Shown here: one piece after another, positions 1-64,000 of the stretch
How positions within the stretch are numbered: the first letter of the stretch is position 1
Layout: every line of letters begins with the position of its first letter
Source of the DNA: Chloroflexota bacterium
Lineage (GTDB): Bacteria > Chloroflexota > Limnocylindria > QHBO01
NCBI GenBank assembly: GCA_040902225.1
Contig: JBBDXT010000005.1
Location: 62,001-126,000 of the forward strand
Reading direction: 5' to 3'
Length of the DNA stretch: 64,000 nucleotides
Program-made: the position numbers and the translations under genes
Notes under the pieces: generated by a model
Told to the model about the DNA's origin: nothing
The model's input: the letters and a program-made list of their open reading frames with translations, nothing else
Databases searched by the model: none

Positions 1-137
1 TCACGCGTGGGGCCATGGCTGCCTCCTGGTCGCGTGTGCCGGTGCGGCGTTTGCTGGGCCGCCGGCACATCGGGTTGCATGGAGCGTCAGTGTGCCACCC
101 GGCCGCGCAATTGGTCGCCATCGGCCGCGTCTTTCGC

Positions 138-143
138 TAGCCT
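138..143 (+). promoter_or_regulatory. -10 box of a likely leaderless promoter
   Basis: The hexamer TAGCCT ends 9 nt before the ATG at 153. The same layout recurs at other genes in this window. It argues for ATG 153 over the in-frame GTG at 144, which directly abuts the hexamer. No clear -35 element is visible. Confidence 0.45.
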
Positions 144-152
144 GTGGGGCGC

Positions 153-1424
153 ATGCCTGCCACACCCGATGGAACCAACGCCGCGGATAACGTGTGGACC
201 GCGGCGCAGCGCGACCTCGATTTGGCGGCCGAGCGGCTCAACCTGGACGCCGGCATGCACAAGGTCCTGCGCATCCCGAAGCGCGAGCTGGAGGTTCACT
301 TCCCGGTCACCCTCGACGATGGGTCGGTGCAGGCCTTCACCGGCTACCGGGTGCACCACAACCTGAACCGCGGCCCTGCCACCGGCGGCGTGCGCTACAC
401 GCAGGACCTGACCCTGGACCTGGTGCGCGCCAACGCGATGCTCAACACCTGGAAGGCGGCGCTGCTGGAGGTGCCGTGGGGCGGCGCCATGGGCGGCGTG
501 GTGGTCAATCCGCGCCGCCTGTCGGTCAACGAGCGCCAGGGGCTGACCCGCAGGTACGCGACCGAGATCAGCCTGCTGATCGGCCCTGAGCGGGATATCC
601 CGACCCCCGACGTGAACACCGGCTCCCAGACGATGGCGTGGATCATGGACACGTACAGCATGCATCAGGGCCACACCATCCCAGCGATTGTGACGGGGAA
701 GCCGATGGCCATCGGCGGCACGCGGGGCCGGCGCGAGTCGACCAGCCGCGGGGCGTTCCATTGCATCCTCGCCGCCTCCCGGGCGCGGGGCCTGGCCCTC
801 GGCGAGGCACGCGTCGCGATCCAGGGCTTCGGCCGGGTGGGCACCACCCTGGCCGAGATGCTCTCCGGCGCGGGCGCCCGGGTCGTGGCCATCGCCGATG
901 ACCGGGCCGCGGTCGCCAATCCGTCGGGGATCGACGTGCCGGCGGCGGTCGACTGGATGCACCGCCACGACTCGATCACCGACTGCCCGGGCACGGAGCC
1001 GATCGACCGGGCCGACCTCTTCGGCGTCGACTGCGACGTCCTGGTCTCGGCGGGGCTCCAGAACCAGGTCACCGCCGAGGCGGCCGACGCGCTGCGTGCC
1101 GGCATCCTGGCCGAGGCCGCGAACTCGCCAACGACCCCAGAGGCGGATGCCATCCTGCGCGACCGGGGCGTCCTGGTCGTGCCGGACATCCTGTGCAGCG
1201 CAGGTGGACTGCTGCTCGGCTACTTCGAGTGGGTGCAGGACACCCAGGCGTTCTTCTGGGCGGACCGTGAGATCGCCGCCGAGCTGGAACGCATCATGGA
1301 GGCCGCCTTTGCCGGGGTGCTTGCGACCGCCGAGCGCGAGCGGGTCGACCTGCGCGGCGCGGCCATGATGGTGGCCGTGGGCCGCGTGGCTGAGGCGACC
1401 GCCCTGCGCGGCCTGTATCCCTGA
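153..1424 (+). CDS. Glu/Leu/Phe/Val dehydrogenase family protein lacking two active-site lysines
   Basis: The protein has about 423 aa, the usual length for hexameric glutamate dehydrogenase. It shows the N-terminal substrate domain followed by a Rossmann domain (GFGRVG near residue 230). Known GDHs use three lysines and one aspartate. Here the lysine of GPxKGG is Thr ([10 protein letters not shown], about T77) and the catalytic lysine of GGxKGG is Met (WGGAMGGV, about M113). The middle lysine (NTWKAAL, about K101) and the aspartate (IPTPDVNTG, about D153) remain. The fold call is secure; ordinary glutamate oxidation is doubtful. A regulatory subunit, as in hetero-oligomeric GDH of Thermus, or a changed substrate is possible. 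The acyl-CoA mutase follows 52 nt downstream on the same strand. Confidence 0.85.
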
Positions 1425-1476
1425 TCGGCCGAGCGCCGAGCTCACCGGTTGCGACGGCTCCGGTCCAGCCGCCAAT

Positions 1477-3171
<1,695 letters not shown>

Positions 3172-3279
3172 GCGGCGCTTGAGGGGGCCCGGCGCGGTCC
3201 CAGGTCGGCCGAAGCTGAGCCGGGTGGTCGCAGGGCACGCGCGCGCCGGGCTCCCGCACGCGGATGATCCCCGTGACCG

Positions 3280-3329
3280 CTTATCGGCCGCTTATCGGGG
3301 CCTTATCGAGCGATAGAGCGGCCTAGCAT
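3280..3329 (+). promoter_or_regulatory. Three 11-bp direct repeats followed by a -10 box
   Basis: CTTATCGGCCG, CTTATCGGGGC and CTTATCGAGCG start at 3280, 3291 and 3302, an exact 11-bp period. TAGCAT (3324-3329) follows and lies 9 nt before the GTG at 3339. Direct repeats at 11-bp spacing upstream of a -10 are typical of OmpR/PhoB-class activator boxes. A related triplet lies at 22208. Confidence 0.5.
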
Positions 3330-3338
3330 GTGGTCGTC

Positions 3339-4211
3339 GTGAAGCTCCACCTGGTCGACGCCACCTTTGAGCTGTTCCGTGCCTACTACTCGCGCCCGGA
3401 GGAGCACGGACCCGATGGACGGCCGGTCAACGCGGTCCGTGGCCTGATCGAATCGATGCTCTCCCTCCTGCGCGAGGATGACCTGACGCACGTGGCAGCG
3501 GCGACCGACCATGTCATCGAGTCGTGGCGCAACGACGTCTACCCGACGTACAAGAGCAGTGCCGGGATGGACCCGCTGCTGCTGGCTCAGTTCGACGACG
3601 CAGAGCGCGCACTTCGCGCGTTGGGCATCACCACCTGGGCGATGGTCGAGGACGAGGCCGATGACGCGATCGCCACTGGCGTCGCCCGCTTCGGCGACGA
3701 TCCGCGCATCGGCCAGGTCGTCATCTGCAGCGTCGACAAGGACCTGTCGCAGTGCGTGCGTGGCGAGCGTGTGGTCCTGCGCGACCGGATGCGGACGATC
3801 ACCTACGACGAGGAGGGCGTGGTCGCCAAGTTCGGCGTTCATCCCGAGAGCATTCCCGACTACCTGGCGCTGGTCGGCGACAGCTCCGATGGCTATCCCG
3901 GCCTCCCCGGCTGGGGATCGAAGAGCGCTGCGGCGGTCCTGGCCAGGTTCCACCACCTCGAGGCGATTCCGGCGTCGCCGCTGGAGTGGGGCGTTCCGCT
4001 GCGCAACGCGGTGCGCCTGGCAGCGACCCTCCAGCAGCAGCGCGCGGACGCCTTTCTCTACCGCCGGCTGGCGACCCTGAACGCCGATGCGGCCGTCACC
4101 GGTGACCTCGACTCCCTGGCATGGGGCGGGGTCCCGCGCGAGGAGTTCATCGGCCTCTGCGACGAGCTCGGATTTGAGCGAATTCGGGAGCGCGTTCATC
4201 GTTGGGCCTGA
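3339..4211 (+). CDS. 5'-3' exonuclease family protein (FEN/PolI exonuclease-domain type)
   Basis: The product has about 290 aa and matches the stand-alone 5'-3' exonuclease fold related to the N-terminal domain of DNA polymerase I. It begins with a VDATFELFRAYY strand holding the first metal Asp, has an acidic cluster VEDEADDAIAT, then CSVDKDLSQCV, and a helix-hairpin-helix region around GDSSDGYPGLPGWGSKSA. It is expected to cleave 5' ends or flaps of DNA during repair or primer removal. The GTG at 3339 is preferred over the GTG at 3330 because it sits 9 nt after a TAGCAT box. The gene is transcribed alone. Confidence 0.85.
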   Translation: MKLHLVDATFELFRAYYSRPEEHGPDGRPVNAVRGLIESMLSLLREDDLTHVAAATDHVIESWRNDVYPTYKSSAGMDPLLLAQFDDAERALRALGITTWAMVEDEADDAIATGVARFGDDPRIGQVVICSVDKDLSQCVRGERVVLRDRMRTITYDEEGVVAKFGVHPESIPDYLALVGDSSDGYPGLPGWGSKSAAAVLARFHHLEAIPASPLEWGVPLRNAVRLAATLQQQRADAFLYRRLATLNADAAVTGDLDSLAWGGVPREEFIGLCDELGFERIRERVHRWA

Positions 4212-4247
4212 CGGCGTAGGACCTTCGGTGGGTTCCGGTGCGGTCTG

Positions 4248-5384
4248 GTGGACCGCACGATGCACAGCGTGCCACGACGTGCCCTCGTCGCAGCCGGACT
4301 GGCTGTGCTCATTGCGCTCGCCGGTGGCCTGCCCGCCTGGGTGGCGCCCACCGTTGCTGCGTCGTGCTCGAGCTGGACCTCGCAATCGGTTCCGCCGACG
4401 ACGATTCGCGTCTTCCGGCACGTGACCGGCGCCGTCGAGACCGTCGACTTTCGGGCCTACACCAAGAACGTTCTGTCGCGCGAGTGGATCGGATCCTGGA
4501 CCACCGAGTCAATGCGCTCTGGCGCACTGGCGGTCAAGCACTACGCCTGGTACCAGGTGCTGCACTGGCGCGGTTGGATCAACAGCGCGGGTGCCTGCTT
4601 CGACGTGCGGGACGACACCTACGACCAGGTCTATGACCCGACCAAGGCGACATGGAGCAGCGCCGCCGCCGCCGTGGACGCGACCTGGGGCACGCGCGTG
4701 CTCCGGAACGGGTCCATCTTCCCGACCTATTACAACGCCGGCAGCCCCTACGAGGCGTGCGGCGTGAACACCACCGGCTGGAAGCTGTGGCAATGGGGCT
4801 CGCAGGCCTGCGGACTGGCCGGCAAGACCGCCGCCCAGATCATGCTCATCTACTATTACCCGGGCGTGACCGTCAGCGGGGCCCCCGCGGCCAGCTCGTC
4901 GCCGGTCCCCTCACCCAGCCCGAGCCCTGCCCCCACGCCACCTCCCGCTCCGACCGACACGCCGGTGCCGGGGTCAGCCACGCCGTCTGCGACGCCAGCA
5001 TCCACGCCGTCACCAACGGTCACACCGCCGCCCGCGCCGACCGCCGCGCCAACTCCCACGCCGATGCCGACCCCACCGCCCACCCAGCAGCTGCCCGGCG
5101 GCGGGCAGACTGGCGTGGTGGGTGCCGCGGCTCCCCCTCCGCCGCCCGCGGTCGATCCCTCGCCGGTCGTCGTGCAGGCCGGAGATCCGACCGCGCTGGC
5201 CGCATTCGCTCACGGAACGGCAACCGACATCGCCGGCTTCGTGACCGAGGTCGACGGGCCGGATCGGCGCCTGGCCGGCTTCCGCTCGCAATGGGGGGCC
5301 GCTGCCGAGCGCCTCCTGACCTCACTCACCCGTGGCTTTGCCGCACACGGCGGGCTCGTGCTCAGGTTCCCGGGCGCATCCTAG
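4248..5384 (+). CDS. Secreted SpoIID/LytB-domain protein with Pro-rich tail
   Basis: A hydrophobic segment at about residues 12-37 is a signal peptide or anchor. Residues about 45-215 carry the SpoIID/LytB fold: NVLSREW with the candidate catalytic Glu, ESMRSGALAVKHYAWYQ, and a later YYNAGSPYEACG region. SpoIID-type enzymes are lytic transglycosylases acting on denuded peptidoglycan, so an envelope role is expected. Residues about 220-310 are a low-complexity Pro/Thr/Ala/Ser linker, followed by a short C-terminal region of unknown role. The 3' end overlaps the convergent ornithine-cyclodeaminase-like gene by 4 bp. Confidence 0.8.
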   Translation: MDRTMHSVPRRALVAAGLAVLIALAGGLPAWVAPTVAASCSSWTSQSVPPTTIRVFRHVTGAVETVDFRAYTKNVLSREWIGSWTTESMRSGALAVKHYAWYQVLHWRGWINSAGACFDVRDDTYDQVYDPTKATWSSAAAAVDATWGTRVLRNGSIFPTYYNAGSPYEACGVNTTGWKLWQWGSQACGLAGKTAAQIMLIYYYPGVTVSGAPAASSSPVPSPSPSPAPTPPPAPTDTPVPGSATPSATPASTPSPTVTPPPAPTAAPTPTPMPTPPPTQQLPGGGQTGVVGAAAPPPPPAVDPSPVVVQAGDPTALAAFAHGTATDIAGFVTEVDGPDRRLAGFRSQWGAAAERLLTSLTRGFAAHGGLVLRFPGAS

Positions 5385-6346
5385 CCAGCGCCGCCTTCGG
5401 CCGGCCCCAGGTTGGCCATCACCAGCTCGGCCGCGGCCACGTCCTGGATCGCCAGCCCCACGCTCTTGAAGACGGTGATGGCCGATGGATCGCGCGTCAC
5501 CGCCCAGCCGCGGTCGATGGTGCCGATCTCGACGAACCCGTCAGCGGCCAGCAGCCCTGCGTCAATTGCGGCAACTAGGTCTCCAGCTTCCTCGAGCGCA
5601 GCCTCGCGCGAGTCGACCGCCACCAGCGCAGCGGCGGCGAAGATCTCCGGCGGCAGCTCGATCATCCCCTTCTGGAAGCTCCCAACCGCGCTGACATGGG
5701 TCCCCGGCGAGACCCACTCGGCCGAGAAGACCGGTTCGAACGAGGTGGTCGCACAGCAGATCACGTCGGCGCCGCGCACCGCCGCCTCCGCTGACTGGGC
5801 GGCGAGGACACGGACGTCCGCTCCCAGCTCCTTCGCCAGGCTCGCCGCGAAGGCCTCACGACTCGAGCCGGTGCGCGAGAAGATCCGCACCTCGCTGATC
5901 TCCCTCGCCGCCATCACTGCCCGCACCTGCCAGGCGGCCTGAGCCCCGACCCCGAATAGCGCCAGCACCCGCGCGTCGAGTCGCGACAGCAGGCGGGTGC
6001 TGACTCCCGACGCCGCACCCGTGCGCATGGCCGTCAGGGCAGGCCCGTCCAGGATGGCGAGCGGCTCACCCGAGTGGGCGTCAAACCACGCGACCAGCGC
6101 CTGGATAGTCGGCAACCCGCGGGCGGCGTTGGCGGGCATGACCGTCACGAGCTTCACCGATGCGCCGGCCCCGCCGTCGCGCAGGCCGGGCATCAGGAGC
6201 AGGTCGCCCCCAGCCATCGGAATCCGGGACCGGATCGGCGACCGATCGCGGCCCGCCGCGACGTCCCGGTATGCATCCTCGACGGCGTCGAGCAGCTGGG
6301 GCATCGGAGCCGCGGCGCGGACCTGGTCGGCGTCGATGATTCGCAT
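5381..6346 (-). CDS. Ornithine cyclodeaminase / mu-crystallin family dehydrogenase
   Basis: The 321-aa protein has the two-lobed OCD/alanine-dehydrogenase layout. The N-terminal part includes GASVKLVTV, and a Rossmann segment FGVGAQAAWQ lies near residue 140, followed by ICCATTS and GSFQKGM. Family members are NAD(P)-dependent and act on ornithine, alanine, arginine or ketimines; the sequence does not decide which. Start ATG 6346 is supported by a TAGGAT box ending 6 nt upstream. The MFS gene upstream on the same strand ends 9 nt before the start, so the two could also be co-transcribed. Confidence 0.82.
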   Translation of the reverse strand: MRIIDADQVRAAAPMPQLLDAVEDAYRDVAAGRDRSPIRSRIPMAGGDLLLMPGLRDGGAGASVKLVTVMPANAARGLPTIQALVAWFDAHSGEPLAILDGPALTAMRTGAASGVSTRLLSRLDARVLALFGVGAQAAWQVRAVMAAREISEVRIFSRTGSSREAFAASLAKELGADVRVLAAQSAEAAVRGADVICCATTSFEPVFSAEWVSPGTHVSAVGSFQKGMIELPPEIFAAAALVAVDSREAALEEAGDLVAAIDAGLLAADGFVEIGTIDRGWAVTRDPSAITVFKSVGLAIQDVAAAELVMANLGPAEGGAG

Positions 6347-6352
6347 GAGCGG

Positions 6353-6358
6353 ATCCTA
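6353..6358 (-). promoter_or_regulatory. -10 box TAGGAT before the OCD-like gene
   Basis: On the minus strand TAGGAT is followed by 6 nt and then ATG 6346, the short-leader layout seen at several other genes here. It overlaps the 3' end of the MFS gene, so it could serve as an internal promoter. Confidence 0.35.
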
Positions 6359-7606
6359 GTCGCCGGGCCGGCGCCATACCGGCCGAGCGAATGCGATCCA
6401 GCCAATGGCGGCGATCGCCGCCAGGCCAACCACAGTCCAGGTCGTGGCCGCGGGCGAGAACCGCTCGGCCAGGAAGCCGGCGACCAGCGTCGACAGGGTC
6501 ATCGTCAGTGTGACCAGCCCGTAATCGAAGCTGAAGACGCGGCCGCGGATGGCATCGGGCGCCGCCCGCTGCAGCCCGTAGGAGGAGAGGGTCCACTGCG
6601 CGCCGCCGCCCAGGTGACCGGCAAAGACCGCGAGTGCGGCGAGCGGAAGAATCGGCGCCAACGGAAGGAGCCCATAGCTGACCGCGAAGATGGCGAACGA
6701 GGCCGCGATGCCCCCGATCAGTCCGCGCTCGCTGACGCCGACGATCGACCGGACCAGGAAGGGACCGATGAACGCGCCAAGCCCGCGGGCGGCGAACAGG
6801 ATCCCGATCCCGGCGTCGCCCGCTTTGAAGACGTCGCGACCGAAGACCGCCAGCAGCACGATGACGCCGGCGCCCACCCCGAACGTGGTCTTCGACAGGA
6901 GGAGGGCTGCCAGGGTCCGGTTGCCACGCGCGAAGCGCAGGACCAAGCGGATCGACTCGGCCACACCTCCACGCTCACGATGTCGCGGCGCCGCCGCTGG
7001 CAGACCTCCGCTCGCTGCCCGAAAGGACCGCCGGATGCCAAGGATCAGCAGTGCTGAGGCCGCGAACGATGCCGCGTTGACGGCGAAGGCGACATCCCGC
7101 CCCAGCGTGGCGGCGACGAGCCCTCCGAGAGCCGCGCCCACCGCCAGCATCGTGCCCCATGCGGACCCGATCAGGACGTTCGCCTCGGCCAGCTCGCTCT
7201 CCTCGACGAGGTTCGGGAGCGAGGCCGAGCTTGTCGGCTCGAAGACCGCGGCGCCCAACGAGAGCAGGGCTGCGGCCACGAAGGCGATCCATAGCGTGTC
7301 GGGGTCCCGCGCCAGCAGGAACGCCAACGCCACCGGGACGCGCGCGACATCGGCGACGATCATCAGGCGACGCCGGTCATAACGGTCCGCCAGGACGCCG
7401 GCGAGCGGCGAGGCCAGCGCGAAGGCCCCGGTCTGGACCACCAGCAGCATCGATGCCACCGCCGGCGACCCGGTCAGCTGAAGGGCTAGGCCAAGCAGCG
7501 CCACCGTCGCGAACCAGTCCCCGGCGAAGCTGATCAGCTGGGCTGCAAAGAGCCGGGTGAAGGCGGGGTTGCCGCGCAGCAGGGTAAGGTACGGCCGCAG
7601 GCGCAT
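6356..7606 (-). CDS. MFS transporter, MFS_3/enterobactin-exporter-like
   Basis: The 416-aa protein has about 12 predicted membrane segments. It contains the MFS loop motif GVLADRYDRRR between helices 2 and 3, and FAAQLISFAGDWFATVALL at the first helix, typical of the MFS_3 group that includes EntS. These proteins usually export siderophores or drugs. The substrate cannot be told from sequence. It lies upstream of the OCD-like gene on the same strand and is divergent from the membrane protein at 7618, with only an 11-bp gap. Confidence 0.82.
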   Translation of the reverse strand: MRLRPYLTLLRGNPAFTRLFAAQLISFAGDWFATVALLGLALQLTGSPAVASMLLVVQTGAFALASPLAGVLADRYDRRRLMIVADVARVPVALAFLLARDPDTLWIAFVAAALLSLGAAVFEPTSSASLPNLVEESELAEANVLIGSAWGTMLAVGAALGGLVAATLGRDVAFAVNAASFAASALLILGIRRSFRAASGGLPAAAPRHRERGGVAESIRLVLRFARGNRTLAALLLSKTTFGVGAGVIVLLAVFGRDVFKAGDAGIGILFAARGLGAFIGPFLVRSIVGVSERGLIGGIAASFAIFAVSYGLLPLAPILPLAALAVFAGHLGGGAQWTLSSYGLQRAAPDAIRGRVFSFDYGLVTLTMTLSTLVAGFLAERFSPAATTWTVVGLAAIAAIGWIAFARPVWRRPGD

Positions 7607-7617
7607 GGGTCGGCATC

Positions 7618-8103
7618 ATGCCATGGCGCCCCATCGACGAGGCCCGATTCCAATTGACCTGGTTCCCGATCCTGCTGTCGGCGCACGTACTGCTGGCGGT
7701 GTCATTGCTGGCACCGAGCCTCGCCATCCCATTCCTGCTGCGCCGGCAATCCGCAAGCGGCGAGCCGAGCACGATCGTGCGACTGCTTGCCAGCCTGCAG
7801 GGCACCGGCAGCGTGGTGATCGCCATCGGCCTGGCATTGACCGGCGTGGGCCTGGTGCTCAGCCTCGGGACCGAGATCCTGACCCAGCCGTGGCTGCTCG
7901 TCGCGTTGGGGGTCTACGCCGCGAATCTGCTGGTTGCGGCCTTCCTCTCGCGGCCCCATCTGCGGCGACTGATGAGGGTGCGCGAGCCGGAGTCTGAGGG
8001 ATGGCGGCGGCAGGCAAAGAGTGCCCGCTATATGGCCTATGCGATGGCGGTCGCCACTGGCCTGATCGGCTTCCTGATGAGCACCAAACCGACCCTTTGG
8101 TGA
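7618..8103 (+). CDS. DUF2269-like integral membrane protein
   Basis: The 161-aa product has four predicted transmembrane helices (about residues 16-42, 61-83, 92-111 and 140-156) and conserved basic loops such as SRPHLRRLMR. Size and helix pattern resemble DUF2269 membrane proteins, whose function is unknown. The ATG at 7618 follows 11 bp after the divergent MFS gene start. The downstream neighbour is a 36-aa membrane peptide gene on the opposite strand. Confidence 0.6.
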   Translation: MPWRPIDEARFQLTWFPILLSAHVLLAVSLLAPSLAIPFLLRRQSASGEPSTIVRLLASLQGTGSVVIAIGLALTGVGLVLSLGTEILTQPWLLVALGVYAANLLVAAFLSRPHLRRLMRVREPESEGWRRQAKSARYMAYAMAVATGLIGFLMSTKPTLW

Positions 8104-8107
8104 ACGG

Positions 8108-8218
8108 TCAGAACAGCTGCGGAATGGGCAGCGGCCTGTCGAATATCCAGAAGAGCCCGGCCACGATCAGCAGGACCGCCACCACGAAGACAGCGAACCA
8201 GCGCAGAACGTCCCACAT
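8108..8218 (-). CDS. 36-aa single-pass membrane peptide
   Basis: This small gene reads MWDVLRWFAVFV at its start, then a hydrophobic helix to about residue 25, then FDRPLPIPQLF. It has GGGAG spaced 8 nt before the ATG, a good ribosome site. A TAGAAT -10-like box lies further upstream at 8280-8275 on the minus strand, part of a dyad shared with the divergent CysS gene. A membrane peptide of unknown function; the fit of ribosome site, helix and stop codon makes it more than a chance ORF. Confidence 0.5.
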   Translation of the reverse strand: MWDVLRWFAVFVVAVLLIVAGLFWIFDRPLPIPQLF

Positions 8219-8273
8219 GCCCTCGGCTCCCGTGCGGCTGAAGTGCGACCCGCCCCCTAGCGATCGGCCATCG

Positions 8274-8295
8274 GATTCTATCAGCGCCTAGAATC
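8274..8295. promoter_or_regulatory. Dyad GATTCTA-N8-TAGAATC containing two opposed -10 boxes
   Basis: A perfect 7-bp inverted repeat separated by 8 bp. Its right arm is a TAGAAT -10 box ending 7 nt before the GTG start of cysS (leaderless layout). Its left arm is the same hexamer for the minus-strand 36-aa gene. It can be a compact divergent promoter pair or a repressor site. Confidence 0.5.
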
Positions 8296-8301
8296 CCGCC
8301 C

Positions 8302-9561
8302 GTGACCCTGCGCCTGTTCGATGCTCAACGGGGCGAGCTCGTGCCTTTCGCCCCCATCGGCCCCGGTCCGGTGGGCCTGTACGTGTGCGGCGTGACCCCG
8401 TACGACACCGGCCACCTGGGGCATGCGTTTACGTACCTGAGCTTCGACGTCCTGCATCGGTACCTGGAGTACCTCGGCCACCGGGTGGTCTACGTGCAGA
8501 ACGTGACCGATGTCGACGACGACATGCTGCAGCGGGCCCGGGAAAGCGACGAGGACTACCTGGTCCTTGGCAACCGCCACCTGACCACCTTCCTGGCCGA
8601 GATGGCGGCCCTCAACTGGCTGCCGCCCGACCGATTACCGCGCGCGACCGAGCACATCCCGCAGATGCTCGACCAGATCGAACGGCTCGTGGCGAGCGGG
8701 CATGCCTATCCCGCCGATGGGCACGTCTACTTCAGCGTCAATTCCTGGCCGACGTACGGAGAGGTCTCAAAGCTGTCGCGCGACGAGATGCTGCCGCTGG
8801 CGCTGGAGCGCGGCAGCCGCCCGGAGATGCCGGGCCGACGCGATCCGCTCGACTTCGTGCTGTGGCAGCCATCGCTGTCGGATGAGCCCGCCTGGGAGTC
8901 GCCCTGGGGTCCCGGCCGGCCGGGCTGGCACATCGAGTGCTCCGCCATGAGCATTGCCTACCTCGGCAACCACTTCGAGATCCACGGCGGTGGGAGCGAC
9001 CTGGCCTTTCCGCACCACGAGTCGGAGATCGCGCAGGCCGAGGCGGCGACCGGGCAGCGCCCGTTCGTCGAGTGGTGGATGCATGCCGGAATGGTCCGCT
9101 ACGAGAACGACAAGATGAGCAAGTCGCTCGGCAATCTCGTCTTGGTGCGTGATCTCCTACGCTCCTTCAGCGGCGACGCGATCCGGCTGTACCTGGTCAG
9201 CCACCATTACCGAACCGAAGTCACCTTCCGCCTGGCCGATCTGGAGGCCGCTGCCGTTACGGCCGCGCACCTGCGCATGGCGAATCTCGTGGCAGACCAG
9301 GGTGACGCTGATCCCGCATCTCTCAGCCCCGTCGTACGCCAGCACCGTGACCGCTTCCTGCAGGCCATGGACAACGACCTGGACACGCCATCGGCGATCC
9401 CGCAGCTCGTCGCACTGGCCACCCTCGCGCTCGAGGCGCCCGAGCTCGCCGCGCGGGAGGAGGCGAGTCGAGTCGTCCGCGAGCTTGGGGCCGGGATCCT
9501 GGGGCTGCGGCTCGCGGCCGCCTCGAGCCTGCCCGAGATGGGCGAAGCGGTCGGGACGTGA
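8302..9561 (+). CDS. cysS: Cysteine--tRNA ligase, short form with MshC-like signature
   Basis: Class I synthetase of 419 aa. Zinc ligands are present: Cys of YVCGVTPYD, Cys of HIECSAM, and His/Glu of FPHHESE. The HIGH motif reads HLGH and KMSKS is intact ([10 protein letters not shown]). The TPYD/HLGH wording and HAGMV recall the mycothiol ligase MshC, but Chloroflexota CysS proteins share it, so CysS is favoured. The protein stops where most CysS continue with the LIxxRxxAR...ADxxRD tail. That tail instead begins a glycosyltransferase at 15737. GTG 8302 lies 7 nt after a TAGAAT box. Confidence 0.82.
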
Positions 9562-10094
9562 CGCTGCCGACCGACGACGAGATGGTCCCGGTCAGCGTCC
9601 GCCTCGGCGCGGTCGTCCCGCCCGATGACCCGGAGGACTGGACGCGCCCGCTGACCTGGGTGGCCGCGGTGGGGATGCTGGCGGCGCCGGCGGTTGCCGT
9701 GGCCTGGTACGCGGTGGCGGCCCCGCATGACGGGACGCGACTCACCGCAGGGACGTGGGCAGTGGCGGCCACGCTGGTGGTCGGCGCTGCCGCGGCCGGT
9801 GCCACCCAGATCGGGCGGCTACGGGCCTTCACCGGCACCCTTGGCGCCGCGCTGCTTGGCGCCGTGCTCGTCGTAGGGGTGGGTGCGGTGAGTGCCGGCG
9901 AGCGGCAGCTCGGCTCGGCGCCGCCCACCCTGGCACATTCGCTGGCAAGCGCCGTGGCCGGGCTGGCGGGTGCGCTGCCGGCGGCGGTGGGGGGCGGACT
10001 GACGGCGCGATCCTGGCCTCGGCTGCGACGTGGCGCGCTGGCTGCCGCAATCGGGGTGTTCGTGACGGCGATGGTCCTGCCCCGGCTCTTCTAG
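9558..10094 (+). CDS. Hypothetical membrane protein downstream of cysS
   Basis: The 178-aa product starts inside the cysS stop codon (4-nt overlap), so the two are translationally coupled. About four hydrophobic helices are visible, at residues 31-52, 65-80, 92-112 and 150-175, rich in Ala, Gly and Val. No family is recognised. Co-transcription with cysS does not by itself indicate a role in translation. Confidence 0.6.
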   Translation: MTLPTDDEMVPVSVRLGAVVPPDDPEDWTRPLTWVAAVGMLAAPAVAVAWYAVAAPHDGTRLTAGTWAVAATLVVGAAAAGATQIGRLRAFTGTLGAALLGAVLVVGVGAVSAGERQLGSAPPTLAHSLASAVAGLAGALPAAVGGGLTARSWPRLRRGALAAAIGVFVTAMVLPRLF

Positions 10095-10144
10095 CCGGCG
10101 GCGGCCCTGGCCTGGTTCGACCGATAGGTCCGCGAGTTGTCCGC

Positions 10145-10690
10145 CTAGCCACTCCCCTTGCGGCTCAGCCGGTCGGCCAGGCCGCCAGCCATGAGCGCCA
10201 GCCCCAGGAGGATGATGACCAGCGATCCGACCAGCCGGAACGCGTCCCCGCCGAAGGCCGTGGCGAACGCCAGGTAGGCGATCGCCGCCCCCACCGCCAT
10301 CCCGGACCCGATCCACTTGAAAGCGGGCAAGTCGGCGATCCAGCCGGCCGCGTAGAGGCCGATCCCGATCGAGAACGGGATCACTGTCCAAAGGTAGGAC
10401 CAGGCCAGCCATCGGTCGTTGAGGCTGGTGTATAGAAGCGCACCACCAACCCCTGCCAGGAACGCGCCAGGGATGACCATCCCGGCTCGCAGCCGCCGAT
10501 TCGGCCCCGGCAGACCGGCTGGCACCAGGAAGAAGGCCGACAGGACAATCACCATTGCGGGCCACCAATCGAGCAGCTCCTCGCTGATGCCGAGCCCCGA
10601 GAACCAGTTCCCGATCGGCTCGCTGGCGAGCACGAGGAGCCCGATCACGAGCAGCATCAGCCCCAGCAGCAGCTCGACGGCCCGACTCAT
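10145..10690 (-). CDS. Hypothetical five-helix membrane protein
   Basis: The 181-aa protein has a helix at residues 4-23, further hydrophobic segments near 45-60, 70-85, 98-118 and 125-145, and a last one at 150-170. The short first-helix motif LLLGLMLLVIGLLVL resembles the small LiaF/DUF5668-type membrane modules, but the match is loose. It lies 6 nt downstream of the acyl-CoA dehydrogenase on the same strand, so the two probably form one transcript. Confidence 0.6.
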   Translation of the reverse strand: MSRAVELLLGLMLLVIGLLVLASEPIGNWFSGLGISEELLDWWPAMVIVLSAFFLVPAGLPGPNRRLRAGMVIPGAFLAGVGGALLYTSLNDRWLAWSYLWTVIPFSIGIGLYAAGWIADLPAFKWIGSGMAVGAAIAYLAFATAFGGDAFRLVGSLVIILLGLALMAGGLADRLSRKGSG

Positions 10691-10696
10691 GGCGGC

Positions 10697-11893
10697 CTAC
10701 ATCTCCCCTTCGAAGGCTGGCTGAGGCATGCGCAGCGGACGATCCTTACGGTAGCCAAGCAGGTAGTCGGCCTGCATCAGGGTGTGGATCTGGCTGGTCC
10801 CCTCGTAGATCACGGAGCCCTTGCTATTGCGCAGGTAGCGCTCGACCGGGTATTCGTCGCTGTAGCCGTACGCGCCGTGGATCTGGATCGCATCCAGCGC
10901 GCTCTCCACCGCATGGTCGGTGCAGAACCACTTGGCGAGCCCCGTCTCCCGGGTGTTTCGTTCGCCCCGGTTCTTCTTCCAGCCGGCCTTGAAGACGAGA
11001 AGCCGCCCCGCCTCGATGCCGGCGTACATCTTCGACAGCATCTGCTTGACCAGCTGGTGGCGGCCGATCTCCTCGCCAAAGGCCTTGCGCTCGTGCGCGT
11101 ACTTGACCGATGCCTCCAGGCAGGCCCGCGCCAGCCCGACCGATCCGGCCGCCACCGTGTAGCGCCCCTGGTCGATCGCGCTCATGGCGATCGTGAACCC
11201 CTCGCCTTCCTCGCCGACCCGGTTCTCGAGCGGGACCTCGCAGTCGGAGAAGGTGAGGATGCCCGTATTGCCGGCGCGAACGCCGAGCTTGCCGTGCAAC
11301 GATTCTGTCGAGAAGCCAGGATAGCCGCGCTCGACGATGAAGGCGGTGATGCCCTTGTGGCCGGCGCTCTTGTCGACCGTGGCGAAGACCAGGAAGTTGT
11401 CGGCGGTATCGGCCAGGCTGATCCAGACCTTGCTGCCGTTGAGGAGATAGCCGTCGCCGTTCCGTCGAGCGGTGGTGGACAGATTGGCCGCATCACTGCC
11501 GACCCCCGGCTCGGTCAATCCGAAGGTGGCCAGCTTCTCGCCACGTGCCTGGGGGACCAGGTAGCGCTGCTTCTGGTCCTCGCTGGCCCATTGCAGGAGA
11601 GTCAGGGAGTTCAGCCCGGTGTGGACCGAGAGGATGACCCGGAACGCGGTGTCCGCCCGCTCCATCTCCTCGCACAGCAGAGCGAATGCGATGTAATCCA
11701 TGCCGGTGCCGCCATAGCGCTCGGGGATCGGCAGCCCGAGCAAGCCGGCGGCCCCCATCTTCTCGTACAGCGAGCGGTCGTAGGTCGAGGTCGAGTCGAG
11801 CTCGTGGATCCGCGGCAGGATCTCGCGCTCGGCAAAGGCGCGCGAGGTGCGCTGGACGTCGCGCTGTGCATCGGTCAGGGAAAAGTCGATCAT
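10697..11893 (-). CDS. Acyl-CoA dehydrogenase
   Basis: The 398-aa length and motifs are those of FAD-dependent acyl-CoA dehydrogenases: LTEPGVGSDAANLSTTA, WISLADTADNFLVFA, and QIHGAYGYSDEYPVERYLR, with GTSQIHTLMQADYLLG at the C-terminus. The glutamate of EGTSQIH (about residue 369) is the likely catalytic base. It oxidises an acyl-CoA thioester to the 2-enoyl-CoA and passes electrons to ETF. Chain-length preference is not readable. ATG 11893 is 9 nt after a TAGAAT box, and the five-helix membrane protein follows. Confidence 0.9.
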   Translation of the reverse strand: MIDFSLTDAQRDVQRTSRAFAEREILPRIHELDSTSTYDRSLYEKMGAAGLLGLPIPERYGGTGMDYIAFALLCEEMERADTAFRVILSVHTGLNSLTLLQWASEDQKQRYLVPQARGEKLATFGLTEPGVGSDAANLSTTARRNGDGYLLNGSKVWISLADTADNFLVFATVDKSAGHKGITAFIVERGYPGFSTESLHGKLGVRAGNTGILTFSDCEVPLENRVGEEGEGFTIAMSAIDQGRYTVAAGSVGLARACLEASVKYAHERKAFGEEIGRHQLVKQMLSKMYAGIEAGRLLVFKAGWKKNRGERNTRETGLAKWFCTDHAVESALDAIQIHGAYGYSDEYPVERYLRNSKGSVIYEGTSQIHTLMQADYLLGYRKDRPLRMPQPAFEGEM

Positions 11894-11902
11894 GCGGCTC
11901 GG

Positions 11903-11908
11903 ATTCTA
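11903..11908 (-). promoter_or_regulatory. -10 box TAGAAT before the acyl-CoA dehydrogenase
   Basis: On the minus strand TAGAAT is followed by 9 nt and ATG 11893, consistent with a leaderless or nearly leaderless transcript. Confidence 0.4.
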
Positions 11909-11972
11909 GCCGTCCAGGACGCCCATCCAGCCGCCCGTGGCGCGAATCCTGACTCACAGCGTAAGACTTCAA

Positions 11973-12001
11973 TTGACGCGCAAACAGCGCTCGGCTAGCC
12001 T
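11973..12001 (+). promoter_or_regulatory. Sigma-70-type promoter for the iron permease
   Basis: TTGACG (11973-11978) and TAGCCT (11996-12001) are separated by exactly 17 bp, the best conventional promoter noticed in the window. It points to the FTR1 gene about 57 nt downstream. Confidence 0.45.
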
Positions 12002-12058
12002 TCGAGTCGAAGCGCCGGGCCTACCCTTCAGTCCCCCTTCGCGCAGGGAGAACCCCTC

Positions 12059-12946
12059 TTGGACATCGGCTTCTTGACGACCGGGCTGCTCACCGGCCTC
12101 CGCGAGGGGGTCGAGGCGGCGCTCATCGTGAGCATCATCCTCGTCTACCTGGCACGCACCGGGAATGCCCGTCACTTCGGCCGTATCTGGCTCGGCGCCG
12201 GCGCCGCGATCGCGCTCAGCGCAGCGGTGGGCGCCGTCCTGTGGGTCAGCATCGGGGGCCTCTCCTCGCCCGCGGAGCAGTACTTCGAGGGGAGCGCCAT
12301 GCTCCTCGCCGCCATCGTGGTGACCTGGATGCTCTTCTGGATGCGGCGCACCGCCGCCAACATCAAGGGCGAGCTTCATGCCGGCGTTGACCGGGCACTC
12401 ACCGATGGCAGCGTCTGGGCCCTCTCGATCCTCGCCTTCACCGCAGTGGTGCGCGAGGGGATCGAGACGTCGCTCTTCCTGCTCGGGCAGGCCACCGCCG
12501 CCACGACCGAGGAGGCGGGGGCAGCGAGCACGCTGCTGGGGGCCTTAATCGGCATCCTGATCGCCGTTCTGCTCGGCTATGGGTTCTATCGCGGTGCGCG
12601 CGTGATCAACCTGGCACGGTTCTTCCGCTGGACCGGTGTGGCGCTGGTCTTCATCGCCGGCGGACTGGTCAGCCATGCGGCACACGAGTTCATCGACGCG
12701 GGGCTGATCGGTTTTGGCACCTCAACCGCCTTCAACATCAGCGCACTGCTGCCGCACGAGCCCGATGGCGGGAACCTGCTCGGGCAGATGCTGCGCGCGG
12801 TGTTCGGCTACACCAGCACACCGGAGTGGACGACGCTGCTCACCTGGGTCGTGTACGTCGTCGGCGTCCTGACCCTCTACCTGCAGCCGATGAAGCCGCA
12901 GAAACCGGCGCCAATCTCGAGCAGCCTGCCCGCCCCCGGGGCATGA
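12059..12946 (+). CDS. FTR1/EfeU-family iron permease
   Basis: The 295-aa protein has seven predicted helices and the two REGxE iron-passage motifs of the family, REGVE at residues 15-19 and REGIE at 132-136. FTR1/EfeU proteins move ferric iron across the cytoplasmic membrane, usually with a ferroxidase or peroxidase partner. No EfeO or EfeB partner is present in the window. The start is a TTG with AGGGAG upstream. A promoter with a 17-bp spacer lies about 57 nt before it. Confidence 0.85.
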   Translation: MDIGFLTTGLLTGLREGVEAALIVSIILVYLARTGNARHFGRIWLGAGAAIALSAAVGAVLWVSIGGLSSPAEQYFEGSAMLLAAIVVTWMLFWMRRTAANIKGELHAGVDRALTDGSVWALSILAFTAVVREGIETSLFLLGQATAATTEEAGAASTLLGALIGILIAVLLGYGFYRGARVINLARFFRWTGVALVFIAGGLVSHAAHEFIDAGLIGFGTSTAFNISALLPHEPDGGNLLGQMLRAVFGYTSTPEWTTLLTWVVYVVGVLTLYLQPMKPQKPAPISSSLPAPGA

Positions 12947-12949
12947 ACC

Positions 12950-13725
12950 CTATCCGCTTGCGGCACCGGTGACGCCCATGAAGGTCAGCATCTTACGCCA
13001 CGCATCGACTGATGCGTCGGCATGCTCGCTCGAATGCCGATCGAAGAATGAATGGGGCGCTCCCGGATAGGTCACCGTGGTGTGGGCCACGCCCGCGCGA
13101 TCCATCGCCTGTTCAAAGGCCTGGACTGCCTCGGGACCGATCCCCCGGTCCGCGCCGCCCGAGATCGCGAGCACCGGGCAGGTGAATCGCTGCGCCTCGT
13201 CGGCCGGAGCCGGCAGCCCCGCGCGGTTGGGTCCGACCGGCGGGCCGTAGAAGCCGATCACCCCCGCAGCGTCGATCGCGGACGCGGCCTGCAGGTAGCT
13301 CAGGCGCCCGCCGAAGCAGAAGCCGACGGTGTAGAGGCGCTGGACCGCTCCCCCGTCGACAGAGCGCAGGTGGGCTGCCGCTGCCGCGATGTCCGCGTTG
13401 AGCGTTTCGTGGCGCGTCAGCGGCACGTGGCTGGCGTAATCGAAGTCGGCACTGCGACGGCCCTCCCCGCGGTCCGGCTGAAGTAGTCGATGGCGATCGC
13501 GTCGACGCCCGCCTCCGCGAAGCGCAGGGTCAGCTCCTCAAAGAACGGGTGCAGACCGCGCACGTCCGGCAGGATGACGATCCCCGCCCTGCTCGGCGCG
13601 GCGGCACGAGCCGCGTAGGCCGCCATCCGGGTTCCGTCCCCGGAGGTGAGCGTCAGCTCGCCCGCATCGAGTGCGGCGCCGCTGATCGGGGGGAGCGGAG
13701 GTCGAGCATCGGCGTCGCAGCACAT
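12950..13725 (-). pseudogene. Dienelactone hydrolase family protein, frameshifted
   Basis: Two frames together give one alpha/beta hydrolase of about 258 aa. The N-terminal half begins at ATG 13725 (MCCDADARPP) and reads to DYFSRTAG near 13462. The C-terminal half continues in another frame to 12950. Restoring one G in the G-run near 13458-13462 would give the expected joining segment RTAGEGRRSADFDYASHVP. The catalytic triad lies in the second half: Cys in GFCFGG, Asp in ISGGAD, and His in PHSFFD. Either a sequencing error or a recent inactivation. The gene sits 5 nt downstream of the rhomboid gene on the same strand. Confidence 0.75.
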
Positions 13726-13730
13726 GCCCT

Positions 13731-14903
13731 TCAGCCCGGCTGCTGGATCGCCACGTAGGTCCCCAGGACCAGGACAGCCGCAATCAGCAGGTACGCGCTG
13801 GCGCGCAGCGACGGCGGGAGGCGTTGGGCGAGCAGCGATCCGTCGGGCGCACGCCACATGCCGCCCAGGGTCGGCACGTTGGCAGGGGCCAGCAGCAGTC
13901 CGATCACTCCGCCTACCACCAATCCGCCGACGTGGCCCGTCCAGCTGATGAACGGGATGGTGAAGGTGATGATCAGGTTCAGGACCAGGAGGGTGCCGAC
14001 CCGGGACAGCACGGCCCTGGCCTGCGGCCCCAGCAGCAGGTGGCGCCTGCGCGAGACGATGAAGGCGAGCCCGAACAGGCCGAAGATGGCGCCGGATGCC
14101 CCGAGTGCCGGGACATTGGGCGCGAGGAGGATGGTCAATACGTTGCCGCCCAGGGCGCAGAGCAGGTAGATGACGGCGAACTCAACGTGCCCGTACATCT
14201 GCTCCATGATCGGCCCGAAGAGCCACAGGGCGTACATGTTGAAGGCGATGTGCAGGATCCCGAGGTGGAGGAAGGCGCCGGTGATCAGGCGCCACCACTC
14301 CCCGCCGGCGACCGCCGGCCCATAGACCGCGCCCGCTTCGGAGAGCGGGCCCGAGCCTCCGGTCAGCGAGAACCCGGACCCATTGGTTGTAAGGGCCGCG
14401 TCGACGAGGAAGACGGCCACGTTGATGGCCACGATCGCCCAGGTGACCCAGGCATGGTATGTGGCGTAGGCGCCCCTGGCCCGGTTGAACTGGCGCCGCG
14501 ACGCGAAGTCGTGGCCGGTCTCCTTGAGGAGCCAGGCGATGCGGTTGGCGATCGCGCCGCGCTCCTCGTGCGGTGCGCGACGATCAGCCTCCCGGTAGGC
14601 GGCGACCGCCTCCTCCAGGTGGCCTTCGCGGACCTCCTGTTCGGCGACCTTGCGCCATCCCAGCCAGGCGCTGGACCCGCCTCGATCAGCCGCCTGCTGC
14701 CAGGCCGCGAGGGCGCCGGCCTCGTCGTCGAGGCGGTATCGGGCGTCGCCGATCGACAGCCAGGCGGCCGCGCTCAGCTCTGCGTCGGGGTGCCCGGTCA
14801 GCGGGGCGAGGATCTCCACCGCCGCGTCGAGGTCGCCTGCATCGAGGAGGCGCTGCCCCTCCGCGAGGCGCTGCTGCGGTTCATCGGCCATCTGTGCCCG
14901 CAT
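13731..14903 (-). CDS. Rhomboid family intramembrane serine protease with N-terminal TPR region
   Basis: The 390-aa protein has a soluble helical-repeat region at residues 5-120 (TPR-like, for example LAEGQRLLDAGDLDAAVEIL) and then a rhomboid domain. Conserved parts are WWRLITGAFLHLGILHIAFNMY (first half), GASGAIFG with the nucleophilic Ser about 270, and TGHVGG with the catalytic His about 324. It should cleave transmembrane substrates inside the membrane; the TPR part probably recruits partners. An alternative start is ATG 14891. It lies upstream of the hydrolase gene on the same strand. Confidence 0.88.
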   Translation of the reverse strand: MRAQMADEPQQRLAEGQRLLDAGDLDAAVEILAPLTGHPDAELSAAAWLSIGDARYRLDDEAGALAAWQQAADRGGSSAWLGWRKVAEQEVREGHLEEAVAAYREADRRAPHEERGAIANRIAWLLKETGHDFASRRQFNRARGAYATYHAWVTWAIVAINVAVFLVDAALTTNGSGFSLTGGSGPLSEAGAVYGPAVAGGEWWRLITGAFLHLGILHIAFNMYALWLFGPIMEQMYGHVEFAVIYLLCALGGNVLTILLAPNVPALGASGAIFGLFGLAFIVSRRRHLLLGPQARAVLSRVGTLLVLNLIITFTIPFISWTGHVGGLVVGGVIGLLLAPANVPTLGGMWRAPDGSLLAQRLPPSLRASAYLLIAAVLVLGTYVAIQQPG

Positions 14904-14920
14904 TATCGTCGGAAACGAAA

Positions 14921-15000
14921 CGACCGCCGAGAGATTGGCACCTCGGCGGTCGTGACGCGCCCCCTTGGCGGGAACGGGCCGTCCCGGCGTGAGCCGGGAC
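14921..15000 (-). terminator. Two strong hairpins after the HTH gene
   Basis: A 12-bp perfect stem (14921-14932 with 14943-14954, 10-nt loop) and an 8-bp stem with GTGA loop (14981-14988 with 14993-15000). They lie between the minus-strand HTH gene and the rhomboid gene. There is no T-run, so the terminator assignment is tentative. Confidence 0.4.
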
Positions 15001-15020
15001 CGGCATCAAATTGGCGCGGG

Positions 15021-15212
15021 TTACTTCGCGCGGCGGAGGAAGTCGAGCACGTCGTCGTAACGGAAACGTCGGTCGCCGCGCTTGCAGACCCGATAGAACG
15101 GGATCTCGCCGCGATCGCCGAGCCGCTTGACGGTGTTGACGTGCAGGTGGAGCAGGTCGGCGACCTCGGTCGCCGTGAGCAGCTTCCCTACCTCGTTGCT
15201 GATCATCTGCAT
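15021..15212 (-). CDS. Small excisionase/MerR-type helix-turn-helix protein
   Basis: The 63-aa protein is almost entirely one HTH_17-type domain: LLTATEVADLLHLHVNTVKR followed by a wing-like RRFRYDDVLDFLRR. Such proteins serve as excisionases, plasmid regulators or small chromosomal repressors. No integrase is adjacent, so a chromosomal regulator is more likely. It is transcribed alone, and two hairpins follow its stop codon. Confidence 0.75.
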   Translation of the reverse strand: MQMISNEVGKLLTATEVADLLHLHVNTVKRLGDRGEIPFYRVCKRGDRRFRYDDVLDFLRRAK

Positions 15213-15345
15213 CGGTTTCCCAGTGCTGTTGAAGCACGCGTGGACCGTTGAGGTGCGGAGCGCGCGGCTTCTGGCCGGATAGTAAGGTTGGGGTGGGCTG
15301 GGGAGCCCCGGTACTTTCGATCCGCCGACAGGGGTACTTCCGCGA

Positions 15346-15732
15346 ATGCCCGTCTACGAGCGACACGTCTTCGTCTGCACTCGGGGAGAGTGGTGTCCCT
15401 CGGTGGACGGCGATGGCCTGGGCGTTCATGCCGCGCTCAAGTCCGCCGTACGCGCCACCGATCTCGCCGGGCGGGTGCGCGTCAACCACTCGGGCTGCTT
15501 CAGCCAGTGCGGCAATGGACCGATGGTCGTCGTCTATCCCGATGGAGTCTGGTACGCAGCGGTGACACCAGCCGACGTGGCCGAGATCGTGGAGAGCCAC
15601 CTCATCGGCGACAAGCCGGTCGAGCGCCTCCGCTACGACCCGCCCGAGGTCGGCTCACACCAGCTCGAACGCGAGCCTGACGGCCGGCCGATCGGCCGAA
15701 CCGCCCCATGGCCGGCGCGCGCCGACCGCTGA
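15346..15732 (+). CDS. Thioredoxin-like [2Fe-2S] ferredoxin
   Basis: The 128-aa product has four cysteines in the arrangement of the thioredoxin-fold 2Fe-2S ferredoxins: [10 protein letters not shown] near the N-terminus (C11, C17) and [12 protein letters not shown] near residues 50-60. These small proteins are electron carriers. The last 30 residues are a polar tail. The glycosyltransferase starts 5 nt downstream of the stop, so the two are probably one transcript. A physiological partner is not visible. Confidence 0.75.
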
Positions 15733-15736
15733 CCGC

Positions 15737-16666
15737 TTGGTGACGGAGCAGCTGCCGGCCGAGGTGGCGCGGCTGCTCGAACAACGCGCCGCGGCCCGTG
15801 GATCGCGCGACTGGGCGACCGCCGACGCGCTCCGCGATCAGATCCGCGGCCTCGGCTGGGAGGCGGTCGATACGCCCGAGGGTTCAACCGCCCGGCCTGC
15901 GGCCCCAGCCCCGACGGCTGACCTGCCGAGCCTGCTCGAGGAGCGGGCGAGCCTGGACGCCGCAATCGTGGTCGTCGTGGACGACCACGCAGACGACCTG
16001 GTGCGGATGCTGCGCGGGCTGGCGGCCCACCCTCCGACGGTCGCCTGGGAGCTGCTGGTGGTGGCCAACTCCCCCGCGGACGAGGTCGAGCCTCTGCTCG
16101 CCGGGGCGTGGCCGCCGGATCAGTCGCTGCCGACACCGACCGTCCTGCCGATCACCACTCGACTCGGCTGGGCCGACGCGGTCAACCTGGGACTGCGACG
16201 CAGCCGAGGTGGCGTCACGATCATGCTTGACACATCACTGGAGCCGGTCGGCGACGTGGTCGGTCCGATCCTGGCTGCGTTCAGCGATCCGCAAGTCGGG
16301 ATCGTCGGCGGCTGGGGCGTGACGAGCGCCGACGGGCGTGACTTCGTCGAGGCTCCGCCCGGTGAGGTCGACGCGATCGAGGCCTACTGCCTCGCCATTC
16401 GACGCGAGGCGCTCCGCGCGGTGGGTGGCTTCGATCCGCATTTCCGCTTCTACCGGCACGCCGACCTCGACCTCTCGTTCGCGGTCCGGGATGCCGGCTG
16501 GAAGACGCTCCGCACGGACCCGCTGCCGTTCGTGCGCCACGCACATCGTGGCTGGGAGGCGTACCCACCCGACGAGCGCGACCGGCTGAGCAAGCGCAAC
16601 TTCTATCGGTTCCTCAAACGGTGGCGCGACCGCCCGGACCTCCTCTTGCGTCCTGGCTGGCGGTAG
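15737..16666 (+). CDS. Family 2 glycosyltransferase fused to a CysS C-terminal tail domain
   Basis: Residues about 9-50 ([19 protein letters not shown], then [18 protein letters not shown]) match the C-terminal tail of cysteinyl-tRNA synthetases. From about residue 75 a GT-A glycosyltransferase fold follows: [27 protein letters not shown], a metal-site-like MLDTS, and [21 protein letters not shown]2 enzymes transfer sugars from nucleotide donors. The reading frame through the fusion is intact. The cysS gene in this window lacks exactly this tail. The 3' end overlaps the convergent cupin gene by 64 nt. The start codon is GTG or nearby. Confidence 0.75.
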
Positions 16667-16983
16667 CCCTCCAGGCAGGTGCAGCCCTTCGGACCCACGA
16701 TCGCGGCGTGCGGCGTGTCCGGCGGGAGGATGAAACCGTCACCGGGCTGCAGCTCGATCGCAACCGCATCGGCTCCGACCAGGAAGGTGATCGAGCCCGC
16801 CGCGCAGACCAGGAGCTTGGTGTATTCGTGGCTGTGCACGCCGTACCTGTCGCCTGGACCGTTCGACCAGGCGTGCGGCTCCGCTCCGGCGTCTCGCAGG
16901 CGCCTGGCCGCGCTGGCGGCGTCGGGCACCTCCGCGCGATCCCAGGGCAGGGGGACGAGGGGTGCCGGGACGGATCGGTCCAT
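16603..16983 (-). CDS. Cupin domain protein
   Basis: The 126-aa product has one cupin barrel, with motif 1 near [13 protein letters not shown] and motif 2 near [17 protein letters not shown]. The His/Glu set could bind a metal. It is the last gene of the minus-strand polyamine-type ABC operon, 8 nt after the permease gene. Small cupins next to such transporters often act as sensors or enzymes for the imported compound; its actual role here is unknown. Its last 20 codons overlap the convergent glycosyltransferase. Confidence 0.7.
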
Positions 16984-16991
16984 GATTCCCG

Positions 16992-17792
16992 TCAGCGAGT
17001 CATCCCCGTCGTCTCGCCGCCGATCCGCTGCGCGATGTAGACGGGGATGATGGACAGCAGGATGAGCACCAGCGCGACGACGTTGACCACCGGCAGCTCG
17101 TTTGGGCGCTGGATGCTGCGAAAGATGAACAGCGGAATCGTCTGGGTGCCCGGCCCGGCGGTGAAGTTGGTGACAATGATCTCGTCGAACGACAGCGCGA
17201 AGGCCAGCAGTCCCCCGGCCAGCAGCGCCGTCCGAATCGCCGGCAGAGTGATCCGCCGAAACGTCTGCCAGGTGTCAGCGCCGAGGTCGCCGGACGCCTC
17301 CTCGGCGGAGCGTGGCGTGCGCCGCAGGCGAGCGAGGACGTTGTTATACGCGACGACGACGCAGAAGGTCGCGTGGCCGACCACCACCGTCGCCAGACCG
17401 AATCGGACGTCAATGGTCTGGAATGTCGCCGACAGTGCGATCCCGGTGACGACGCCCGGCAGCGCGATTGGCAGGACCAGGAAGAACGAGACAGTCTCGC
17501 GACCGAAGAATGCGAAGCGCTGGACGCCAAGCGCCGCCAGTGTGCCGAGGACCAGGGCAATGGCGGTCGCCCCGGCAGCGGCCACAACGGACGAGGCGAA
17601 CGCGCCCAGGACCTTGGGATTGGATGCCGCCTCGACGAACCACTGGAAGGTGAAGCCGGACGGCGGCCAGGTCTGCGAGATGGTCGGATTAAACGCGTAG
17701 ATCGCAATCACCGCGAGCGGCACGTAGATGAAGAGCAGCACCAGCCCGGTTGCCAACCGAAGCGCGGCGCGGGTCAGGCGCGATTCCGTCAT
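16992..17792 (-). CDS. ABC transporter permease, PotC-like
   Basis: From ATG 17792 (MTESRLTR) the protein has about 266 aa and six membrane helices. The binding-protein-dependent permease loop is visible as EEASGDLGADTWQTFRRITLP, which contacts the ATPase. It pairs with the permease at 17806 to form the channel of a spermidine/putrescine-type importer. A longer open frame upstream overlaps the previous gene and lacks family resemblance, so the internal ATG is chosen. Confidence 0.85.
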   Translation of the reverse strand: MTESRLTRAALRLATGLVLLFIYVPLAVIAIYAFNPTISQTWPPSGFTFQWFVEAASNPKVLGAFASSVVAAAGATAIALVLGTLAALGVQRFAFFGRETVSFFLVLPIALPGVVTGIALSATFQTIDVRFGLATVVVGHATFCVVVAYNNVLARLRRTPRSAEEASGDLGADTWQTFRRITLPAIRTALLAGGLLAFALSFDEIIVTNFTAGPGTQTIPLFIFRSIQRPNELPVVNVVALVLILLSIIPVYIAQRIGGETTGMTR

Positions 17793-17805
17793 CGGCGCAG
17801 GCTCA

Positions 17806-18717
17806 TCACAGCGACTCGAAGGCGCCCAAGCGCCTGGCAATGAGGAGGTACGCGACCACCACTGCCACCGGCACCAGCGAATATGCCGCGGCAAGCGGGA
17901 GGCTGCCGAGGCTCGAGTTGCTGTAGATGACGTTCCCGATGAACTGGGTGTTCGAGATGAGGTCCGGCACGATGTAATCGCCCAGGGTCAGCGAGAAGGT
18001 GAAGATCGACCCGGCCGCCACCCCGGGCAGCACCAGCGGCAGGACGACGCGTCGGAAGGTTGGGCCGGTGCGTCCGCCAAGGTCCGATGAGGCCTCGAGC
18101 AGGGAGTTCGGGATGCGTTCGATGGCGGCGAAGATCGGCAGGATCATGTACGGCAGCCACAGATAGGTCAGCACCAGCCACCCGCTGACCAGCGAGTCGA
18201 GGCCCGGGCCGTCGACGCCGAGCGGCGCCAGGAGCCAGTCGGCGAGCCCATTGCCGGCCAGGATCGTCCGCCAGGTGTAGATCTTGACCAGGTATGACGC
18301 CCAGAGCGGCATGAGCACCGCGACCACCAGGAACCGCCGCGTCGTCGGCGACGCGATGCGGGCCATGTAATAGGCGATCGGAAAACCGAATGCGATGCAG
18401 GTGAGCGTCACCAGGATCGCCATCCCGATGGTCCGAAAGGCGATGGTTCGATAGACGTCGACGGTGAACAGCGTGACGAAGGCGTCGAGGGTGAAGTTCG
18501 GGATGATCCGGCCGCTGAACGGATCGGACTCCCAGAAGGCGTTCAGAAGCAGGATCACCAGCGAGCCGAGGTAGACCAGGGAGAAGAAGGCCAGGGGCAG
18601 GGCGAGCAGAAGCGCAAGCTGAAGCCGAGGCCTGGCATGCAACCAGGCAGCCAGGCGCCGTCCGCGTCGGGAAGCTGCGGGGGGGTCGGTAGTCATCGAC
18701 GTCGGGCCTTCGGGCAT
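17806..18717 (-). CDS. ABC transporter permease, PotB-like
   Basis: The protein has about 303 aa with a long cytoplasmic N-terminus and six helices. The EAA loop reads LLEASSDLGGRTGPTFRRVV. ATG 18696 (MTTDPPAAS) is an alternative start. It is separated from the upstream binding-protein gene by 88 nt that hold a 13-bp stem-loop, and lies 13 nt before the PotC-like gene. Confidence 0.85.
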   Translation of the reverse strand: MPEGPTSMTTDPPAASRRGRRLAAWLHARPRLQLALLLALPLAFFSLVYLGSLVILLLNAFWESDPFSGRIIPNFTLDAFVTLFTVDVYRTIAFRTIGMAILVTLTCIAFGFPIAYYMARIASPTTRRFLVVAVLMPLWASYLVKIYTWRTILAGNGLADWLLAPLGVDGPGLDSLVSGWLVLTYLWLPYMILPIFAAIERIPNSLLEASSDLGGRTGPTFRRVVLPLVLPGVAAGSIFTFSLTLGDYIVPDLISNTQFIGNVIYSNSSLGSLPLAAAYSLVPVAVVVAYLLIARRLGAFESL

Positions 18718-18744
18718 GCAATGAGAGCTCAGCGGAGAAATGTG

Positions 18745-18774
18745 GCTCCCCGGGGAGCGGACTCCCCGGGGAGC
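18745..18774 (-). ncRNA. Intergenic stem-loop between binding-protein and permease genes
   Basis: A perfect 13-bp inverted repeat (GCTCCCCGGGGAG) with a 4-nt loop. Each arm is itself nearly palindromic. In ABC importer operons such hairpins commonly protect the upstream binding-protein mRNA or attenuate downstream genes, giving more binding protein than permease. No T-run follows, so complete termination is less likely. Confidence 0.5.
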
Positions 18775-18805
18775 AACGGGTCATTCAGACCTCCGACCGC
18801 AACGA

Positions 18806-19972
18806 TCAGGCGCCGGTGATCTCGGTCCAGGCGTTGGTCCAATCCTCGATGTTCTTGCAGGTCGTGACGCTGTCGTCGTCCCCGCAGTCGGTCCGCGGAG
18901 TGGTCCAGAACCAGACCTTCTCGAAGTACTCCTCGTCGGTGGCATGGAACGTGTCGCAATGCCCGGCATAGGCCCCGTCAAGGATCGTCTCGGCAGCGTC
19001 GCACGCTGCCTCGCTGGTCGGTGCCTCGCCGAAGTAGATGGTGGCCATCGCGCTCGTCTCAGGATCCGCCATCCAGTTCATCCATCGGTACATGCACCCC
19101 GGATGGGCCGCCTCCGACGAGATCATCCAGGTGTCTGACCATCCGGTCGAGCCCTCGTCGGGCAGGGTCACGGCGACCGGTGAATCGGTCAGGTTGTTGG
19201 CCTGGTACTGCCAGGTCGTCCCGACCACGGCATCGCCAGCGGCGAAGGACGTGATCTGCTCCGCGGCCGTCCCCCAGTAGATCGCGTGCTCGCTCTGCGC
19301 CGTGAGCAGGTCGACTGCCGCGTTGAACTGCTCCTCGTTGAGCTGGTAGGGATCGGTGATCCCAAGGTCGGGATCCTTCTGCATCAGGTGCAGCGCCGCG
19401 TCGGCGATGTAGATCAGATAGTTGTAGATGCTGACCTCACCGGAGTGGTCCGCTGCGCCCTCCCATACCGGATCCCAGCTGGTTGGCGCCTCCGGGAACT
19501 CATCGGTGTTGTAGAGCAGGAGGTTCGCGCCTCGGCCGTGCGGGACGCCGTACGGCACGCCGTCAACCGAGTTGTGCGGCTTGTTCTTGAGCGACTCGAA
19601 GATACCCTCGTAGTTGGGGATCAGAGCGATGTTGACCGGGGAGACGGTGCCCGCCTCGATCATCCGGTTCGTGGCGTCACCGGAGGCCGACACGCCGTCG
19701 TACTGGCCGGTGGCCATCAGGGACACCATGTTGGCGGAGTCCACGCCGTCAGTCGCGTTGACCTGGCAGCCGGTCTCGTCCTCGAATGGCGTGACCCAGT
19801 CGAATTCCGGGAAGTTCGCGCCGTCCTCGGCGTAGCCGACCCAGATGACCAGGTTGAGCTCGTCCTCGGCAGCGGGTAATTCAGTCAAGGCGCCGGACGG
19901 CACGTTGCTGCCGCAGGCGGCCAGGACAAGGCCGACGACGACCACGTAGGCCGGGGTGCGTAGGATCCTCAT
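18806..19972 (-). CDS. ABC transporter substrate-binding lipoprotein, PotD-like
   Basis: The 388-aa precursor has a lipoprotein signal (VVVVGLVLAAC, lipidated Cys about 21). The mature part has the type II periplasmic binding fold: LNLVIWVGYAEDG, YDGVSASGDATNRMI, GVPYGVPHGRGANLLLYN. These match spermidine/putrescine-type solute receptors. The substrate could be a polyamine or another small cation; it is not fixed by sequence alone. The start overlaps the ATPase stop by 4 nt. Confidence 0.87.
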   Translation of the reverse strand: MRILRTPAYVVVVGLVLAACGSNVPSGALTELPAAEDELNLVIWVGYAEDGANFPEFDWVTPFEDETGCQVNATDGVDSANMVSLMATGQYDGVSASGDATNRMIEAGTVSPVNIALIPNYEGIFESLKNKPHNSVDGVPYGVPHGRGANLLLYNTDEFPEAPTSWDPVWEGAADHSGEVSIYNYLIYIADAALHLMQKDPDLGITDPYQLNEEQFNAAVDLLTAQSEHAIYWGTAAEQITSFAAGDAVVGTTWQYQANNLTDSPVAVTLPDEGSTGWSDTWMISSEAAHPGCMYRWMNWMADPETSAMATIYFGEAPTSEAACDAAETILDGAYAGHCDTFHATDEEYFEKVWFWTTPRTDCGDDDSVTTCKNIEDWTNAWTEITGA

Positions 19973-21093
19973 TGGCTGTCCATTCCCTCTCTCTTCCCCT
20001 CCGCGGCCTGGCCAACCGCCAGGCTCAACACGTGCTGCCGCTTCCAGAGCAGCCTGACCGGTCGTCCCTGGGCGGCAAGTGCCTCCATGGAGGAGGTCTG
20101 GAGGTTCTGCTGCGTGACGACCAGCTCGCCTCCAACGTCCAGGGCAACGATATATCGAGTGTCGGACCCCAGGTAGACCACTTCGCGCACACTGCCCAGG
20201 GCCGAGGCCTCGTCTGATTCGGCGACCTGATCCGGATCGGCGATCCGGATCTTCTCGGGCCGCACTGTGAAGGTCCCATCCTGACCGATGACGGCTCGCG
20301 CCGTCTCCCCCTTCAGCAGGTTCGAGGTTCCGACAAAGCCGGCCACGAAGGTCGTGGCGGGGTGCTCGTAGACGTCGGCCGGCGTTCCGATCTGCTCGAT
20401 CGAGCCCCGATTGAAGACGGCCAGGCGGTTGCTCATGGTGAGCGCCTCCTCCTGGTCGTGGGTCACGTAGATGAAGGTGATGCCAACCTGGGCCTGGATC
20501 TCCTTGAGCTCGATCTGCATCTGTTCCCGCAGCTTGAGGTCGAGCGCGCCGAGCGGCTCGTCGAGGAGCAGCACCCGCGGCCGATTGACGAGAGCCCGAG
20601 CGAGCGCGACCCGCTGCCGCTGGCCGCCCGAGAGTTGAGCCGGACGGCGCTTCTCGTACCCCTCCAACCGCACCATGCGCAGCGCCTCGGTCGTGCGCGT
20701 CGCGCGCTCAGCGGCCGGCGTCTTGCGCACCATCAGCCCGTATCCGACGTTCTGGGCGACGGTCATGTGCGGGAAGAGCGCGTAGTCCTGGAACACCGTG
20801 TTCACGTCGCGGTCGAAGGGTGGGACGCCGGTCACATCCTTCCCGTGCAGCAGGATGCGCCCCTCGGTCGGCGTCTCGAAGCCGGCGATCATGCGCAAGG
20901 TGGTGGTCTTGCCGGACCCGGATGGACCGAGCATGGAGAAGAACTCACCGTCGCGGATCTCCAGGTCGATGCCGGAGACTGCCTCGACCTCGCCGAATCG
21001 CTTGACGAGGTGCTCGAGCGTGACCGCCGCAACGCGCTGCGGCGGGCCGGAGTGGGGTTGACCAGCGCGGGGTGTGCCCGCGGATGCGGTCAT
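19969..21093 (-). CDS. ABC transporter ATP-binding protein, PotA-like
   Basis: From ATG 21093 the protein has about 374 aa. Walker A GPSGSGKTT, Q-loop VFQDYALFPHM, signature LSGGQRQRVALARAL, and Walker B VLLLDEPLGALD with H-loop THDQEEA are all intact. A C-terminal TOBE-like domain follows from about residue 270. It is the first gene of the operon ATPase, binding protein, permease, permease, cupin. A longer start at 21141 is possible but adds residues outside the family. Confidence 0.9.
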   Translation of the reverse strand: MTASAGTPRAGQPHSGPPQRVAAVTLEHLVKRFGEVEAVSGIDLEIRDGEFFSMLGPSGSGKTTTLRMIAGFETPTEGRILLHGKDVTGVPPFDRDVNTVFQDYALFPHMTVAQNVGYGLMVRKTPAAERATRTTEALRMVRLEGYEKRRPAQLSGGQRQRVALARALVNRPRVLLLDEPLGALDLKLREQMQIELKEIQAQVGITFIYVTHDQEEALTMSNRLAVFNRGSIEQIGTPADVYEHPATTFVAGFVGTSNLLKGETARAVIGQDGTFTVRPEKIRIADPDQVAESDEASALGSVREVVYLGSDTRYIVALDVGGELVVTQQNLQTSSMEALAAQGRPVRLLWKRQHVLSLAVGQAAEGKREGMDSQ

Positions 21094-21220
21094 CGGTTGC
21101 GGGGCCACGAGCTCCCTTCGTGCGCCAAAGGTTTGGCGCACTCTGGCGGTCCCGCGGGCCGCATGTCAAGCCGTCGCGGAGCTGGCTGGTACATTCCGCG
21201 GCGACCGTATCTCGAGGTGT

Positions 21221-22060
21221 CTGATCGAACCTGGCGTCCTGCTCGGCGTGGGATCCGCGGCGGCCTGGGGCACCGGTGACTTTGCCGGCGGCCTGGCGGC
21301 GCGGCGTGCCGGCGGCCTGCTGGTCACCGGCGGGGCGCAGGTGGTCGGCTTCGTCCTTCTGCTCCTCGTAGTCGTGGTGCTGCGGCCCCCGCTGCGCGCC
21401 AGCTCGACGCTCCTGCTTGGCGCTGTCGGTGGCATCGCGGGGGGCCTGGGGCTGGCGGCCCTGTATCGCGCCCTGGGGATGGGGGCGATGGGACTCGTGT
21501 CCGCTCTCAGCGGGGTCGGTGGAGTGCTCATCCCGCTCGCCGTTGGGACGCTGGTGTGGGGCACCGTCATCCAGCCGGTGCAGCTGGTGGGCGTTGGCTG
21601 TGCGGTGCTGGCGATCGGCGCCGCGAGCGGCGCGACCACTCGCGGTGTGAGTCGCGAAGCGTTGCTTCTGGCGCTGACCGCCGCGCTCGGCTTCGGCCTC
21701 TGGTTCGTCTTCCTCGATCTCGCCGCAGAGCACGACCAGCTCTGGGCACTGGTCGCCAGCCGCGCCTCCGCATCGCTCGTGGTCGGCGGAAGCGCGCTGC
21801 TGAGGAGCGACCGCTCGCGCCTCCGGGAGGTTGCTCCTCTCGTCGGGCTCGCCGGGCTGCTGGACGTGGCAGCCAACGGCATGGTGGTGCTCGCCTTCGC
21901 GACTATCCCGGTCGGCATCGCGGCTGCCCTGTCCGGAACCTACCCGCTGGCGACGATGCTCCTGGCGCGGGCGCTCCTCGGCGAGGCGTTGCCGCGCCTG
22001 GGCGTGCTGGCTGTCGCCCTGGCCGTCATCGGGATCGTCTTCATTTCGCTCGGCGGCTGA
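21221..22060 (+). CDS. EamA/DMT superfamily transporter
   Basis: The product is an about 280-aa membrane protein with ten predicted helices in two EamA-type halves. The N-terminus reads GVLLGVGSAAAWGTGDFAGGLAARR, and the C-terminal repeat ends GTYPLATMLLARALLGEALP. DMT exporters move metabolites or drugs; the substrate is unknown. The start is uncertain: no ATG/GTG/TTG lies close to the first helix, and CTG 21221 with GAGG just upstream is a candidate. A longer ATG start at 21074 would overlap the divergent ATPase gene. Confidence 0.7.
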   Translation: MIEPGVLLGVGSAAAWGTGDFAGGLAARRAGGLLVTGGAQVVGFVLLLLVVVVLRPPLRASSTLLLGAVGGIAGGLGLAALYRALGMGAMGLVSALSGVGGVLIPLAVGTLVWGTVIQPVQLVGVGCAVLAIGAASGATTRGVSREALLLALTAALGFGLWFVFLDLAAEHDQLWALVASRASASLVVGGSALLRSDRSRLREVAPLVGLAGLLDVAANGMVVLAFATIPVGIAAALSGTYPLATMLLARALLGEALPRLGVLAVALAVIGIVFISLGG

Positions 22061-22207
22061 TCCAGCCGCTCTCAGGTTGGCCAGCCGCCCCCGGTGTGGG
22101 CGCCTGGCGCAGGCATCTTGCGTGACATCCGGGCTGCTCCGCGACGGCAACCGCCACGCCACGTCGTCCGGCGCGGATCGGTGCGTCGTCAGGAGACAGC
22201 CGCCGGC

Positions 22208-22248
22208 CTTACTGCCTGCTTATCAGCCGCTTACTCGGCGGGTATCAT
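22208..22248 (+). promoter_or_regulatory. Second set of three 11-bp direct repeats with TATCAT box
   Basis: CTTACTGCCTG, CTTATCAGCCG and CTTACTCGGCG begin at 22208, 22219 and 22230, an exact 11-bp period. TATCAT (22243-22248) follows, with the E1 gene starting at 22294. The unit resembles the triplet at 3280, suggesting a shared regulator. Confidence 0.45.
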
Positions 22249-22293
22249 GGCCGGACCCCCCGCCGCCGATCACCACCGAGGGCCGCACTCGCC

Positions 22294-24552
22294 ATGACCT
22301 TCGATCGCGTCGCCATCGTCGAGGCCTCGCTCGATGCGTACCTCGCTCAGGCGGCTGCCCCGCCGACTCAGCTCCGCGGAGACGCCCCGCTGCGCAAAGG
22401 GAGTGGGCTGACCGCCCGCAAGGCGATCGAGCTGTTCGAGGACCAGCTCGTCTCGCGCCAGCTGGACGTGGCAGCCCGCGAGCTCAAGAAGACCAACCGC
22501 AGCTTCTACACCATCAGCAGCGCCGGCCACGAGAACAACGTCGTGGTTGGGGCCCAGCTGCGGATCAACGACCCGGCCTTCCTGCACTATCGGTCAGGCG
22601 CGCTGATGATGGCGCGAGCGCGCCAGCTGCCTGGCAGCACGCCGGCCTTCGACTCGCTGCTCGGCATCGTCGCCAGCAGCGACGACCCGATTGCGCAGGG
22701 ACGGCACAAGGTGTGGGGCAGCCGCCCGCTCTGGGTCCCGCCGCAGACGTCGACCATCGCGAGCCATCTGCCCAAGGCGATGGGACTCGCCTTCAGCCTG
22801 GCCCGTGCGCGACGACTCGGCGTGGCGACCGATCTCCCTGACGACGCGATCGTGCTCTGCTCGTTCGGTGACGCCACCATCAACCACGCCACCGCGCTGG
22901 CGGCGATCAACACCGCGCGCTACGCGGTGCGACTCGGACTGCCCATGCCGATCCTGTTCGTATGCGAGGACAACGAGACCGGCATCAGCGTGCCAACTCC
23001 CGAGGGCTGGATCGCGTCGAGCTTCGGCCACCTCGAGCACCTGCGCTACGACCTGGCCGAGGGAGAGATCGACGAGGTCTGGGACACCGTCGCGGAGGTG
23101 GTGCGGTTCGTGCGCAGAGCCCGGCGACCCGCCTTCCTGCACCTGCGCACGGTCCGGCTGTGGGGCCATGCCGGCAGCGACGCCGAGCAGTCATATCGGT
23201 CCGCGGAAGAGATCGCCGAGAATGAGTCGCGGGATCCGCTGCTGCGCAACGCCCGTCGGTTGATCGAGACGGGCGCGGCGACGCCGGGGCAGCTCCAGTC
23301 GATGGTGGCGGACACCCGCGAGCGCGTGATGGCGGCCGCCGAGGAGGCCACGCGCCGACCGCGACTGGAGACGACCGAAGAGGTCGTCGCTCCGATGGCG
23401 CCATACCACCCGGTTCGCATCGTGGGGCGCGCGGCCAAGCCGCTGCTGGATCCCGAGGCACGCTTCGAGCTGCATGGCGGCACGCTGCCCGAGGATGCCC
23501 TGATTCCGACTGCGCGGACGCTGGCCGGATGCCTGAACGCCGCACTGGCCGACGAGCTGGGACGGCGGCCGGAGCTGATCCTGTTCGGGGAGGATGTCGG
23601 GCGCAAGGGCGGCGTCTACAACGTCACCAACGGCCTCCAGCGCCGATTCGGGACCGGTCGCGTCTTCGACACCCTGCTGGACGAGACCTCGATCCTGGGT
23701 ATCGCCCAGGGCGCGGCGCACATCGGTCTCCTGCCGATCGCCGAGATCCAGTACCTGGCCTACCTCCACAACGCCCTCGATCAGCTGCGGGGCGAGGCGG
23801 CGACCCTCCAGTTCTTCAGCTCGGGTCAGTTCCGCAATCCGATGGTGGTCCGCGTCCCCGGGCTCGGCTATCAGAAGGGCTTCGGTGGCCACTTCCACAA
23901 CGACAACAGCGTCGGCGCCCTGCGCGACATCCCCGGACTGGTGGTGGCCGTCCCGGCGCGTGGGGACGATGCGGCTCGGATGCTGCGTGGCGCCGTCGCC
24001 ATGGCGGCCGAGGACGGACGGGTGGTGGTCTTCCTGGAGCCGATCGCGCTGTACCACGAGAAGGACCTCGAGACCGATGGCGATGGTGGCTGGCTGACCG
24101 ACTACCCCCCGCCGCCTTCCGCACTGCTCCCCGGGGAGGTCGGCATCTACGGCCCGCTGGACACCGGCACCGCCGACCTGCTGATCGTCAGCTACGGCAA
24201 CGGCCTGCGCCTGTCGCTGCAGGCGGCGCGGCGGCTGCGTGAGCAGCACGAGATCGCGGCCAGGGTGCTTGACATCCGCTGGCTGAATCCGCTCCCCCAC
24301 CAGGCGATCCGCGAACAGGCAGCGGCCATCGGCGCGGTCCTGGTGGTCGACGAGTGCCGCCGCACCGGCGGCGGCGTGGCAGACGCGATCATTGCGGACC
24401 TTGCCGAAGCCGGCATCGGGAGTCGTCTGTGGTCGGTCCGCGCGGTCGACAGCTTCGTCCCGCTCGGCTCGGCCACCAGTGCGGTGCTGATCGGAACCGA
24501 CCAGGTCGTGGCCGGGGCGCTGACCACGGTCAGCGGCCGGCTGCACGCATGA
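22294..24552 (+). CDS. Fused alpha/beta E1 component of a 2-oxoacid dehydrogenase
   Basis: The 752-aa protein joins both halves of a thiamine-diphosphate E1. Residues about 40-340 are the alpha part, with LCSFGDATINHATALAA as the ThDP-binding region and FVCEDNETGIS. Residues about 400-750 are the beta part, with ILFGEDVGRKGGVYNVTNGL, DTLLDETSILGIAQGAA and a transketolase C-terminal domain. It probably decarboxylates a branched-chain or related 2-oxoacid and acylates a lipoyl E2. No E2 or E3 is adjacent. It overlaps the acyltransferase-like gene by 4 nt. Confidence 0.82.
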   Translation: MTFDRVAIVEASLDAYLAQAAAPPTQLRGDAPLRKGSGLTARKAIELFEDQLVSRQLDVAARELKKTNRSFYTISSAGHENNVVVGAQLRINDPAFLHYRSGALMMARARQLPGSTPAFDSLLGIVASSDDPIAQGRHKVWGSRPLWVPPQTSTIASHLPKAMGLAFSLARARRLGVATDLPDDAIVLCSFGDATINHATALAAINTARYAVRLGLPMPILFVCEDNETGISVPTPEGWIASSFGHLEHLRYDLAEGEIDEVWDTVAEVVRFVRRARRPAFLHLRTVRLWGHAGSDAEQSYRSAEEIAENESRDPLLRNARRLIETGAATPGQLQSMVADTRERVMAAAEEATRRPRLETTEEVVAPMAPYHPVRIVGRAAKPLLDPEARFELHGGTLPEDALIPTARTLAGCLNAALADELGRRPELILFGEDVGRKGGVYNVTNGLQRRFGTGRVFDTLLDETSILGIAQGAAHIGLLPIAEIQYLAYLHNALDQLRGEAATLQFFSSGQFRNPMVVRVPGLGYQKGFGGHFHNDNSVGALRDIPGLVVAVPARGDDAARMLRGAVAMAAEDGRVVVFLEPIALYHEKDLETDGDGGWLTDYPPPPSALLPGEVGIYGPLDTGTADLLIVSYGNGLRLSLQAARRLREQHEIAARVLDIRWLNPLPHQAIREQAAAIGAVLVVDECRRTGGGVADAIIADLAEAGIGSRLWSVRAVDSFVPLGSATSAVLIGTDQVVAGALTTVSGRLHA

Positions 24553-25568
24553 CCCAACGGGCCGTACTCGCCTGCCCTGGGCGCGGCTCGTATGCCGCGG
24601 CCTCGCTCGGCTCACTGCAGCCGGCTCACCCCTGGGTCCTGCGCGCCGAGCAGCTCCGCGCCGGCTACGGCCTCGAGCCACTGCTGGACCTGGACCGCTC
24701 GGATCGCTTCGACCCGACGCGCCACCTCCAGCCGATCCACGCCTCGCCGCTGATCTTCCTGGTCTCGATGCTGGATGCCGAGGCGGCCGTGGAGGACCAC
24801 CGGGTCACCGCGGTCATTGGAAACTCGCTCGGCTGGTACACGGCCCTGGCCGCGGCCGGAGCGCTGCCCTTTGATGACGCATTTCGGCTCGTCCAGGAGA
24901 TGGCCATCCTGCAGCAGGAGCCATTGCCGAGCGGGGGTCCGGGCGGACAGGTGATCTACCCGCTGGCGGACGCGGCCTGGCGCCCCGACCCGCAGCTCCA
25001 GGCCGCGGTCGACGCCGCCCTCAGTGATCCGGCGGTGAATGGCGATGGACACGTGCACGAGAGCATCGACCTGGGTGCGTACGCCGTCCTGGCCGGCGAT
25101 GAGGCCGGCGTGGCACGTCTGCTCGGCCGGCTCGCGCCGGTGCGCGTCGGCGAGAGGATGTTCCCGCTCCGCCTCTCCCAGCATGGGCCGTACCACACCC
25201 CGCTGGTTGCGCACGTGGCAGAGGCTGCGCGTGATCAGCTCGGCGACCTGGACTGGCGGGCACCCTCGGCGACCATCATCGACGGGCGGGGCATCCGCTG
25301 GACGCCATGGTCCACGGACCCTGCTGCGCTCCGCGACTACACCCTCGGGGAGCAGGTGACGACTCCCTTCCGTTTTGCCGTCAGCGTCCGCGTCGCATTG
25401 CGCGAGGAGGCGCCCGACGTGCTGGTGCTGCCCGGACCTGGCAACTCGCTGGGGGGCATCTGCGGGCAGCTCGTCGTGGCCGAGGGCTACCGAGGCATCC
25501 GCTCGCGCGAGGATTTCGAGGCCGTGCAGCGCTCGGAGGCACCCGTCGTCCTGAGCATGCATCGCTGA
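24549..25568 (+). CDS. Acyl-carrier-protein acyltransferase (FabD-like) domain protein
   Basis: From ATG 24549 the protein has about 339 aa. The nucleophile motif reads GNSLGWYTALAAAGAL, with Ser in the G-x-S-x-G elbow but Asn instead of the usual His. The partner His is seen in LSQHGPYHTPL. It starts within the stop codon of the E1 gene, so the two are translationally coupled. The fold matches malonyl-CoA:ACP transacylase; the acyl group it handles here is unknown and may be an E1-derived acyl unit. Confidence 0.7.
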   Translation: MTQRAVLACPGRGSYAAASLGSLQPAHPWVLRAEQLRAGYGLEPLLDLDRSDRFDPTRHLQPIHASPLIFLVSMLDAEAAVEDHRVTAVIGNSLGWYTALAAAGALPFDDAFRLVQEMAILQQEPLPSGGPGGQVIYPLADAAWRPDPQLQAAVDAALSDPAVNGDGHVHESIDLGAYAVLAGDEAGVARLLGRLAPVRVGERMFPLRLSQHGPYHTPLVAHVAEAARDQLGDLDWRAPSATIIDGRGIRWTPWSTDPAALRDYTLGEQVTTPFRFAVSVRVALREEAPDVLVLPGPGNSLGGICGQLVVAEGYRGIRSREDFEAVQRSEAPVVLSMHR

Positions 25569-25571
25569 CCG

Positions 25572-26471
25572 ATGCCCGAGCCCGACGCCAGCGGGTTCGT
25601 CTCGCTCCCCTCGCCGATCGACCTTGCCCTGACGATGGGGCCGATCGCCCATGGTCGGGGCGACCCGACGATCCGCCTTGGGCCGGACGGCATCTGGCGC
25701 GCCACACGCACGCCGGAGGGGGCCGCGACGATACGGCTGCACGCCGTCGAGGGTGGTGTCGAGGTCTCGGCATGGGGTCCGGGAGCGGCGAGCGCGGTCG
25801 CCGGAGCGGCCGACCTGGTCGGCGCCAATGATGACCCGAGCGCGATGGTCCCGGAGCACCGGCTGATCCGCGAGCTGGTGCACCGCTTTTCCGGCCTGCG
25901 ACTGCCGCGCACCAACCGCCCGTTCGAGGCACTGCTGCCCGCGATCTGCGAGCAGAAGGTAGCCGGCGTCGAGGCGCGAGCGGCATTCCGGGGGATTATC
26001 GCCAGCCACGGCGAGCCCGCGCCCGGCCCATCTGGCCTTCGCCTCCCGCCACCCGCGTCAGCGCTCGCCGCACTCCCCTACTTCGCGTTCCATCGCTTCG
26101 GCCTTGAACGGCGCCGCGCCGACCTCATCCGCACAACCGCGTCGTTGGCGCGGCGCCTCGAGACAGCGACGCCGGCCGAGGCGTATGCCCGGCTCGGAGC
26201 GGTGCCGGGGATCGGTCCATGGACCCTGGCCGAGGTGGGCCGCATCGCCTTCGGAGACCCCGACGCAATCAGCGTCGGTGACTACCACCTTCCGAACGTG
26301 GTGGCCTGGGCGCTCGCGCGTGAGCCGCGCGCCGATGACGCCCGCATGCTCGAGCTCCTCGAGCCATACCGGGGACAGCGCGGACGCGTCCAGCGCCTCC
26401 TCGAGGCGAGCGGGATCCACGCGCCGCGCTACGCACCGCGAATGGCGCCGCAGAGCATCGCAGGGATCTGA
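25572..26471 (+). CDS. DNA-3-methyladenine glycosylase-type HhH-GPD protein
   Basis: The 299-aa protein has the helix-hairpin-helix motif LGAVPGIGPWTLAEV followed by the catalytic-Asp segment DAISVGDYHLPN, as in AlkA-like and other HhH-GPD base-excision glycosylases. No iron-sulphur cluster cysteines follow. It should remove alkylated bases. It starts 3 nt after the acyltransferase gene and ends the operon; tRNA-Arg lies just beyond on the other strand. Confidence 0.83.
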   Translation: MPEPDASGFVSLPSPIDLALTMGPIAHGRGDPTIRLGPDGIWRATRTPEGAATIRLHAVEGGVEVSAWGPGAASAVAGAADLVGANDDPSAMVPEHRLIRELVHRFSGLRLPRTNRPFEALLPAICEQKVAGVEARAAFRGIIASHGEPAPGPSGLRLPPPASALAALPYFAFHRFGLERRRADLIRTTASLARRLETATPAEAYARLGAVPGIGPWTLAEVGRIAFGDPDAISVGDYHLPNVVAWALAREPRADDARMLELLEPYRGQRGRVQRLLEASGIHAPRYAPRMAPQSIAGI

Positions 26472-26484
26472 GGGACTAAGGTGG

Positions 26485-26558
26485 CGTCCCCGGCAGGATT
26501 CGAACCTGCGACCCGCTGCTTAGAAGGCAGCCGCTCTGGTCCACTGAGCTACGGGGAC
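26485..26558 (-). tRNA. tRNA-Arg (anticodon TCT)
   Basis: On the minus strand a complete cloverleaf begins GTCCCCG and ends CGGGGAC plus discriminator G. The anticodon arm is GCTGC-CTTCTAA-GCAGC, placing TCT at 34-36. The T-arm is GGTTCGAATCC. CCA appears to be encoded (26482-26484). Confidence 0.95.
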
Positions 26559-26587
26559 GGGTCCCGGGCGATCAGTCTACGCAGGAC

Positions 26588-26968
26588 TTAGCCGGCTTCG
26601 GGCACGCCCTTTCGCTTCGCGGCGCGCGCGGCCGCGTCACGATACCGCCCGTGGGCCTCGGCCTCATCAACTTCGGCGAACGCGGTCTCGGTCTCGGTGT
26701 CCGCAACGTCAACGAGCGTCGATTCGACCGTCAGTTTCGCTGCCTTTGCCGTCTTTGCCGCGGATGTCTCGGCGAGCGTCGCGGCTGCCAAAGCTGCCTT
26801 CGACGCCTTCGCGGTGGCGATCGCCGCGTCGGCTGCTTCCTGAGCGGCGGCCGCCGCAGCCTGGGCGGCGAGCCTGCCTCGGCGGGCGACTGCGACCGTT
26901 CGCTCGGCCGAGCGCCATTGCTTGAGCGCCTCGGGCGCGGTCTGGTTCTCGTATCCCTGTTCGCTCAT
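26588..26968 (-). CDS. Alanine-rich helical protein of unknown function
   Basis: The 126-aa protein starts at ATG 26968 ([10 protein letters not shown]), which has a strong GGAGGGAGG ribosome site. Residues 25-90 are Ala/Lys/Glu-rich, with stretches such as [20 protein letters not shown] predicted to form a long helix or coiled coil, and the tail is basic. No family is recognised. Composition recalls small histone-like or structural proteins, but nothing proves DNA binding. Confidence 0.55.
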
Positions 26969-27074
26969 CGGAAAACACCTCCCTCCTCGACAGATTGCCT
27001 GCGGGACCGATGGCTCGGGCCATCTCGCGAACGTCGGACCGGTCCCGCTAGGCACGATCCTAAGCGTGCATTGG

Positions 27075-27080
27075 TAGACT
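27075..27080 (+). promoter_or_regulatory. -10 box TAGACT with 9-nt spacing to start
   Basis: TAGACT is followed by 9 nt and ATG 27090, matching the short-leader promoters at other genes. Confidence 0.4.
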
Positions 27081-27089
27081 GCGCGCGAT

Positions 27090-27389
27090 ATGGCAGACGA
27101 CCGAATCATAGCCCCGGTGCAGCTTCAACCGACCCAGATCGAGACCGATCAGCAGCTGCTGCGCGACGAGGACCTGCTCAACGAGGAGCATCTTCGTCGG
27201 ATGGACCAGGTGCTCCTGCGGCGCAACCTGGACCACGCGCGCATGTTCAGCCGCAAGCTCTCACTCGAGCTCCAGCAGTTCGTGCACCTCTACACCCCGG
27301 AGGCCAACGAACTGCGGCGGCGAATCGAGAAGTACATGGTCATGGAGCGCTTGATCGAACGCGAGATGGCGCGTCGCCACAGCTACTAG
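27090..27389 (+). CDS. Small helical protein of unknown function
   Basis: The 99-aa protein is strongly helical and charged ([20 protein letters not shown], then [20 protein letters not shown]). There is no signal peptide or membrane segment. No family is recognised. Start ATG 27090 is supported by a TAGACT box 9 nt before it. It is followed by DnaA-box-like 9-mers at 27400 and 27431. Confidence 0.6.
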
Positions 27390-27399
27390 ACACTGCTTT

Positions 27400-28032
27400 T
27401 GTGGACATCCGCACGCTACAGATGCCTCGATGTGGACAACTTGGTGCGCCCTCGCACCAGCGCCGCTTCGCCGATCGCGAGAGGCCATCCGCGTCGCCCT
27501 GACGCAATCGCCGCCCAATTCAACCAGAGCGGGTCAGCCCGGCATCAGGGGGACTGCCACGCCCTCCATCGGCTGCACCGGCACGGACAGGACGGCTCGC
27601 ACCCAACCCGAGAGCCTGGGCATCTCGAACAGGCTGAAGGTCAGCCCCCGCGCCGCGAACTGTTCGTTATCCCAGCCATTGAACTCGCGGCGAGCGGCAA
27701 CGGCACACATTTCGTCATACAGCTCGGGCCAGCCGACCGGCTTGCGGTCGTGGCAGAAGCGGATGAATTCAGCGACATCGGGAGGGGGCGGATCGGCGGG
27801 GGGATCTCCCGGCGTCGGTCGCGCGGACGACGGCATGGACCGCTGCGACATGGTTCGGCAAGCCTCCGAATGGCGAGGTGTAGAAGGTTTCCCATACGGG
27901 ACCGATGATTGCGACCGACCGAGGATAGGCGTCGGCGCCGAATGGTACGGGCCCCAACCGACCTTGCGAAGGGGGTCTGTCCACCAACTTATCCACATTC
28001 GTTTCCACACGAGGGGCCTCAGGTGGACATGC
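27400..28032. promoter_or_regulatory. Cluster of DnaA-box-like 9-mers
   Basis: Boxes seen: TGTGGACAT at 27400, TGTGGACAA at 27431 (reverse of TTGTCCACA, the high-GC DnaA box), CTGTCCACC at 27977, TTATCCACA at 27989 (perfect E. coli-type box), GTTTCCACA at 28001, and a GTGGACAT near 28023. Three of them are spaced exactly 12 bp apart. No dnaA, dnaN or gyrB lies nearby, so this need not be the chromosomal origin. The 105-aa gene lies between the two groups. Confidence 0.4.
27534..27851 (-). CDS. Hypothetical protein of about 105 aa
   Basis: The conserved-looking part is DVAEFIRFCHDRKPVGWPEL, then YDEMCAVAARREFNGWDNEQ and a Pro-rich end. The N-terminal 25 residues are Pro/Ser-rich. Possible starts are ATG 27851 and ATG 27836. 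The open frame continues far upstream, but that part is antisense to the flavin oxidoreductase and looks like a shadow. No family is recognised. Confidence 0.5.
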   Translation of the reverse strand: MSQRSMPSSARPTPGDPPADPPPPDVAEFIRFCHDRKPVGWPELYDEMCAVAARREFNGWDNEQFAARGLTFSLFEMPRLSGWVRAVLSVPVQPMEGVAVPLMPG

Positions 28033-28070
28033 GCCGGTTGGACGGTGGAAAGGTCTGTCCTGGGGCGTGG

Positions 28071-28076
28071 TAGGTT
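28071..28076 (+). promoter_or_regulatory. -10 box TAGGTT before the LLM oxidoreductase
   Basis: TAGGTT is followed by 6 nt and GTG 28083, another short-leader layout. It lies just beyond the DnaA-box-like 9-mers. Confidence 0.35.
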
Positions 28077-28082
28077 GGCGGG

Positions 28083-28973
28083 GTGGAGATCGGCGTGGTG
28101 GTCCCGCAGGGCTGGACCGGCGAATACGACGGCTGGGATGCTCGACGCGCATGGGAGCGGACGCTGGCGGTCACGCGCCAGGCAGAGCGCCTCGGCTTCG
28201 AATCGATCTGGGTCTTCGATCACTTCCAGACGGAGCCGGAGCCGACCGATGAGCTGACCTTCGAGTCCTTCACCACACTCGCCGCCCTGGCCGCCTCGAC
28301 CGATCGCGTGCGGCTGGGGCACGTCGTGATCTGCACCCCGTATCGCAACCCCGCCCTGACGGCGAAGATGATCGGCACGTTGGACGTGATCAGTGGCGGC
28401 CGGATGGAGCTGGGGATCGGCGCCGGCTGGAAGGAGGACGAGTGGCGGGCCTACGGCTACGGCTTCCCCGACACCAAGACGCGCCTGGCCACCCTCGCCG
28501 ACCACCTCGAGGTGATCACCCGCATGCTCGCGCCCGGCCGGGCGACATTTACGGGCACGTACGCCTCGGTCACCGATGCCATCAATGTCCCACGCGGCCT
28601 CCAGGAGCCACGCGTGCCGGTCATGGTCGGCGGCAACGGCCCGAACGTGACCTGGCGCCTGGCTGCCCGCTTCGCAGATGAGCTCAACCTCGACTGGCTG
28701 ACGCCCGACGAGGTGCGCGAGGCCAAGCCGATCATCGCCTCGCGGTGCGAAGAGATCGGCCGCGATCCTTCGACCTTGCGCCTGTCGGTGAATATCAGCC
28801 GCTACGTCCTGAAGGACGCCGGACCTTCGCGCATCGAGCTGCTGGCTGGCTATCGCGAGCTCGGCCTCCATCGGGTGATGGGCCTCATCCAGGAGACCGC
28901 CGCCAGCGACGAGCCGCTCGAGTTGTTGGCCGCCGACGCCGCGGCTGCTGGGTCCGTCCTTTCGCCGAGCTGA
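28083..28973 (+). CDS. LLM-class (luciferase-like) F420- or FMN-dependent oxidoreductase
   Basis: The 296-aa TIM-barrel protein has the family segments GFESIWVFDHF near residue 40, RVRLGHVVICTPYRNPALTAK, MIGTLDVISGGRMELGIGAGW and PVMVGGNGP. The GAGW and GGNG parts are typical of the F420-binding LLM group, though FMN cannot be excluded. The substrate is unknown. GTG 28083 is preferred because of the preceding TAGGTT box. The gene stands alone. Confidence 0.85.
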   Translation: MEIGVVVPQGWTGEYDGWDARRAWERTLAVTRQAERLGFESIWVFDHFQTEPEPTDELTFESFTTLAALAASTDRVRLGHVVICTPYRNPALTAKMIGTLDVISGGRMELGIGAGWKEDEWRAYGYGFPDTKTRLATLADHLEVITRMLAPGRATFTGTYASVTDAINVPRGLQEPRVPVMVGGNGPNVTWRLAARFADELNLDWLTPDEVREAKPIIASRCEEIGRDPSTLRLSVNISRYVLKDAGPSRIELLAGYRELGLHRVMGLIQETAASDEPLELLAADAAAAGSVLSPS

Positions 28974-29817
28974 GGGCGTGCGGTACCGCGCGCGGTCACC
29001 TTCCCCTGCGGAACTGATGGCAGCCAGGAGAATTCCCGCTCGCGGATGCTCAGCGACATCCTGCTGGATGGCATGGTGATCGGTTCGGGAGTGGAAATGG
29101 CCTGAGCGCGACTGGTCGAGCGCGAACACCCGTCGGTTCGTGTTGTCGCGCTAAGCGCTCGCCGAGCGGTGGTGCGTCGCGTCGACGCTTTGCCCGGCGG
29201 AGGGATTGCGCGATGAGCGCGTCTGGCGCTTAATGGCCGCCGACCTCGTCCCTCGCCTGCCAGTGGGAGAAACCATGCGTCGCTTGATCCCTGCCCTTCT
29301 TGCTGCGTTGGTGCTCAGCCCATAGACGACCTTCGAGCCGACCTCGATCGCCTCGACGTTCGAGGACGTGATCGTGCAGAAGTCACCGGCGAGGCCCTTG
29401 TACTCCGAGCACTCCTTCGTCACCTGGAGATCACCGCTTGTCCGGGGAGGGGGTGAGGCCTGCCATGGAGTCATCCTTCCAGCTTGCGTCCCTCGGGAAT
29501 CCGAAGGTGCAGCAAGTATGCGTACCCGCTGTTCGGCGAGTCAACGGGAGGGAGGCCTACGGTCGCCGTCAACGCGCACCCGGCCCGATGGCAGCCTTGC
29601 GGCGGGCGCGTAGCGGCGGCTTACTGGCACCGCGGCACAGGTCGCGGCAGCATCGCTGGGTCAACCTCGAGCTCGTCCGCATCGATGACGGGCAGAGCGC
29701 GGTCGACGTGCCCGTCGGGATGATCGTCTCGCACGCGTCGTGCGAACGGCTCGCGCGCGCGCTCGAAGCATATGTCGACCCGCGGCGGTTCTGCGTTGGC
29801 TCGGCAACCTGGTGGCG
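28974..29817. other. Degraded intergenic stretch with gene fragments
   Basis: About 840 nt without an intact gene. It holds a small CGCTC-GCC-GAGCG hairpin near 29155 and the inverted secreted-protein fragments listed separately. A + strand frame ending at 29821 (VRIDDGQSAVDVPVGMIVSH near its end) is of unknown origin. Codon use and broken frames suggest decay. Confidence 0.5.
29275..29466. pseudogene. Secreted-protein gene broken by an inversion
   Basis: On the + strand, ATG 29275 with GGGAG upstream encodes a signal peptide start, MRRLIPALLAALVLSP, then a stop at 29323. Immediately adjacent, the minus strand (about 29466 to 29326) encodes GDLQVTKECSEYKGLAGDFC followed by TITSSNVEAIEVGSKVVYG, which resembles the mature N-terminal part of small secreted proteins that begin with such a signal. 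The simplest reading is one gene whose interior was inverted. Confidence 0.4.
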
Positions 29818-30144
29818 TTAGCTGTCTGTGTCTTGTGTTCGCTGCGGAAGGACTGCGTCACCGTGGGACCTGAGGAGCTCGACCGACTGCTCGCCGCTCA
29901 GCAACCCCGTCGCGACGATACGCTCGACTGTCTCGCGATAGCTCGTCGACTGCTCGAGCTCGGCGACCGCTTCGTCGTCTTCCCAGAAGGTGACCACCGC
30001 GCGGTCGGCGGCGGTGCCGGCGAAGACGACGCCAAGAAAGCCTCGTTGTAGGCGGAACATCGGCAGCGACTGCTCCTGCGCGAAGCCTTCGTATTCGTCA
30101 ACGCGTTCTGCGTCTATTTGCGTGCGCCAGATGCGGACGATCAC
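29818..30144 (-). CDS. Antibiotic biosynthesis monooxygenase (ABM)-fold protein
   Basis: The 108-aa product has the dimeric ferredoxin-like ABM pattern: MIVRIWRTQIDAERVDEYEG, MFRLQRGFLGVVFAGTAADR, VTFWEDDEAVAELE. ABM proteins include small monooxygenases and many stress-related proteins of unknown substrate. The C-terminal region after residue 80 is longer than the minimal fold. It lies 186 nt downstream of the methyltransferase on the same strand. Confidence 0.65.
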   Translation of the reverse strand: MIVRIWRTQIDAERVDEYEGFAQEQSLPMFRLQRGFLGVVFAGTAADRAVVTFWEDDEAVAELEQSTSYRETVERIVATGLLSGEQSVELLRSHGDAVLPQRTQDTDS

Positions 30145-30330
30145 CGCTTGCTCCTTCGGTTGGGCCGCTCGCTCGCCTCGGTCGCCGTCGTTCGCCGCCG
30201 CGGCGATGGCGAGCTTCGTTCCACAATGACGCCAACGACGAGGCAGCCGGCGGCCAGTGGCCGCTGAAGCTCCTCACGCCGTCAACGTCGCCCCGGACCG
30301 GTAGAAGCCTACGACGGCGAACGCACCTCC

Positions 30331-31191
30331 TCACCTGCGTCCGGCGACGAGGATGCTCTCCCCCGAACCCTGCAGCCTGCCATCGGCCCCCACGAACTGG
30401 GCGTTCGCCTCGGCCACTGCTCCCCACACCTCCGACTTGCGCTCGGGGCTTTCGTCGGCCAGGAGGTTGTTGATCGGCGCTGCGACCTCCTGGAGGAAGC
30501 GCATGTACTCGTCGAGCGAGTCGAACTCGTACCGCACCAGAAGAGTCTCCGTGTGCACATCGGCGAATCCGGCCGCTCGGAACCGGCCCGCCAACTCGTC
30601 CCCATCTGCCAGGCTGAACATCCCTGGCGTTCCTGGTGCCGGCGCCGGCAGCTCCAGCACCCGGGCGACGGCCCCGAAGGCTACGGTGGCCACCGGGTAC
30701 CGATCGGGAGGCCCCCACACGGACGCGACGAAGCGGCCGCCAGGCACGAGGAACCGCCGGATGCCGACCAAGGCCCGGTCGACGTCCGGGAGGAACATGA
30801 GCCCGAACCGGCACAGGACTGCGTCGAAGCTACTCTCGGGCAGGTCCAGCGCCTCCGCGTCCATCTCGTGGAACTCGACGTTCCCCAGGCGGAGCTCCGA
30901 GGCGCGCTCCCGGGCCACCTCGAGCATTCCGGGCGAGATGTCGGTCCCCACGACCCTGCCGGCGGGACCGACCACGCGGGCGGCGGTGAGCGCCGGCTCC
31001 CCGATGCCGGTGGCGATGTCCAAGACGTGGTGTCCTGCCCGGATCGCCGCGAGCTCGACGAGGCGATCTCCGACGGGCCCTAGCGCAGCCTCCAGGGGCT
31101 GCCACCACTTCCGCCAGCCCGCGGCGGCCTCAGTCCAGTCCCGGCGCTGGCCGAACTTGTATGCGGCCGCGTCGAATGTCTGGGTGCTCAT
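30331..31191 (-). CDS. Class I SAM-dependent methyltransferase
   Basis: The 286-aa protein has motif I VLDIATGIGEPAL (about residues 56-68), motif II VVGTDISPGMLEVARE, an acidic motif MDAEAL, and motif IV SSFDAVLCRFGLMFLPD. These match the UbiE/Methyltransf_11 group acting on small molecules. The ATG is preceded by GGAGGAGG, a strong ribosome site. The acceptor is not predictable. Confidence 0.85.
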   Translation of the reverse strand: MSTQTFDAAAYKFGQRRDWTEAAAGWRKWWQPLEAALGPVGDRLVELAAIRAGHHVLDIATGIGEPALTAARVVGPAGRVVGTDISPGMLEVARERASELRLGNVEFHEMDAEALDLPESSFDAVLCRFGLMFLPDVDRALVGIRRFLVPGGRFVASVWGPPDRYPVATVAFGAVARVLELPAPAPGTPGMFSLADGDELAGRFRAAGFADVHTETLLVRYEFDSLDEYMRFLQEVAAPINNLLADESPERKSEVWGAVAEANAQFVGADGRLQGSGESILVAGRR

Positions 31192-31636
31192 GCCCGTTCC
31201 TCCTCCCCCCTACATGTGCTCGACCCACTGGTCAGCGAGCGCTGAGCTCGATCGTTCGATCGGTCTTCGGCATCGCCGTGGCCTTGGTCATGAGCCACCC
31301 CAACGGCTAGCACACTTGGCAGCTCGGCCGATCACACGTCCACGGCGCGCGCTGGGCGATTGAAGCATGCGACCGTGTCACCGCTCATCGCGCGAGAGCC
31401 TAGCACTCGAATGGCCTCTATTTTCAGCGGTAAAGGAGCGGGGTTCCTGCGCCAAGCTCCTCACTGTCAAGCCGCACGGGTCAACGGAACTGTAAGTACG
31501 GCAACGGGCCGGGGTCGCCTGCATTGGACTGAGAAGGTGATCGTTACGTCGCCCGATGCAGATGTCGCGATCGACTCGATGACCCCGCTCGCCTGGAGGT
31601 CCCGCAGGAAGGAATTCTTCCCAAAGCCGGCCTGAC
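31192..31636. other. Intergenic region, no gene supported
   Basis: About 445 nt between the methyltransferase and MOSC genes. A short CGATCG-TT-CGATCG palindrome is near 31248. Open frames exist on both strands at 31470-31635, but none has a ribosome site or recognised family. Confidence 0.4.
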
Positions 31637-32467
31637 TCAGGACGGCGGCAGCCACACTTCGTCGCCGCGGCGAACCCGGCCGGGGAGCTCGACCGTGGCG
31701 TACACGCCCACGTTCACTTTGTTGTGGCGCGCCGCGGCCCGCAGGATGCCGGGGTCCTTCGGCAGATCGTCCTGCGCGATGGTCGTCATGACGCAGCGTT
31801 GACACGGCTTGGTGATCCGCAGACGGACCTCGTCGCCGATCGCCAAGGATCGCCCGACCCACGCATTCTCGATGAAGCCGGCTTGGCCGTCGGTCGGAGC
31901 GACGACCACGTTCGGTCGGAAGCGGCGGACCTCGAAGCGACCCTCCGGGTAGAGCTGGCGGAGCCGGTCGAGCGTGGCGGTCGTCAGCAGGTGGACGATG
32001 CCGACGTCGAAGAAGGTGCCGGGCGGCATCGCCTCCTCGGTCAGCGCGTCCCGGTGATCGAGGCCTTCCATGTCGGGCCAGTACTCCTCGAGGCTCGGCG
32101 CCTCTGGCGCGGAGCGGTCGAGGGCCACGTCTCGGCCGAGGTCGGTCGAGAGGACCTGGTCAACATCGGGGTCGTCGCTGCGGATGATCCGACCGTCCGG
32201 CAGCGTGATCCGCACCGCTGGCAGGCCGTCGGTGCCGGCTGGCGGCTCGACGTACGTCGCTCGATAGGCGAGCAGCGTCGGCCACTTGCGCGGGAACTTC
32301 GCACTGGCGACCTTGCCGGTCTCGCGATCGACGAGGGCGTACCGCCGGTCGCCCAGCAGGCCACGGTCGGTCACCTCACCGGCGTTGAGCTGCTCCCCCA
32401 TCATCGATTTCACGGGATAGCGCCACAGCGCCACCACGGTCGCGACGGCGTCAGCAGGCATATCCAT
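31637..32467 (-). CDS. MOSC domain protein with beta-barrel N-terminal domain
   Basis: The 276-aa protein has an N-terminal MOSC_N-type barrel (VVALWRYPVKSMMGEQLNAG) and a C-terminal MOSC domain with the conserved Cys segment ITKPCQRCVMTT near residue 222. This layout matches molybdenum-cofactor-binding proteins such as mARC/YcbX, which reduce N-hydroxylated substrates. Redox partners are not adjacent. ATG 32467 is used; a second in-frame Met lies two codons later. Confidence 0.8.
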   Translation of the reverse strand: MDMPADAVATVVALWRYPVKSMMGEQLNAGEVTDRGLLGDRRYALVDRETGKVASAKFPRKWPTLLAYRATYVEPPAGTDGLPAVRITLPDGRIIRSDDPDVDQVLSTDLGRDVALDRSAPEAPSLEEYWPDMEGLDHRDALTEEAMPPGTFFDVGIVHLLTTATLDRLRQLYPEGRFEVRRFRPNVVVAPTDGQAGFIENAWVGRSLAIGDEVRLRITKPCQRCVMTTIAQDDLPKDPGILRAAARHNKVNVGVYATVELPGRVRRGDEVWLPPS

Positions 32468-32817
32468 CCCTCCGAGTCTGGACCTTGTCCCCGCTCAGAG
32501 CCGCAACGCTGCGAGTCGGCCGCGTGTGAGCGGATCGACAGGTCCGACGGCCACTATACCGATCGGGCGCCCTACCGGTTGCGGGACTCCGGCCGTGGTG
32601 CGACGCAAGCTGGACCGTCGGCCATCGGCAGCGCCGTCGGACGACCTTTGGGAGGATCACCATTGCCGGCGGCCGAATCGTCGGGGTGGAACTGACTCCT
32701 GAGGCACGGCGCCACGGGCTGGCGCTCTCAGGAATCGCACACGTCCGCTCCCTCGGGGGGAGCGGCGGCCCGGGCCTCATCCCCTACCCTGCGACCAGGC
32801 TTCCTACCAGTACCCGC
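32468..32817. other. Intergenic region, no feature seen
   Basis: About 350 nt between the MOSC gene and the frameshifted SRPBCC gene. Short open frames occur on both strands but show no ribosome site, domain or conserved motif. Confidence 0.4.
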
Positions 32818-33256
32818 TTACAGCGCGTTGGCTTCCATCAGGTCCTTCAGGTTGTCGAGATCGCTCTGAAATTGCCGCCTGGCCATGCTCACGATGAGCG
32901 GCTCGGCTAGCTTGAAGAAGCCGCCCGGCTCCAGCTCCACGGTCGTGTTGACTCGAGTGCCGCCTTCGATCTGCTCGAAGGTCGCTGAACCCTTGATGGG
33001 AAACGGTCCCGACTTGCTCTGCCACGTGTATTTCCGGTTGGGCTCGAACTCGGTGACCTCCGATTCACTTTCGATGCGCCGACCAAAAAGCTTGCCGACG
33101 AAGCGCCGTTGTGCCGACGCCCATGGGGCCGGGCGAGGTCTGCTTGGCCTCCAGCGCGGCCGATGACCACTTCGGGCTGTTCTCGACGTTGCCGATCACT
33201 GCGAAGACGTCTTCTACAGGTCGCTTGATCGTGGTGCTGACGTCGAATGTTGCCAT
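32818..33256 (-). pseudogene. SRPBCC (START-like) family protein, frameshifted
   Basis: From ATG 33256 the frame reads MATFDVSTTIKRPVEDVFAV and on to GPMGVGTTA, then shifts near 33101-33106. In the next frame the protein resumes as FVGKLFGRRIESESEVTEFE and ends in LKDLMEANAL with TAA at 32818-32820. A loss of two bases in a GCGC tract would explain the break. The repaired protein has about 146 aa, a normal single SRPBCC ligand-binding domain. Sequencing error or recent mutation cannot be told apart. Confidence 0.7.
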
Positions 33257-33513
33257 GACTCGATCCTCCAATCTCCTCCAGGGATGGGGAAGCTTCGCGC
33301 TTACGACCCTCACCGTTATACACCTCGCCTGAGCGACGTCCGCCGCTCGACGACAGGGCGACTTGTAGAGACCGGCGCCGTCCTGCCTTCGTCCTACTCG
33401 CCGGCGCCAAGACGACGAGATATGGTGCCGCGGCCTCACGTTGTGCCACATGCTGTGGCGTCGCTGCGAGGTGTAGCCGAGGCACAAGACCGTAGCGGTG
33501 CGAACGGGTGAAC

Positions 33514-33718
33514 GGGCTCAGATAAGGGCTCAGACGACACCGTATCGGACCGCTTGCGGCCCGATTTGAGCACGGATCGGTCTGATCAACCGTACTGGTA
33601 CCGCATACCGGAATCGCGGGAAGCCTCCGGTGGAGTCCGACTGAGTACGGTTGTTACGGTGGGTTCCGGCCAGTCCCGGTCGTTTCCGGCCGGCTTGAGG
33701 GTACGACTGAGGGTACAA
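33514..33718 (+). repeat. Dispersed repeat R, copy 1 (divergent)
   Basis: Shares the R core GGTACCGCATACCGGA (33597-33612) and hairpin 1 (CCGAT-TTGAGCACG-GATCGG type, 33560-33580). The flanks carry GATAAGGG/GAGGGTAC-like units as in other copies. The 3' third differs from copies 3-5. It lies between the SRPBCC gene and the efflux island. Confidence 0.6.
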
Positions 33719-33785
33719 ATCCGGCGCCACGCCTAGGAGCGTCGCTGCGGCATGTCGCCTGACGTGAGTTGGATGGCCCCGTCTT

Positions 33786-33817
33786 CCCATGATCCTCTCA
33801 GGACCGAGCCGTACACC
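33786..33817 (+). promoter_or_regulatory. Island box 1 (CCCATGATCCTCTCAG) plus -10
   Basis: The 16-bp box (33786-33801) is followed by exactly 10 nt and a -10-like TACACC (33812). It lies 23 nt before the S1C protease start. Three sister sites are at 34746, 36841 and 39531. Confidence 0.55.
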
Positions 33818-33824
33818 TGGGGGC

Positions 33825-34685
33825 ATGACTACGAACGAGCAGGCGCCGCAGATGGTGGCGACCCGGGAAACAGACTCATTCCATCCCGTGCCGCAGTGGA
33901 GGGCACGGTGGTCGGTGCTGGTTGTGGCCTCGCTCACGAGCGCGCTTGTGGCCGGCGCATCGTCCGCTGCCCTCGCCGCAGCGCTCTTGACGACCGAGGC
34001 CTCGTCGGCGTCATCGTCCGTTGCCGCGGGCGGTACCGTTCTGGCGGCCACGGAGGACACGTCCACGACCGAGGCGACAATCTCAGGGGTGGTCGCTGAT
34101 GCCAGCAATGCGGTGGTCACCGTCGAGGTTTCGTCGACGAGCTTCCGTGGCACCGCCACCGGTTCGGGCTCGGGCTTCGTCATCAGCGCGGATGGGCTGA
34201 TCGTGACGAGCGCGCATGTCGTCGACGGAGCCAGCACGGTAACCGTGATCTTCAACGACGAGACCCAGACGACCGCCACGGTGGTAGCGAGCGACGGCGA
34301 CCACGACGTTGCCCTACTCGATGTGGATGAAACTGGCTTGCCAACCCTGAGCCTTGCGGAGGGCCTGCCCGATGTCGGATCCGTTGTGATCTCGATGGGA
34401 ACGGCGCTCGGCCAATATCCCGGCACTGTGAACGTCGGTGTGGTCAGCGGCCTCGACCGCGAGATAACCGCCTCCGCCGGCACACCATTCGATACCGAAA
34501 CCTTGACCGGTGTGATCCAGACCGATGCAGCGCTGAACTCCGGCATGTCAGGCGGACCGTTGCTTGACGCGACCGGGGATGTCGTCGGCGTGAATACAGC
34601 CGTCGCGGAAGGCGCGCAAGGCGTGGCCTTCGCTGTCCCGGCGAGTGTCGTCGTGGACCTCGTCGCGCAATTTGCCGCAGATTGA
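33825..34685 (+). CDS. S1C (trypsin/HtrA-like) serine protease without PDZ
   Basis: From ATG 33825 the protein has about 286 aa. A membrane helix lies at residues 30-55, followed by a Ser/Thr-rich linker and a trypsin fold. The catalytic triad is visible: His in TSAHVVDG, Asp in DGDHDVALLDV, and Ser in NSGMSGGPLL (the usual GNSGG reads GMSGG). No PDZ domain follows. It probably degrades or senses misfolded proteins outside the membrane. It is the first gene of the efflux island and has the island box upstream. Confidence 0.82.
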   Translation: MTTNEQAPQMVATRETDSFHPVPQWRARWSVLVVASLTSALVAGASSAALAAALLTTEASSASSSVAAGGTVLAATEDTSTTEATISGVVADASNAVVTVEVSSTSFRGTATGSGSGFVISADGLIVTSAHVVDGASTVTVIFNDETQTTATVVASDGDHDVALLDVDETGLPTLSLAEGLPDVGSVVISMGTALGQYPGTVNVGVVSGLDREITASAGTPFDTETLTGVIQTDAALNSGMSGGPLLDATGDVVGVNTAVAEGAQGVAFAVPASVVVDLVAQFAAD

Positions 34686-34745
34686 CGGGGTCCGCAAGCC
34701 AGCCTAAGGCGTAACGGTCGCATGGCGCGGCGCGCGCGGCGCATT

Positions 34746-34777
34746 CCAAGGACACTCTCAGAATCGGCCGCTATCAG
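34746..34777 (+). promoter_or_regulatory. Island box 4 (variant) plus -10 before the two-component pair
   Basis: CCAAGGACACTCTCAG (34746-34761) matches the island box at 13 of 16 positions. It is followed by exactly 10 nt and TATCAG (34772-34777), 75 nt before the response-regulator ATG. This suggests autoregulation. Confidence 0.45.
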
Positions 34778-34852
34778 TTATGTTGGCCGGCCGCTGTGCT
34801 TCCCCCCAGCACGGCGGCCGGCGCCACGAAGCCGTATCAAGGATCCTGAGCG

Positions 34853-35527
34853 ATGCACCTTCTCGTGGTCGAGGACGATCGCCGTCTAGGCCGTCTCCTG
34901 CAGCGGCTCCTCCGCGAGGAGCGGCACCTGGTTGAGCTGACCGCCTCTGGAGAGGAAGCCCTCGAGATCGCTGAGGCAGGCGATGGCATCGACGCGATGG
35001 TGCTGGACATCGGCCTGCCAGACATGCCCGGAACCGAGGTCGCTCGCCGGCTGCGAGCCGCCGGCTCCAACCTGCCGATCATCATGCTCACGGCACGCGA
35101 CGCGCTGGAAGATCGGGTCGGCGGCCTGGATGCCGGTGCCGACGACTACCTGGTCAAGCCGTTCGCTTTCGAGGAGCTTTCCGCGCGAATACGTGCCCTC
35201 GGGCGGCGCAACGCGAGCCGGCGCGAAGCAGACTCGCGCATCTCAAATGGTTCGATCGTGCTCGACGAGGGCCTCCGACAGGTTCTCGTCGGAGGGCGAC
35301 AAGTGGAACTCAGCCGACGCGAGTTCACATTGCTTGAGACCCTGCTGCGGCATCCTGGCCAGGTCATGACCCGCGATCAGCTGCTCGACGCAGCGTGGCC
35401 ATTCGGTGAATTCCTGACTCACAACACGGTGGACACCTACGTCCACTACCTTCGGACGAAACTCGGCCAGGAGGGCTCTCGGATCCAGACGGTGCGAGGC
35501 GTCGGTTATCGCATGGCTCGGGCCTGA
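34853..35527 (+). CDS. OmpR-family response regulator
   Basis: The 224-aa protein has a receiver domain with the acidic pair E7/D8/D9, phospho-acceptor D52 (VLDIGLPDMPG), T80 region (IIMLTARD) and K102 (LVKPFAFEEL). The C-terminal winged helix ends in HNTVDTYVHYLRTKLG. OmpR-class regulators bind direct repeats upstream of promoters. It is followed by its histidine kinase with a 1-nt overlap (stop/start TGATG) and is the best candidate to read the island box. Confidence 0.93.
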   Translation: MHLLVVEDDRRLGRLLQRLLREERHLVELTASGEEALEIAEAGDGIDAMVLDIGLPDMPGTEVARRLRAAGSNLPIIMLTARDALEDRVGGLDAGADDYLVKPFAFEELSARIRALGRRNASRREADSRISNGSIVLDEGLRQVLVGGRQVELSRREFTLLETLLRHPGQVMTRDQLLDAAWPFGEFLTHNTVDTYVHYLRTKLGQEGSRIQTVRGVGYRMARA

Positions 35528-36822
35528 TGCGCGCAGGTGCCGGCCACACCCGCGACTCTGGACTGCTGCGTGGTGTGCGCTGGCGCTTGGTGGCGTGGAG
35601 CGCTGGCTCCACGCTGCTGCTGCTCGTCACTCTGGGGACCGCCCTCTACCTCAGTGTCAACGCCTCCCTCTCCGCATCCGGGACAGCCCAACTCGAGCAA
35701 CGTGCCGCCGTGCTCACAGGCGTCCTCCGCGGGCAGCCGCCAGGACCGGTCCTCGATGGATCGGACGACAGCCCGTTCGGTCGGCCAATTCTGGGCGGTC
35801 CGGCGTCGGGAACCCTTGCCGTCATAGTCGGCGAGCGGGGCCAGATCGTCGGACCACGGCCTCAGGACTCCACCGATCTGCCGGTGGCCCAAGGCGTCGA
35901 CTGCGCCCTTACCGACGGCAGGGATCTGCGAGATGCCACCATTGGTGGCACGCCAGTGAGGGTCCTCAGCGAATCGGTAACGGTTGATGGCGACGCCTAC
36001 GTGGTCCAGGTCATCCAGGATCGCTCGGCGGAAGTGCGGACCCTTAATGCGTTGCTGACGGTGCTGGTGGCCGGCGGGCTGGCGGTCCTTGCGGTCGCGA
36101 CCGCCTTTGGCTTCCTGTACGCCGGGCGAGCGCTGGTGCCGATCCGGGAGTCTCTCCGCCGACAACGCGAGTTCGCAGCGGATGCCAGCCACGAGTTGCG
36201 GACTCCGCTGACCGTGCTCCAGACGAGCTTGGAATACCTCCTGCGTCACCCGGAGAAACGGGTAAGGGAGGCCACCGACGTCGTCAACGACATGCGGGGC
36301 GAGATCGGACAGCTGACGGCGCTTGTCGATGACCTCCTGCTCCTGGCCCGCAGCGACTCCGGTACGGTCACGCTCAGATCGGAACGCTTCGACCTATCGG
36401 AAGTTGCCGACGAAGCGCTGCAGGGCCTGCGGACTCTGGCGGCCGAGCGCAACGTTGCCCTCCGCCTTGATGCCGCGCCGGTCATCGTCGAGGGCGACCC
36501 GCAGCGACTCCGTCAGCTGGCCGCGATCCTCGCCGGCAACGCGATCAGCCACAGCCCCAGCGGCACCACGGTCAGCGTGACGGTAGCGGGCGACTCCTCC
36601 GCTCACCTGTCGGTCGAGGATGAGGGCGCGGGAATTCGTGACGAGGATCTTCCGCACGTCTTCGATCGCTTCTGGCGAGCGACCGACGCCCCACCGGGCG
36701 GCACCGGCCTCGGGCTGTCGATCGCGAAGTGGATCGCCGAGCACCACCGGGGATCCCTCGAGGTCAGCAACCGGCCCCAGGGTGGTGGCGCCAGATTCGA
36801 ATTACGCCTGCCACGTCACTAG
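35527..36822 (+). CDS. Sensor histidine kinase of the island two-component system
   Basis: The 431-aa protein has a helix near residue 15-45, an extracytoplasmic part of about 125 residues, a second helix near 175-200, and a short HAMP-like linker. The DHp domain has the phospho-acceptor His in ASHELRTPL. The ATP domain shows NAISHSP (N box), EDEGAGI (G1) and GGTGLGLSIAKW (G2). It is predicted to sense an envelope signal and phosphorylate the adjacent regulator. The signal is unknown. Confidence 0.92.
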   Translation: MRAGAGHTRDSGLLRGVRWRLVAWSAGSTLLLLVTLGTALYLSVNASLSASGTAQLEQRAAVLTGVLRGQPPGPVLDGSDDSPFGRPILGGPASGTLAVIVGERGQIVGPRPQDSTDLPVAQGVDCALTDGRDLRDATIGGTPVRVLSESVTVDGDAYVVQVIQDRSAEVRTLNALLTVLVAGGLAVLAVATAFGFLYAGRALVPIRESLRRQREFAADASHELRTPLTVLQTSLEYLLRHPEKRVREATDVVNDMRGEIGQLTALVDDLLLLARSDSGTVTLRSERFDLSEVADEALQGLRTLAAERNVALRLDAAPVIVEGDPQRLRQLAAILAGNAISHSPSGTTVSVTVAGDSSAHLSVEDEGAGIRDEDLPHVFDRFWRATDAPPGGTGLGLSIAKWIAEHHRGSLEVSNRPQGGGARFELRLPRH

Positions 36823-36840
36823 CCTCTGGCAGTGCTCAAT

Positions 36841-36872
36841 CCCATGACCCTCTCAGCATGAGTCCTTAGAAC
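36841..36872 (+). promoter_or_regulatory. Island box 2 (CCCATGACCCTCTCAG) plus -10
   Basis: The box (36841-36856) is followed by exactly 10 nt and TAGAAC (36867-36872), in TTAGAACTGAG. It lies 78 nt before the GTG of the winged-helix gene. Confidence 0.55.
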
Positions 36873-36934
36873 TGAGGGGTGGCCTGAACAGGGCGGAGTT
36901 GGTCCACTCCACATGCCGCGGAAGGGACGGAACC

Positions 36935-37400
36935 GTGTCATCCAATCCACTCCCCTCGGTCATCACAAGACGAGACATTGCCCGGCTGCGGATTCTCGCC
37001 GAGCTCAACGCCGCCGGACCGCTCGACTTCGTCGCGCTGGTGCGCAAGCTTGGACGCGACCCCGCGTTTGAGAGCGAGATGCCACTGGCCACCCTATTGC
37101 GGAGCCTAGAGGCGGAGGGTCTGGTCAGCACGACCGGGGGCCGTCCCCGCCGGTACTGCCTCCGCCTGGTAGGGCGTATCGAGCTCCACGCTTTGATCCA
37201 GGCGGCGAGCGTCGAACTGGCGCGGAAACTCTCCCGCACCGGCCCGCTAGCCCCAGGCCAGCACGCGGCGCAGAGCTCACCGGAACCCGGACTCGATGCA
37301 CGCCGCCACGCGAACCCCACGTCCCCCCTTTCCGCCTTGGGATCCGCACATCCGCCCCGTGCGCCTCCGCCGGCAACCTCCGAGACATCTTCATGGGTTC
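36935..37400 (+). CDS. Winged-helix transcriptional regulator, C-terminus uncertain
   Basis: From GTG 36935 (GGAAGGGACGG upstream) the first about 95 codons encode a winged-helix domain: ITRRDIARLRILAELNAAGP, then a MarR/ArsR-like helix and wing (LATLLRSLEAEGLVSTTGGR, RRYCLRL). Beyond residue 100 the frame loses protein-like character and runs open into the glycosyltransferase gene, to 38374. In another frame a stop lies near 37252, so a frameshift near 37220 is likely. The end given here is nominal, before the hairpin at 37401. Confidence 0.5.
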
Positions 37401-37429
37401 GAGAGGCGTGGGCAATACCCACGCCTCTC
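37401..37429 (+). terminator. 12-bp perfect stem-loop before the GT39 gene
   Basis: GAGAGGCGTGGG and its exact complement are separated by 5 nt (CAATA). No T-run follows, but the stem is strong. It may terminate the winged-helix transcript or act as an attenuator for the glycosyltransferase 60 nt downstream. Confidence 0.5.
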
Positions 37430-37490
37430 ACGGCTGTCTCTTCGAAAACTCCCATGCGTTTCCAATGCTCGGGCGTAAGGCTGGTTTCGC

Positions 37491-39521
37491 ATGACCAGCC
37501 ACACGACCTCCGGCGTTCCCGAGCCGCGGACTGCCATTCCGGACGCACTGCGCCGTGCCGGATCGCGTCTTTCGGCGCCGCCCCTGCCAACAGGGTGGAT
37601 GCGACTGATTCCTCGGACTCGCGATGCCGCGTGGGTCACCCCTGCGCTGGCCCTCGTCCTGGCAGGAACCGGAGTGCTGTACCTGTGGGGGCTGGATGCA
37701 TCGGGCTGGGCGAACGCCTACTACTCCGCTGCTGCCCAGGCAGGCTCGGAGAACTGGCTGGCGATGCTGTTCGGGGCGCTGGACGCTGGAAACGCGATCA
37801 GCATCGACAAGACCCCCGCTTCGGTGTGGGTCATGGCCCTCAGCGTCCGGATGTTCGGCATGAGCTCGTGGAGCGTGCTCGCGCCCCAAGCGCTGATGGG
37901 CGTCGGCTCCGTTTGGCTCCTGTATCTGACCGTCCGGCGAAGTTTCGGTCCGATCGCCGGGCTCGTAGCCGGCACCTTCCTCGCCCTTACCCCGGTGGCG
38001 GTTCTCATGTTCCGGTTCAACAACCCGGACGCTTTGCTCGTCCTCCTGCTGGTCGGATCGGTCTACGCCACCACGCGAGCGCTGGAGACCGCTTCGACCC
38101 GCTGGCTGGTCGCGGCTGGAGTGGCGGTCGGGCTCGCATTCCTGACAAAGATGCTGCAGGGCTTCCTGATCGTCCCCGCCCTGGCCGGCGTCTATCTCGT
38201 AGCCGCTCCAACCACCCTCCGACGCAGGCTGTGGCAGGTCGCTGCCGCAGGCGTAGCAGTTCTGGTCTCGGCCGGCTGGTACATAGCCCTGGTGGAGCTC
38301 TTGCCGCCCGACGCACGCCCATATGTTGGTGGATCACAGACGAACAGTCTCATCGAGCTGATGCTCGGCTATAACGGCCTCGGGCGCCTGTCCGGAGATG
38401 AGATCGGACGCGTCGGAGGAGGCGGAGGGTTCGGCGCCGGTGCCGGGCTGCTCAGACTGTTCCAAGGCGAAACGGCCACCGAAGCCAGCTGGCTCCTACC
38501 GGCGGCGCTGGTGGCGCTGGGCGGCCTGCTGTTGTGGAGGCGCGGCACGCCCCGCACCGACATGGCCCGCGCCCATGTGCTGCTCTGGGGCGGGTGGCTA
38601 GTCGGGACCGGATTGGTTTTCAGCCTGATGCAGGGCATCTTCCATGAGTACTACACCGTTGCCTTGGCGCCGGCGATCGCCGCCCTCGTCGGCATCGGGG
38701 CCGGAACCGCCTGGCGTCGACGATCGCAAGCGGGGTCACTCATTGTTGCGGCGGCAACCGTCGGCGTGTCGGCGGTTTGGGCTGCCGTCCTGTTGTGGAA
38801 CAGCCCCAGTTGGATGCCCTGGCTGGCCTGGGCGGTAATCGCCGCCGGTACCTTCGCCGTTGCGGCGTTGCTGCTCGCCATCGTCGATTTCAGGAGGGCG
38901 ACGCGACGGATCGCCCTTCTTGCATCCCTGGGCGCCCTGCTGCTAGGCCCGGGGGTCGCATCGGTCGCCACCGCCGCCGAGCCGCACACCGGCGCCATCC
39001 CAACGGCGGCACCGCGCGCAGAAACTGGGGCCGGCCAGTTCGGTGGCGGCGGAGGCTTCGGGTTCGGCGGAAACGACGGCGGCGCATTCAGCCCGCCAGG
39101 TCGTGGGTTCGGCGGCGGCTTCGGCGGTGGTGGTGGCGGGTTGGGCGGCCTCTTGGATGCCGGTGCGGCGGACCCTGAGCTGATCGACCTGTTGGAGACG
39201 GACGCCGACGGGTTCCGATGGGCCGCCGCCACGACCGGAGCCAATAACGCCGCCGGCCTGGCGTTGTCAAGTGGGACTTCGGTGTTGAGCATCGGCGGCT
39301 TCAACGGGACCGACCCCTACCCCACGCTTGCGCAATTCCAGGCCTATGTGGCCGACGGGGCGATCCACTACTACGTGGCTGGTGGGGACGCAAGTGGATT
39401 CCGCGGCGCCAGCGGCGGTTCAGATGTAGCGGCGCAGATCGCGGAGTGGGTCAATACCACGTTCCCGGCGATGACCGTCGGCGGCGTGGCCGTCTACGAC
39501 CTCACGACTCCGCTCGGATGA
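37491..39521 (+). CDS. Family 39 glycosyltransferase (ArnT/PMT-like)
   Basis: The 676-aa protein has about 12 membrane helices. The first extracellular loop has YYSAAAQAGSENWLA and the later SIDKTPASVWVMALSVRMFG, matching the lipid-linked-sugar glycosyltransferases of the YkcB/ArnT type. A Gly-rich linker (about residues 510-560) leads to a C-terminal extracytoplasmic domain of about 110 aa. It probably glycosylates a wall polymer, lipid or protein outside the membrane. Its position between the two-component system and an exporter suggests an envelope modification response. Confidence 0.85.
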   Translation: MTSHTTSGVPEPRTAIPDALRRAGSRLSAPPLPTGWMRLIPRTRDAAWVTPALALVLAGTGVLYLWGLDASGWANAYYSAAAQAGSENWLAMLFGALDAGNAISIDKTPASVWVMALSVRMFGMSSWSVLAPQALMGVGSVWLLYLTVRRSFGPIAGLVAGTFLALTPVAVLMFRFNNPDALLVLLLVGSVYATTRALETASTRWLVAAGVAVGLAFLTKMLQGFLIVPALAGVYLVAAPTTLRRRLWQVAAAGVAVLVSAGWYIALVELLPPDARPYVGGSQTNSLIELMLGYNGLGRLSGDEIGRVGGGGGFGAGAGLLRLFQGETATEASWLLPAALVALGGLLLWRRGTPRTDMARAHVLLWGGWLVGTGLVFSLMQGIFHEYYTVALAPAIAALVGIGAGTAWRRRSQAGSLIVAAATVGVSAVWAAVLLWNSPSWMPWLAWAVIAAGTFAVAALLLAIVDFRRATRRIALLASLGALLLGPGVASVATAAEPHTGAIPTAAPRAETGAGQFGGGGGFGFGGNDGGAFSPPGRGFGGGFGGGGGGLGGLLDAGAADPELIDLLETDADGFRWAAATTGANNAAGLALSSGTSVLSIGGFNGTDPYPTLAQFQAYVADGAIHYYVAGGDASGFRGASGGSDVAAQIAEWVNTTFPAMTVGGVAVYDLTTPLG

Positions 39522-39530
39522 GGGCGATTT

Positions 39531-39562
39531 CCCATGATCCTCCAAGACGGCGCCGTTAGAAC
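39531..39562 (+). promoter_or_regulatory. Island box 3 (CCCATGATCCTCCAAG) plus -10
   Basis: The box (39531-39546) is followed by exactly 10 nt and TAGAAC (39557-39562). It lies 70 nt before the adaptor gene that starts the exporter operon. Confidence 0.55.
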
Positions 39563-39616
39563 TGAACCACGGCACGCAGGCGACCCGTCTGCGCCAGCCC
39601 AACGAAAGGGATTCTC

Positions 39617-40770
39617 ATGAGACTTTGGTGGTTTGCGACTGCGGGCCTCGTCCTGGTCGGGCTGGCTGCCGTGGCGTTCGCCGTCCTCGGTCCGACGCTG
39701 GCGGGGAGCGAGGAGGTCGAGTATCTGACGTCGACCGTGGCTACCGCGGACGTGACCGACGAAGTGGTGGCGACGGGAACTCTCCAGGCGGCTCGAACCT
39801 ACACGCTGAGCTTCGGGAGCGAGCCGGTCGTCTCCAACGCCTCGCCGTCGACAACTGGCTCGCCGTCGACGGACGGCAGCACGGATTCTCCGGGCGGCGC
39901 GAGTTCGACTGTCACCTGGAACGTCGCGGCCGTCAACGTGGCCCTTGGAGACCACGTCGCCGAGGGTGATGTATTGGCCACCAGCGACACCTCCGACCTC
40001 CAAGCCGATATCGCCGTCGCTAGTGCGAAGGTCGATGCCGCCGAGGAACAGGTTGACGCAGCCGACGATGACCTGGCGGTTGCGACCGCCGAGTCCGCGC
40101 TGCTCGAGGCTGAGCGCACGCTTGCGCAGCTGCAGGCCGCCAGCGACCACACGAGCTTGGTCGCGCCGGCCGCCGGCACCGTCACCACACTGAACATCGA
40201 GGAGGGGACGAGTGCTCCCGACGGGGCGGCGATCGTGATCACCTCTGACGCGCTGGTCGCTACCGGCACCGTCAGCGAGGCCGACGTATCGACGATTGCC
40301 GTCGGCCAGGAGGCGACCGTCAGCCTGTCCGCCCTTGACGCCGATGTGAACGGCCAGGTGACCGATGTCGCCCTATCGGGCTCTTCGACCAGCGGCGTGG
40401 TCGGATTCGGATTTCTGATCCGCCTCGACGAGGTGCCCGACGGAGCGCGGCCGGGCATGAGCGCCGACATCAGCGTGGTGGCCGCAGAGGCACTCGACGT
40501 GCTGGCTGTCCCGAGCGCCGCCATCGATGGGTCAGCGCGTACACGGTCACCGTGCTGGCAGAAGACGGCTCCACCGAGACGCGTCCGGTAGAACTTGGCC
40601 TGGTGACCGACGATCTGGCGGAAATCACCGACGGACTGAGTGCCGGCGAGACGGTGGTCACGGGCACCGCGTCCGACCAGCAGACCACGACCAACAACGG
40701 CGGCTTCGGCGGACCAGGCGGCTTCGGCGGACCAGGCGGGGGCGGCTTTGTGGCTCCGGGCGGCAACTGA
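39617..40770 (+). pseudogene. HlyD/MacA-type periplasmic adaptor, frameshifted near its end
   Basis: The first frame (39617-40591) gives a signal anchor, a lipoyl half (VALGDHVAEGDVLATSDT), a short coiled coil (about residues 133-180), the second lipoyl half (LVAPAAGTVTTLNIEEG) and a beta-barrel part ending VPSAAIDGSA. One missing base near 40534-40540 shifts it off. The continuation AYTVTVLAEDGSTETRPVEL runs in another frame to TGA at 40768-40770, with a Gly-rich tail. It couples a MacB-type ABC pair that follows directly; the ABC ATPase ATG overlaps its stop by 1 nt. Sequencing error is likely, since the operon is otherwise intact. Confidence 0.78.
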
Positions 40771-41444
40771 TGGGTAGCGCGATCATCTCGCTCCAGAAGG
40801 TGAGCCGCATCTACCGGCTGGGGCCGGTCGAGGTGCCGGCGCTCATCGACGCCACCCTGGATGTCGGCGAGGGCGAGTTCGTCGCCATCGTCGGGCCGTC
40901 AGGCTCGGGCAAGACGACGATGATGAACATCCTCGGCTGCCTGGACCGGCCGAGCTCCGGCCGCTATCTCTTCGATGGGGTCGCAGTCGACGGACTGACC
41001 GATGACCAGCTGGCCATCGTCCGCAGTCGAGGCATCGGCTTCATCTTCCAAAACTACAGCCTCCTGCCGCGGACCACCGCCCTCGAGAACGTGGCGACGC
41101 CGCTGCTCTACCAGGGGGTTGCACGGGCGGAGCGGCTGCGCCGCGCGCGAGAGGCGCTCGAGCGCGTCGGCTTGGCGGATCGGCTCAGCCACTACCCCTC
41201 CGAGCTGTCGGGAGGACAGCAGCAGCGGGTGGCTGTGGCACGCGCCATCGTGACCGAGCCGCGCATGGTGCTGGCCGATGAGCCGACCGGCAACCTCGAC
41301 TCGCGTACCGGGGCCGAGGTCATGAGCCTGCTCCACGAGCTGAACGAAGCGGGACGCACGATCGTGCTCATCACCCATGAGCGCGAGGTGGCCGAAGCGG
41401 CGGGCCGGCAGATCCACCTGCGAGATGGGCAGGTGGCGGCATGA
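40770..41444 (+). CDS. ABC transporter ATP-binding protein, MacB/LolD type
   Basis: The 224-aa protein has Walker A GPSGSGKTT, Q-loop FIFQNYSLLPRT, signature LSGGQQQRVAVARAIV, Walker B MVLADEPTGNLD and H-loop ITHER. GNLDSRTG is typical of the MacB/LolD class, which powers extraction or export through an FtsX-type permease. The permease starts within its stop codon. Confidence 0.92.
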   Translation: MGSAIISLQKVSRIYRLGPVEVPALIDATLDVGEGEFVAIVGPSGSGKTTMMNILGCLDRPSSGRYLFDGVAVDGLTDDQLAIVRSRGIGFIFQNYSLLPRTTALENVATPLLYQGVARAERLRRAREALERVGLADRLSHYPSELSGGQQQRVAVARAIVTEPRMVLADEPTGNLDSRTGAEVMSLLHELNEAGRTIVLITHEREVAEAAGRQIHLRDGQVAA

Positions 41445-42649
41445 GCGTCCGCGAGTTGATCGTGCTCTCGCTGCAGCGCATCGGCGCCAACCCGTTGCGG
41501 AGCGCACTGACCATGCTCGGCGTGATCATCGGGGTCGCTTCGGTGGTCGCGGTCGTGGCGGTCGGTCAAGGGTCCGGAGTACGCATCAGTAGTTCGATCA
41601 GCGCATTGGGCACGAACCTGCTAACGATCAGCGCTGGCGGCCAATTCAACGGATTGGTGCGCGGCGCGGCAGGGAGCGCCAGCACGCTCAGCCTCGAGGA
41701 TGCCGCGGCGATCGCGGAGCTGGCATCGGTGGCCGCCGTGGCGCCGACCGCAACAACCCAACAGGTGGTTGCCTATGGCGACGAGAACACGACGACCACG
41801 ATCACGGGCACCACCAGCTCCTACCTCGGTATCCGCGCCTACGAGATCTGGCAGGGATCGTTCCTGAATGAAGCTGCCGAGGACTACTCGCTGCGCGTTG
41901 CGGTCCTGGGGGCCGACACCGCTGAGACGCTGGGACTGGACGCGGATGACCTCGGCAGCCAGATCCGCATCGGCGGCCTGCCGTTTACCGTGATTGGCAT
42001 CCTTCAACCGAAGGGTGGAGTCGGGGGCGCCACCGATGATGTCGTGTTCGTGCCGCTGGCCACCCTGGCGCATCAATTGGTCGGCGGGGACAGCCTGAGC
42101 AGCATCAGTGTCAGCGTGGTCGAGGGAAATAGCACGAGCGCAGCGAGCTCCCTGGTCTCGGCCCTGCTGCGGGCACGCCACGGGATCAATGACTCGCAGG
42201 ACAGCGACTTCAGCGTGGCCAGCCACGATCAGCTGCTGGAGGTGGCCACGTCCGTCTCGGACACGCTGACACTGCTGCTGGTCGCCATCGGCTCGATCTC
42301 GCTGGTGGTGGGCGGGATCGGGATCATGAACATCATGCTGGTCAGCGTTCGAGAACGAACGCGAGAGATCGGCATCCGCAAGGCAATCGGTGCCAAGCGC
42401 CGCGATGTTCTCGCTCAATTCCTGGTCGAGGCCGTTGTTCTGTCGGTCCTCGGCGGGATTCTGGGCGTGGCCATGGGCGCGCTGGCGTCGTTTGTTATTG
42501 GTCAGGTCGCGGGCTGGGGTTTCGTCTTCAGCCTCCCGACCGTCGGCATCGCCCTGGGCTTCAGCGCCCTGATCGGCATCGTCTTCGGAGTCTGGCCGGC
42601 GCGCCAAGCAGCCGTGCTCGACCCGATCGTGGCGCTTCGCTACGAGTGA
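41441..42649 (+). CDS. MacB/FtsX-type ABC permease
   Basis: The 402-aa protein has the N-terminal helix motif RIGANPLRSALTMLGVIIGVASVVA, a large extracytoplasmic domain of about 220 residues, and three C-terminal helices with MNIMLVSVRERTREIGIRKA. It pairs with the preceding ATPase and the adaptor. Such systems export macrolides, peptides or lipoproteins. The ATGA overlap (41441-41444) couples it to the ATPase. Confidence 0.92.
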   Translation: MSVRELIVLSLQRIGANPLRSALTMLGVIIGVASVVAVVAVGQGSGVRISSSISALGTNLLTISAGGQFNGLVRGAAGSASTLSLEDAAAIAELASVAAVAPTATTQQVVAYGDENTTTTITGTTSSYLGIRAYEIWQGSFLNEAAEDYSLRVAVLGADTAETLGLDADDLGSQIRIGGLPFTVIGILQPKGGVGGATDDVVFVPLATLAHQLVGGDSLSSISVSVVEGNSTSAASSLVSALLRARHGINDSQDSDFSVASHDQLLEVATSVSDTLTLLLVAIGSISLVVGGIGIMNIMLVSVRERTREIGIRKAIGAKRRDVLAQFLVEAVVLSVLGGILGVAMGALASFVIGQVAGWGFVFSLPTVGIALGFSALIGIVFGVWPARQAAVLDPIVALRYE

Positions 42650-42672
42650 ACCAAGAGGAGTACGTAACCATC

Positions 42673-43143
42673 ATGTCAACCAATACCTCTCCGACTGCCG
42701 AGCTCTTGGAAAAGAGCCGGCGGCGGCCAACATCACCTCGGATCTTCGCGGCACTCGCTCTTGGCGGCGCCCTCGCCGTCGGCGGGTTGGCCTTCGCCGG
42801 CGGCCGCCTGACGGCCCCAGCAGCCGCGGCCTTCCCCGGAGGCGGAGGCGGTCCGGGGCCGGGCGGGTTCCAGGGACCAGGAGGCCAGGGCCCGGGCGGC
42901 GGTGGATTCGGGGGCGGCGGGCTTGGGCTGACGGGAACGATCACGTCGCTCGACGCCGACGTGCTCACCCTCCAGACCGCGGACGGCTCCACCATCACCG
43001 TCAACCTCTCGGGTGACACGACCTATGCGCGCGAGGACACCGCCACCTCGGATGAGCTGGCCGAAGGCACGGACGTGCGCATCGGGATCGATTTCGGCGA
43101 TGGAGGCATGTGGGCAGCAATGAGGTGGACGCCAGCTCCGTGA
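42673..43143 (+). CDS. DUF5666-like secreted protein, probable 3' frameshift
   Basis: ATG 42673 has AAGAGGAG upstream. The protein has an N-terminal helix (about residues 25-50), a Gly/Pro-rich linker, and a small beta domain LTGTITSLDADVLTLQTADG resembling DUF5666. The current frame ends WAAMRWTPAP at 43143. In the adjacent frame the natural-looking end EVDASSVTITEPQ runs to TGA at 43161-43163, so one more frameshift near 43110-43120 is likely. It is the last gene of the exporter operon. Confidence 0.65.
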   Translation: MSTNTSPTAELLEKSRRRPTSPRIFAALALGGALAVGGLAFAGGRLTAPAAAAFPGGGGGPGPGGFQGPGGQGPGGGGFGGGGLGLTGTITSLDADVLTLQTADGSTITVNLSGDTTYAREDTATSDELAEGTDVRIGIDFGDGGMWAAMRWTPAP

Positions 43144-43219
43144 CCATCACCGAGCCGCAATGAGAGCGTGGGGGACGACGCCCCTCGAATCAGGGGAGTC
43201 AGGTGCACTAGCCATCGAA

Positions 43220-43273
43220 ATACCACCATGGGTGGTATCGGTCGAGAGGCGAATCCCCACACCTTGTGGGTTT
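43220..43273 (+). terminator. Two hairpins after the exporter operon
   Basis: ATACCACC-ATG-GGTGGTAT (43220-43238) is an 8-bp perfect stem. CCCACA-CCT-TGTGGG (43256-43270) is followed by TTT. They separate the efflux operon from the convergent tRNA-Gln. Confidence 0.5.
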
Positions 43274-43275
43274 GG

Positions 43276-43347
43276 CTGGGGCGGAAGGATTCGAACCTTC
43301 GATCTCCTGATCCAGAGTCAGGCGCCTTACCGCTTGGCCACTCCCCA
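43276..43347 (-). tRNA. tRNA-Gln (anticodon CTG)
   Basis: The minus strand reads TGGGGAGTGGCCAAGCGGTA at its start and ends in TTCGAATCCTTCCGCCCCAG, followed by an encoded CCA. The anticodon arm CCTGA-CTCTGGA-TCAGG places CTG at 34-36. The acceptor stem has one A-G mismatch at the sixth pair. Confidence 0.92.
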
Positions 43348-43519
43348 GTGTTCCGTGCTTGAGCGGCGGTCCTCCGACTGCTGTTTTCCGGAATGTCAGG
43401 TGCCCACTCCGGAGACTAGTCAGATGCCCATTCGCCGAATCGGAACGATCAAGTGCCCATTCGACGGATGAGGCTCGCTGCTCGGGGACGATTGTAGCGG
43501 AGCGGCGATAAGTCCCAGC

Positions 43520-43873
43520 TTACGGGGCTGGCCGGGCCGCATAGGCCCGCGCCTCGGCGGCCATCACGCGCCTCGCCGCGCTGATCGTGGCCGACCACGG
43601 CGTCTGGACGTCCTTGAGGTTGAGGGGCGGCTGCCAGCGCTGCAGAACAGCTCGCTCGGTCGCGATCAGGCTCGCCGAGCCGACGGCTGACCACACGGCC
43701 AGCGCCAGCCGCGAGCGCATCCAGCCTGTCAGCAGCTGGTCATGCTCGGGCGACAGTCCGTAATTGGCGAAGCGCTCGGGACGCGCCGGGTGGCGGGGTA
43801 TGCCACGCAAGCCCAGGGTGTCGTGAAGCAGCGCGGCGAAGGTGCGGCGCACGGTGGTGAGCACGCGCTGCAG
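43520..43873 (-). pseudogene. GIY-YIG-type nuclease, 3' fragment truncated at repeat R2
   Basis: The frame from about 43870 encodes RTFAALLHDTLGLRG, FANYGLSPEHDQLLTGWM, ERAVLQRWQPPLNLKDVQTP and ends AAEARAYAARPAP. This resembles the C-terminal half of small GIY-YIG domain proteins. The N-terminal half with the GIY and YIG motifs is missing. The protein-like sequence stops where repeat R copy 2 begins, so the gene was probably cut by a recombination event there. Confidence 0.45.
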
Positions 43874-44071
43874 ATAAGGGACTAAACCGCCGCGCCGCGG
43901 GCGCGAAAGAGCCCGATCCGAGCGTGGATCGGGCCGATGAGGGCGAGACTGGTACCGCATACCGGATGCGCGGAAATCCGCACCACGCGAGCCAACCTGA
44001 CGCGATTTACGCTCCATGAGCCGCTGTGGTAGGCATGGTGCGATTTCCATAAGGATGCCGATAAGGGTGCT
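43874..44071 (+). repeat. Dispersed repeat R, copy 2
   Basis: Contains hairpin 1 CCCGATCC-GAGCGT-GGATCGGG (8-bp perfect stem, 43912-43933), the core TGGTACCGCATACCGGATGCG near 43950-43970, and CCATAAGGATGCCGATAAGGGTGCT at the 3' end. It replaces the missing half of the GIY-YIG gene on its left. No gene is seen from 44072 to 44277. Confidence 0.7.
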
Positions 44072-44277
44072 GGGCCCCAGCAGAGGGCTGGCGCTCGCTG
44101 CTCATCCACCGGGGCGCACGACCGTACGAGGCGGACCATGTCGGGCGCGAGATCAGGTCGAAGGTCGAGCTTCCTGCATCGCGCCCGCTACCAACGCAGC
44201 CACGAAACCGTCGGCTGGCGCAACGCGGAATCACCGGCAGCTAGGACGCCTGCTTGCGCGGCTGCTTGCCGCGGGCC

Positions 44278-45039
44278 TCACAAAACCTCTTCGACGACGC
44301 GATACCAGCGAACGCGGCGCCCGACTCGCTCCCGCGCGCGCCAGCGGAGCGACTTGGGCGCCGCATGGATGGCCGTCTGCAACCCGGCCAGCCGAGCGGC
44401 CACCCTATCGTGCGACTGCGAAGTGAGCTTCTGTTGCGGCAGAAATTTCAGCGCGTGGGCCAAGAAGTCAGTCGCGGTGGTGTGCAGGCCCCAGTCTGAC
44501 GCCGTCAGCGAGACGACCCGGTCGATCTCGATCTGCGCGGGATCGCCCACCACGAGCTCGTGATTGAGAAGGAGCCAGAAGACGTCGATCAGGTCCTTCT
44601 CGTTGCGCTCGACGATCTGGAGCTTCTGCAGGAGGAGATCGGCCGGAGGGATCGTGCGTGGCAGGAGCCGCAGCCGGTCGCCAAGGTCGATGGTGTGACA
44701 GAACTCCAGCCGTTCGAAGAAGAGGTCCACGTGAAAGCCGTCGGGATGGTAGTAGACCCGGCGCACCGTGCCGAATTGGGTGTTGACGGCGCGGTCCGCT
44801 TGATAGCCGAGCCCAAGCACGGCGGCGTCGAGCGCGCGGACCTCACGCTGCCGCCCGACCAGATCGATGTCGTGGTAGACGCGACGCTCGGGATCGAGAC
44901 CGCCAAGGTCCGGCGACAGGCTGCGCACCGCAAGGCCACCCATCACCCGCAGCGTGGCGCCCTTTTCGGCCGCTGCGGTCAGCAGCGCGTCCGCGTGCGG
45001 CCACAACTCCTCGAACCGGCGAGGTTCCTCCCCGCTCAT
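44278..45039 (-). CDS. Nucleotidyltransferase-fold protein (AbiEii-like)
   Basis: The 253-aa protein has the minimal nucleotidyltransferase motifs LRVMGGLAVRSL (G34-G35) and a D-x-D in YHDIDLVG (D57, D59), followed by FHVDLFFERLEF and TIPPADLLLQKLQ. This matches the AbiEii/DUF4111-like group, which includes toxins, but housekeeping members exist. No antitoxin is adjacent. It is the last gene of the polyol operon and overlaps the metallophosphoesterase stop by 4 nt. Confidence 0.7.
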   Translation of the reverse strand: MSGEEPRRFEELWPHADALLTAAAEKGATLRVMGGLAVRSLSPDLGGLDPERRVYHDIDLVGRQREVRALDAAVLGLGYQADRAVNTQFGTVRRVYYHPDGFHVDLFFERLEFCHTIDLGDRLRLLPRTIPPADLLLQKLQIVERNEKDLIDVFWLLLNHELVVGDPAQIEIDRVVSLTASDWGLHTTATDFLAHALKFLPQQKLTSQSHDRVAARLAGLQTAIHAAPKSLRWRARERVGRRVRWYRVVEEVL

Positions 45040-46022
45040 CCGCTGATCAGCATGTAGCCCTTCACGCGGGCCGGCTCGAGATTGACGACGGCCGCCTTCA
45101 TGATGCCCTCAGCGTACTCCGAGCCCGGATTGAGGGCGACGGTGCGGCCAAGCTTCTGCACGCCCCGTGCTTCGTGGATGTGACCGTGCAGCGACAGGAG
45201 TGGCTGGACCTCCTCCACGGCTCGCCGGATCGCCGGTGAGCCGGCCGAGGTCATCATCACCTGCCCGGCCTCGTGCTCGATCTCAAGGTTAGGTTTGAGT
45301 GCTGGCGCCTGGTCGATCTTCGTGTTGAACGGCGGGCAATGGAAGTTGAAGATCGCCCCGGTTGGATTTCGGATCTTCTCCACCAGGTCGCGAACTGCGA
45401 CACGCATGTGCGATTCGGGGTAGTCGCGGGGGCACTCCCAGGGCGTCATCGAGGTGTCGCCCATGCTGACCAGCTCGTGGTGCTCGTCGATCTCGACGAC
45501 CTGATGGTCAACGTTGCGGGCGTACTCCGCCGCGTTGAGGATCGGATCTACGCTGAGGTCATCGTCGTTGCCGGGGATCACCCAGAGTGGAATCCCGAGT
45601 GGCTCCAAGTACTCGCCGGCGAACTGGAGCCATGACTGCAGCCGCTCATTCATCTTCTCCACAAAGAGCGCGTGCAGACGATCCTTGTCGGCGTCAAGGG
45701 CCTTCGCCTCGTCGAGCTCGCACACGTGGTCGTAGAAGCCGACTCTCTCGATCTTGGCTTTGAACGCGGCGAGCTCGGCTTCGGTCTCAGCCACCTCGCG
45801 GTGGCCGAACAGCCAACCCTCCCATCGGTCTCCCGTCCGGATGATCGGCACAATGGCCTTTCCGGTCAGGTCGCCGGAGACGATGGCGTGCTGGGCCTGA
45901 TGCTGCTTCGCCGCGGCCATGAACTTCCGCCAGGCCATGGTCGAACCGTGGAAGTCCGCGGCCTGGATGATGCGCAGGAAGCCGGAGCCCGGCGTGTCGG
46001 AGCGTTTGAAGAAGAGTGGCAT
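45036..46022 (-). CDS. Calcineurin-like metallophosphoesterase
   Basis: The 328-aa protein carries the five metal-binding blocks: AADFHGS, VSGDLTG, VIPGNDDD, FNFHCPP and SLHGHIHE. A dinuclear metal phosphodiesterase or phosphatase is expected; the substrate is unknown. An unusual insertion of about 60 residues after block 2 is rich in Glu and Lys. It lies 73 nt after the permease gene and is coupled to the nucleotidyltransferase. Confidence 0.85.
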   Translation of the reverse strand: MPLFFKRSDTPGSGFLRIIQAADFHGSTMAWRKFMAAAKQHQAQHAIVSGDLTGKAIVPIIRTGDRWEGWLFGHREVAETEAELAAFKAKIERVGFYDHVCELDEAKALDADKDRLHALFVEKMNERLQSWLQFAGEYLEPLGIPLWVIPGNDDDLSVDPILNAAEYARNVDHQVVEIDEHHELVSMGDTSMTPWECPRDYPESHMRVAVRDLVEKIRNPTGAIFNFHCPPFNTKIDQAPALKPNLEIEHEAGQVMMTSAGSPAIRRAVEEVQPLLSLHGHIHEARGVQKLGRTVALNPGSEYAEGIMKAAVVNLEPARVKGYMLISG

Positions 46023-46095
46023 CTCACCTCACGGCAGCTGGGGCTTTGGGGGCCGGGGCGGGCTTGCGCCAGCCCCGGCCACATCGGTCTATCTC

Positions 46096-47706
46096 CTACG
46101 CCGGCGGGATCTCCGCGAAGGTGGCCATGATGTCGAGCCCCTCCTCGCGTTGGCGATACCAGCGCGCGACGGCAAAGATCACCAGGCCGACGATGATGAT
46201 CGAGACGAAGACCGCCACCGCTGCACCCTGCTGCTCTCCGAAGCCGACCGCCGGCCAGATGAAGGGCGAGGCTACCAGCAGGAGGATGAAGGCAAGGGTC
46301 CCGATCCCGACTACGGTCATGCTCGGCAGGCCAAAGATCATGGCCCGCACGTGACCCGCGCCGGTCTCCCACAGCTGGCGCTTGCGGTAGGGATAGACGA
46401 TGGCGGCTACGATCGGAACGGTCATCGTGATCGCTGCATAGAAGACGAAGTTCAGCTGGACGAAGAGCACGCTGAAGAAGGCGGACGCGAGCACCCCCAA
46501 CTCAGCGAGCACGGCGATGGTCATGACCGCGTTGCGCGGGCTGCCGGTCTCCGGGTGGACCTCGGCGATCCACTCGGGTACAACCCGATCGAAGGCCCAC
46601 GCGAACATGATCCGGCTGGCATAGAAGAAGTAGGTCTGCGCCAGGTTGATCAGGGTGTAGATAAAGCCGACCGCCATTAGCAGGAAGAGGAGGACGTTCG
46701 GCTGCAGCACGCTGGCGTAGAAGGTCACGAACGGGTTCGCACCCTCCACCCCATTGATGAACAGGTAGCCCTGTGCGGCCATCCAGTCCTGCGGCACGAA
46801 GCGCGTGAACAGGAGGACGCCGCCGGTGAAGATCGCCCAGGTCACGGCCAACGATCCCCACGCCCCTGACAGCAGGGTGCGCGGCGCCTCTTTCACCTCA
46901 CCGGCGAAGAAGGTGGGGATGTAGTAGCCGTAAAAGATCCAGAACCCCATGATCAGCCCGGCGATGGCCGTGTTGCCGAAGCTGGTGTCCAGGACCATCC
47001 CGTTCGACTCGGCGGTGGGGATGACCTGGTCGTAGGGCAGCGAGGGAACGGATTGGTTCCAGCCCGACTGGAAGCTCTGCTCACTTCCCGTGCCGAAGGC
47101 GAAGAGGATCACCGCCCAGGCCACCAGACCCAAGACGAAGCCGATCCCCATCATGCGGACCACGGTTCGGGTCGGGTAGAAGAGCGTGACCAGCGTGATC
47201 AGCACGCCAACGGTCCCGAACACAAGAATGCCCGTGGTGCTGGCACTGAAATCGGCGAGGCTGGTCGCCCATGCAGCGTTGTAGAGGACGCCCGACGCGC
47301 GCAGCAGGGCGGGCAGCGCCACGGTTGGGATCCACGCGATGAGGCTGCCCGCTACCAGACCGCTGAACAGCACCAGCGCAAAACTGGCCGGAAACGCTAA
47401 CCAGGGGGTCAGCGTGCGGCTGGCCAGCGTGTAGTCAGCACCGGCCCGCGGAGCGGCCGCCCCGATCTGGCTGAAGGTGTACGCGTGCATGGCGCACAGC
47501 ACGGCCGCCAAGGTCAGCACGACCAGGATGTTCGCTCCCGGCCACAGGCCGGGCACCGAATAGAAGGTGAGGATCCCCGACGACGAGAGGGAGATGCAGT
47601 GAACGCCGAAGACGAGCGCGCCGCCCACCCCGATCGTGCGGATCAGACCGGACGTCTTCCGCACGAACAGGCGAGGCGCCCCTACCGTGGGCGACATGGT
47701 TGTCAC
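46096..47706 (-). CDS. APC-superfamily permease
   Basis: The 536-aa protein has about 12-13 membrane helices. The start region GVGGALVFGVHCISLSSSGI and the helix-3 segment IGAAAPRAGADYTLASR match amino acid-polyamine-organocation transporters. GTG 47706 has a GGAGG ribosome site 10 nt before it; ATG 47697 is an alternative. Its place in the operon after the kinase suggests it imports the operon's substrate or a related amine or amino alcohol. The gap to the kinase gene is 49 nt. Confidence 0.85.
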   Translation of the reverse strand: MTTMSPTVGAPRLFVRKTSGLIRTIGVGGALVFGVHCISLSSSGILTFYSVPGLWPGANILVVLTLAAVLCAMHAYTFSQIGAAAPRAGADYTLASRTLTPWLAFPASFALVLFSGLVAGSLIAWIPTVALPALLRASGVLYNAAWATSLADFSASTTGILVFGTVGVLITLVTLFYPTRTVVRMMGIGFVLGLVAWAVILFAFGTGSEQSFQSGWNQSVPSLPYDQVIPTAESNGMVLDTSFGNTAIAGLIMGFWIFYGYYIPTFFAGEVKEAPRTLLSGAWGSLAVTWAIFTGGVLLFTRFVPQDWMAAQGYLFINGVEGANPFVTFYASVLQPNVLLFLLMAVGFIYTLINLAQTYFFYASRIMFAWAFDRVVPEWIAEVHPETGSPRNAVMTIAVLAELGVLASAFFSVLFVQLNFVFYAAITMTVPIVAAIVYPYRKRQLWETGAGHVRAMIFGLPSMTVVGIGTLAFILLLVASPFIWPAVGFGEQQGAAVAVFVSIIIVGLVIFAVARWYRQREEGLDIMATFAEIPPA

Positions 47707-47755
47707 GAGTACTTCCTCCTCCTTGCCAGGCGCTTGAACCCCCCATCGAGCCGCC

Positions 47756-49303
47756 TCAACCGATGACTGATGATTTGCCCTCCTTCCCAGTCAGTGCCGC
47801 GTGAGCGGCGCCGTGCATCCCATCACCGAGATCCGCGGCTTTCTCAACGAACCGCCGCCAGGCCGCGCGCTCACGCAGGCGGTCGACGTCCGCCATCAGC
47901 GGCCTCACCGTCCGAACAGGCGGGTTGGCCGCCCCGATCTGGGCGGCCTCGATCCAACCGAGGCCGATCCCTGCTAGGCCGGCGGCGCCAAGCGCCGTCG
48001 CCTCAACCGAGGAGGCCACCTCGAGGGGCATGTCGAGCAGGTCCGCCTGGCGTTGCAGCAGATACCCATTGCCGGTCAGCCCACCGTCGACGCGGAGGGT
48101 CAGTGGTGGACGATCCATCGCCACGGTCATCGCCTCGACGATGTCGGCCACCCGGTGGCCAATCCCGTCGAGCGCCGCGCGGGCAATGTGGGCGCGGGTG
48201 GTCGCAGCGGTCAGCCCGGCGATAACGCCCCGGGCGCGCGGCCGCCACCACGGCGCTCCAATCCCGGCAAGCGCGGGAAGCAGCTGAACGCCGGCGGTGT
48301 CAGGGACGCTGCGAGCGAGCTCTTCGCTCTCGGCAGGATTGGCCAGCAATCCGAGGCCGTCGCGCAGCCAGTCGAGGAGCGAACCAGCGGTGAAGACACC
48401 GCCATCGAGTGCGTAGGTGGTCCGCTCATCGCGAAGCTGCCAGCCGACCGTACTGAGCAGGCCATCGGCCACCGGCGGCTGCGGTCCAGCCACCGCCAGC
48501 ACGAAGACGCCCGTCCCGTACGTCGCCTTCATCTGGCCGGGCTGAACGCAGCCGTGACCGATCAGGGCAGCCTGCTGGTCGCAGACGAGCGCCATAAGCG
48601 GCAGGCCGGCGGGGCCCCAGCGGGCATGGTGGAGGTTGCCGGCCGGTCCGGCGCTTGGAACGATGCGCGGGAGGGCCGCGCGCGGAACGCCGAAGGTATC
48701 GAGCAACCGATCGTTCCAGGTGAGGGAATGAATGTCGAGCAACTGGGTGCGCGACGCCGTGGATGCGTCGGTGAGCGCCTCGCCGGCGAGGTTCCAGGTG
48801 AGCCAGGCGTCGACGGTCCCGAGGCGGAGGGTCCGACGGGACGCCGCGGTCTGGACGGCCGGGACCTCCTCGAGCAGCCAGGTCATCTTTCCGGCAGAGA
48901 AGTAGGGGTCGAGCGGCAGCCCAGTTAGCCGGCGGAGCTCAGGCTCGAGGCCCGCCGAGCGGAGGCGCTCGACGATCGGCTCGCTCCGTCGGCATTGCCA
49001 GACGATGGCCGGCGACAGCGCTGCGCCGGTCGTCTCGTCCCAGGCGACTACCGTCTCCCCCTGGTTGTCGAGGCCAACGGCCGCAATCCGCTCCGGGCCA
49101 CCACAGCTGGCCAGCACCTCCGCGGTGCACTCAACCACCGATTCCAGGATCTCGTCCGGGTTCTGCTCAGCCCATCCGGGGCGCGGATGCTGGATCCGGA
49201 TCGGACGCGAGGCCGACGCCATGACTCGAAGGCCTCGGTCGAACACGAATGCGCGCGTGCTGGTCGTGCCCTGGTCGATGGCCAGCAGCAGGTCGGGGCT
49301 CAC
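47756..49303 (-). CDS. glpK: FGGY carbohydrate kinase, glycerol-kinase-like
   Basis: The 515-aa protein shows LAIDQGTTSTRAFVFDRG, LPLDPYFSAGKMTWLLE, TASRTQLLDIHSLTWND, YGTGVFVL and VDGGLTGNGYLLQRQADLL, all close to glycerol kinases. It should phosphorylate glycerol or a related polyol to the 3-phosphate. The start GTG overlaps the CoxG-like stop (GTGA). The neighbouring glycerol-3-phosphate-oxidase-like protein supports the assignment. Other polyols remain possible, so the symbol is provisional. Confidence 0.75.
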   Translation of the reverse strand: MSPDLLLAIDQGTTSTRAFVFDRGLRVMASASRPIRIQHPRPGWAEQNPDEILESVVECTAEVLASCGGPERIAAVGLDNQGETVVAWDETTGAALSPAIVWQCRRSEPIVERLRSAGLEPELRRLTGLPLDPYFSAGKMTWLLEEVPAVQTAASRRTLRLGTVDAWLTWNLAGEALTDASTASRTQLLDIHSLTWNDRLLDTFGVPRAALPRIVPSAGPAGNLHHARWGPAGLPLMALVCDQQAALIGHGCVQPGQMKATYGTGVFVLAVAGPQPPVADGLLSTVGWQLRDERTTYALDGGVFTAGSLLDWLRDGLGLLANPAESEELARSVPDTAGVQLLPALAGIGAPWWRPRARGVIAGLTAATTRAHIARAALDGIGHRVADIVEAMTVAMDRPPLTLRVDGGLTGNGYLLQRQADLLDMPLEVASSVEATALGAAGLAGIGLGWIEAAQIGAANPPVRTVRPLMADVDRLRERAAWRRFVEKAADLGDGMHGAAHAALTGKEGKSSVIG

Positions 49304-49779
49304 AACGCCGCCGCCGACGCATCGCCACGCTGGCTGAGGAGCTCACGACGCAAGTTCTCCATCATCTCGCGCACCTGGGCCTTGACCGTCGCGCGCAGAA
49401 TCGGCGCGCCAAAGGCGGCCAAGCGGCCGGTGAGCTCGAGCTCGATCGCGTAGACCGCCCGGGTCTGGCCGTCGGCCTCGGTCACGTCGATCGGTACGCT
49501 GACGACAAACGAACCGATCAGGCCGATGGGACGTCCGCTGATCGCCAGCCGAACGTGATCCGGCGGATGCAGGTCCACCAGCTCCGCAGTGCCCTGTACC
49601 CGCAGGGTGATGAACTGAATCTTCGTCCGCATCACAGCTCGGTAGCGGTTCGGGGCGAGTTGCTCGAGCTCCTCGCATCCTGGAAGGATTCGTTGAATGG
49701 CGGGGAGATCGTCCACGAGCTCCCACAGTCGATCGCGGGGAGCGTCGACCAGGATCTCGTCTTCGAGCAGCCGCTTCAC
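49300..49779 (-). CDS. CoxG/SRPBCC family protein
   Basis: The about 159-aa protein (GTG 49779, which overlaps the flavoprotein stop) has the SRPBCC fold of carbon-monoxide-dehydrogenase subunit G: ILVDAPRDRLWELVDDLPAI, LPGCEELEQL, LTGRLAAFGAPILRATVKAQ. CoxG-like proteins help mature or membrane-anchor flavo- or molybdo-enzymes. No CO dehydrogenase is present, so it probably serves the operon's oxidase or membrane attachment. Confidence 0.8.
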   Translation of the reverse strand: MKRLLEDEILVDAPRDRLWELVDDLPAIQRILPGCEELEQLAPNRYRAVMRTKIQFITLRVQGTAELVDLHPPDHVRLAISGRPIGLIGSFVVSVPIDVTEADGQTRAVYAIELELTGRLAAFGAPILRATVKAQVREMMENLRRELLSQRGDASAAAL

Positions 49780-52061
49780 CGAACCACCTCGGCCGCGGCG
49801 CTGCACGCCGCCCCGACAAGCCGACCGTCAGCCAGGGCGGTGCGATGATCGACATCCGGACTCCGGCAGCTGCCGGCCACCCACAGGCCGGCAAGCTCCG
49901 TCTGGCCGTCTACTTCGGATGGCGCGGCAATGCCGGGCCTCCCGTCGACGAGCCCCAACCCGCGGAGCAGGAAGGCGGCCGGCAAGAGTCGGTGCGCCAG
50001 AACCAGGGTATCGGCGTCCATCCAGGCCCCATTGACCATGACGGCCTCGAGTCGACGGTCGCCGCGGATCGCTTCGATCACGGCCGGGTCGGCCGTGTCA
50101 ACCTGATTGACGACCAGCCCTGCACCACGCAGCCGATCGATGCTGAGCTCCGCCGTGCGGCCATGACCCACCACGACCGGCCGCCGCCCTGGCAACCATC
50201 CGGAGTCGAGGGCAGCCTCGACGAAGTCGCTGGTGACGACCCCGCTGCCGCGCGGGCCAGCTATCGGCAGGTGCTCGCGTGGCTCGACGTATCCCCCGGT
50301 TGCCACCAGGACGGCGCGGGCAGAAAGCTCGATGCCTCCATCAGCGGTCTGAACCTGGACAGTCCAGCCGCTCCCTGCGGGGAGGAGGCCGGTCACGGCG
50401 GCCTCCAGCCAGCCGGAGACCTGGCCCTTGGCGATCTCGTTCTTCAACTCATCCAGCGCATGGCGCTCCTCATCCGTCAGCAGGGCCGGCCGAGAGCCGA
50501 GCGCTCCGCCCCATCGACCGCGCCGCTCGATGATGAGGACCCGGGTATCGGTCTCCCGCGCCGCGAGAGCGGCCCCAACACCGGCGAGGCCGCCTCCGAC
50601 AACCACCAGGTCCACGACGTTCGGCGCCACTGGGCGTCGATGACGGCTCCCACCCTCGGTCGCGCCAGGCTCACCTGGGGCGATCAACCACGAGCCACCG
50701 CGGTGCTTGAGCATCGCATCCGCCGTCCGGCCGGTCTCTGCCGCGATCGTCTGAGCGACCGCCACGGTGCACAGGTTGCCCTGACAGTCCCCGAAGGTCA
50801 CGCCGCACGCGCGTTTGGCAGCATCGACCGTCGCAGCCCCAACCACCTGTCGCACCGCGCCGATGAGCTCGCCTCGGCTGACGGAACGACAGATGCAGAT
50901 CAGCTCGCCAGCTGCCTCCTCGAATGCTGGTTCGACGACACGCGCGCCCGCTGCCCTCGGCCGCCAGCCTCGAAGCTTCGCCGCCTCCTCGACGACACGC
51001 TCCGCCACGGCTGGAGAGGCACTGATTCCCGTGGAACGGATGCCTGTCACGTGATACAGGCGATCACCCCTCGTCGACGGACGCAGGATGTAGTCACCGG
51101 TGCTCGAGACCGCACGGAGACCGGTGAACTGACGAATCGGGACCATGTCCTCGACGGCAGGGACCATGGCGGTGCAGGCCGCGAGGATGCGTCGGCGCCC
51201 TTCGGCGTCCGTAGAGCGGTTTTGCTTATCCATGCCGTCCTCTGCCGTCGGGCCGAGCAGCAGGCCACCGAAGACGATGGGGGTCACCAACATGCCCTTC
51301 CCCATGGGGCCTGGCAGCGGCAGGATGATCTGCTCCACCCCGAATGACTCTTCGCTGACCAGGAACTGTCCACGGCGCGGCCGTAGGCGGAAGCTGCGAT
51401 CGCCGGCCAGGCCGGCGAGATGATCGGCCCACAGACCTGCGCAGTTGAAGACCTGGTCGGCGGCCATCGACCCAGCCCCGTCGGTGTGCAGCGTCACCCG
51501 CTGTGGGGTGACCTCCAGCCTCACGACCGCGGCGTCAGTCAGCACACGCCCTCCGGCGACGATGCCCGCCTCTGCATAGCGTCGAGTCAGCCAAAACGGA
51601 TCGATCACGGACTCGCCAGGGATCGAGAGCGCGGCCGCGGCGCCTCGCGTGACATAGGGTGCTACCCGGCGCAGCTCGTCGCGATCGAGCAGATTGGTCT
51701 CGACGCCCAAGCGCGCGGCATTCGACGCCACCTCGTCGCGCAGTCGAGTCGCCTCAGCCATGTCGCGCCCCAGCATCAGCGCACCGACCTGGAGGAAGGG
51801 GACGCTCAGCTCATCGATAACCGCGGGCCACAGGAGCGCCGCTCGCCGCAGCATCTCCGCCTCGGTCGTGCCGGGGTGCGCATCGAACCCGGTATGCACG
51901 ATCGCGCTGTTGGCCTTGCTGGTCCCCTCACCGATGGATGGTTCGGCCTCGAGCAGGACGGCATCAACACCGCGCTGCGCCAGCTCGCGCAGCACGGCGC
52001 ACCCGATCACCCCTCCGCCGATTACGACCGCTTGAACGCGCTCCAGTTGCCGCCGAGTCAC
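49776..52061 (-). CDS. Three-module flavoprotein: glycerol-3-phosphate oxidase-like, [2Fe-2S] BFD-like, NAD/FAD oxidoreductase
   Basis: The 761-aa protein joins three modules. Residues 1-375 are a DAO/GlpA-like oxidase (VVIGGGVIGCAVLRELAQRG; GTSKANSAIVHTGFD). Residues about 390-455 carry BFD-like cysteines (LICICRSVS, then ACGVTFGDCQGNLC). Residues about 485-755 are a second FAD/NAD module (LVVVGGGLAGVGAALAARET, VLVATGGYVEPREHLPIAGP). Separate genes for these parts occur in other bacteria. It probably oxidises glycerol-3-phosphate and passes electrons to NAD or a carrier. It is coupled to GntR upstream and CoxG downstream by 4-nt overlaps. Confidence 0.82.
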   Translation of the reverse strand: MTRRQLERVQAVVIGGGVIGCAVLRELAQRGVDAVLLEAEPSIGEGTSKANSAIVHTGFDAHPGTTEAEMLRRAALLWPAVIDELSVPFLQVGALMLGRDMAEATRLRDEVASNAARLGVETNLLDRDELRRVAPYVTRGAAAALSIPGESVIDPFWLTRRYAEAGIVAGGRVLTDAAVVRLEVTPQRVTLHTDGAGSMAADQVFNCAGLWADHLAGLAGDRSFRLRPRRGQFLVSEESFGVEQIILPLPGPMGKGMLVTPIVFGGLLLGPTAEDGMDKQNRSTDAEGRRRILAACTAMVPAVEDMVPIRQFTGLRAVSSTGDYILRPSTRGDRLYHVTGIRSTGISASPAVAERVVEEAAKLRGWRPRAAGARVVEPAFEEAAGELICICRSVSRGELIGAVRQVVGAATVDAAKRACGVTFGDCQGNLCTVAVAQTIAAETGRTADAMLKHRGGSWLIAPGEPGATEGGSRHRRPVAPNVVDLVVVGGGLAGVGAALAARETDTRVLIIERRGRWGGALGSRPALLTDEERHALDELKNEIAKGQVSGWLEAAVTGLLPAGSGWTVQVQTADGGIELSARAVLVATGGYVEPREHLPIAGPRGSGVVTSDFVEAALDSGWLPGRRPVVVGHGRTAELSIDRLRGAGLVVNQVDTADPAVIEAIRGDRRLEAVMVNGAWMDADTLVLAHRLLPAAFLLRGLGLVDGRPGIAAPSEVDGQTELAGLWVAGSCRSPDVDHRTALADGRLVGAACSAAAEVVR

Positions 52062-52840
52062 AGGGTCAGCTCCGCTAAGAATCGGCTCCGATCGCCGCGA
52101 TAGAGATCGCGCGCGTGCTCGACCGCGTGCCCGCCGTCATCCCAGGCCGTGCGCTCCAGGAGCATGAGCGGGCTGCCGACAGGTACGCCCAATAGCTCCG
52201 CCTCGGGCCGCTCGGCGGCCACCGATTCCATGGCCTGCACGCCGCGAACCGGTCGCGCGTGATAGTGGCGGTCCATGAGCCCGTAGATCGAGCCATGGTC
52301 GAGATCCATCTCGAGCAGCCCGGGGAAGCGGGAGGCGGGGAAGAACGAGGTCTCGAACACCGTAGCCACCCCGCGGGCGAAGCGCAGCCGAACGACCTTG
52401 TAGATCTCCTCACCGGGGAGGAGCCCCAGGGTCGCGGCGAGCCCTTTCGTCGCGTAGACGCGCCCGCGTTCGATGGTGCGCGTCACCGGCAGGACGCCCT
52501 GGCCGACGGATTCTTGAAAGAAGCCGCGCAGAGCGGTTGCCTGGTGGCGCAGCTTAGGCTCGGAGACGAACGTGCCGCGGCCCTGCTCTCGGCTCACCAG
52601 GCCGCGATGCTCGAGGCGGGCAAGCGCCTGGCGAACCGTCATGCGGCTCACCCCCATCTGGCTGGCTAGTTGGCGCTCCGCCGGGATCCGGTCGCCAACC
52701 GCCAGAACCCCCTCCTCGATGCGGCTCGCCAACTCCTCCTCGATCTGGAGGTAGGCGGCTAACCCCCGAGTGGCCCCCTGCGCGAGGCCAAGGCCGTCTC
52801 GCGCGCCCTCTGGCAGCCGTTCCCGGGACTCATCGGCCAT
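52058..52840 (-). CDS. GntR/HutC-family transcriptional regulator
   Basis: From ATG 52840 (MADESRER) the protein has about 260 aa; 52909 is a longer alternative. The N-terminal winged helix reads YLQIEEELASRIEEGVLAVG, then SRMTVRQALARLEHRGLVSR. The C-terminal UTRA domain (about residues 105-255) binds a small effector. It is the first gene of the seven-gene polyol operon and probably represses it. A perfect palindrome GGTCTAGACC lies about 98 nt upstream. Confidence 0.87.
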   Translation of the reverse strand: MADESRERLPEGARDGLGLAQGATRGLAAYLQIEEELASRIEEGVLAVGDRIPAERQLASQMGVSRMTVRQALARLEHRGLVSREQGRGTFVSEPKLRHQATALRGFFQESVGQGVLPVTRTIERGRVYATKGLAATLGLLPGEEIYKVVRLRFARGVATVFETSFFPASRFPGLLEMDLDHGSIYGLMDRHYHARPVRGVQAMESVAAERPEAELLGVPVGSPLMLLERTAWDDGGHAVEHARDLYRGDRSRFLAELTL

Positions 52841-52937
52841 ACGCTGTCGTATCCCTGCCCCCTGGCTTTGGCGTCGACCGGCCGCGGGTCGTGGGACGCC
52901 AGATTCCACAGACGCAGCGGCGGGTGTCGACGGAGAA

Positions 52938-52947
52938 GGTCTAGACC
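52938..52947. promoter_or_regulatory. Palindrome GGTCTAGACC, likely GntR/HutC operator
   Basis: AGGTCTAGACCA matches the known DasR/NagR-type operator TGGTCTAGACCA at all but the outer base. It is placed upstream of the GntR gene that begins the polyol operon, fitting autoregulation. Confidence 0.5.
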
Positions 52948-53052
52948 AATTTCAGGCCTACGTCAAGGTCCCGCCATTGCGAAGCCCGGGATGGACACCT
53001 GAATCGTCTTCGGGCGGTACGACGTGACCAACCGGGCAACGGAGGACGCGCC

Positions 53053-53118
53053 GTGGCCGAGCCAGTCGTCTACATCGACCACTCCCAGATCCGACCCGGA
53101 AGGCTCGACGAGGTCAGG
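53053..53118 (+). pseudogene. N-terminal fragment of a small ABM/stress-type protein
   Basis: GTG 53053 begins AEPVVYIDHSQIRPGRLDEV, which resembles the N-terminus of about 100-aa dimeric alpha-beta barrel proteins. The resemblance then stops and the frame runs into unrelated sequence before repeat R copy 3. It looks like a gene cut by recombination. Confidence 0.4.
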
Positions 53119-53418
53119 CAGGCAGGTAGGGTTTGCGCGGTTCCCGACTGCCGACTCCTGAGGTCGCCAGTCACGCTCCAACGGTTTTCGCCTCGGCGAG
53201 ATATTGGCGGCGCTACCTCGTCCCGCATCACACCGTAGTCAGGGGCCAATGGGTGTGCGATCGGGTGAATGGCCGAGAATCGATGCTGGAAGCAGGCGGG
53301 CGGCTGTTCGCTCGGCTGCTGAGGACCGATTGAGCACGACCGCCGCCGCCAACGGCCGCGCGAACGCCAAATGGCCACGCCTCCGCGTCACGCGGCGACC
53401 GACGTGAGCCAATCCCAC
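53119..53418. other. Intergenic region, no gene supported
   Basis: Sequence between the broken ABM-like fragment and repeat R copy 3. Open frames are present but show no recognisable family or ribosome site. Confidence 0.35.
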
Positions 53419-53630
53419 AAGGGTGCCGATAAGGGTGCTCGCAGTGCACGTGGAAAGGTGAAACCGGCCTGATTTGAGCACGAATCGGCGGTGTAGATGA
53501 GACTTGGTACCGCATACCGGATGCGCATGATTCCGGTGTCAGGCGTCCCAGTCTGGGTCGATTGAGCACGTTTGAGTCGATCTGGGACGCATGGTGCGGT
53601 TCCATAAGGGTGCTTATAAGGGTGCTTCAG
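53419..53630 (+). repeat. Dispersed repeat R, copy 3
   Basis: Begins AAGGGTGCCGATAAGGGTGC, contains hairpin 1 (CTGATT-TGAGCACG-AATCGG type, 53469-53488), the core TTGGTACCGCATACCGGATG (53504-53523), hairpin 2 (CCCAGTCTGGG) and ends CATAAGGGTGCTTATAAGGG TGCTTCAG. A degenerate partial piece (GAGCACGAATCGG) recurs at about 53697-53709. Confidence 0.75.
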
Positions 53631-53827
53631 CTTTCTGCGCCGTGGCGTCCAACCGACTTAAAAGATCAGACGCTCTCGAGTCTCCGCAGCCATCCTGAGC
53701 ACGAATCGGCCACGTCCTGCCCGACCCGTCGGCTCGGCGCTTTGCATTCGATCCCGGTTCGGGCTTGCGGCCTCCCCGTCTCGTTCATCGGGCACACCGC
53801 CGAGATCCTCAGGCCGGCCATCTGCCT

Positions 53828-53842
53828 GCGCGAGTCTCGCGC
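53828..53842 (-). terminator. Small hairpin after the PLP enzyme gene
   Basis: GCGCGAG-T-CTCGCGC is a perfect palindrome 22 nt beyond the minus-strand stop at 53864. There is no T-run. Confidence 0.35.
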
Positions 53843-53863
53843 GTCGACTGCGACCGTCCGACG

Positions 53864-54871
53864 TCAGGCGCGGTCGTCTGCGGCCAGCTGCTGGATCGGT
53901 ATCAGGTCCACCATCTGCGCCAGGTTGGAGCGCTCCGCCCCCTGGTAGACATCGGTGGTCAGGTACTTCAGGCCGCTGTCCACCAGGATGGTGGCGATGG
54001 TCGAGATCGGTCCCAGGCGCCCAGCCAGCCGGATGGCGGCGACCACGTTGGCACCCGACGAGGCCCCGGCGAACAGCGCCTCCTCACGGGCCAGGCGGCG
54101 GGCCATCTCCTTGGCCTCGCGGGTGGTGACGGTCATGATCTCGCTGGCGTCAGCGGGGTCCCATAGCGGCGGCACGAAGCCGATGCCCATGCCCTCGATC
54201 TCGTGGGCGCCGGTGCGTCCCTCCGACAAGATGGGCGACTCAGCCGGCTCCACCGCCACGGTGTGGATGTCGGGTCGGTGCCTGCGCAGGCTGGTTACCG
54301 TGCCGTGGATGGAGTGGGCGGTGCCGACGCTCTGGACGAAGCCGTCGACCCCACCGGCGGCCTGGGTCCAGATCTCGTCGCCCATCGCCTCGTAGCCGCG
54401 GGCGGCGTGGTGGTTGTTGAGCTGGTCGACCCACCAGGCGCCCTCCTCGGCGCTGATGCGATGGGCGGTCTCGATCATCGTCTTGATCAGCTGTTCGGTG
54501 ATCTGCTGACGGTCGCTGCGGACCAGGGTGATCTCCGCGCCCAACGCGGCCTGGTGATCGCGCTTCTCGGCGCTGAAGGCATCCGAGGTGACGATCTTTA
54601 GCCGATAGCCGCGTGCCGCGCAGACCAACGCCAGGGAGGTGCCGGTCGAGCCGCCGGTGTACTCGACCACGGTGGCGCCGGGCGTCAGGTACCCCGCCGC
54701 CTCGGCGCCGTCGATGGCGGCCAGCGCCATGCGGTCCTTCATCGAGCCCGTGGGGTTGGTGCTCTCGACCTTCACCACTACGCGGCCGGCGCCCGGCGGG
54801 ACCACGCGTCGCAGCTGCACGAGCGGCGTGTTGCCGATGCCAGACAACACGTCGCCGGACTGGTCTCCCAT
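53864..54871 (-). CDS. PLP-dependent cysteine synthase family protein
   Basis: From ATG 54871 (MGDQSGDVLS) the protein has about 335 aa. The PLP lysine is in TGSMKDRM (K45), and the phosphate/substrate loop reads YTGGSTGTSLA rather than the classical TSGNTG. SSGANVVAA and DSGLKYLTTDVY complete the fold type II enzyme. It may make cysteine, cystathionine or another beta-substituted alanine. A longer open frame upstream enters repeat R copy 4 and is not used. It lies as a single gene between repeat copies 3 and 4. Confidence 0.85.
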   Translation of the reverse strand: MGDQSGDVLSGIGNTPLVQLRRVVPPGAGRVVVKVESTNPTGSMKDRMALAAIDGAEAAGYLTPGATVVEYTGGSTGTSLALVCAARGYRLKIVTSDAFSAEKRDHQAALGAEITLVRSDRQQITEQLIKTMIETAHRISAEEGAWWVDQLNNHHAARGYEAMGDEIWTQAAGGVDGFVQSVGTAHSIHGTVTSLRRHRPDIHTVAVEPAESPILSEGRTGAHEIEGMGIGFVPPLWDPADASEIMTVTTREAKEMARRLAREEALFAGASSGANVVAAIRLAGRLGPISTIATILVDSGLKYLTTDVYQGAERSNLAQMVDLIPIQQLAADDRA

Positions 54872-54931
54872 GGCTGACAGTCTGGCACCCCTCGGGGAGC
54901 GCGTTGCGGCGACGCGGTGCGGCCGAACGGG

Positions 54932-55144
54932 ATAAGGGTGCTGATAAGGGTACTGAGACACAATTAGAACACCGAGAGGTCCGATCCGAGCGTGGATCGG
55001 GTCTCAATTTTCTGATTTGGTACCGCTTACCGGATGCGCGAGATTCCTATGTCATGCGACCCAATCTGGGTCGATTGAGCACGTTTGATTCGCGGTGGCA
55101 CGGATTGGCGCGATGCCATAAGGGTGCTTATAAGGGTGCTTCAG
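54932..55144 (+). repeat. Dispersed repeat R, copy 4
   Basis: Begins ATAAGGGTGCTGATAAGGGT, contains hairpin 1 CCGATCC-GAGCGT-GGATCGG (54980-54999), core TTGGTACCGCTTACCGGATG, hairpin 2 GACCCA-ATC-TGGGTC, and ends with ATAAGGGTGCTT twice. Similarity to copy 5 extends to about 55190 (GATTGGTCAAG). Confidence 0.75.
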
Positions 55145-55287
55145 CCGGACACCCACATGTTGCGTTCAGATTGGTCAAGCGATGCAGGTCCCTGGGGACC
55201 CGCCAGGCCGGCCAACGCCAGACGGCCTCCGACTTCCTCACCGCCGGTCCCCATGCCGAGGACCACCACGTCAACTTGCTCAGCCAT
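55145..55287 (-). pseudogene. N-terminal fragment of a pyridine nucleotide-disulfide oxidoreductase
   Basis: ATG 55287 encodes MAEQVDVVVLGMGTGGEEVG, a dinucleotide-binding start typical of mercuric-reductase/dihydrolipoyl-dehydrogenase-like proteins. After about 30 codons the frame enters sequence shared by repeat copies 4 and 5 and ends at a stop at the repeat border. The rest of the enzyme is gone. 55288-55572 holds no supported gene. Confidence 0.5.
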
Positions 55288-55572
55288 GTCGTTCAACCGT
55301 GCACACTCCCTAGCCAATTCAGTGTTGGGCCGCGTCGACGAGCGCGACCCGCGCGGGCCTCTTCCTCCGCGAGGGCAGATCCGTCCGACCAGCGTGGTCA
55401 ATCTCACCGGGGGAAAGCTGACCGCTGACCAGCGTGCGGACTGTCCTCGTAGCAGCGGAGCGCCGGCGACGGCCCGCCGCCCAGCCATTGCTCCATGGCA
55501 CCCGTGCGACCCACACAATGCGCCGGTGGTCACCGGGTCCAGACCACGAGCCATGGGTGAGCCCTGTAACCG

Positions 55573-56832
55573 CTAGACGACCGTGCCGATCATCGCGGAG
55601 AGCCGCGCTCGTTCCGTCGCCTCGAGGACCCGAGGATCGGCGTACTCGGGGCCGCGAGTCTGCGTCCCGAGCAGGGACCCGAACAGCTCGTCCTCGTACG
55701 TCTTCTCCGTCACCTCGAGCCGCAGCGGCGCGAAGGACGGCGAGAACTCGACGTGGAGGTGCTGCTGGATTCGCGCATTGAGCGCGAGGATCGCGAGCCG
55801 CTGCCTTCGCTCGTCGGCATAGGACGCGAAGGCCGCCGGGTCCCAGTTCGACTCGTCGAGCAGGACTTCGGCGATGCTTCGAGCATCTCGCATCGCCATC
55901 GCAAGGCCCTGTCCGATGAGCGGGTCGACCCACCCCGCCGCGTCGCCGATCAGGACGAGACCCTCGTCGACCGGGTCGTCGACGAATGCCGAGCTGAGCG
56001 GGAAGGTTCCGCACGGTCCGTCCTGCCGCCCACCAGCCACCGCCCCGCCGAACGGCAGACTCGGGGAGTTCCACGCGGCGAGAAACCGCCCGACGCCACC
56101 TTCGCCCGTGAACTGCGACCGTTCCGCGATCGCGATGCAGACGTAGAGGCGGGCTCTTGCTCCGGCCTGGGGGAAGCTGATCAGGTGACGATCGGTCTCG
56201 TGGAGGGAATACCCCATCGTCGCGGGGGCTCCGTCCAACCCGCCCACGAGCATGCCGGCCGCGACGGATGTCGCCCCTTCCTCGCGCAGCCCGATGGACG
56301 CCTGTCTCCGGATTGTCGAAACCTTGCCATCCGCGCCCACCACGAGCCGGCACGACACCGCCTGGCGCGCGCCCGCTCCGGACCAGCTCACGGTGGGGGC
56401 GGAACCAAAGGTCGCGAGGACGTCGGTCGCTCCGCGGACGACGGTCGCTCCTGCGAGCGAGGCGGCTCCGGCGAACGCCTCGCAGGCCACGGGATGACGC
56501 ACGTCCAGGATGCCCTCGATCCCCGGCACGCGATCACCGAATCCGACGGTCAGCGCGTTACGCATCACGGCATCCGGATCGCTGCCGATCTCGTAAGCGA
56601 GCCAGTGTGTGAGCGTGACCGCGCCGTCCGGGTTTCCGACCAGGACGTCCTCGACGCCCGCCCGCCGGGCCTCGGCGATCCCCCACGGCATCATGCCCTC
56701 ACCTAGCACTCGGTCGCGGTATTCGGTCTGACGCTCCAGGAGGAGCACCCCGAGACCGCCGCGAGCCAGGGCGGTTGCCAGCGCGCCGCCGGCGATCCCA
56801 CCGCCAACGATCGCCACGTCATACGCCGTCAT
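55573..56832 (-). CDS. FAD-dependent monooxygenase-type oxidoreductase
   Basis: The 419-aa protein has the PHBH fold: VAIVGGGIAGGALATALARG at the N-terminus, VVGADGKVSTIRRQ in the middle (DG motif), and VLIGDAAGWVDPLIGQGLAM (GD motif). Such enzymes hydroxylate aromatic or polyketide compounds, reduce prenyl chains, or inactivate drugs. The substrate is unknown. It sits alone between repeat R copies 4 and 5, on the minus strand like the PLP enzyme gene. Confidence 0.82.
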   Translation of the reverse strand: MTAYDVAIVGGGIAGGALATALARGGLGVLLLERQTEYRDRVLGEGMMPWGIAEARRAGVEDVLVGNPDGAVTLTHWLAYEIGSDPDAVMRNALTVGFGDRVPGIEGILDVRHPVACEAFAGAASLAGATVVRGATDVLATFGSAPTVSWSGAGARQAVSCRLVVGADGKVSTIRRQASIGLREEGATSVAAGMLVGGLDGAPATMGYSLHETDRHLISFPQAGARARLYVCIAIAERSQFTGEGGVGRFLAAWNSPSLPFGGAVAGGRQDGPCGTFPLSSAFVDDPVDEGLVLIGDAAGWVDPLIGQGLAMAMRDARSIAEVLLDESNWDPAAFASYADERRQRLAILALNARIQQHLHVEFSPSFAPLRLEVTEKTYEDELFGSLLGTQTRGPEYADPRVLEATERARLSAMIGTVV

Positions 56833-56944
56833 CGTAGGGATGATCGGCAGCGCCGGGGCCGAACGTCAAGCTACCCGGGCCCGGGACCGTGAAGGGCCCG
56901 CCTGGACGAAGCCCCGATGATGCGATTGGGTGACGCCGCAGATT

Positions 56945-57145
56945 ACGGGTGCCCACAGAGTGCCGACAAACCGCATCCAAGCCGATTCTGAGCACGAATC
57001 GTGCCCTGGAGATGAGACTTGGTACCGCATACCGGATGCGCGGGATTCCGATGTCATGCGTCCCAGTCTGGGTCGATTGAGCGCGTTTGAGTTGCGGTGG
57101 TTCGCATGGCGCGATGCCATAAGGGTGCTTATAGGGGTGCTTCAG
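56945..57145 (+). repeat. Dispersed repeat R, copy 5
   Basis: Contains hairpin 1 CGATTC-TGAGCAC-GAATCG (56982-57001), core TTGGTACCGCATACCGGATG, hairpin 2 CCCAGTCTGGG, and ends CCATAAGGGTGCTTATAGGG GTGCTTCAG. The left end is more diverged than in copies 3 and 4. Shared sequence continues to about 57200. Confidence 0.75.
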
Positions 57146-57351
57146 CCCCTTCGGATCGAGTTCGCCCCGATTGGTCAAGAATGCCTGGATTCCCCATGCC
57201 ATCCGAGATCATCTCGGGACGTGAGATAGGACGTTCTCCTCCTCCACCAGCCCCACCGAGGTCTCGGGAGAGGTCCCCAGTTCGTTGCACCCCGGATGCC
57301 GCCGAATTCGGGCTCACAGTGGCGTTTCCCGAGACGGTCTCGGTTGCTATG

Positions 57352-57401
57352 GCGTCCCCCGCAGGTGCCGGGGCCGTACTAGCAAACATTCCCATCGTAG
57401 G
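57352..57401 (+). repeat. Direct repeat S, left copy
   Basis: About 50 nt with roughly 88% identity by eye to 60487-60536, in the same orientation. It starts GCGTCCCCCGCAGGTGCCGG and ends CCCATCGTAGG. The two copies bracket the cyclase/STAND ATPase gene. Confidence 0.6.
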
Positions 57402-57701
57402 CAGACTGGAGGCCGACTCGGAATCGCGATCCGCCTGACGCCGCGCCTCCGCGCTGGCGGCGACATCGACGTCTCGCGCCAGGGGATGCAGCCTGTGCTG
57501 CAGGAGCTCATCGATGTCGAGGCTGGCCGGGCGATCGGTGCCGCCAGGTCAACCAGATCGCCCGTCGGCGCGCCGCGGAAGGCGACCATCGTCCTGGCCG
57601 ATCAACGGATGAAGAACGGTCGGGCGCTCGAGCCGATTGACGAACCCGCCTTGAGCAGGCATGCCACACTGGCCTGAGACGCGCAGGAGGTATGCCGCCC
57701 A
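57402..57701. other. Region before the cyclase gene, possible IS256-like remnant
   Basis: A + strand frame ending at 57677 contains VLQELIDVEAGRAIGAARST, loosely like the start of IS256-family transposases. The rest of a transposase is absent. No intact gene is supported. Confidence 0.25.
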
Positions 57702-60365
57702 ATGCCACCCGAGAGCAACCCGGCGCTGCCGACCGGCACGGTGACATTTCTGTTCACCGACATCGAGGGCTCCACGGCCCTCCTGACGCTGCTCGGCGAG
57801 GCGTACGTGACCCTCCTCGAGCGCCACGCCGAGATCCTGCGGACCGCGATCGCAACCAACAGCGGGACTGAAGTCAGCACCGAGGGCGACGCCTTCTTCG
57901 CCGTCTTCCCCTCCGCGCCCGATGCCGTCGCGGCGGCAAGCAGGGCGCAGCGTGAGCTGGCGCGCCCCGGCTGGCCGAACGATGCGTCGGTGCGCGTCCG
58001 AATCGGCCTGCACACCGGCGTGGCCCGCCTGGGCGGCGACAACTACGTCGGGCTCGACGTCCATCGCGCCGCTCGGATCGCGGCCGCCGGCCATGGCGGC
58101 CAAGTCCTGCTTTCTGACGCGGCGCGTGCGCTCGTCGCCGAGGCACTGCCGGGCGACACCCACCTTCGCGACCTCGGTCAGCATCGGCTGAGAGACCTCG
58201 AGCAGCCCGTGCGGATCTGGCAGCTAGAGATCGATGGACTCCCTGCCGACTTCCCGGACCTCAGGACACTCGACGCGAGACCTGGGAACCTGCCGCGCCC
58301 GCTGACCGGCTTCGTCGGCCGGGAGCGCGAGCTGGCTCGGCTCATCCACCTGGTGCGCGGCCACCGCCTGGTCACCCTGACCGGTGCCGGCGGAACCGGG
58401 AAGACCCGCCTCGCCCTCAAAGCGGCCGAAGAGCTTCGCGACCACCTGCCGGACGGTGCCTTCTTCGTCGACCTGTCGGCACTGCGAGACCCGGCCCTCG
58501 TGCCGCTGGCCATCACGCAGGCGTTACGCCTTGGCGTCGATCCCGGCGGCGATGCGCTGCACGCCGCCAGAGGGTACCTGCGCGACCGCGAGGCGCTGCT
58601 GCTCGTCGACAACTTCGAGCAGGTGGTGGAGGCGGCGCACGTCGTCGAGGAGCTCCTGGCCGCCGCTTCCCGTCTCCGAGTCCTGGTGACCAGTCGCAGC
58701 CCGCTCGGCATCTATGGCGAGCAGGAGCTCGAGCTCCCCCCGTTCGACGTTCCTGCGGGCGGCTCGCTGGAACTGCTGTCGGCGAGCCCGGCGGTCGCGC
58801 TGTTCGTGGATCGCGCCAGGGACGTGAAGCCGGGATTTGAGCTCTCGGCGGATCAGGCCATCGCCGTCGCCGGAATCATCGCCCGGCTCGACGGCCTGCC
58901 GCTGGCGATCGAGCTCGGTGCCAGCCAGGTCCGGGTGCTGACGCCGGCGGCCATCCTGTCCCGGCTGGAGGCCCATCAGCCGCTGATGCCGGCGGCGACG
59001 CGAGGCCGGCCGGCGCGGCAGCGCACGATGTGGGCCGCGATTGACTGGAGCTATGAGCTGCTCGATGGGCCCGAGCGGCGGCTATTCACCCGCCTCGCGG
59101 TGTTCTCCGGTGGCTTCTCACTCGAGGGGGCGGCGGCCGTCGCAGACCCAGGCGACCTGGGGATCGCGATCCTGGACGGGATCGCCGCGCTCGTGGGCAA
59201 GAGCCTGCTGCGCCAGACCGACGGGGATGCGGAGCCGCGCTTCGGGATGCTCGAAACCATCCGGGACTACGCCGGTGAGCGGCTCCGGACCGACTTCGAC
59301 GCCGATGCCACTGAGCGGCGCCAGTCCGCCTTCTACGAGTCGTTCGCCGAGGCGGCCGAACCGCACCTCACGCGGATGGAGCAGGCATCATGGCTCGACC
59401 GCTGTGAGGTGGAGCGGCCGAATCTGCGTCGTGCCATTGACTGGGCGATCCGGAGCGGCGAAGCCGATCTGGGCTTGAGGATGGCCGCCGCATTGTGGCG
59501 CTTCTGGCACCAACGCGGCCCGCTCTGGGAGGGCCGCAAGGCGCTCGACCAGCTCCTCGCGCTGCCAGGTTCGTCGCGGGAAACGCGAGCCAGAGCGCTG
59601 TCGGCCGCCGGGGGGCTTGCCTGGTGGGACGGCGACTTCGTGGCGACCCGTCGTCACAACGAGGACGGGTTCGCGCTCTTTACCGCCGACGAGGAGACGA
59701 CCGACCGGGTCCGGGCACTGTACGACCTGGGCTTAACACTGGTGTGGAGCGGGACGCAGGGCAATCTGAAGGACCTCGACCGCGCGGAGGACCTGCTCCG
59801 TCAGAGCCTGACGCTTGCGGAACGGTTGGACGATCGGCACGGGAGCGCACGCGCCTATCGGGCGCTGGGCCTGGCTCGAGGCATCGCCCGCAAGGATCCG
59901 CGAGGCGCCATCCCCCTCTTCGAGCAATCAGTGGCGCTCTTCGAGACGCTCGGTGAGCGATGGGAGCTGAACGAATCGCTGATCGGTCTGGCCAACGGCC
60001 ACCGATTCTCCGGCGACAAGGCGCGTGGCCGAGAGTATTACCTCCGCGGCCTCGATCTCATGGCGGCCGCCGGCAATCGTCCCGCGATGGCATGGCTCCT
60101 GTTTCTCGTTGCCGCCGTCGAGGGTGAGATGGGCCGGCACGAGCGCGTCGCCCGGCTGTGGGGCGCGGCGGAGGCGGTCCGCGAAGCGGCCGGAGCGATC
60201 CGACCGCCGGCCGCCGCTCTGCTCGTTGTGGACCCCCTCGGCACGGCACGGCAGGCCATCGGTGACGAGGCAGTCGAACGCGCGCTTGCCGAAGGGCGAG
60301 CGATGGATCCCGAGGCGGTGGTCGCGTACGCCCACGCCGATGCCCCGATTGCCGTCGCCCAGTGA
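57702..60365 (+). CDS. Class III cyclase-domain / STAND ATPase / TPR regulator
   Basis: The 887-aa protein has a class III nucleotide cyclase domain (residues 10-175; metal Asp D20 in FTDIEGST and D63 in TEGDAFF), a STAND/NB-ARC ATPase (Walker A GAGGTGKT, 228-235; LLLVDNFEQV), and helical repeats from about 560 to the end. The usual transition-state Asn of the VNxAAR motif reads His (GLDVHRAARI), so cyclase activity is doubtful. It probably acts as a signal-dependent switch. A ribosome site GCAGGAGG precedes the ATG closely. No target gene is adjacent. Confidence 0.85.
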   Translation: MPPESNPALPTGTVTFLFTDIEGSTALLTLLGEAYVTLLERHAEILRTAIATNSGTEVSTEGDAFFAVFPSAPDAVAAASRAQRELARPGWPNDASVRVRIGLHTGVARLGGDNYVGLDVHRAARIAAAGHGGQVLLSDAARALVAEALPGDTHLRDLGQHRLRDLEQPVRIWQLEIDGLPADFPDLRTLDARPGNLPRPLTGFVGRERELARLIHLVRGHRLVTLTGAGGTGKTRLALKAAEELRDHLPDGAFFVDLSALRDPALVPLAITQALRLGVDPGGDALHAARGYLRDREALLLVDNFEQVVEAAHVVEELLAAASRLRVLVTSRSPLGIYGEQELELPPFDVPAGGSLELLSASPAVALFVDRARDVKPGFELSADQAIAVAGIIARLDGLPLAIELGASQVRVLTPAAILSRLEAHQPLMPAATRGRPARQRTMWAAIDWSYELLDGPERRLFTRLAVFSGGFSLEGAAAVADPGDLGIAILDGIAALVGKSLLRQTDGDAEPRFGMLETIRDYAGERLRTDFDADATERRQSAFYESFAEAAEPHLTRMEQASWLDRCEVERPNLRRAIDWAIRSGEADLGLRMAAALWRFWHQRGPLWEGRKALDQLLALPGSSRETRARALSAAGGLAWWDGDFVATRRHNEDGFALFTADEETTDRVRALYDLGLTLVWSGTQGNLKDLDRAEDLLRQSLTLAERLDDRHGSARAYRALGLARGIARKDPRGAIPLFEQSVALFETLGERWELNESLIGLANGHRFSGDKARGREYYLRGLDLMAAAGNRPAMAWLLFLVAAVEGEMGRHERVARLWGAAEAVREAAGAIRPPAAALLVVDPLGTARQAIGDEAVERALAEGRAMDPEAVVAYAHADAPIAVAQ

Positions 60366-60486
60366 CCCGGCCGGGTCACGGTCAGTGGGCGCGAGAGCAT
60401 TGCCCTTCTGAAGGCTCGCGCATCATGAGCGGCCGGAACGGTCCTTGCTTACTAGACGATCCATCGCTTGCCTGGGAAGTGAGCAA

Positions 60487-60536
60487 GCGTCCCCGGCAGG
60501 TGACGGGGCCGTCCTAACAACCATACCCATCGTAGG
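60487..60536 (+). repeat. Direct repeat S, right copy
   Basis: Matches 57352-57401 with about six mismatches and the same orientation (GCGTCCCCGGCAGGTGACGG to CCCATCGTAGG). Weaker similarity continues for about 40 nt beyond. 60366-60616 holds no other feature. Confidence 0.6.
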
Positions 60537-60616
60537 TCGCGGAGAACTGGAGTCGGAACCCCGTTCCGCTGAGCCGGAGGGTGTCCCCGGACACTGAGGC
60601 CCAACGCGACGGACGG

Positions 60617-61000
60617 TTACTCGGTCGCCAGCACGAGACACGAGCTGAGTCGCGTCGCGTTCTCGCGGATTATCGACTCCGCGTCGGCGAGGATGTCTCG
60701 GATCCGCGGATCGACCACCTGGTAGCGGTTGTGGCGACCTTCTACGGTAGCGAGCACGTAGCCGCACCAGCGTAGGCAGGAGAGGTGGCTCGAAACCCGC
60801 CCCTGGGCGAGGCCGAGCTCGCGCTGCAGCTCGGACACGGTCCGCGGACGCTCCGCGAGCACTTCGAGGATCCGCACCCGGGTCGGGTCGGCGAGACCCT
60901 GGAAGAAGGTAGCCAGGACCTCCGGCCGGGTGAGCTGCGGGCGAGTGGCGGCGCTCGGCAGGTTGCTGAGCCCAATCGGGCTGGGCGGTTCGACCGTCAT
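60617..61000 (-). CDS. ArsR-family metal-sensing repressor, CmtR-like cysteine set
   Basis: The 127-aa protein has the ArsR winged helix (LADPTRVRILEVLAERPRTV; SSHLSCLRWCGYV). Cysteines C75 and C79 lie in the recognition-helix region and C121 near the C-terminus. This C-x3-C plus distal Cys spacing is like that of CmtR, a Cd/Pb sensor. It overlaps the HMA gene stop by 4 nt. With MerA divergent nearby it may sense Hg, Cd or Pb and repress both units. Confidence 0.85.
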   Translation of the reverse strand: MTVEPPSPIGLSNLPSAATRPQLTRPEVLATFFQGLADPTRVRILEVLAERPRTVSELQRELGLAQGRVSSHLSCLRWCGYVLATVEGRHNRYQVVDPRIRDILADAESIIRENATRLSSCLVLATE

Positions 61001-61251
61001 GCTCGTGTCCCGCTGGATCGGACGAAGGCGTTGTAGCCGGCCGCCCGGACCGCCGCGGTCAGGCGCTCCATCTCGACCGATGGCTCCGCCGCCACCCGGG
61101 CGCTGCGGCCCTCGAGACTGACGTCGGCTGCCTCGACGCCGGGGACCGACTCGAGCGCGGCGGTGACGGTTTGCACGCAGTCGTCGCAGGTCATGCGGCC
61201 CACGCCGAGGTCGATGTATTGAAGCTGCTCTTGCTGATTGTTCGCGCTCAC
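60997..61251 (-). CDS. Free heavy-metal-associated (HMA) domain protein
   Basis: From GTG 61251 (AGGAGGAACACC upstream) the protein has 84 aa with one HMA ferredoxin-like fold. The metal-binding motif is GRMTCDDC (C22, C25). MerA here lacks the N-terminal HMA domain found in many MerA proteins, so this separate domain could deliver Hg(II) or copper to partners. No signal peptide is seen, so it is cytoplasmic, unlike MerP. It is the first gene of the minus-strand pair with the ArsR regulator. Confidence 0.8.
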   Translation of the reverse strand: MSANNQQEQLQYIDLGVGRMTCDDCVQTVTAALESVPGVEAADVSLEGRSARVAAEPSVEMERLTAAVRAAGYNAFVRSSGTRA

Positions 61252-61315
61252 GGTGTTCCTCCTGATCGCCGCCAACTAGTGGCTGCGAGAGTTCGATACG
61301 ACTGATGCCATACTA

Positions 61316-61331
61316 ATACGCCTCTCCGTAT
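61316..61331. promoter_or_regulatory. Inverted repeat ATACG-N6-CGTAT between divergent metal-resistance genes
   Basis: A perfect 5-bp dyad with 6-bp spacer, within an AT-richer stretch that includes CATAC/GTATG arms. It lies in the 161-bp gap between the HMA/ArsR pair and merA, and is the best candidate operator for the ArsR protein. Confidence 0.45.
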
Positions 61332-61412
61332 GCCAGCTTACAGCGGCGCACCGTCCGATGGCCCAGCCTCGAGGCAGACCTGACATCCCCTCACAGCGGA
61401 GCTCGTGACCAC

Positions 61413-62837
61413 ATGACCACGCCCTACGACCTCTTCATCCTCGGCTCGGGCTCGACCGCCTTCGCCGCCGCGATCAAGGCCAACGAGCTCGGCGCTCGGG
61501 TGGGCATGGTCGAGCGACGGACCCTGGGCGGCACGTGCGCCAACCGCGGCTGCCTGCCGTCCAAGAACCTCATCGAGGCGGCGCGGATCGTGTGGGAGGC
61601 CGGCCACCCACGGTACGCCGGTCTCACGCCGGCGCGGATCGAGGTCGACTTTCCGACGCTCATCGGCCAGAAGGACGACGTGGTCCGCGACTACCGGGCC
61701 AAGAAGTACGCCGCGGTCGCCGACGGGATCGACCTCGAGGTCCTCGACGGCGACGCCCGCTTCGCCGCCCCGCACACGATCTCGCTCGACGGCCGCACGA
61801 TCGACGCCGATCGCATCCTCGTCGCGACCGGCAGCCGCCCAACGGTCCCGGCCATCCGCGGCCTCGACTCGGTCCCGTTCCTGACCAGCGACCTGCTCGA
61901 CGCGGACGAAGCCGGGCGGCTGACCGAGCTGCCGGGGTCGCTGATCGTCCTCGGTGGCGGGTACGTCGCGGCCGAGCTCGCCCAGATGTTCGCCCGACTC
62001 GGCAGCCGGGTCACGATCGTCGCCCGCTCGGAGTTCCTCCGCGGCTATGAGCCGGTGCTCGGGCAGACGCTGGCCGAGTCGTTCCGGGCCGAGGGGATCG
62101 AGATCCTTGCCAGCACGCGAGTCGAGCGCGTGTCCGGCGACGGCCGGGGGGTGGCGGTCGCGGTCGAGACGCCGGACGCGCGCCGGATCCTGCGCGCCGA
62201 CCGGCTCCTCGTCGCCACCGGCCGAACGCCGAACACCGAGAATCTCGAGCTCGAGACTGCCGGGATCGCCCTCGACGAGGCCGGGGTCGTCGTCGTGAAC
62301 CGCGAACTGCGGACCAAGGTCGACCATATCTGGGCCGCCGGCGACGTCATCGGCCGCCAGCATGGCTCACAGATGGCGACGCCGGTCGGAGCACGCCAGG
62401 GGCGGCTCGTCGCCGAGAACGCCCTCGCCGCGGCGAGGAAGCCGTTCGACGGCACGGTCATCCCGCGGGCGATCTTCACCGACCCGCCGATCGGCACGGT
62501 CGGCCTGACGGAGGCGGAGGTCAAGGCGAGGCACACGCCCGCCGTCACGGCCACCACGCCGCTCGCCTATGTCCCAAGAGCCGGCGCGATCCACAAGCCC
62601 GAGGGCGTCGTGAAGATGATCGCGTCGACGATCGACGAGCGGATCCTCGGGGTTCATGTGATCGGCGAGGCCGCGTCCGAGGTCATCCACGAGGCCGCCA
62701 TGGCAATGCATTTCAAGGCGACGATCGGCGACTTCGTTGACCTGATCCACGTCTACCCGACGATGAGCGAGGCGCTCAAGATCGGCGCCCAGGCCTTCAG
62801 CCGGGACGTCTCCAAGCTGTCCTGCTGCGCGGAGTGA
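61413..62837 (+). CDS. merA: Mercuric reductase
   Basis: The 474-aa flavoprotein has FAD binding at FILGSGSTAFAAA, the redox pair C42/C47 in GTCANRGCLPSK, the NAD(P) site IVLGGGYVAAELAQMFARLG, ATGRTPNTENL, and the MerA-specific C-terminal vicinal cysteines (KLSCCAE, C471/C472). It reduces Hg(II) to Hg(0) with NADPH in the cytoplasm. The N-terminal HMA domain is absent and a free one is encoded divergently. The next flavoprotein starts 6 nt downstream. Confidence 0.9.
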   Translation: MTTPYDLFILGSGSTAFAAAIKANELGARVGMVERRTLGGTCANRGCLPSKNLIEAARIVWEAGHPRYAGLTPARIEVDFPTLIGQKDDVVRDYRAKKYAAVADGIDLEVLDGDARFAAPHTISLDGRTIDADRILVATGSRPTVPAIRGLDSVPFLTSDLLDADEAGRLTELPGSLIVLGGGYVAAELAQMFARLGSRVTIVARSEFLRGYEPVLGQTLAESFRAEGIEILASTRVERVSGDGRGVAVAVETPDARRILRADRLLVATGRTPNTENLELETAGIALDEAGVVVVNRELRTKVDHIWAAGDVIGRQHGSQMATPVGARQGRLVAENALAAARKPFDGTVIPRAIFTDPPIGTVGLTEAEVKARHTPAVTATTPLAYVPRAGAIHKPEGVVKMIASTIDERILGVHVIGEAASEVIHEAAMAMHFKATIGDFVDLIHVYPTMSEALKIGAQAFSRDVSKLSCCAE

Positions 62838-62843
62838 CACCCA

Positions 62844-64000
62844 TGAATGAGGCATTCGACCTGGTCATCATCGGCGCCGGCGAGGCCGGCCAGGCGGCGG
62901 CGCACCTGGCCCGCAAGCTCGGCGGCAGCGTCGCGATCATCGACCGCGAGCTGTTCGGCGGCTCGTGCCCGTTCTGGGCCTGCATGCCGTCGAAGGCGCT
63001 CCTCCACGCTGCGGCGATCCACCACGCTGGCGGCGACTACCCGTGGCAGCGGGCGTCGGACTTCCGGGACTGGATGATCGTTCGCGAGCACCGCGACTGG
63101 CCCGACGACAGCGGTCATGTCAAGGATCTGGAGGCCGCCGGGGCGGTCGTCATCCGCGGCGAGGGTCGGATCGACGGGCCCGGCCGGGTCGTCGTCCGCT
63201 ACGACGACGGCGAGCGGATCCTCGGCGCGAATGCGATCCTCGTGTCGGTCGGGACGAACTCGACGATCCCCGACGACATCGAGGGCCTCGACCAGATCAA
63301 GCCCTGGACGAACCGCGAGGCCACATCGACCCGCGAGCTGCCGCGAAGCCTGGTCATCCTGGGCGCCGGTCCGACCGGCGTCGAGATGTCCCAGGTCTAC
63401 AGCCGCTATGGCGTGCCGACGATCCTCGTGTCGCCGCATGAGCGGATCAACCCGAAGGACCACCCCCGCAGCTCGGCGACGCTCGATGCCGCCCTGCGCC
63501 GCGACGGCGTCGACATCCGGACCGGCGTCCGCGCCACGCGGGTGAGGCCGCGGGCCGGACGCGATGGCGCGCACGCGATCGAGCTGTCCGACGGCGCGAC
63601 GGTCGAAGGCCACGAAGTCCTGCTCGCGGTCGGGCGGACCGCGCCGCTGGCGAACCTCGGTCTGGAGACGGTCGGCATCCGCCTCGACGACGGCCAGCTC
63701 CATCCCGACGATCGCCTCCGCATCGCCGACGGCGTCTACGTCGCTGGCGACCCGGCCGGGCCCGAGATGCACACCCACCTCGCTGTCTACCAGGGCGAGA
63801 TGATCGCCCGGATCGCGTTGGGCGAGGACGTGAAGCCCGACCACCGGGCCATTCCGCGCGCCACCTATACCGAGCCCCAGACCGCCGGGGTCGGCCTCCA
63901 GCTCGAGGAGGCCCTGGAGCGGGGCTTCGACGCTTTCGAGGAGACGCAGGACTACGCGACCACCGCCCCTGGCTACATCGCGGAAGCCGCCGGCCACGTG
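62844..64000 (+). CDS. Second pyridine nucleotide-disulfide-type oxidoreductase, partial
   Basis: About 385 residues are visible; the gene runs off the window. ATG 62844 starts MNEAFDLVIIGAGEAGQAAA. The disulfide pair is in GGSCPFWACMPSK (C42, C47), and NAD(P) binding is in LVILGAGPTGVEMSQVYSRY. It differs from MerA in lacking the GTCxNxGC wording. The reductant target is unknown; its operon position with merA suggests a thiol or metal detoxification role. Confidence 0.82.

Follow-up and report, generated by a model that had tools for sequence, protein, structure and literature searches.

A conserved tandem-repeat box as the predicted operator of an OmpR/PhoB-class regulator in a protease and exporter island of Chloroflexota

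In the window, the 64,000-nucleotide stretch of Chloroflexota DNA that was analysed here, a 17-bp direct repeat lies directly upstream of the -10 elements of an HtrA-like protease gene, a two-component system, a winged-helix gene and an exporter operon. On the basis of sequence comparison, this box is very probably the landing site and operator of the adjacent OmpR/PhoB-class response regulator, within an autoregulated activator circuit, because one letter of the box changes together with the DNA-reading residue of the regulator across about 90 gene clusters. Computation established the repeat with its spacing, the conservation at orthologous promoters, the near-exclusive confinement to the island in this genome and the covariation with residue 199 of the regulator. 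The first-pass interpretation is largely right: the system is best described as an autoregulated regulon for envelope stress, similar in kind to known ones and with a clear, testable specificity rule, for which binding, activation and signal are predicted.

The island consists of the following genes:

33825..34685, + strand: S1C (HtrA/DegP-like) serine protease, protease domain only
34853..35527, + strand: OmpR/PhoB-class response regulator, recognition helix NTVDTYVHYLR, with Tyr199 as the putative specificity residue
35527..36822, + strand: membrane histidine kinase (HisKA, HATPase_c), with orthologs in 91 relatives of the class
36935..37492, + strand: small putative winged-helix protein, with sub-threshold Pfam matches only
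37491..39521, + strand: YkcB-like GT39-type membrane glycosyltransferase (PMT_2, YkcB_C)
39617..40591, + strand: HlyD/MacA-like adaptor, reading frame broken near the C-terminus
40776..41444, + strand: MacB/LolD-type ABC ATPase
41441..42649, + strand: MacB-type permease (MacB_PCD, FtsX)
42646..43143, + strand: exported protein rich in glycine, weakly matching DUF5666 and syntenic in relatives

S1C (HtrA/Deg) proteases contain a trypsin-like domain, usually combined with a PDZ domain. The protease of the island matched TIGR02037 in its protease part only (E 1.7e-42, below the family cut-off), and a PDZ match was not obtained. For the regulator, a receiver and a winged-helix Trans_reg_C domain were identified, and for the adjacent kinase HisKA and HATPase_c, all with Pfam scores over the cut-off.

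When the promoters were aligned with those of relatives, the box was identified as a direct repeat, TCYCAK-N5-TCTCAK, with a period of 11 bp, followed by ten nucleotides and a -10 element. The sites in the window are:

33785..33801, + strand: operator 1, TCCCATGATCCTCTCAG, a 17-bp direct repeat upstream of the HtrA-like protease gene, rank 1 with the matrix trained on relatives
33812..33817, + strand: -10 element TACACC of the protease promoter
34745..34761, + strand: operator 2, TCCAAGGACACTCTCAG, before the response regulator (predicted autoregulation), matrix rank 3
34772..34777, + strand: -10 element TATCAG of the response regulator promoter
36840..36856, + strand: operator 3, TCCCATGACCCTCTCAG, upstream of the winged-helix gene and of GT39 further downstream, matrix rank 2
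36867..36872, + strand: -10 element TAGAAC of the winged-helix promoter
37450..37466, + strand: weak operator, TCCCATGCGTTTCCAAT, before the GT39 gene, matrix rank 9; the GT39 homologs of two related loci (L173 and L175) have perfect boxes
39530..39546, + strand: operator 4, TCCCATGATCCTCCAAG, before the exporter operon, matrix rank 8
39557..39562, + strand: -10 element TAGAAC of the exporter operon promoter

The first-pass annotation had described a 16-bp box at four of these sites, each ending 10 nt before one of the listed -10 elements (at 33812, 34772, 36867 and 39557). The four sequences and their distances were found as described; the 16-mer, however, starts one base late, and the unit is a tandem pair of hexamers of 17 bp in total. 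The weaker match proposed at 37451, before the GT39 gene, stood in so far as the matrix ranked it and perfect boxes occur in the two related loci, but its second half is weak. In the window, this applies both to the GT39 box (TCCAAT) and to the exporter box (TCCAAG), and the two, individually weak, owe their assignment mostly to their position and to the same boxes in relatives. The protease ATG at 33825 lies 7 nt past TACACC and exactly at +40 from the start of the box. Because of this short distance, the protease mRNA is probably leaderless.

At the boxed promoters a conserved -35 hexamer was not seen, and every box occupies the same place immediately before the -10 element. Activation was inferred from this adjacency. 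The same regulator might instead repress from the same operator, in a derepression circuit, or act in both ways depending on the promoter. Streptomyces CutR is reported to activate htrA3 and to repress htrB, with its sites placed differently at the two (PMC12802291). The uniform position of the boxes and the missing -35 hexamer are, however, the arrangement expected for activation, and a repressing or dual role is considered unlikely.

How rare the box is was determined by pattern searches of the genome and by a matrix ranking of the window (about 128,000 positions). With up to three mismatches, the 16-mer recovered three of the four sites in the window (0, 1 and 2 mismatches), compared to 0.75 expected from shuffles; taken alone this is weak evidence, as 9 of 100 shuffles reached three matches. 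The copy at 34746 has four mismatches to the 16-mer and was missed by this search. Across the own genome (2.28 Mb, 99% complete), the box was not frequent at unrelated genes, in line with the first-pass annotation: copies of the 16-mer with up to two mismatches were present only at three island sites. Seventeen more sites had exactly three mismatches, and a reversed control pattern gave 6 in all. For the pattern TCYCAK N5 TCTCAK N10 TANNNY, two perfect matches were identified genome-wide, both inside the island, and the remaining two island sites were among seven genomic sites with two mismatches (control, 6). Further regulon members outside the island were not detected above the control in this search for the box with its -10 element. 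Decisive for the reality of the sites was the scoring matrix, which was trained solely on the promoters of relatives, with the window excluded, and which placed the sites at 33785, 36840 and 34745 at ranks 1, 2 and 3 of the window (22.5, 19.1 and 16.6 bits). Ranks 8 and 9 were obtained for 39530 (7.1 bits) and for the weak GT39 match at 37450 (5.5 bits). The top scores of 20 Markov shuffles averaged 12.0 bits and never exceeded 16.7.

Orthologs of the kinase and regulator were identified in 91 other genomes of the class, with kinase identities of about 41-56%, and named records of the same kind as the kinase of the window come from Chloroflexi MAGs. When GT39 was used as the synteny anchor, most of the loci obtained were paralogous and contained another regulator, with Arg at this position, and the kinase was used instead. 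In the relatives the genes commonly follow each other in the order HtrA, adaptor, ABC ATPase, permease, DUF5666, response regulator and histidine kinase. Since the neighbourhoods commonly hold HtrA, the MacAB-like exporter, the regulator and the kinase, these genes belong together across the class.

The box was conserved in these relatives, as the first-pass annotation had anticipated. It was present upstream of HtrA, the exporter adaptor and the response regulator, and in the loci L173 and L175 also upstream of GT39, with the 11-bp period and the fixed ten nucleotides to the -10 element retained. The ATG was most often at +39 or +40 from the start of the box, which fits leaderless transcripts like that of the protease in the window. 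In 60 ortholog loci, counted over whole loci and beyond the mapped promoters, TCTCA-N6-TCTCA occurred in 42 copies, and the other spacers from 0 to 30 gave 0, 1 or 2 copies each. TCTCA was also the most over-represented real 5-mer at an 11-bp period in these loci (503 times observed over expected). Genomes with the kinase contained a mean of 1.56 boxes, compared to 0.47 in those without (Mann-Whitney p ~1e-7).

The rigid spacing to the -10 element, identical in the promoters compared, would also be seen if the box were the -35-like block of an alternative (ECF) sigma-factor promoter. However, a tandem repeat with an 11-bp period which tolerates no other spacer is a hallmark of OmpR/PhoB dimers, the letters of the box follow the recognition-helix residue of the adjacent regulator, and the -10 letters look like those of a housekeeping -10. 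An ECF promoter is therefore regarded as highly improbable, and the box is better explained as a regulator operator.

The proposal that the adjacent regulator is the reader gained strong indirect support when the loci were sorted by the recognition-helix residue preceding Leu-Arg, which is Tyr199 in the window. Counted over whole loci, the Tyr class (48 loci) contained 57 TCTCA repeats and no TTCAK repeats, and the Leu class (38 loci) 33 TTCAK repeats and no TCTCA repeats. Loci L070-L072, which duplicate the contigs of L138, L166 and L163, were counted once in the repeat and residue counts. A perfect repeat was absent from 12 of the 48 Tyr-class loci (window included) and 18 of the 38 Leu-class loci, partly due to short contigs; as many contigs are short, a missing box often says little about the locus. 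In the two Phe loci, the regulator gene is preceded by TTTCAG-N5-TTTGAG and TTTCAC-N5-TTTCAT. For the three Arg loci, TGTCA repeats were predicted and were not found as perfect repeats; here, KTTCAG-N5-YGTCAG is present before the adaptor, with G only in the proximal half, and the Arg rule (G in the proximal half) was fitted after this prediction had failed. A distant Tyr-bearing paralog in another genome (L193, 43% identity) has TCTCAT-N5-TCTCAT before its own gene. Among 224 alignment columns, residue 199 was the best single predictor of the half-site type, with C in 40/40 cases for Tyr and T in 20/20 for Leu and 3/3 for Phe; six loci in this test were typed by hand from imperfect boxes.

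Tyr199 aligns with Asn196 of PmrA, and Arg201 of PhoB is taken to be the counterpart of residue 199. PmrA Asn196 is one of two recognition-helix residues with base-specific contacts (PMC4660055), and PhoB Arg201 bonds to guanine (PMC3973317). In the best estimate of the kinase tree, three Tyr/Leu changes were identified, each with a matching change of the operator; on the strongly supported branches, only one independent Tyr/Leu contrast is present. The association of residue and operator is therefore complete, but not yet independent many times over, and since the covariation is clustered by phylogeny, neighbouring residues of the helix could share the effect. On balance, residue 199 appears to set base 2 of the half-site (C for Tyr, T for Leu and Phe, and G for Arg in the half proximal to the -10 element). 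The residue and the whole regulon would have switched together several times, so single swaps should re-address the regulator.

The box might be read by another protein, either the island's own winged-helix protein or some other regulator of the OmpR type. The promoter of the winged-helix gene itself carries a box, the Tyr-bearing paralog L193 has the same box, and genomes without a kinase ortholog still contain 0.47 boxes on average, which means that the sequence can also serve other regulators. However, no counterpart of the winged-helix gene was matched in the loci of relatives, where the box is conserved. Moreover, among the eight OmpR-type regulators of the own genome, only that of the window has Tyr at the deciding position, the other seven having W, H, N or R, and it is the adjacent regulator that covaries with the box. 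A different reader is thus very unlikely, and the adjacent regulator is retained as the predicted one.

In the proposed mechanism, the membrane kinase (35527-36822) would sense an envelope signal and phosphorylate the regulator (34853-35527). A regulator dimer would then bind head to tail on the two hexamers of TCYCAK-N5-TCTCAK, one helical turn apart, with Tyr199 reading base 2 (C) of each half-site. Positioned just upstream of the -10 element, in place of a -35 element, the dimer would recruit RNA polymerase. The protease (from a leaderless mRNA), the winged-helix and GT39 genes and the MacAB-like exporter operon would be switched on, and the two-component genes would also be activated by their own regulator, resulting in positive feedback. 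The labels "efflux" and "envelope stress" are drawn from the gene families; the conserved gene set suggests quality control of envelope proteins together with the export of some substrate.

With this system, a poorly studied Chloroflexota lineage gains a well-defined predicted envelope-stress regulon, comprising a protease, an exporter, a glycosyltransferase and its own regulator, which can be read from sequence alone. The approximately 90 orthologous regulators form a natural set in which a single operator base varies along with a single residue that contacts DNA, which makes the specificity switching of regulators and regulons testable by single mutations. If the code is true, single-residue swaps should direct the regulator to other half-sites. 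In the literature, no paper was found on the box (a TCTCAG direct repeat with a response regulator) or on two-component systems in Limnocylindria.

Several known systems are similar in part. The PmrA/BasR operator consists of two hexamers, CTTAAT and CCTAAG, separated by N5 (PMC3973317). PmrA/BasR of Klebsiella and Escherichia, which ranked with the best matches of the regulator to families and solved structures, shares with it the hexamer-N5-hexamer arrangement, the head-to-tail dimer (predicted here) and, with Asn196, the position of Tyr199. It differs in its half-site letters, in the residue and in its regulon, which contains polymyxin-resistance genes instead of a protease and an ABC exporter. 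Neither Asn at the base-reading position nor CTTAAT-like half-sites were found in the window, where Tyr199 and TCYCAK are present, and the NCBIfam PmrA score of the regulator (190) was below the cut-off of 330. PhoB likewise uses an 11-bp-period direct repeat replacing the -35 element, and its half-site TGTCA differs from TCTCA at base 2 alone; in contrast to the system described here, it has Arg instead of Tyr, G instead of C, and a different regulon. A tandem direct repeat with a period of about one helical turn, as is characteristic of the OmpR/PhoB class, was found at the orthologous promoters.

CutRS/CssRS of Streptomyces and MprAB of Actinobacteria are comparable two-component systems which control HtrA-type proteases in envelope or secretion stress. 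The CutR operator is TAWATAAA and does not match the box, the MprA operator is TKTTAAGAAM (in the C. glutamicum type compared here) in place of TCYCAK-N5-TCTCAK, and the core regulons, in the descriptions consulted, include neither a MacAB-like exporter nor a DUF5666 gene, unlike the present one. The CutS-type pair of invariant sensor cysteines was not seen on inspection of the kinase in the window, the sensor region of which contains one Cys. CiaRH also controls HtrA and thus resembles CssRS/CutRS and MprAB in purpose. BaeSR and others are OmpR-class two-component systems controlling an exporter; here, by contrast, protease, exporter and signalling genes are united in a single conserved cluster of Chloroflexota. 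By analogy, the predicted operator architecture corresponds to that of PhoB and PmrA, and the likely purpose to that of CssRS/CutRS, MprAB and CiaRH. Among systems of this known kind, the present one stands out by an unusually instructive natural covariation.

In the window, the start codon of the gene for the HtrA-like protease was identified only 7 nt past the -10 element (33812-33827), implying that the protease mRNA is leaderless. In many relatives, the HtrA or regulator gene has the same arrangement of -10 element and start codon.

The reading frame of the HlyD/MacA-like adaptor gene, which opens at 39617, ends with a stop at 40591. A frame break is present close to the C-terminus, within 40500-40775, and in the same interval a second frame beyond the break encodes a plausible adaptor C-terminus, reaching the ABC gene. 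Either the assembly is wrong at this point, or the lesion is genuine. The edge of the island may be marked by the following gene:

43273-43347, minus strand, tRNA-Gln (CTG) gene, directly downstream of the exporter operon

In the related loci L119 and L135, divergent promoters with at least two back-to-back operator copies, on both strands, are located 5.0-5.7 kb and 5.2 kb upstream of the kinase, respectively.

At a further related locus, L193, a paralogous OmpR-type regulator was identified (43% identity), which contains Tyr at the deciding position of the recognition helix. Its own promoter bears the same TCTCA repeat; where a genome contains both regulators, the two may therefore use common operators.
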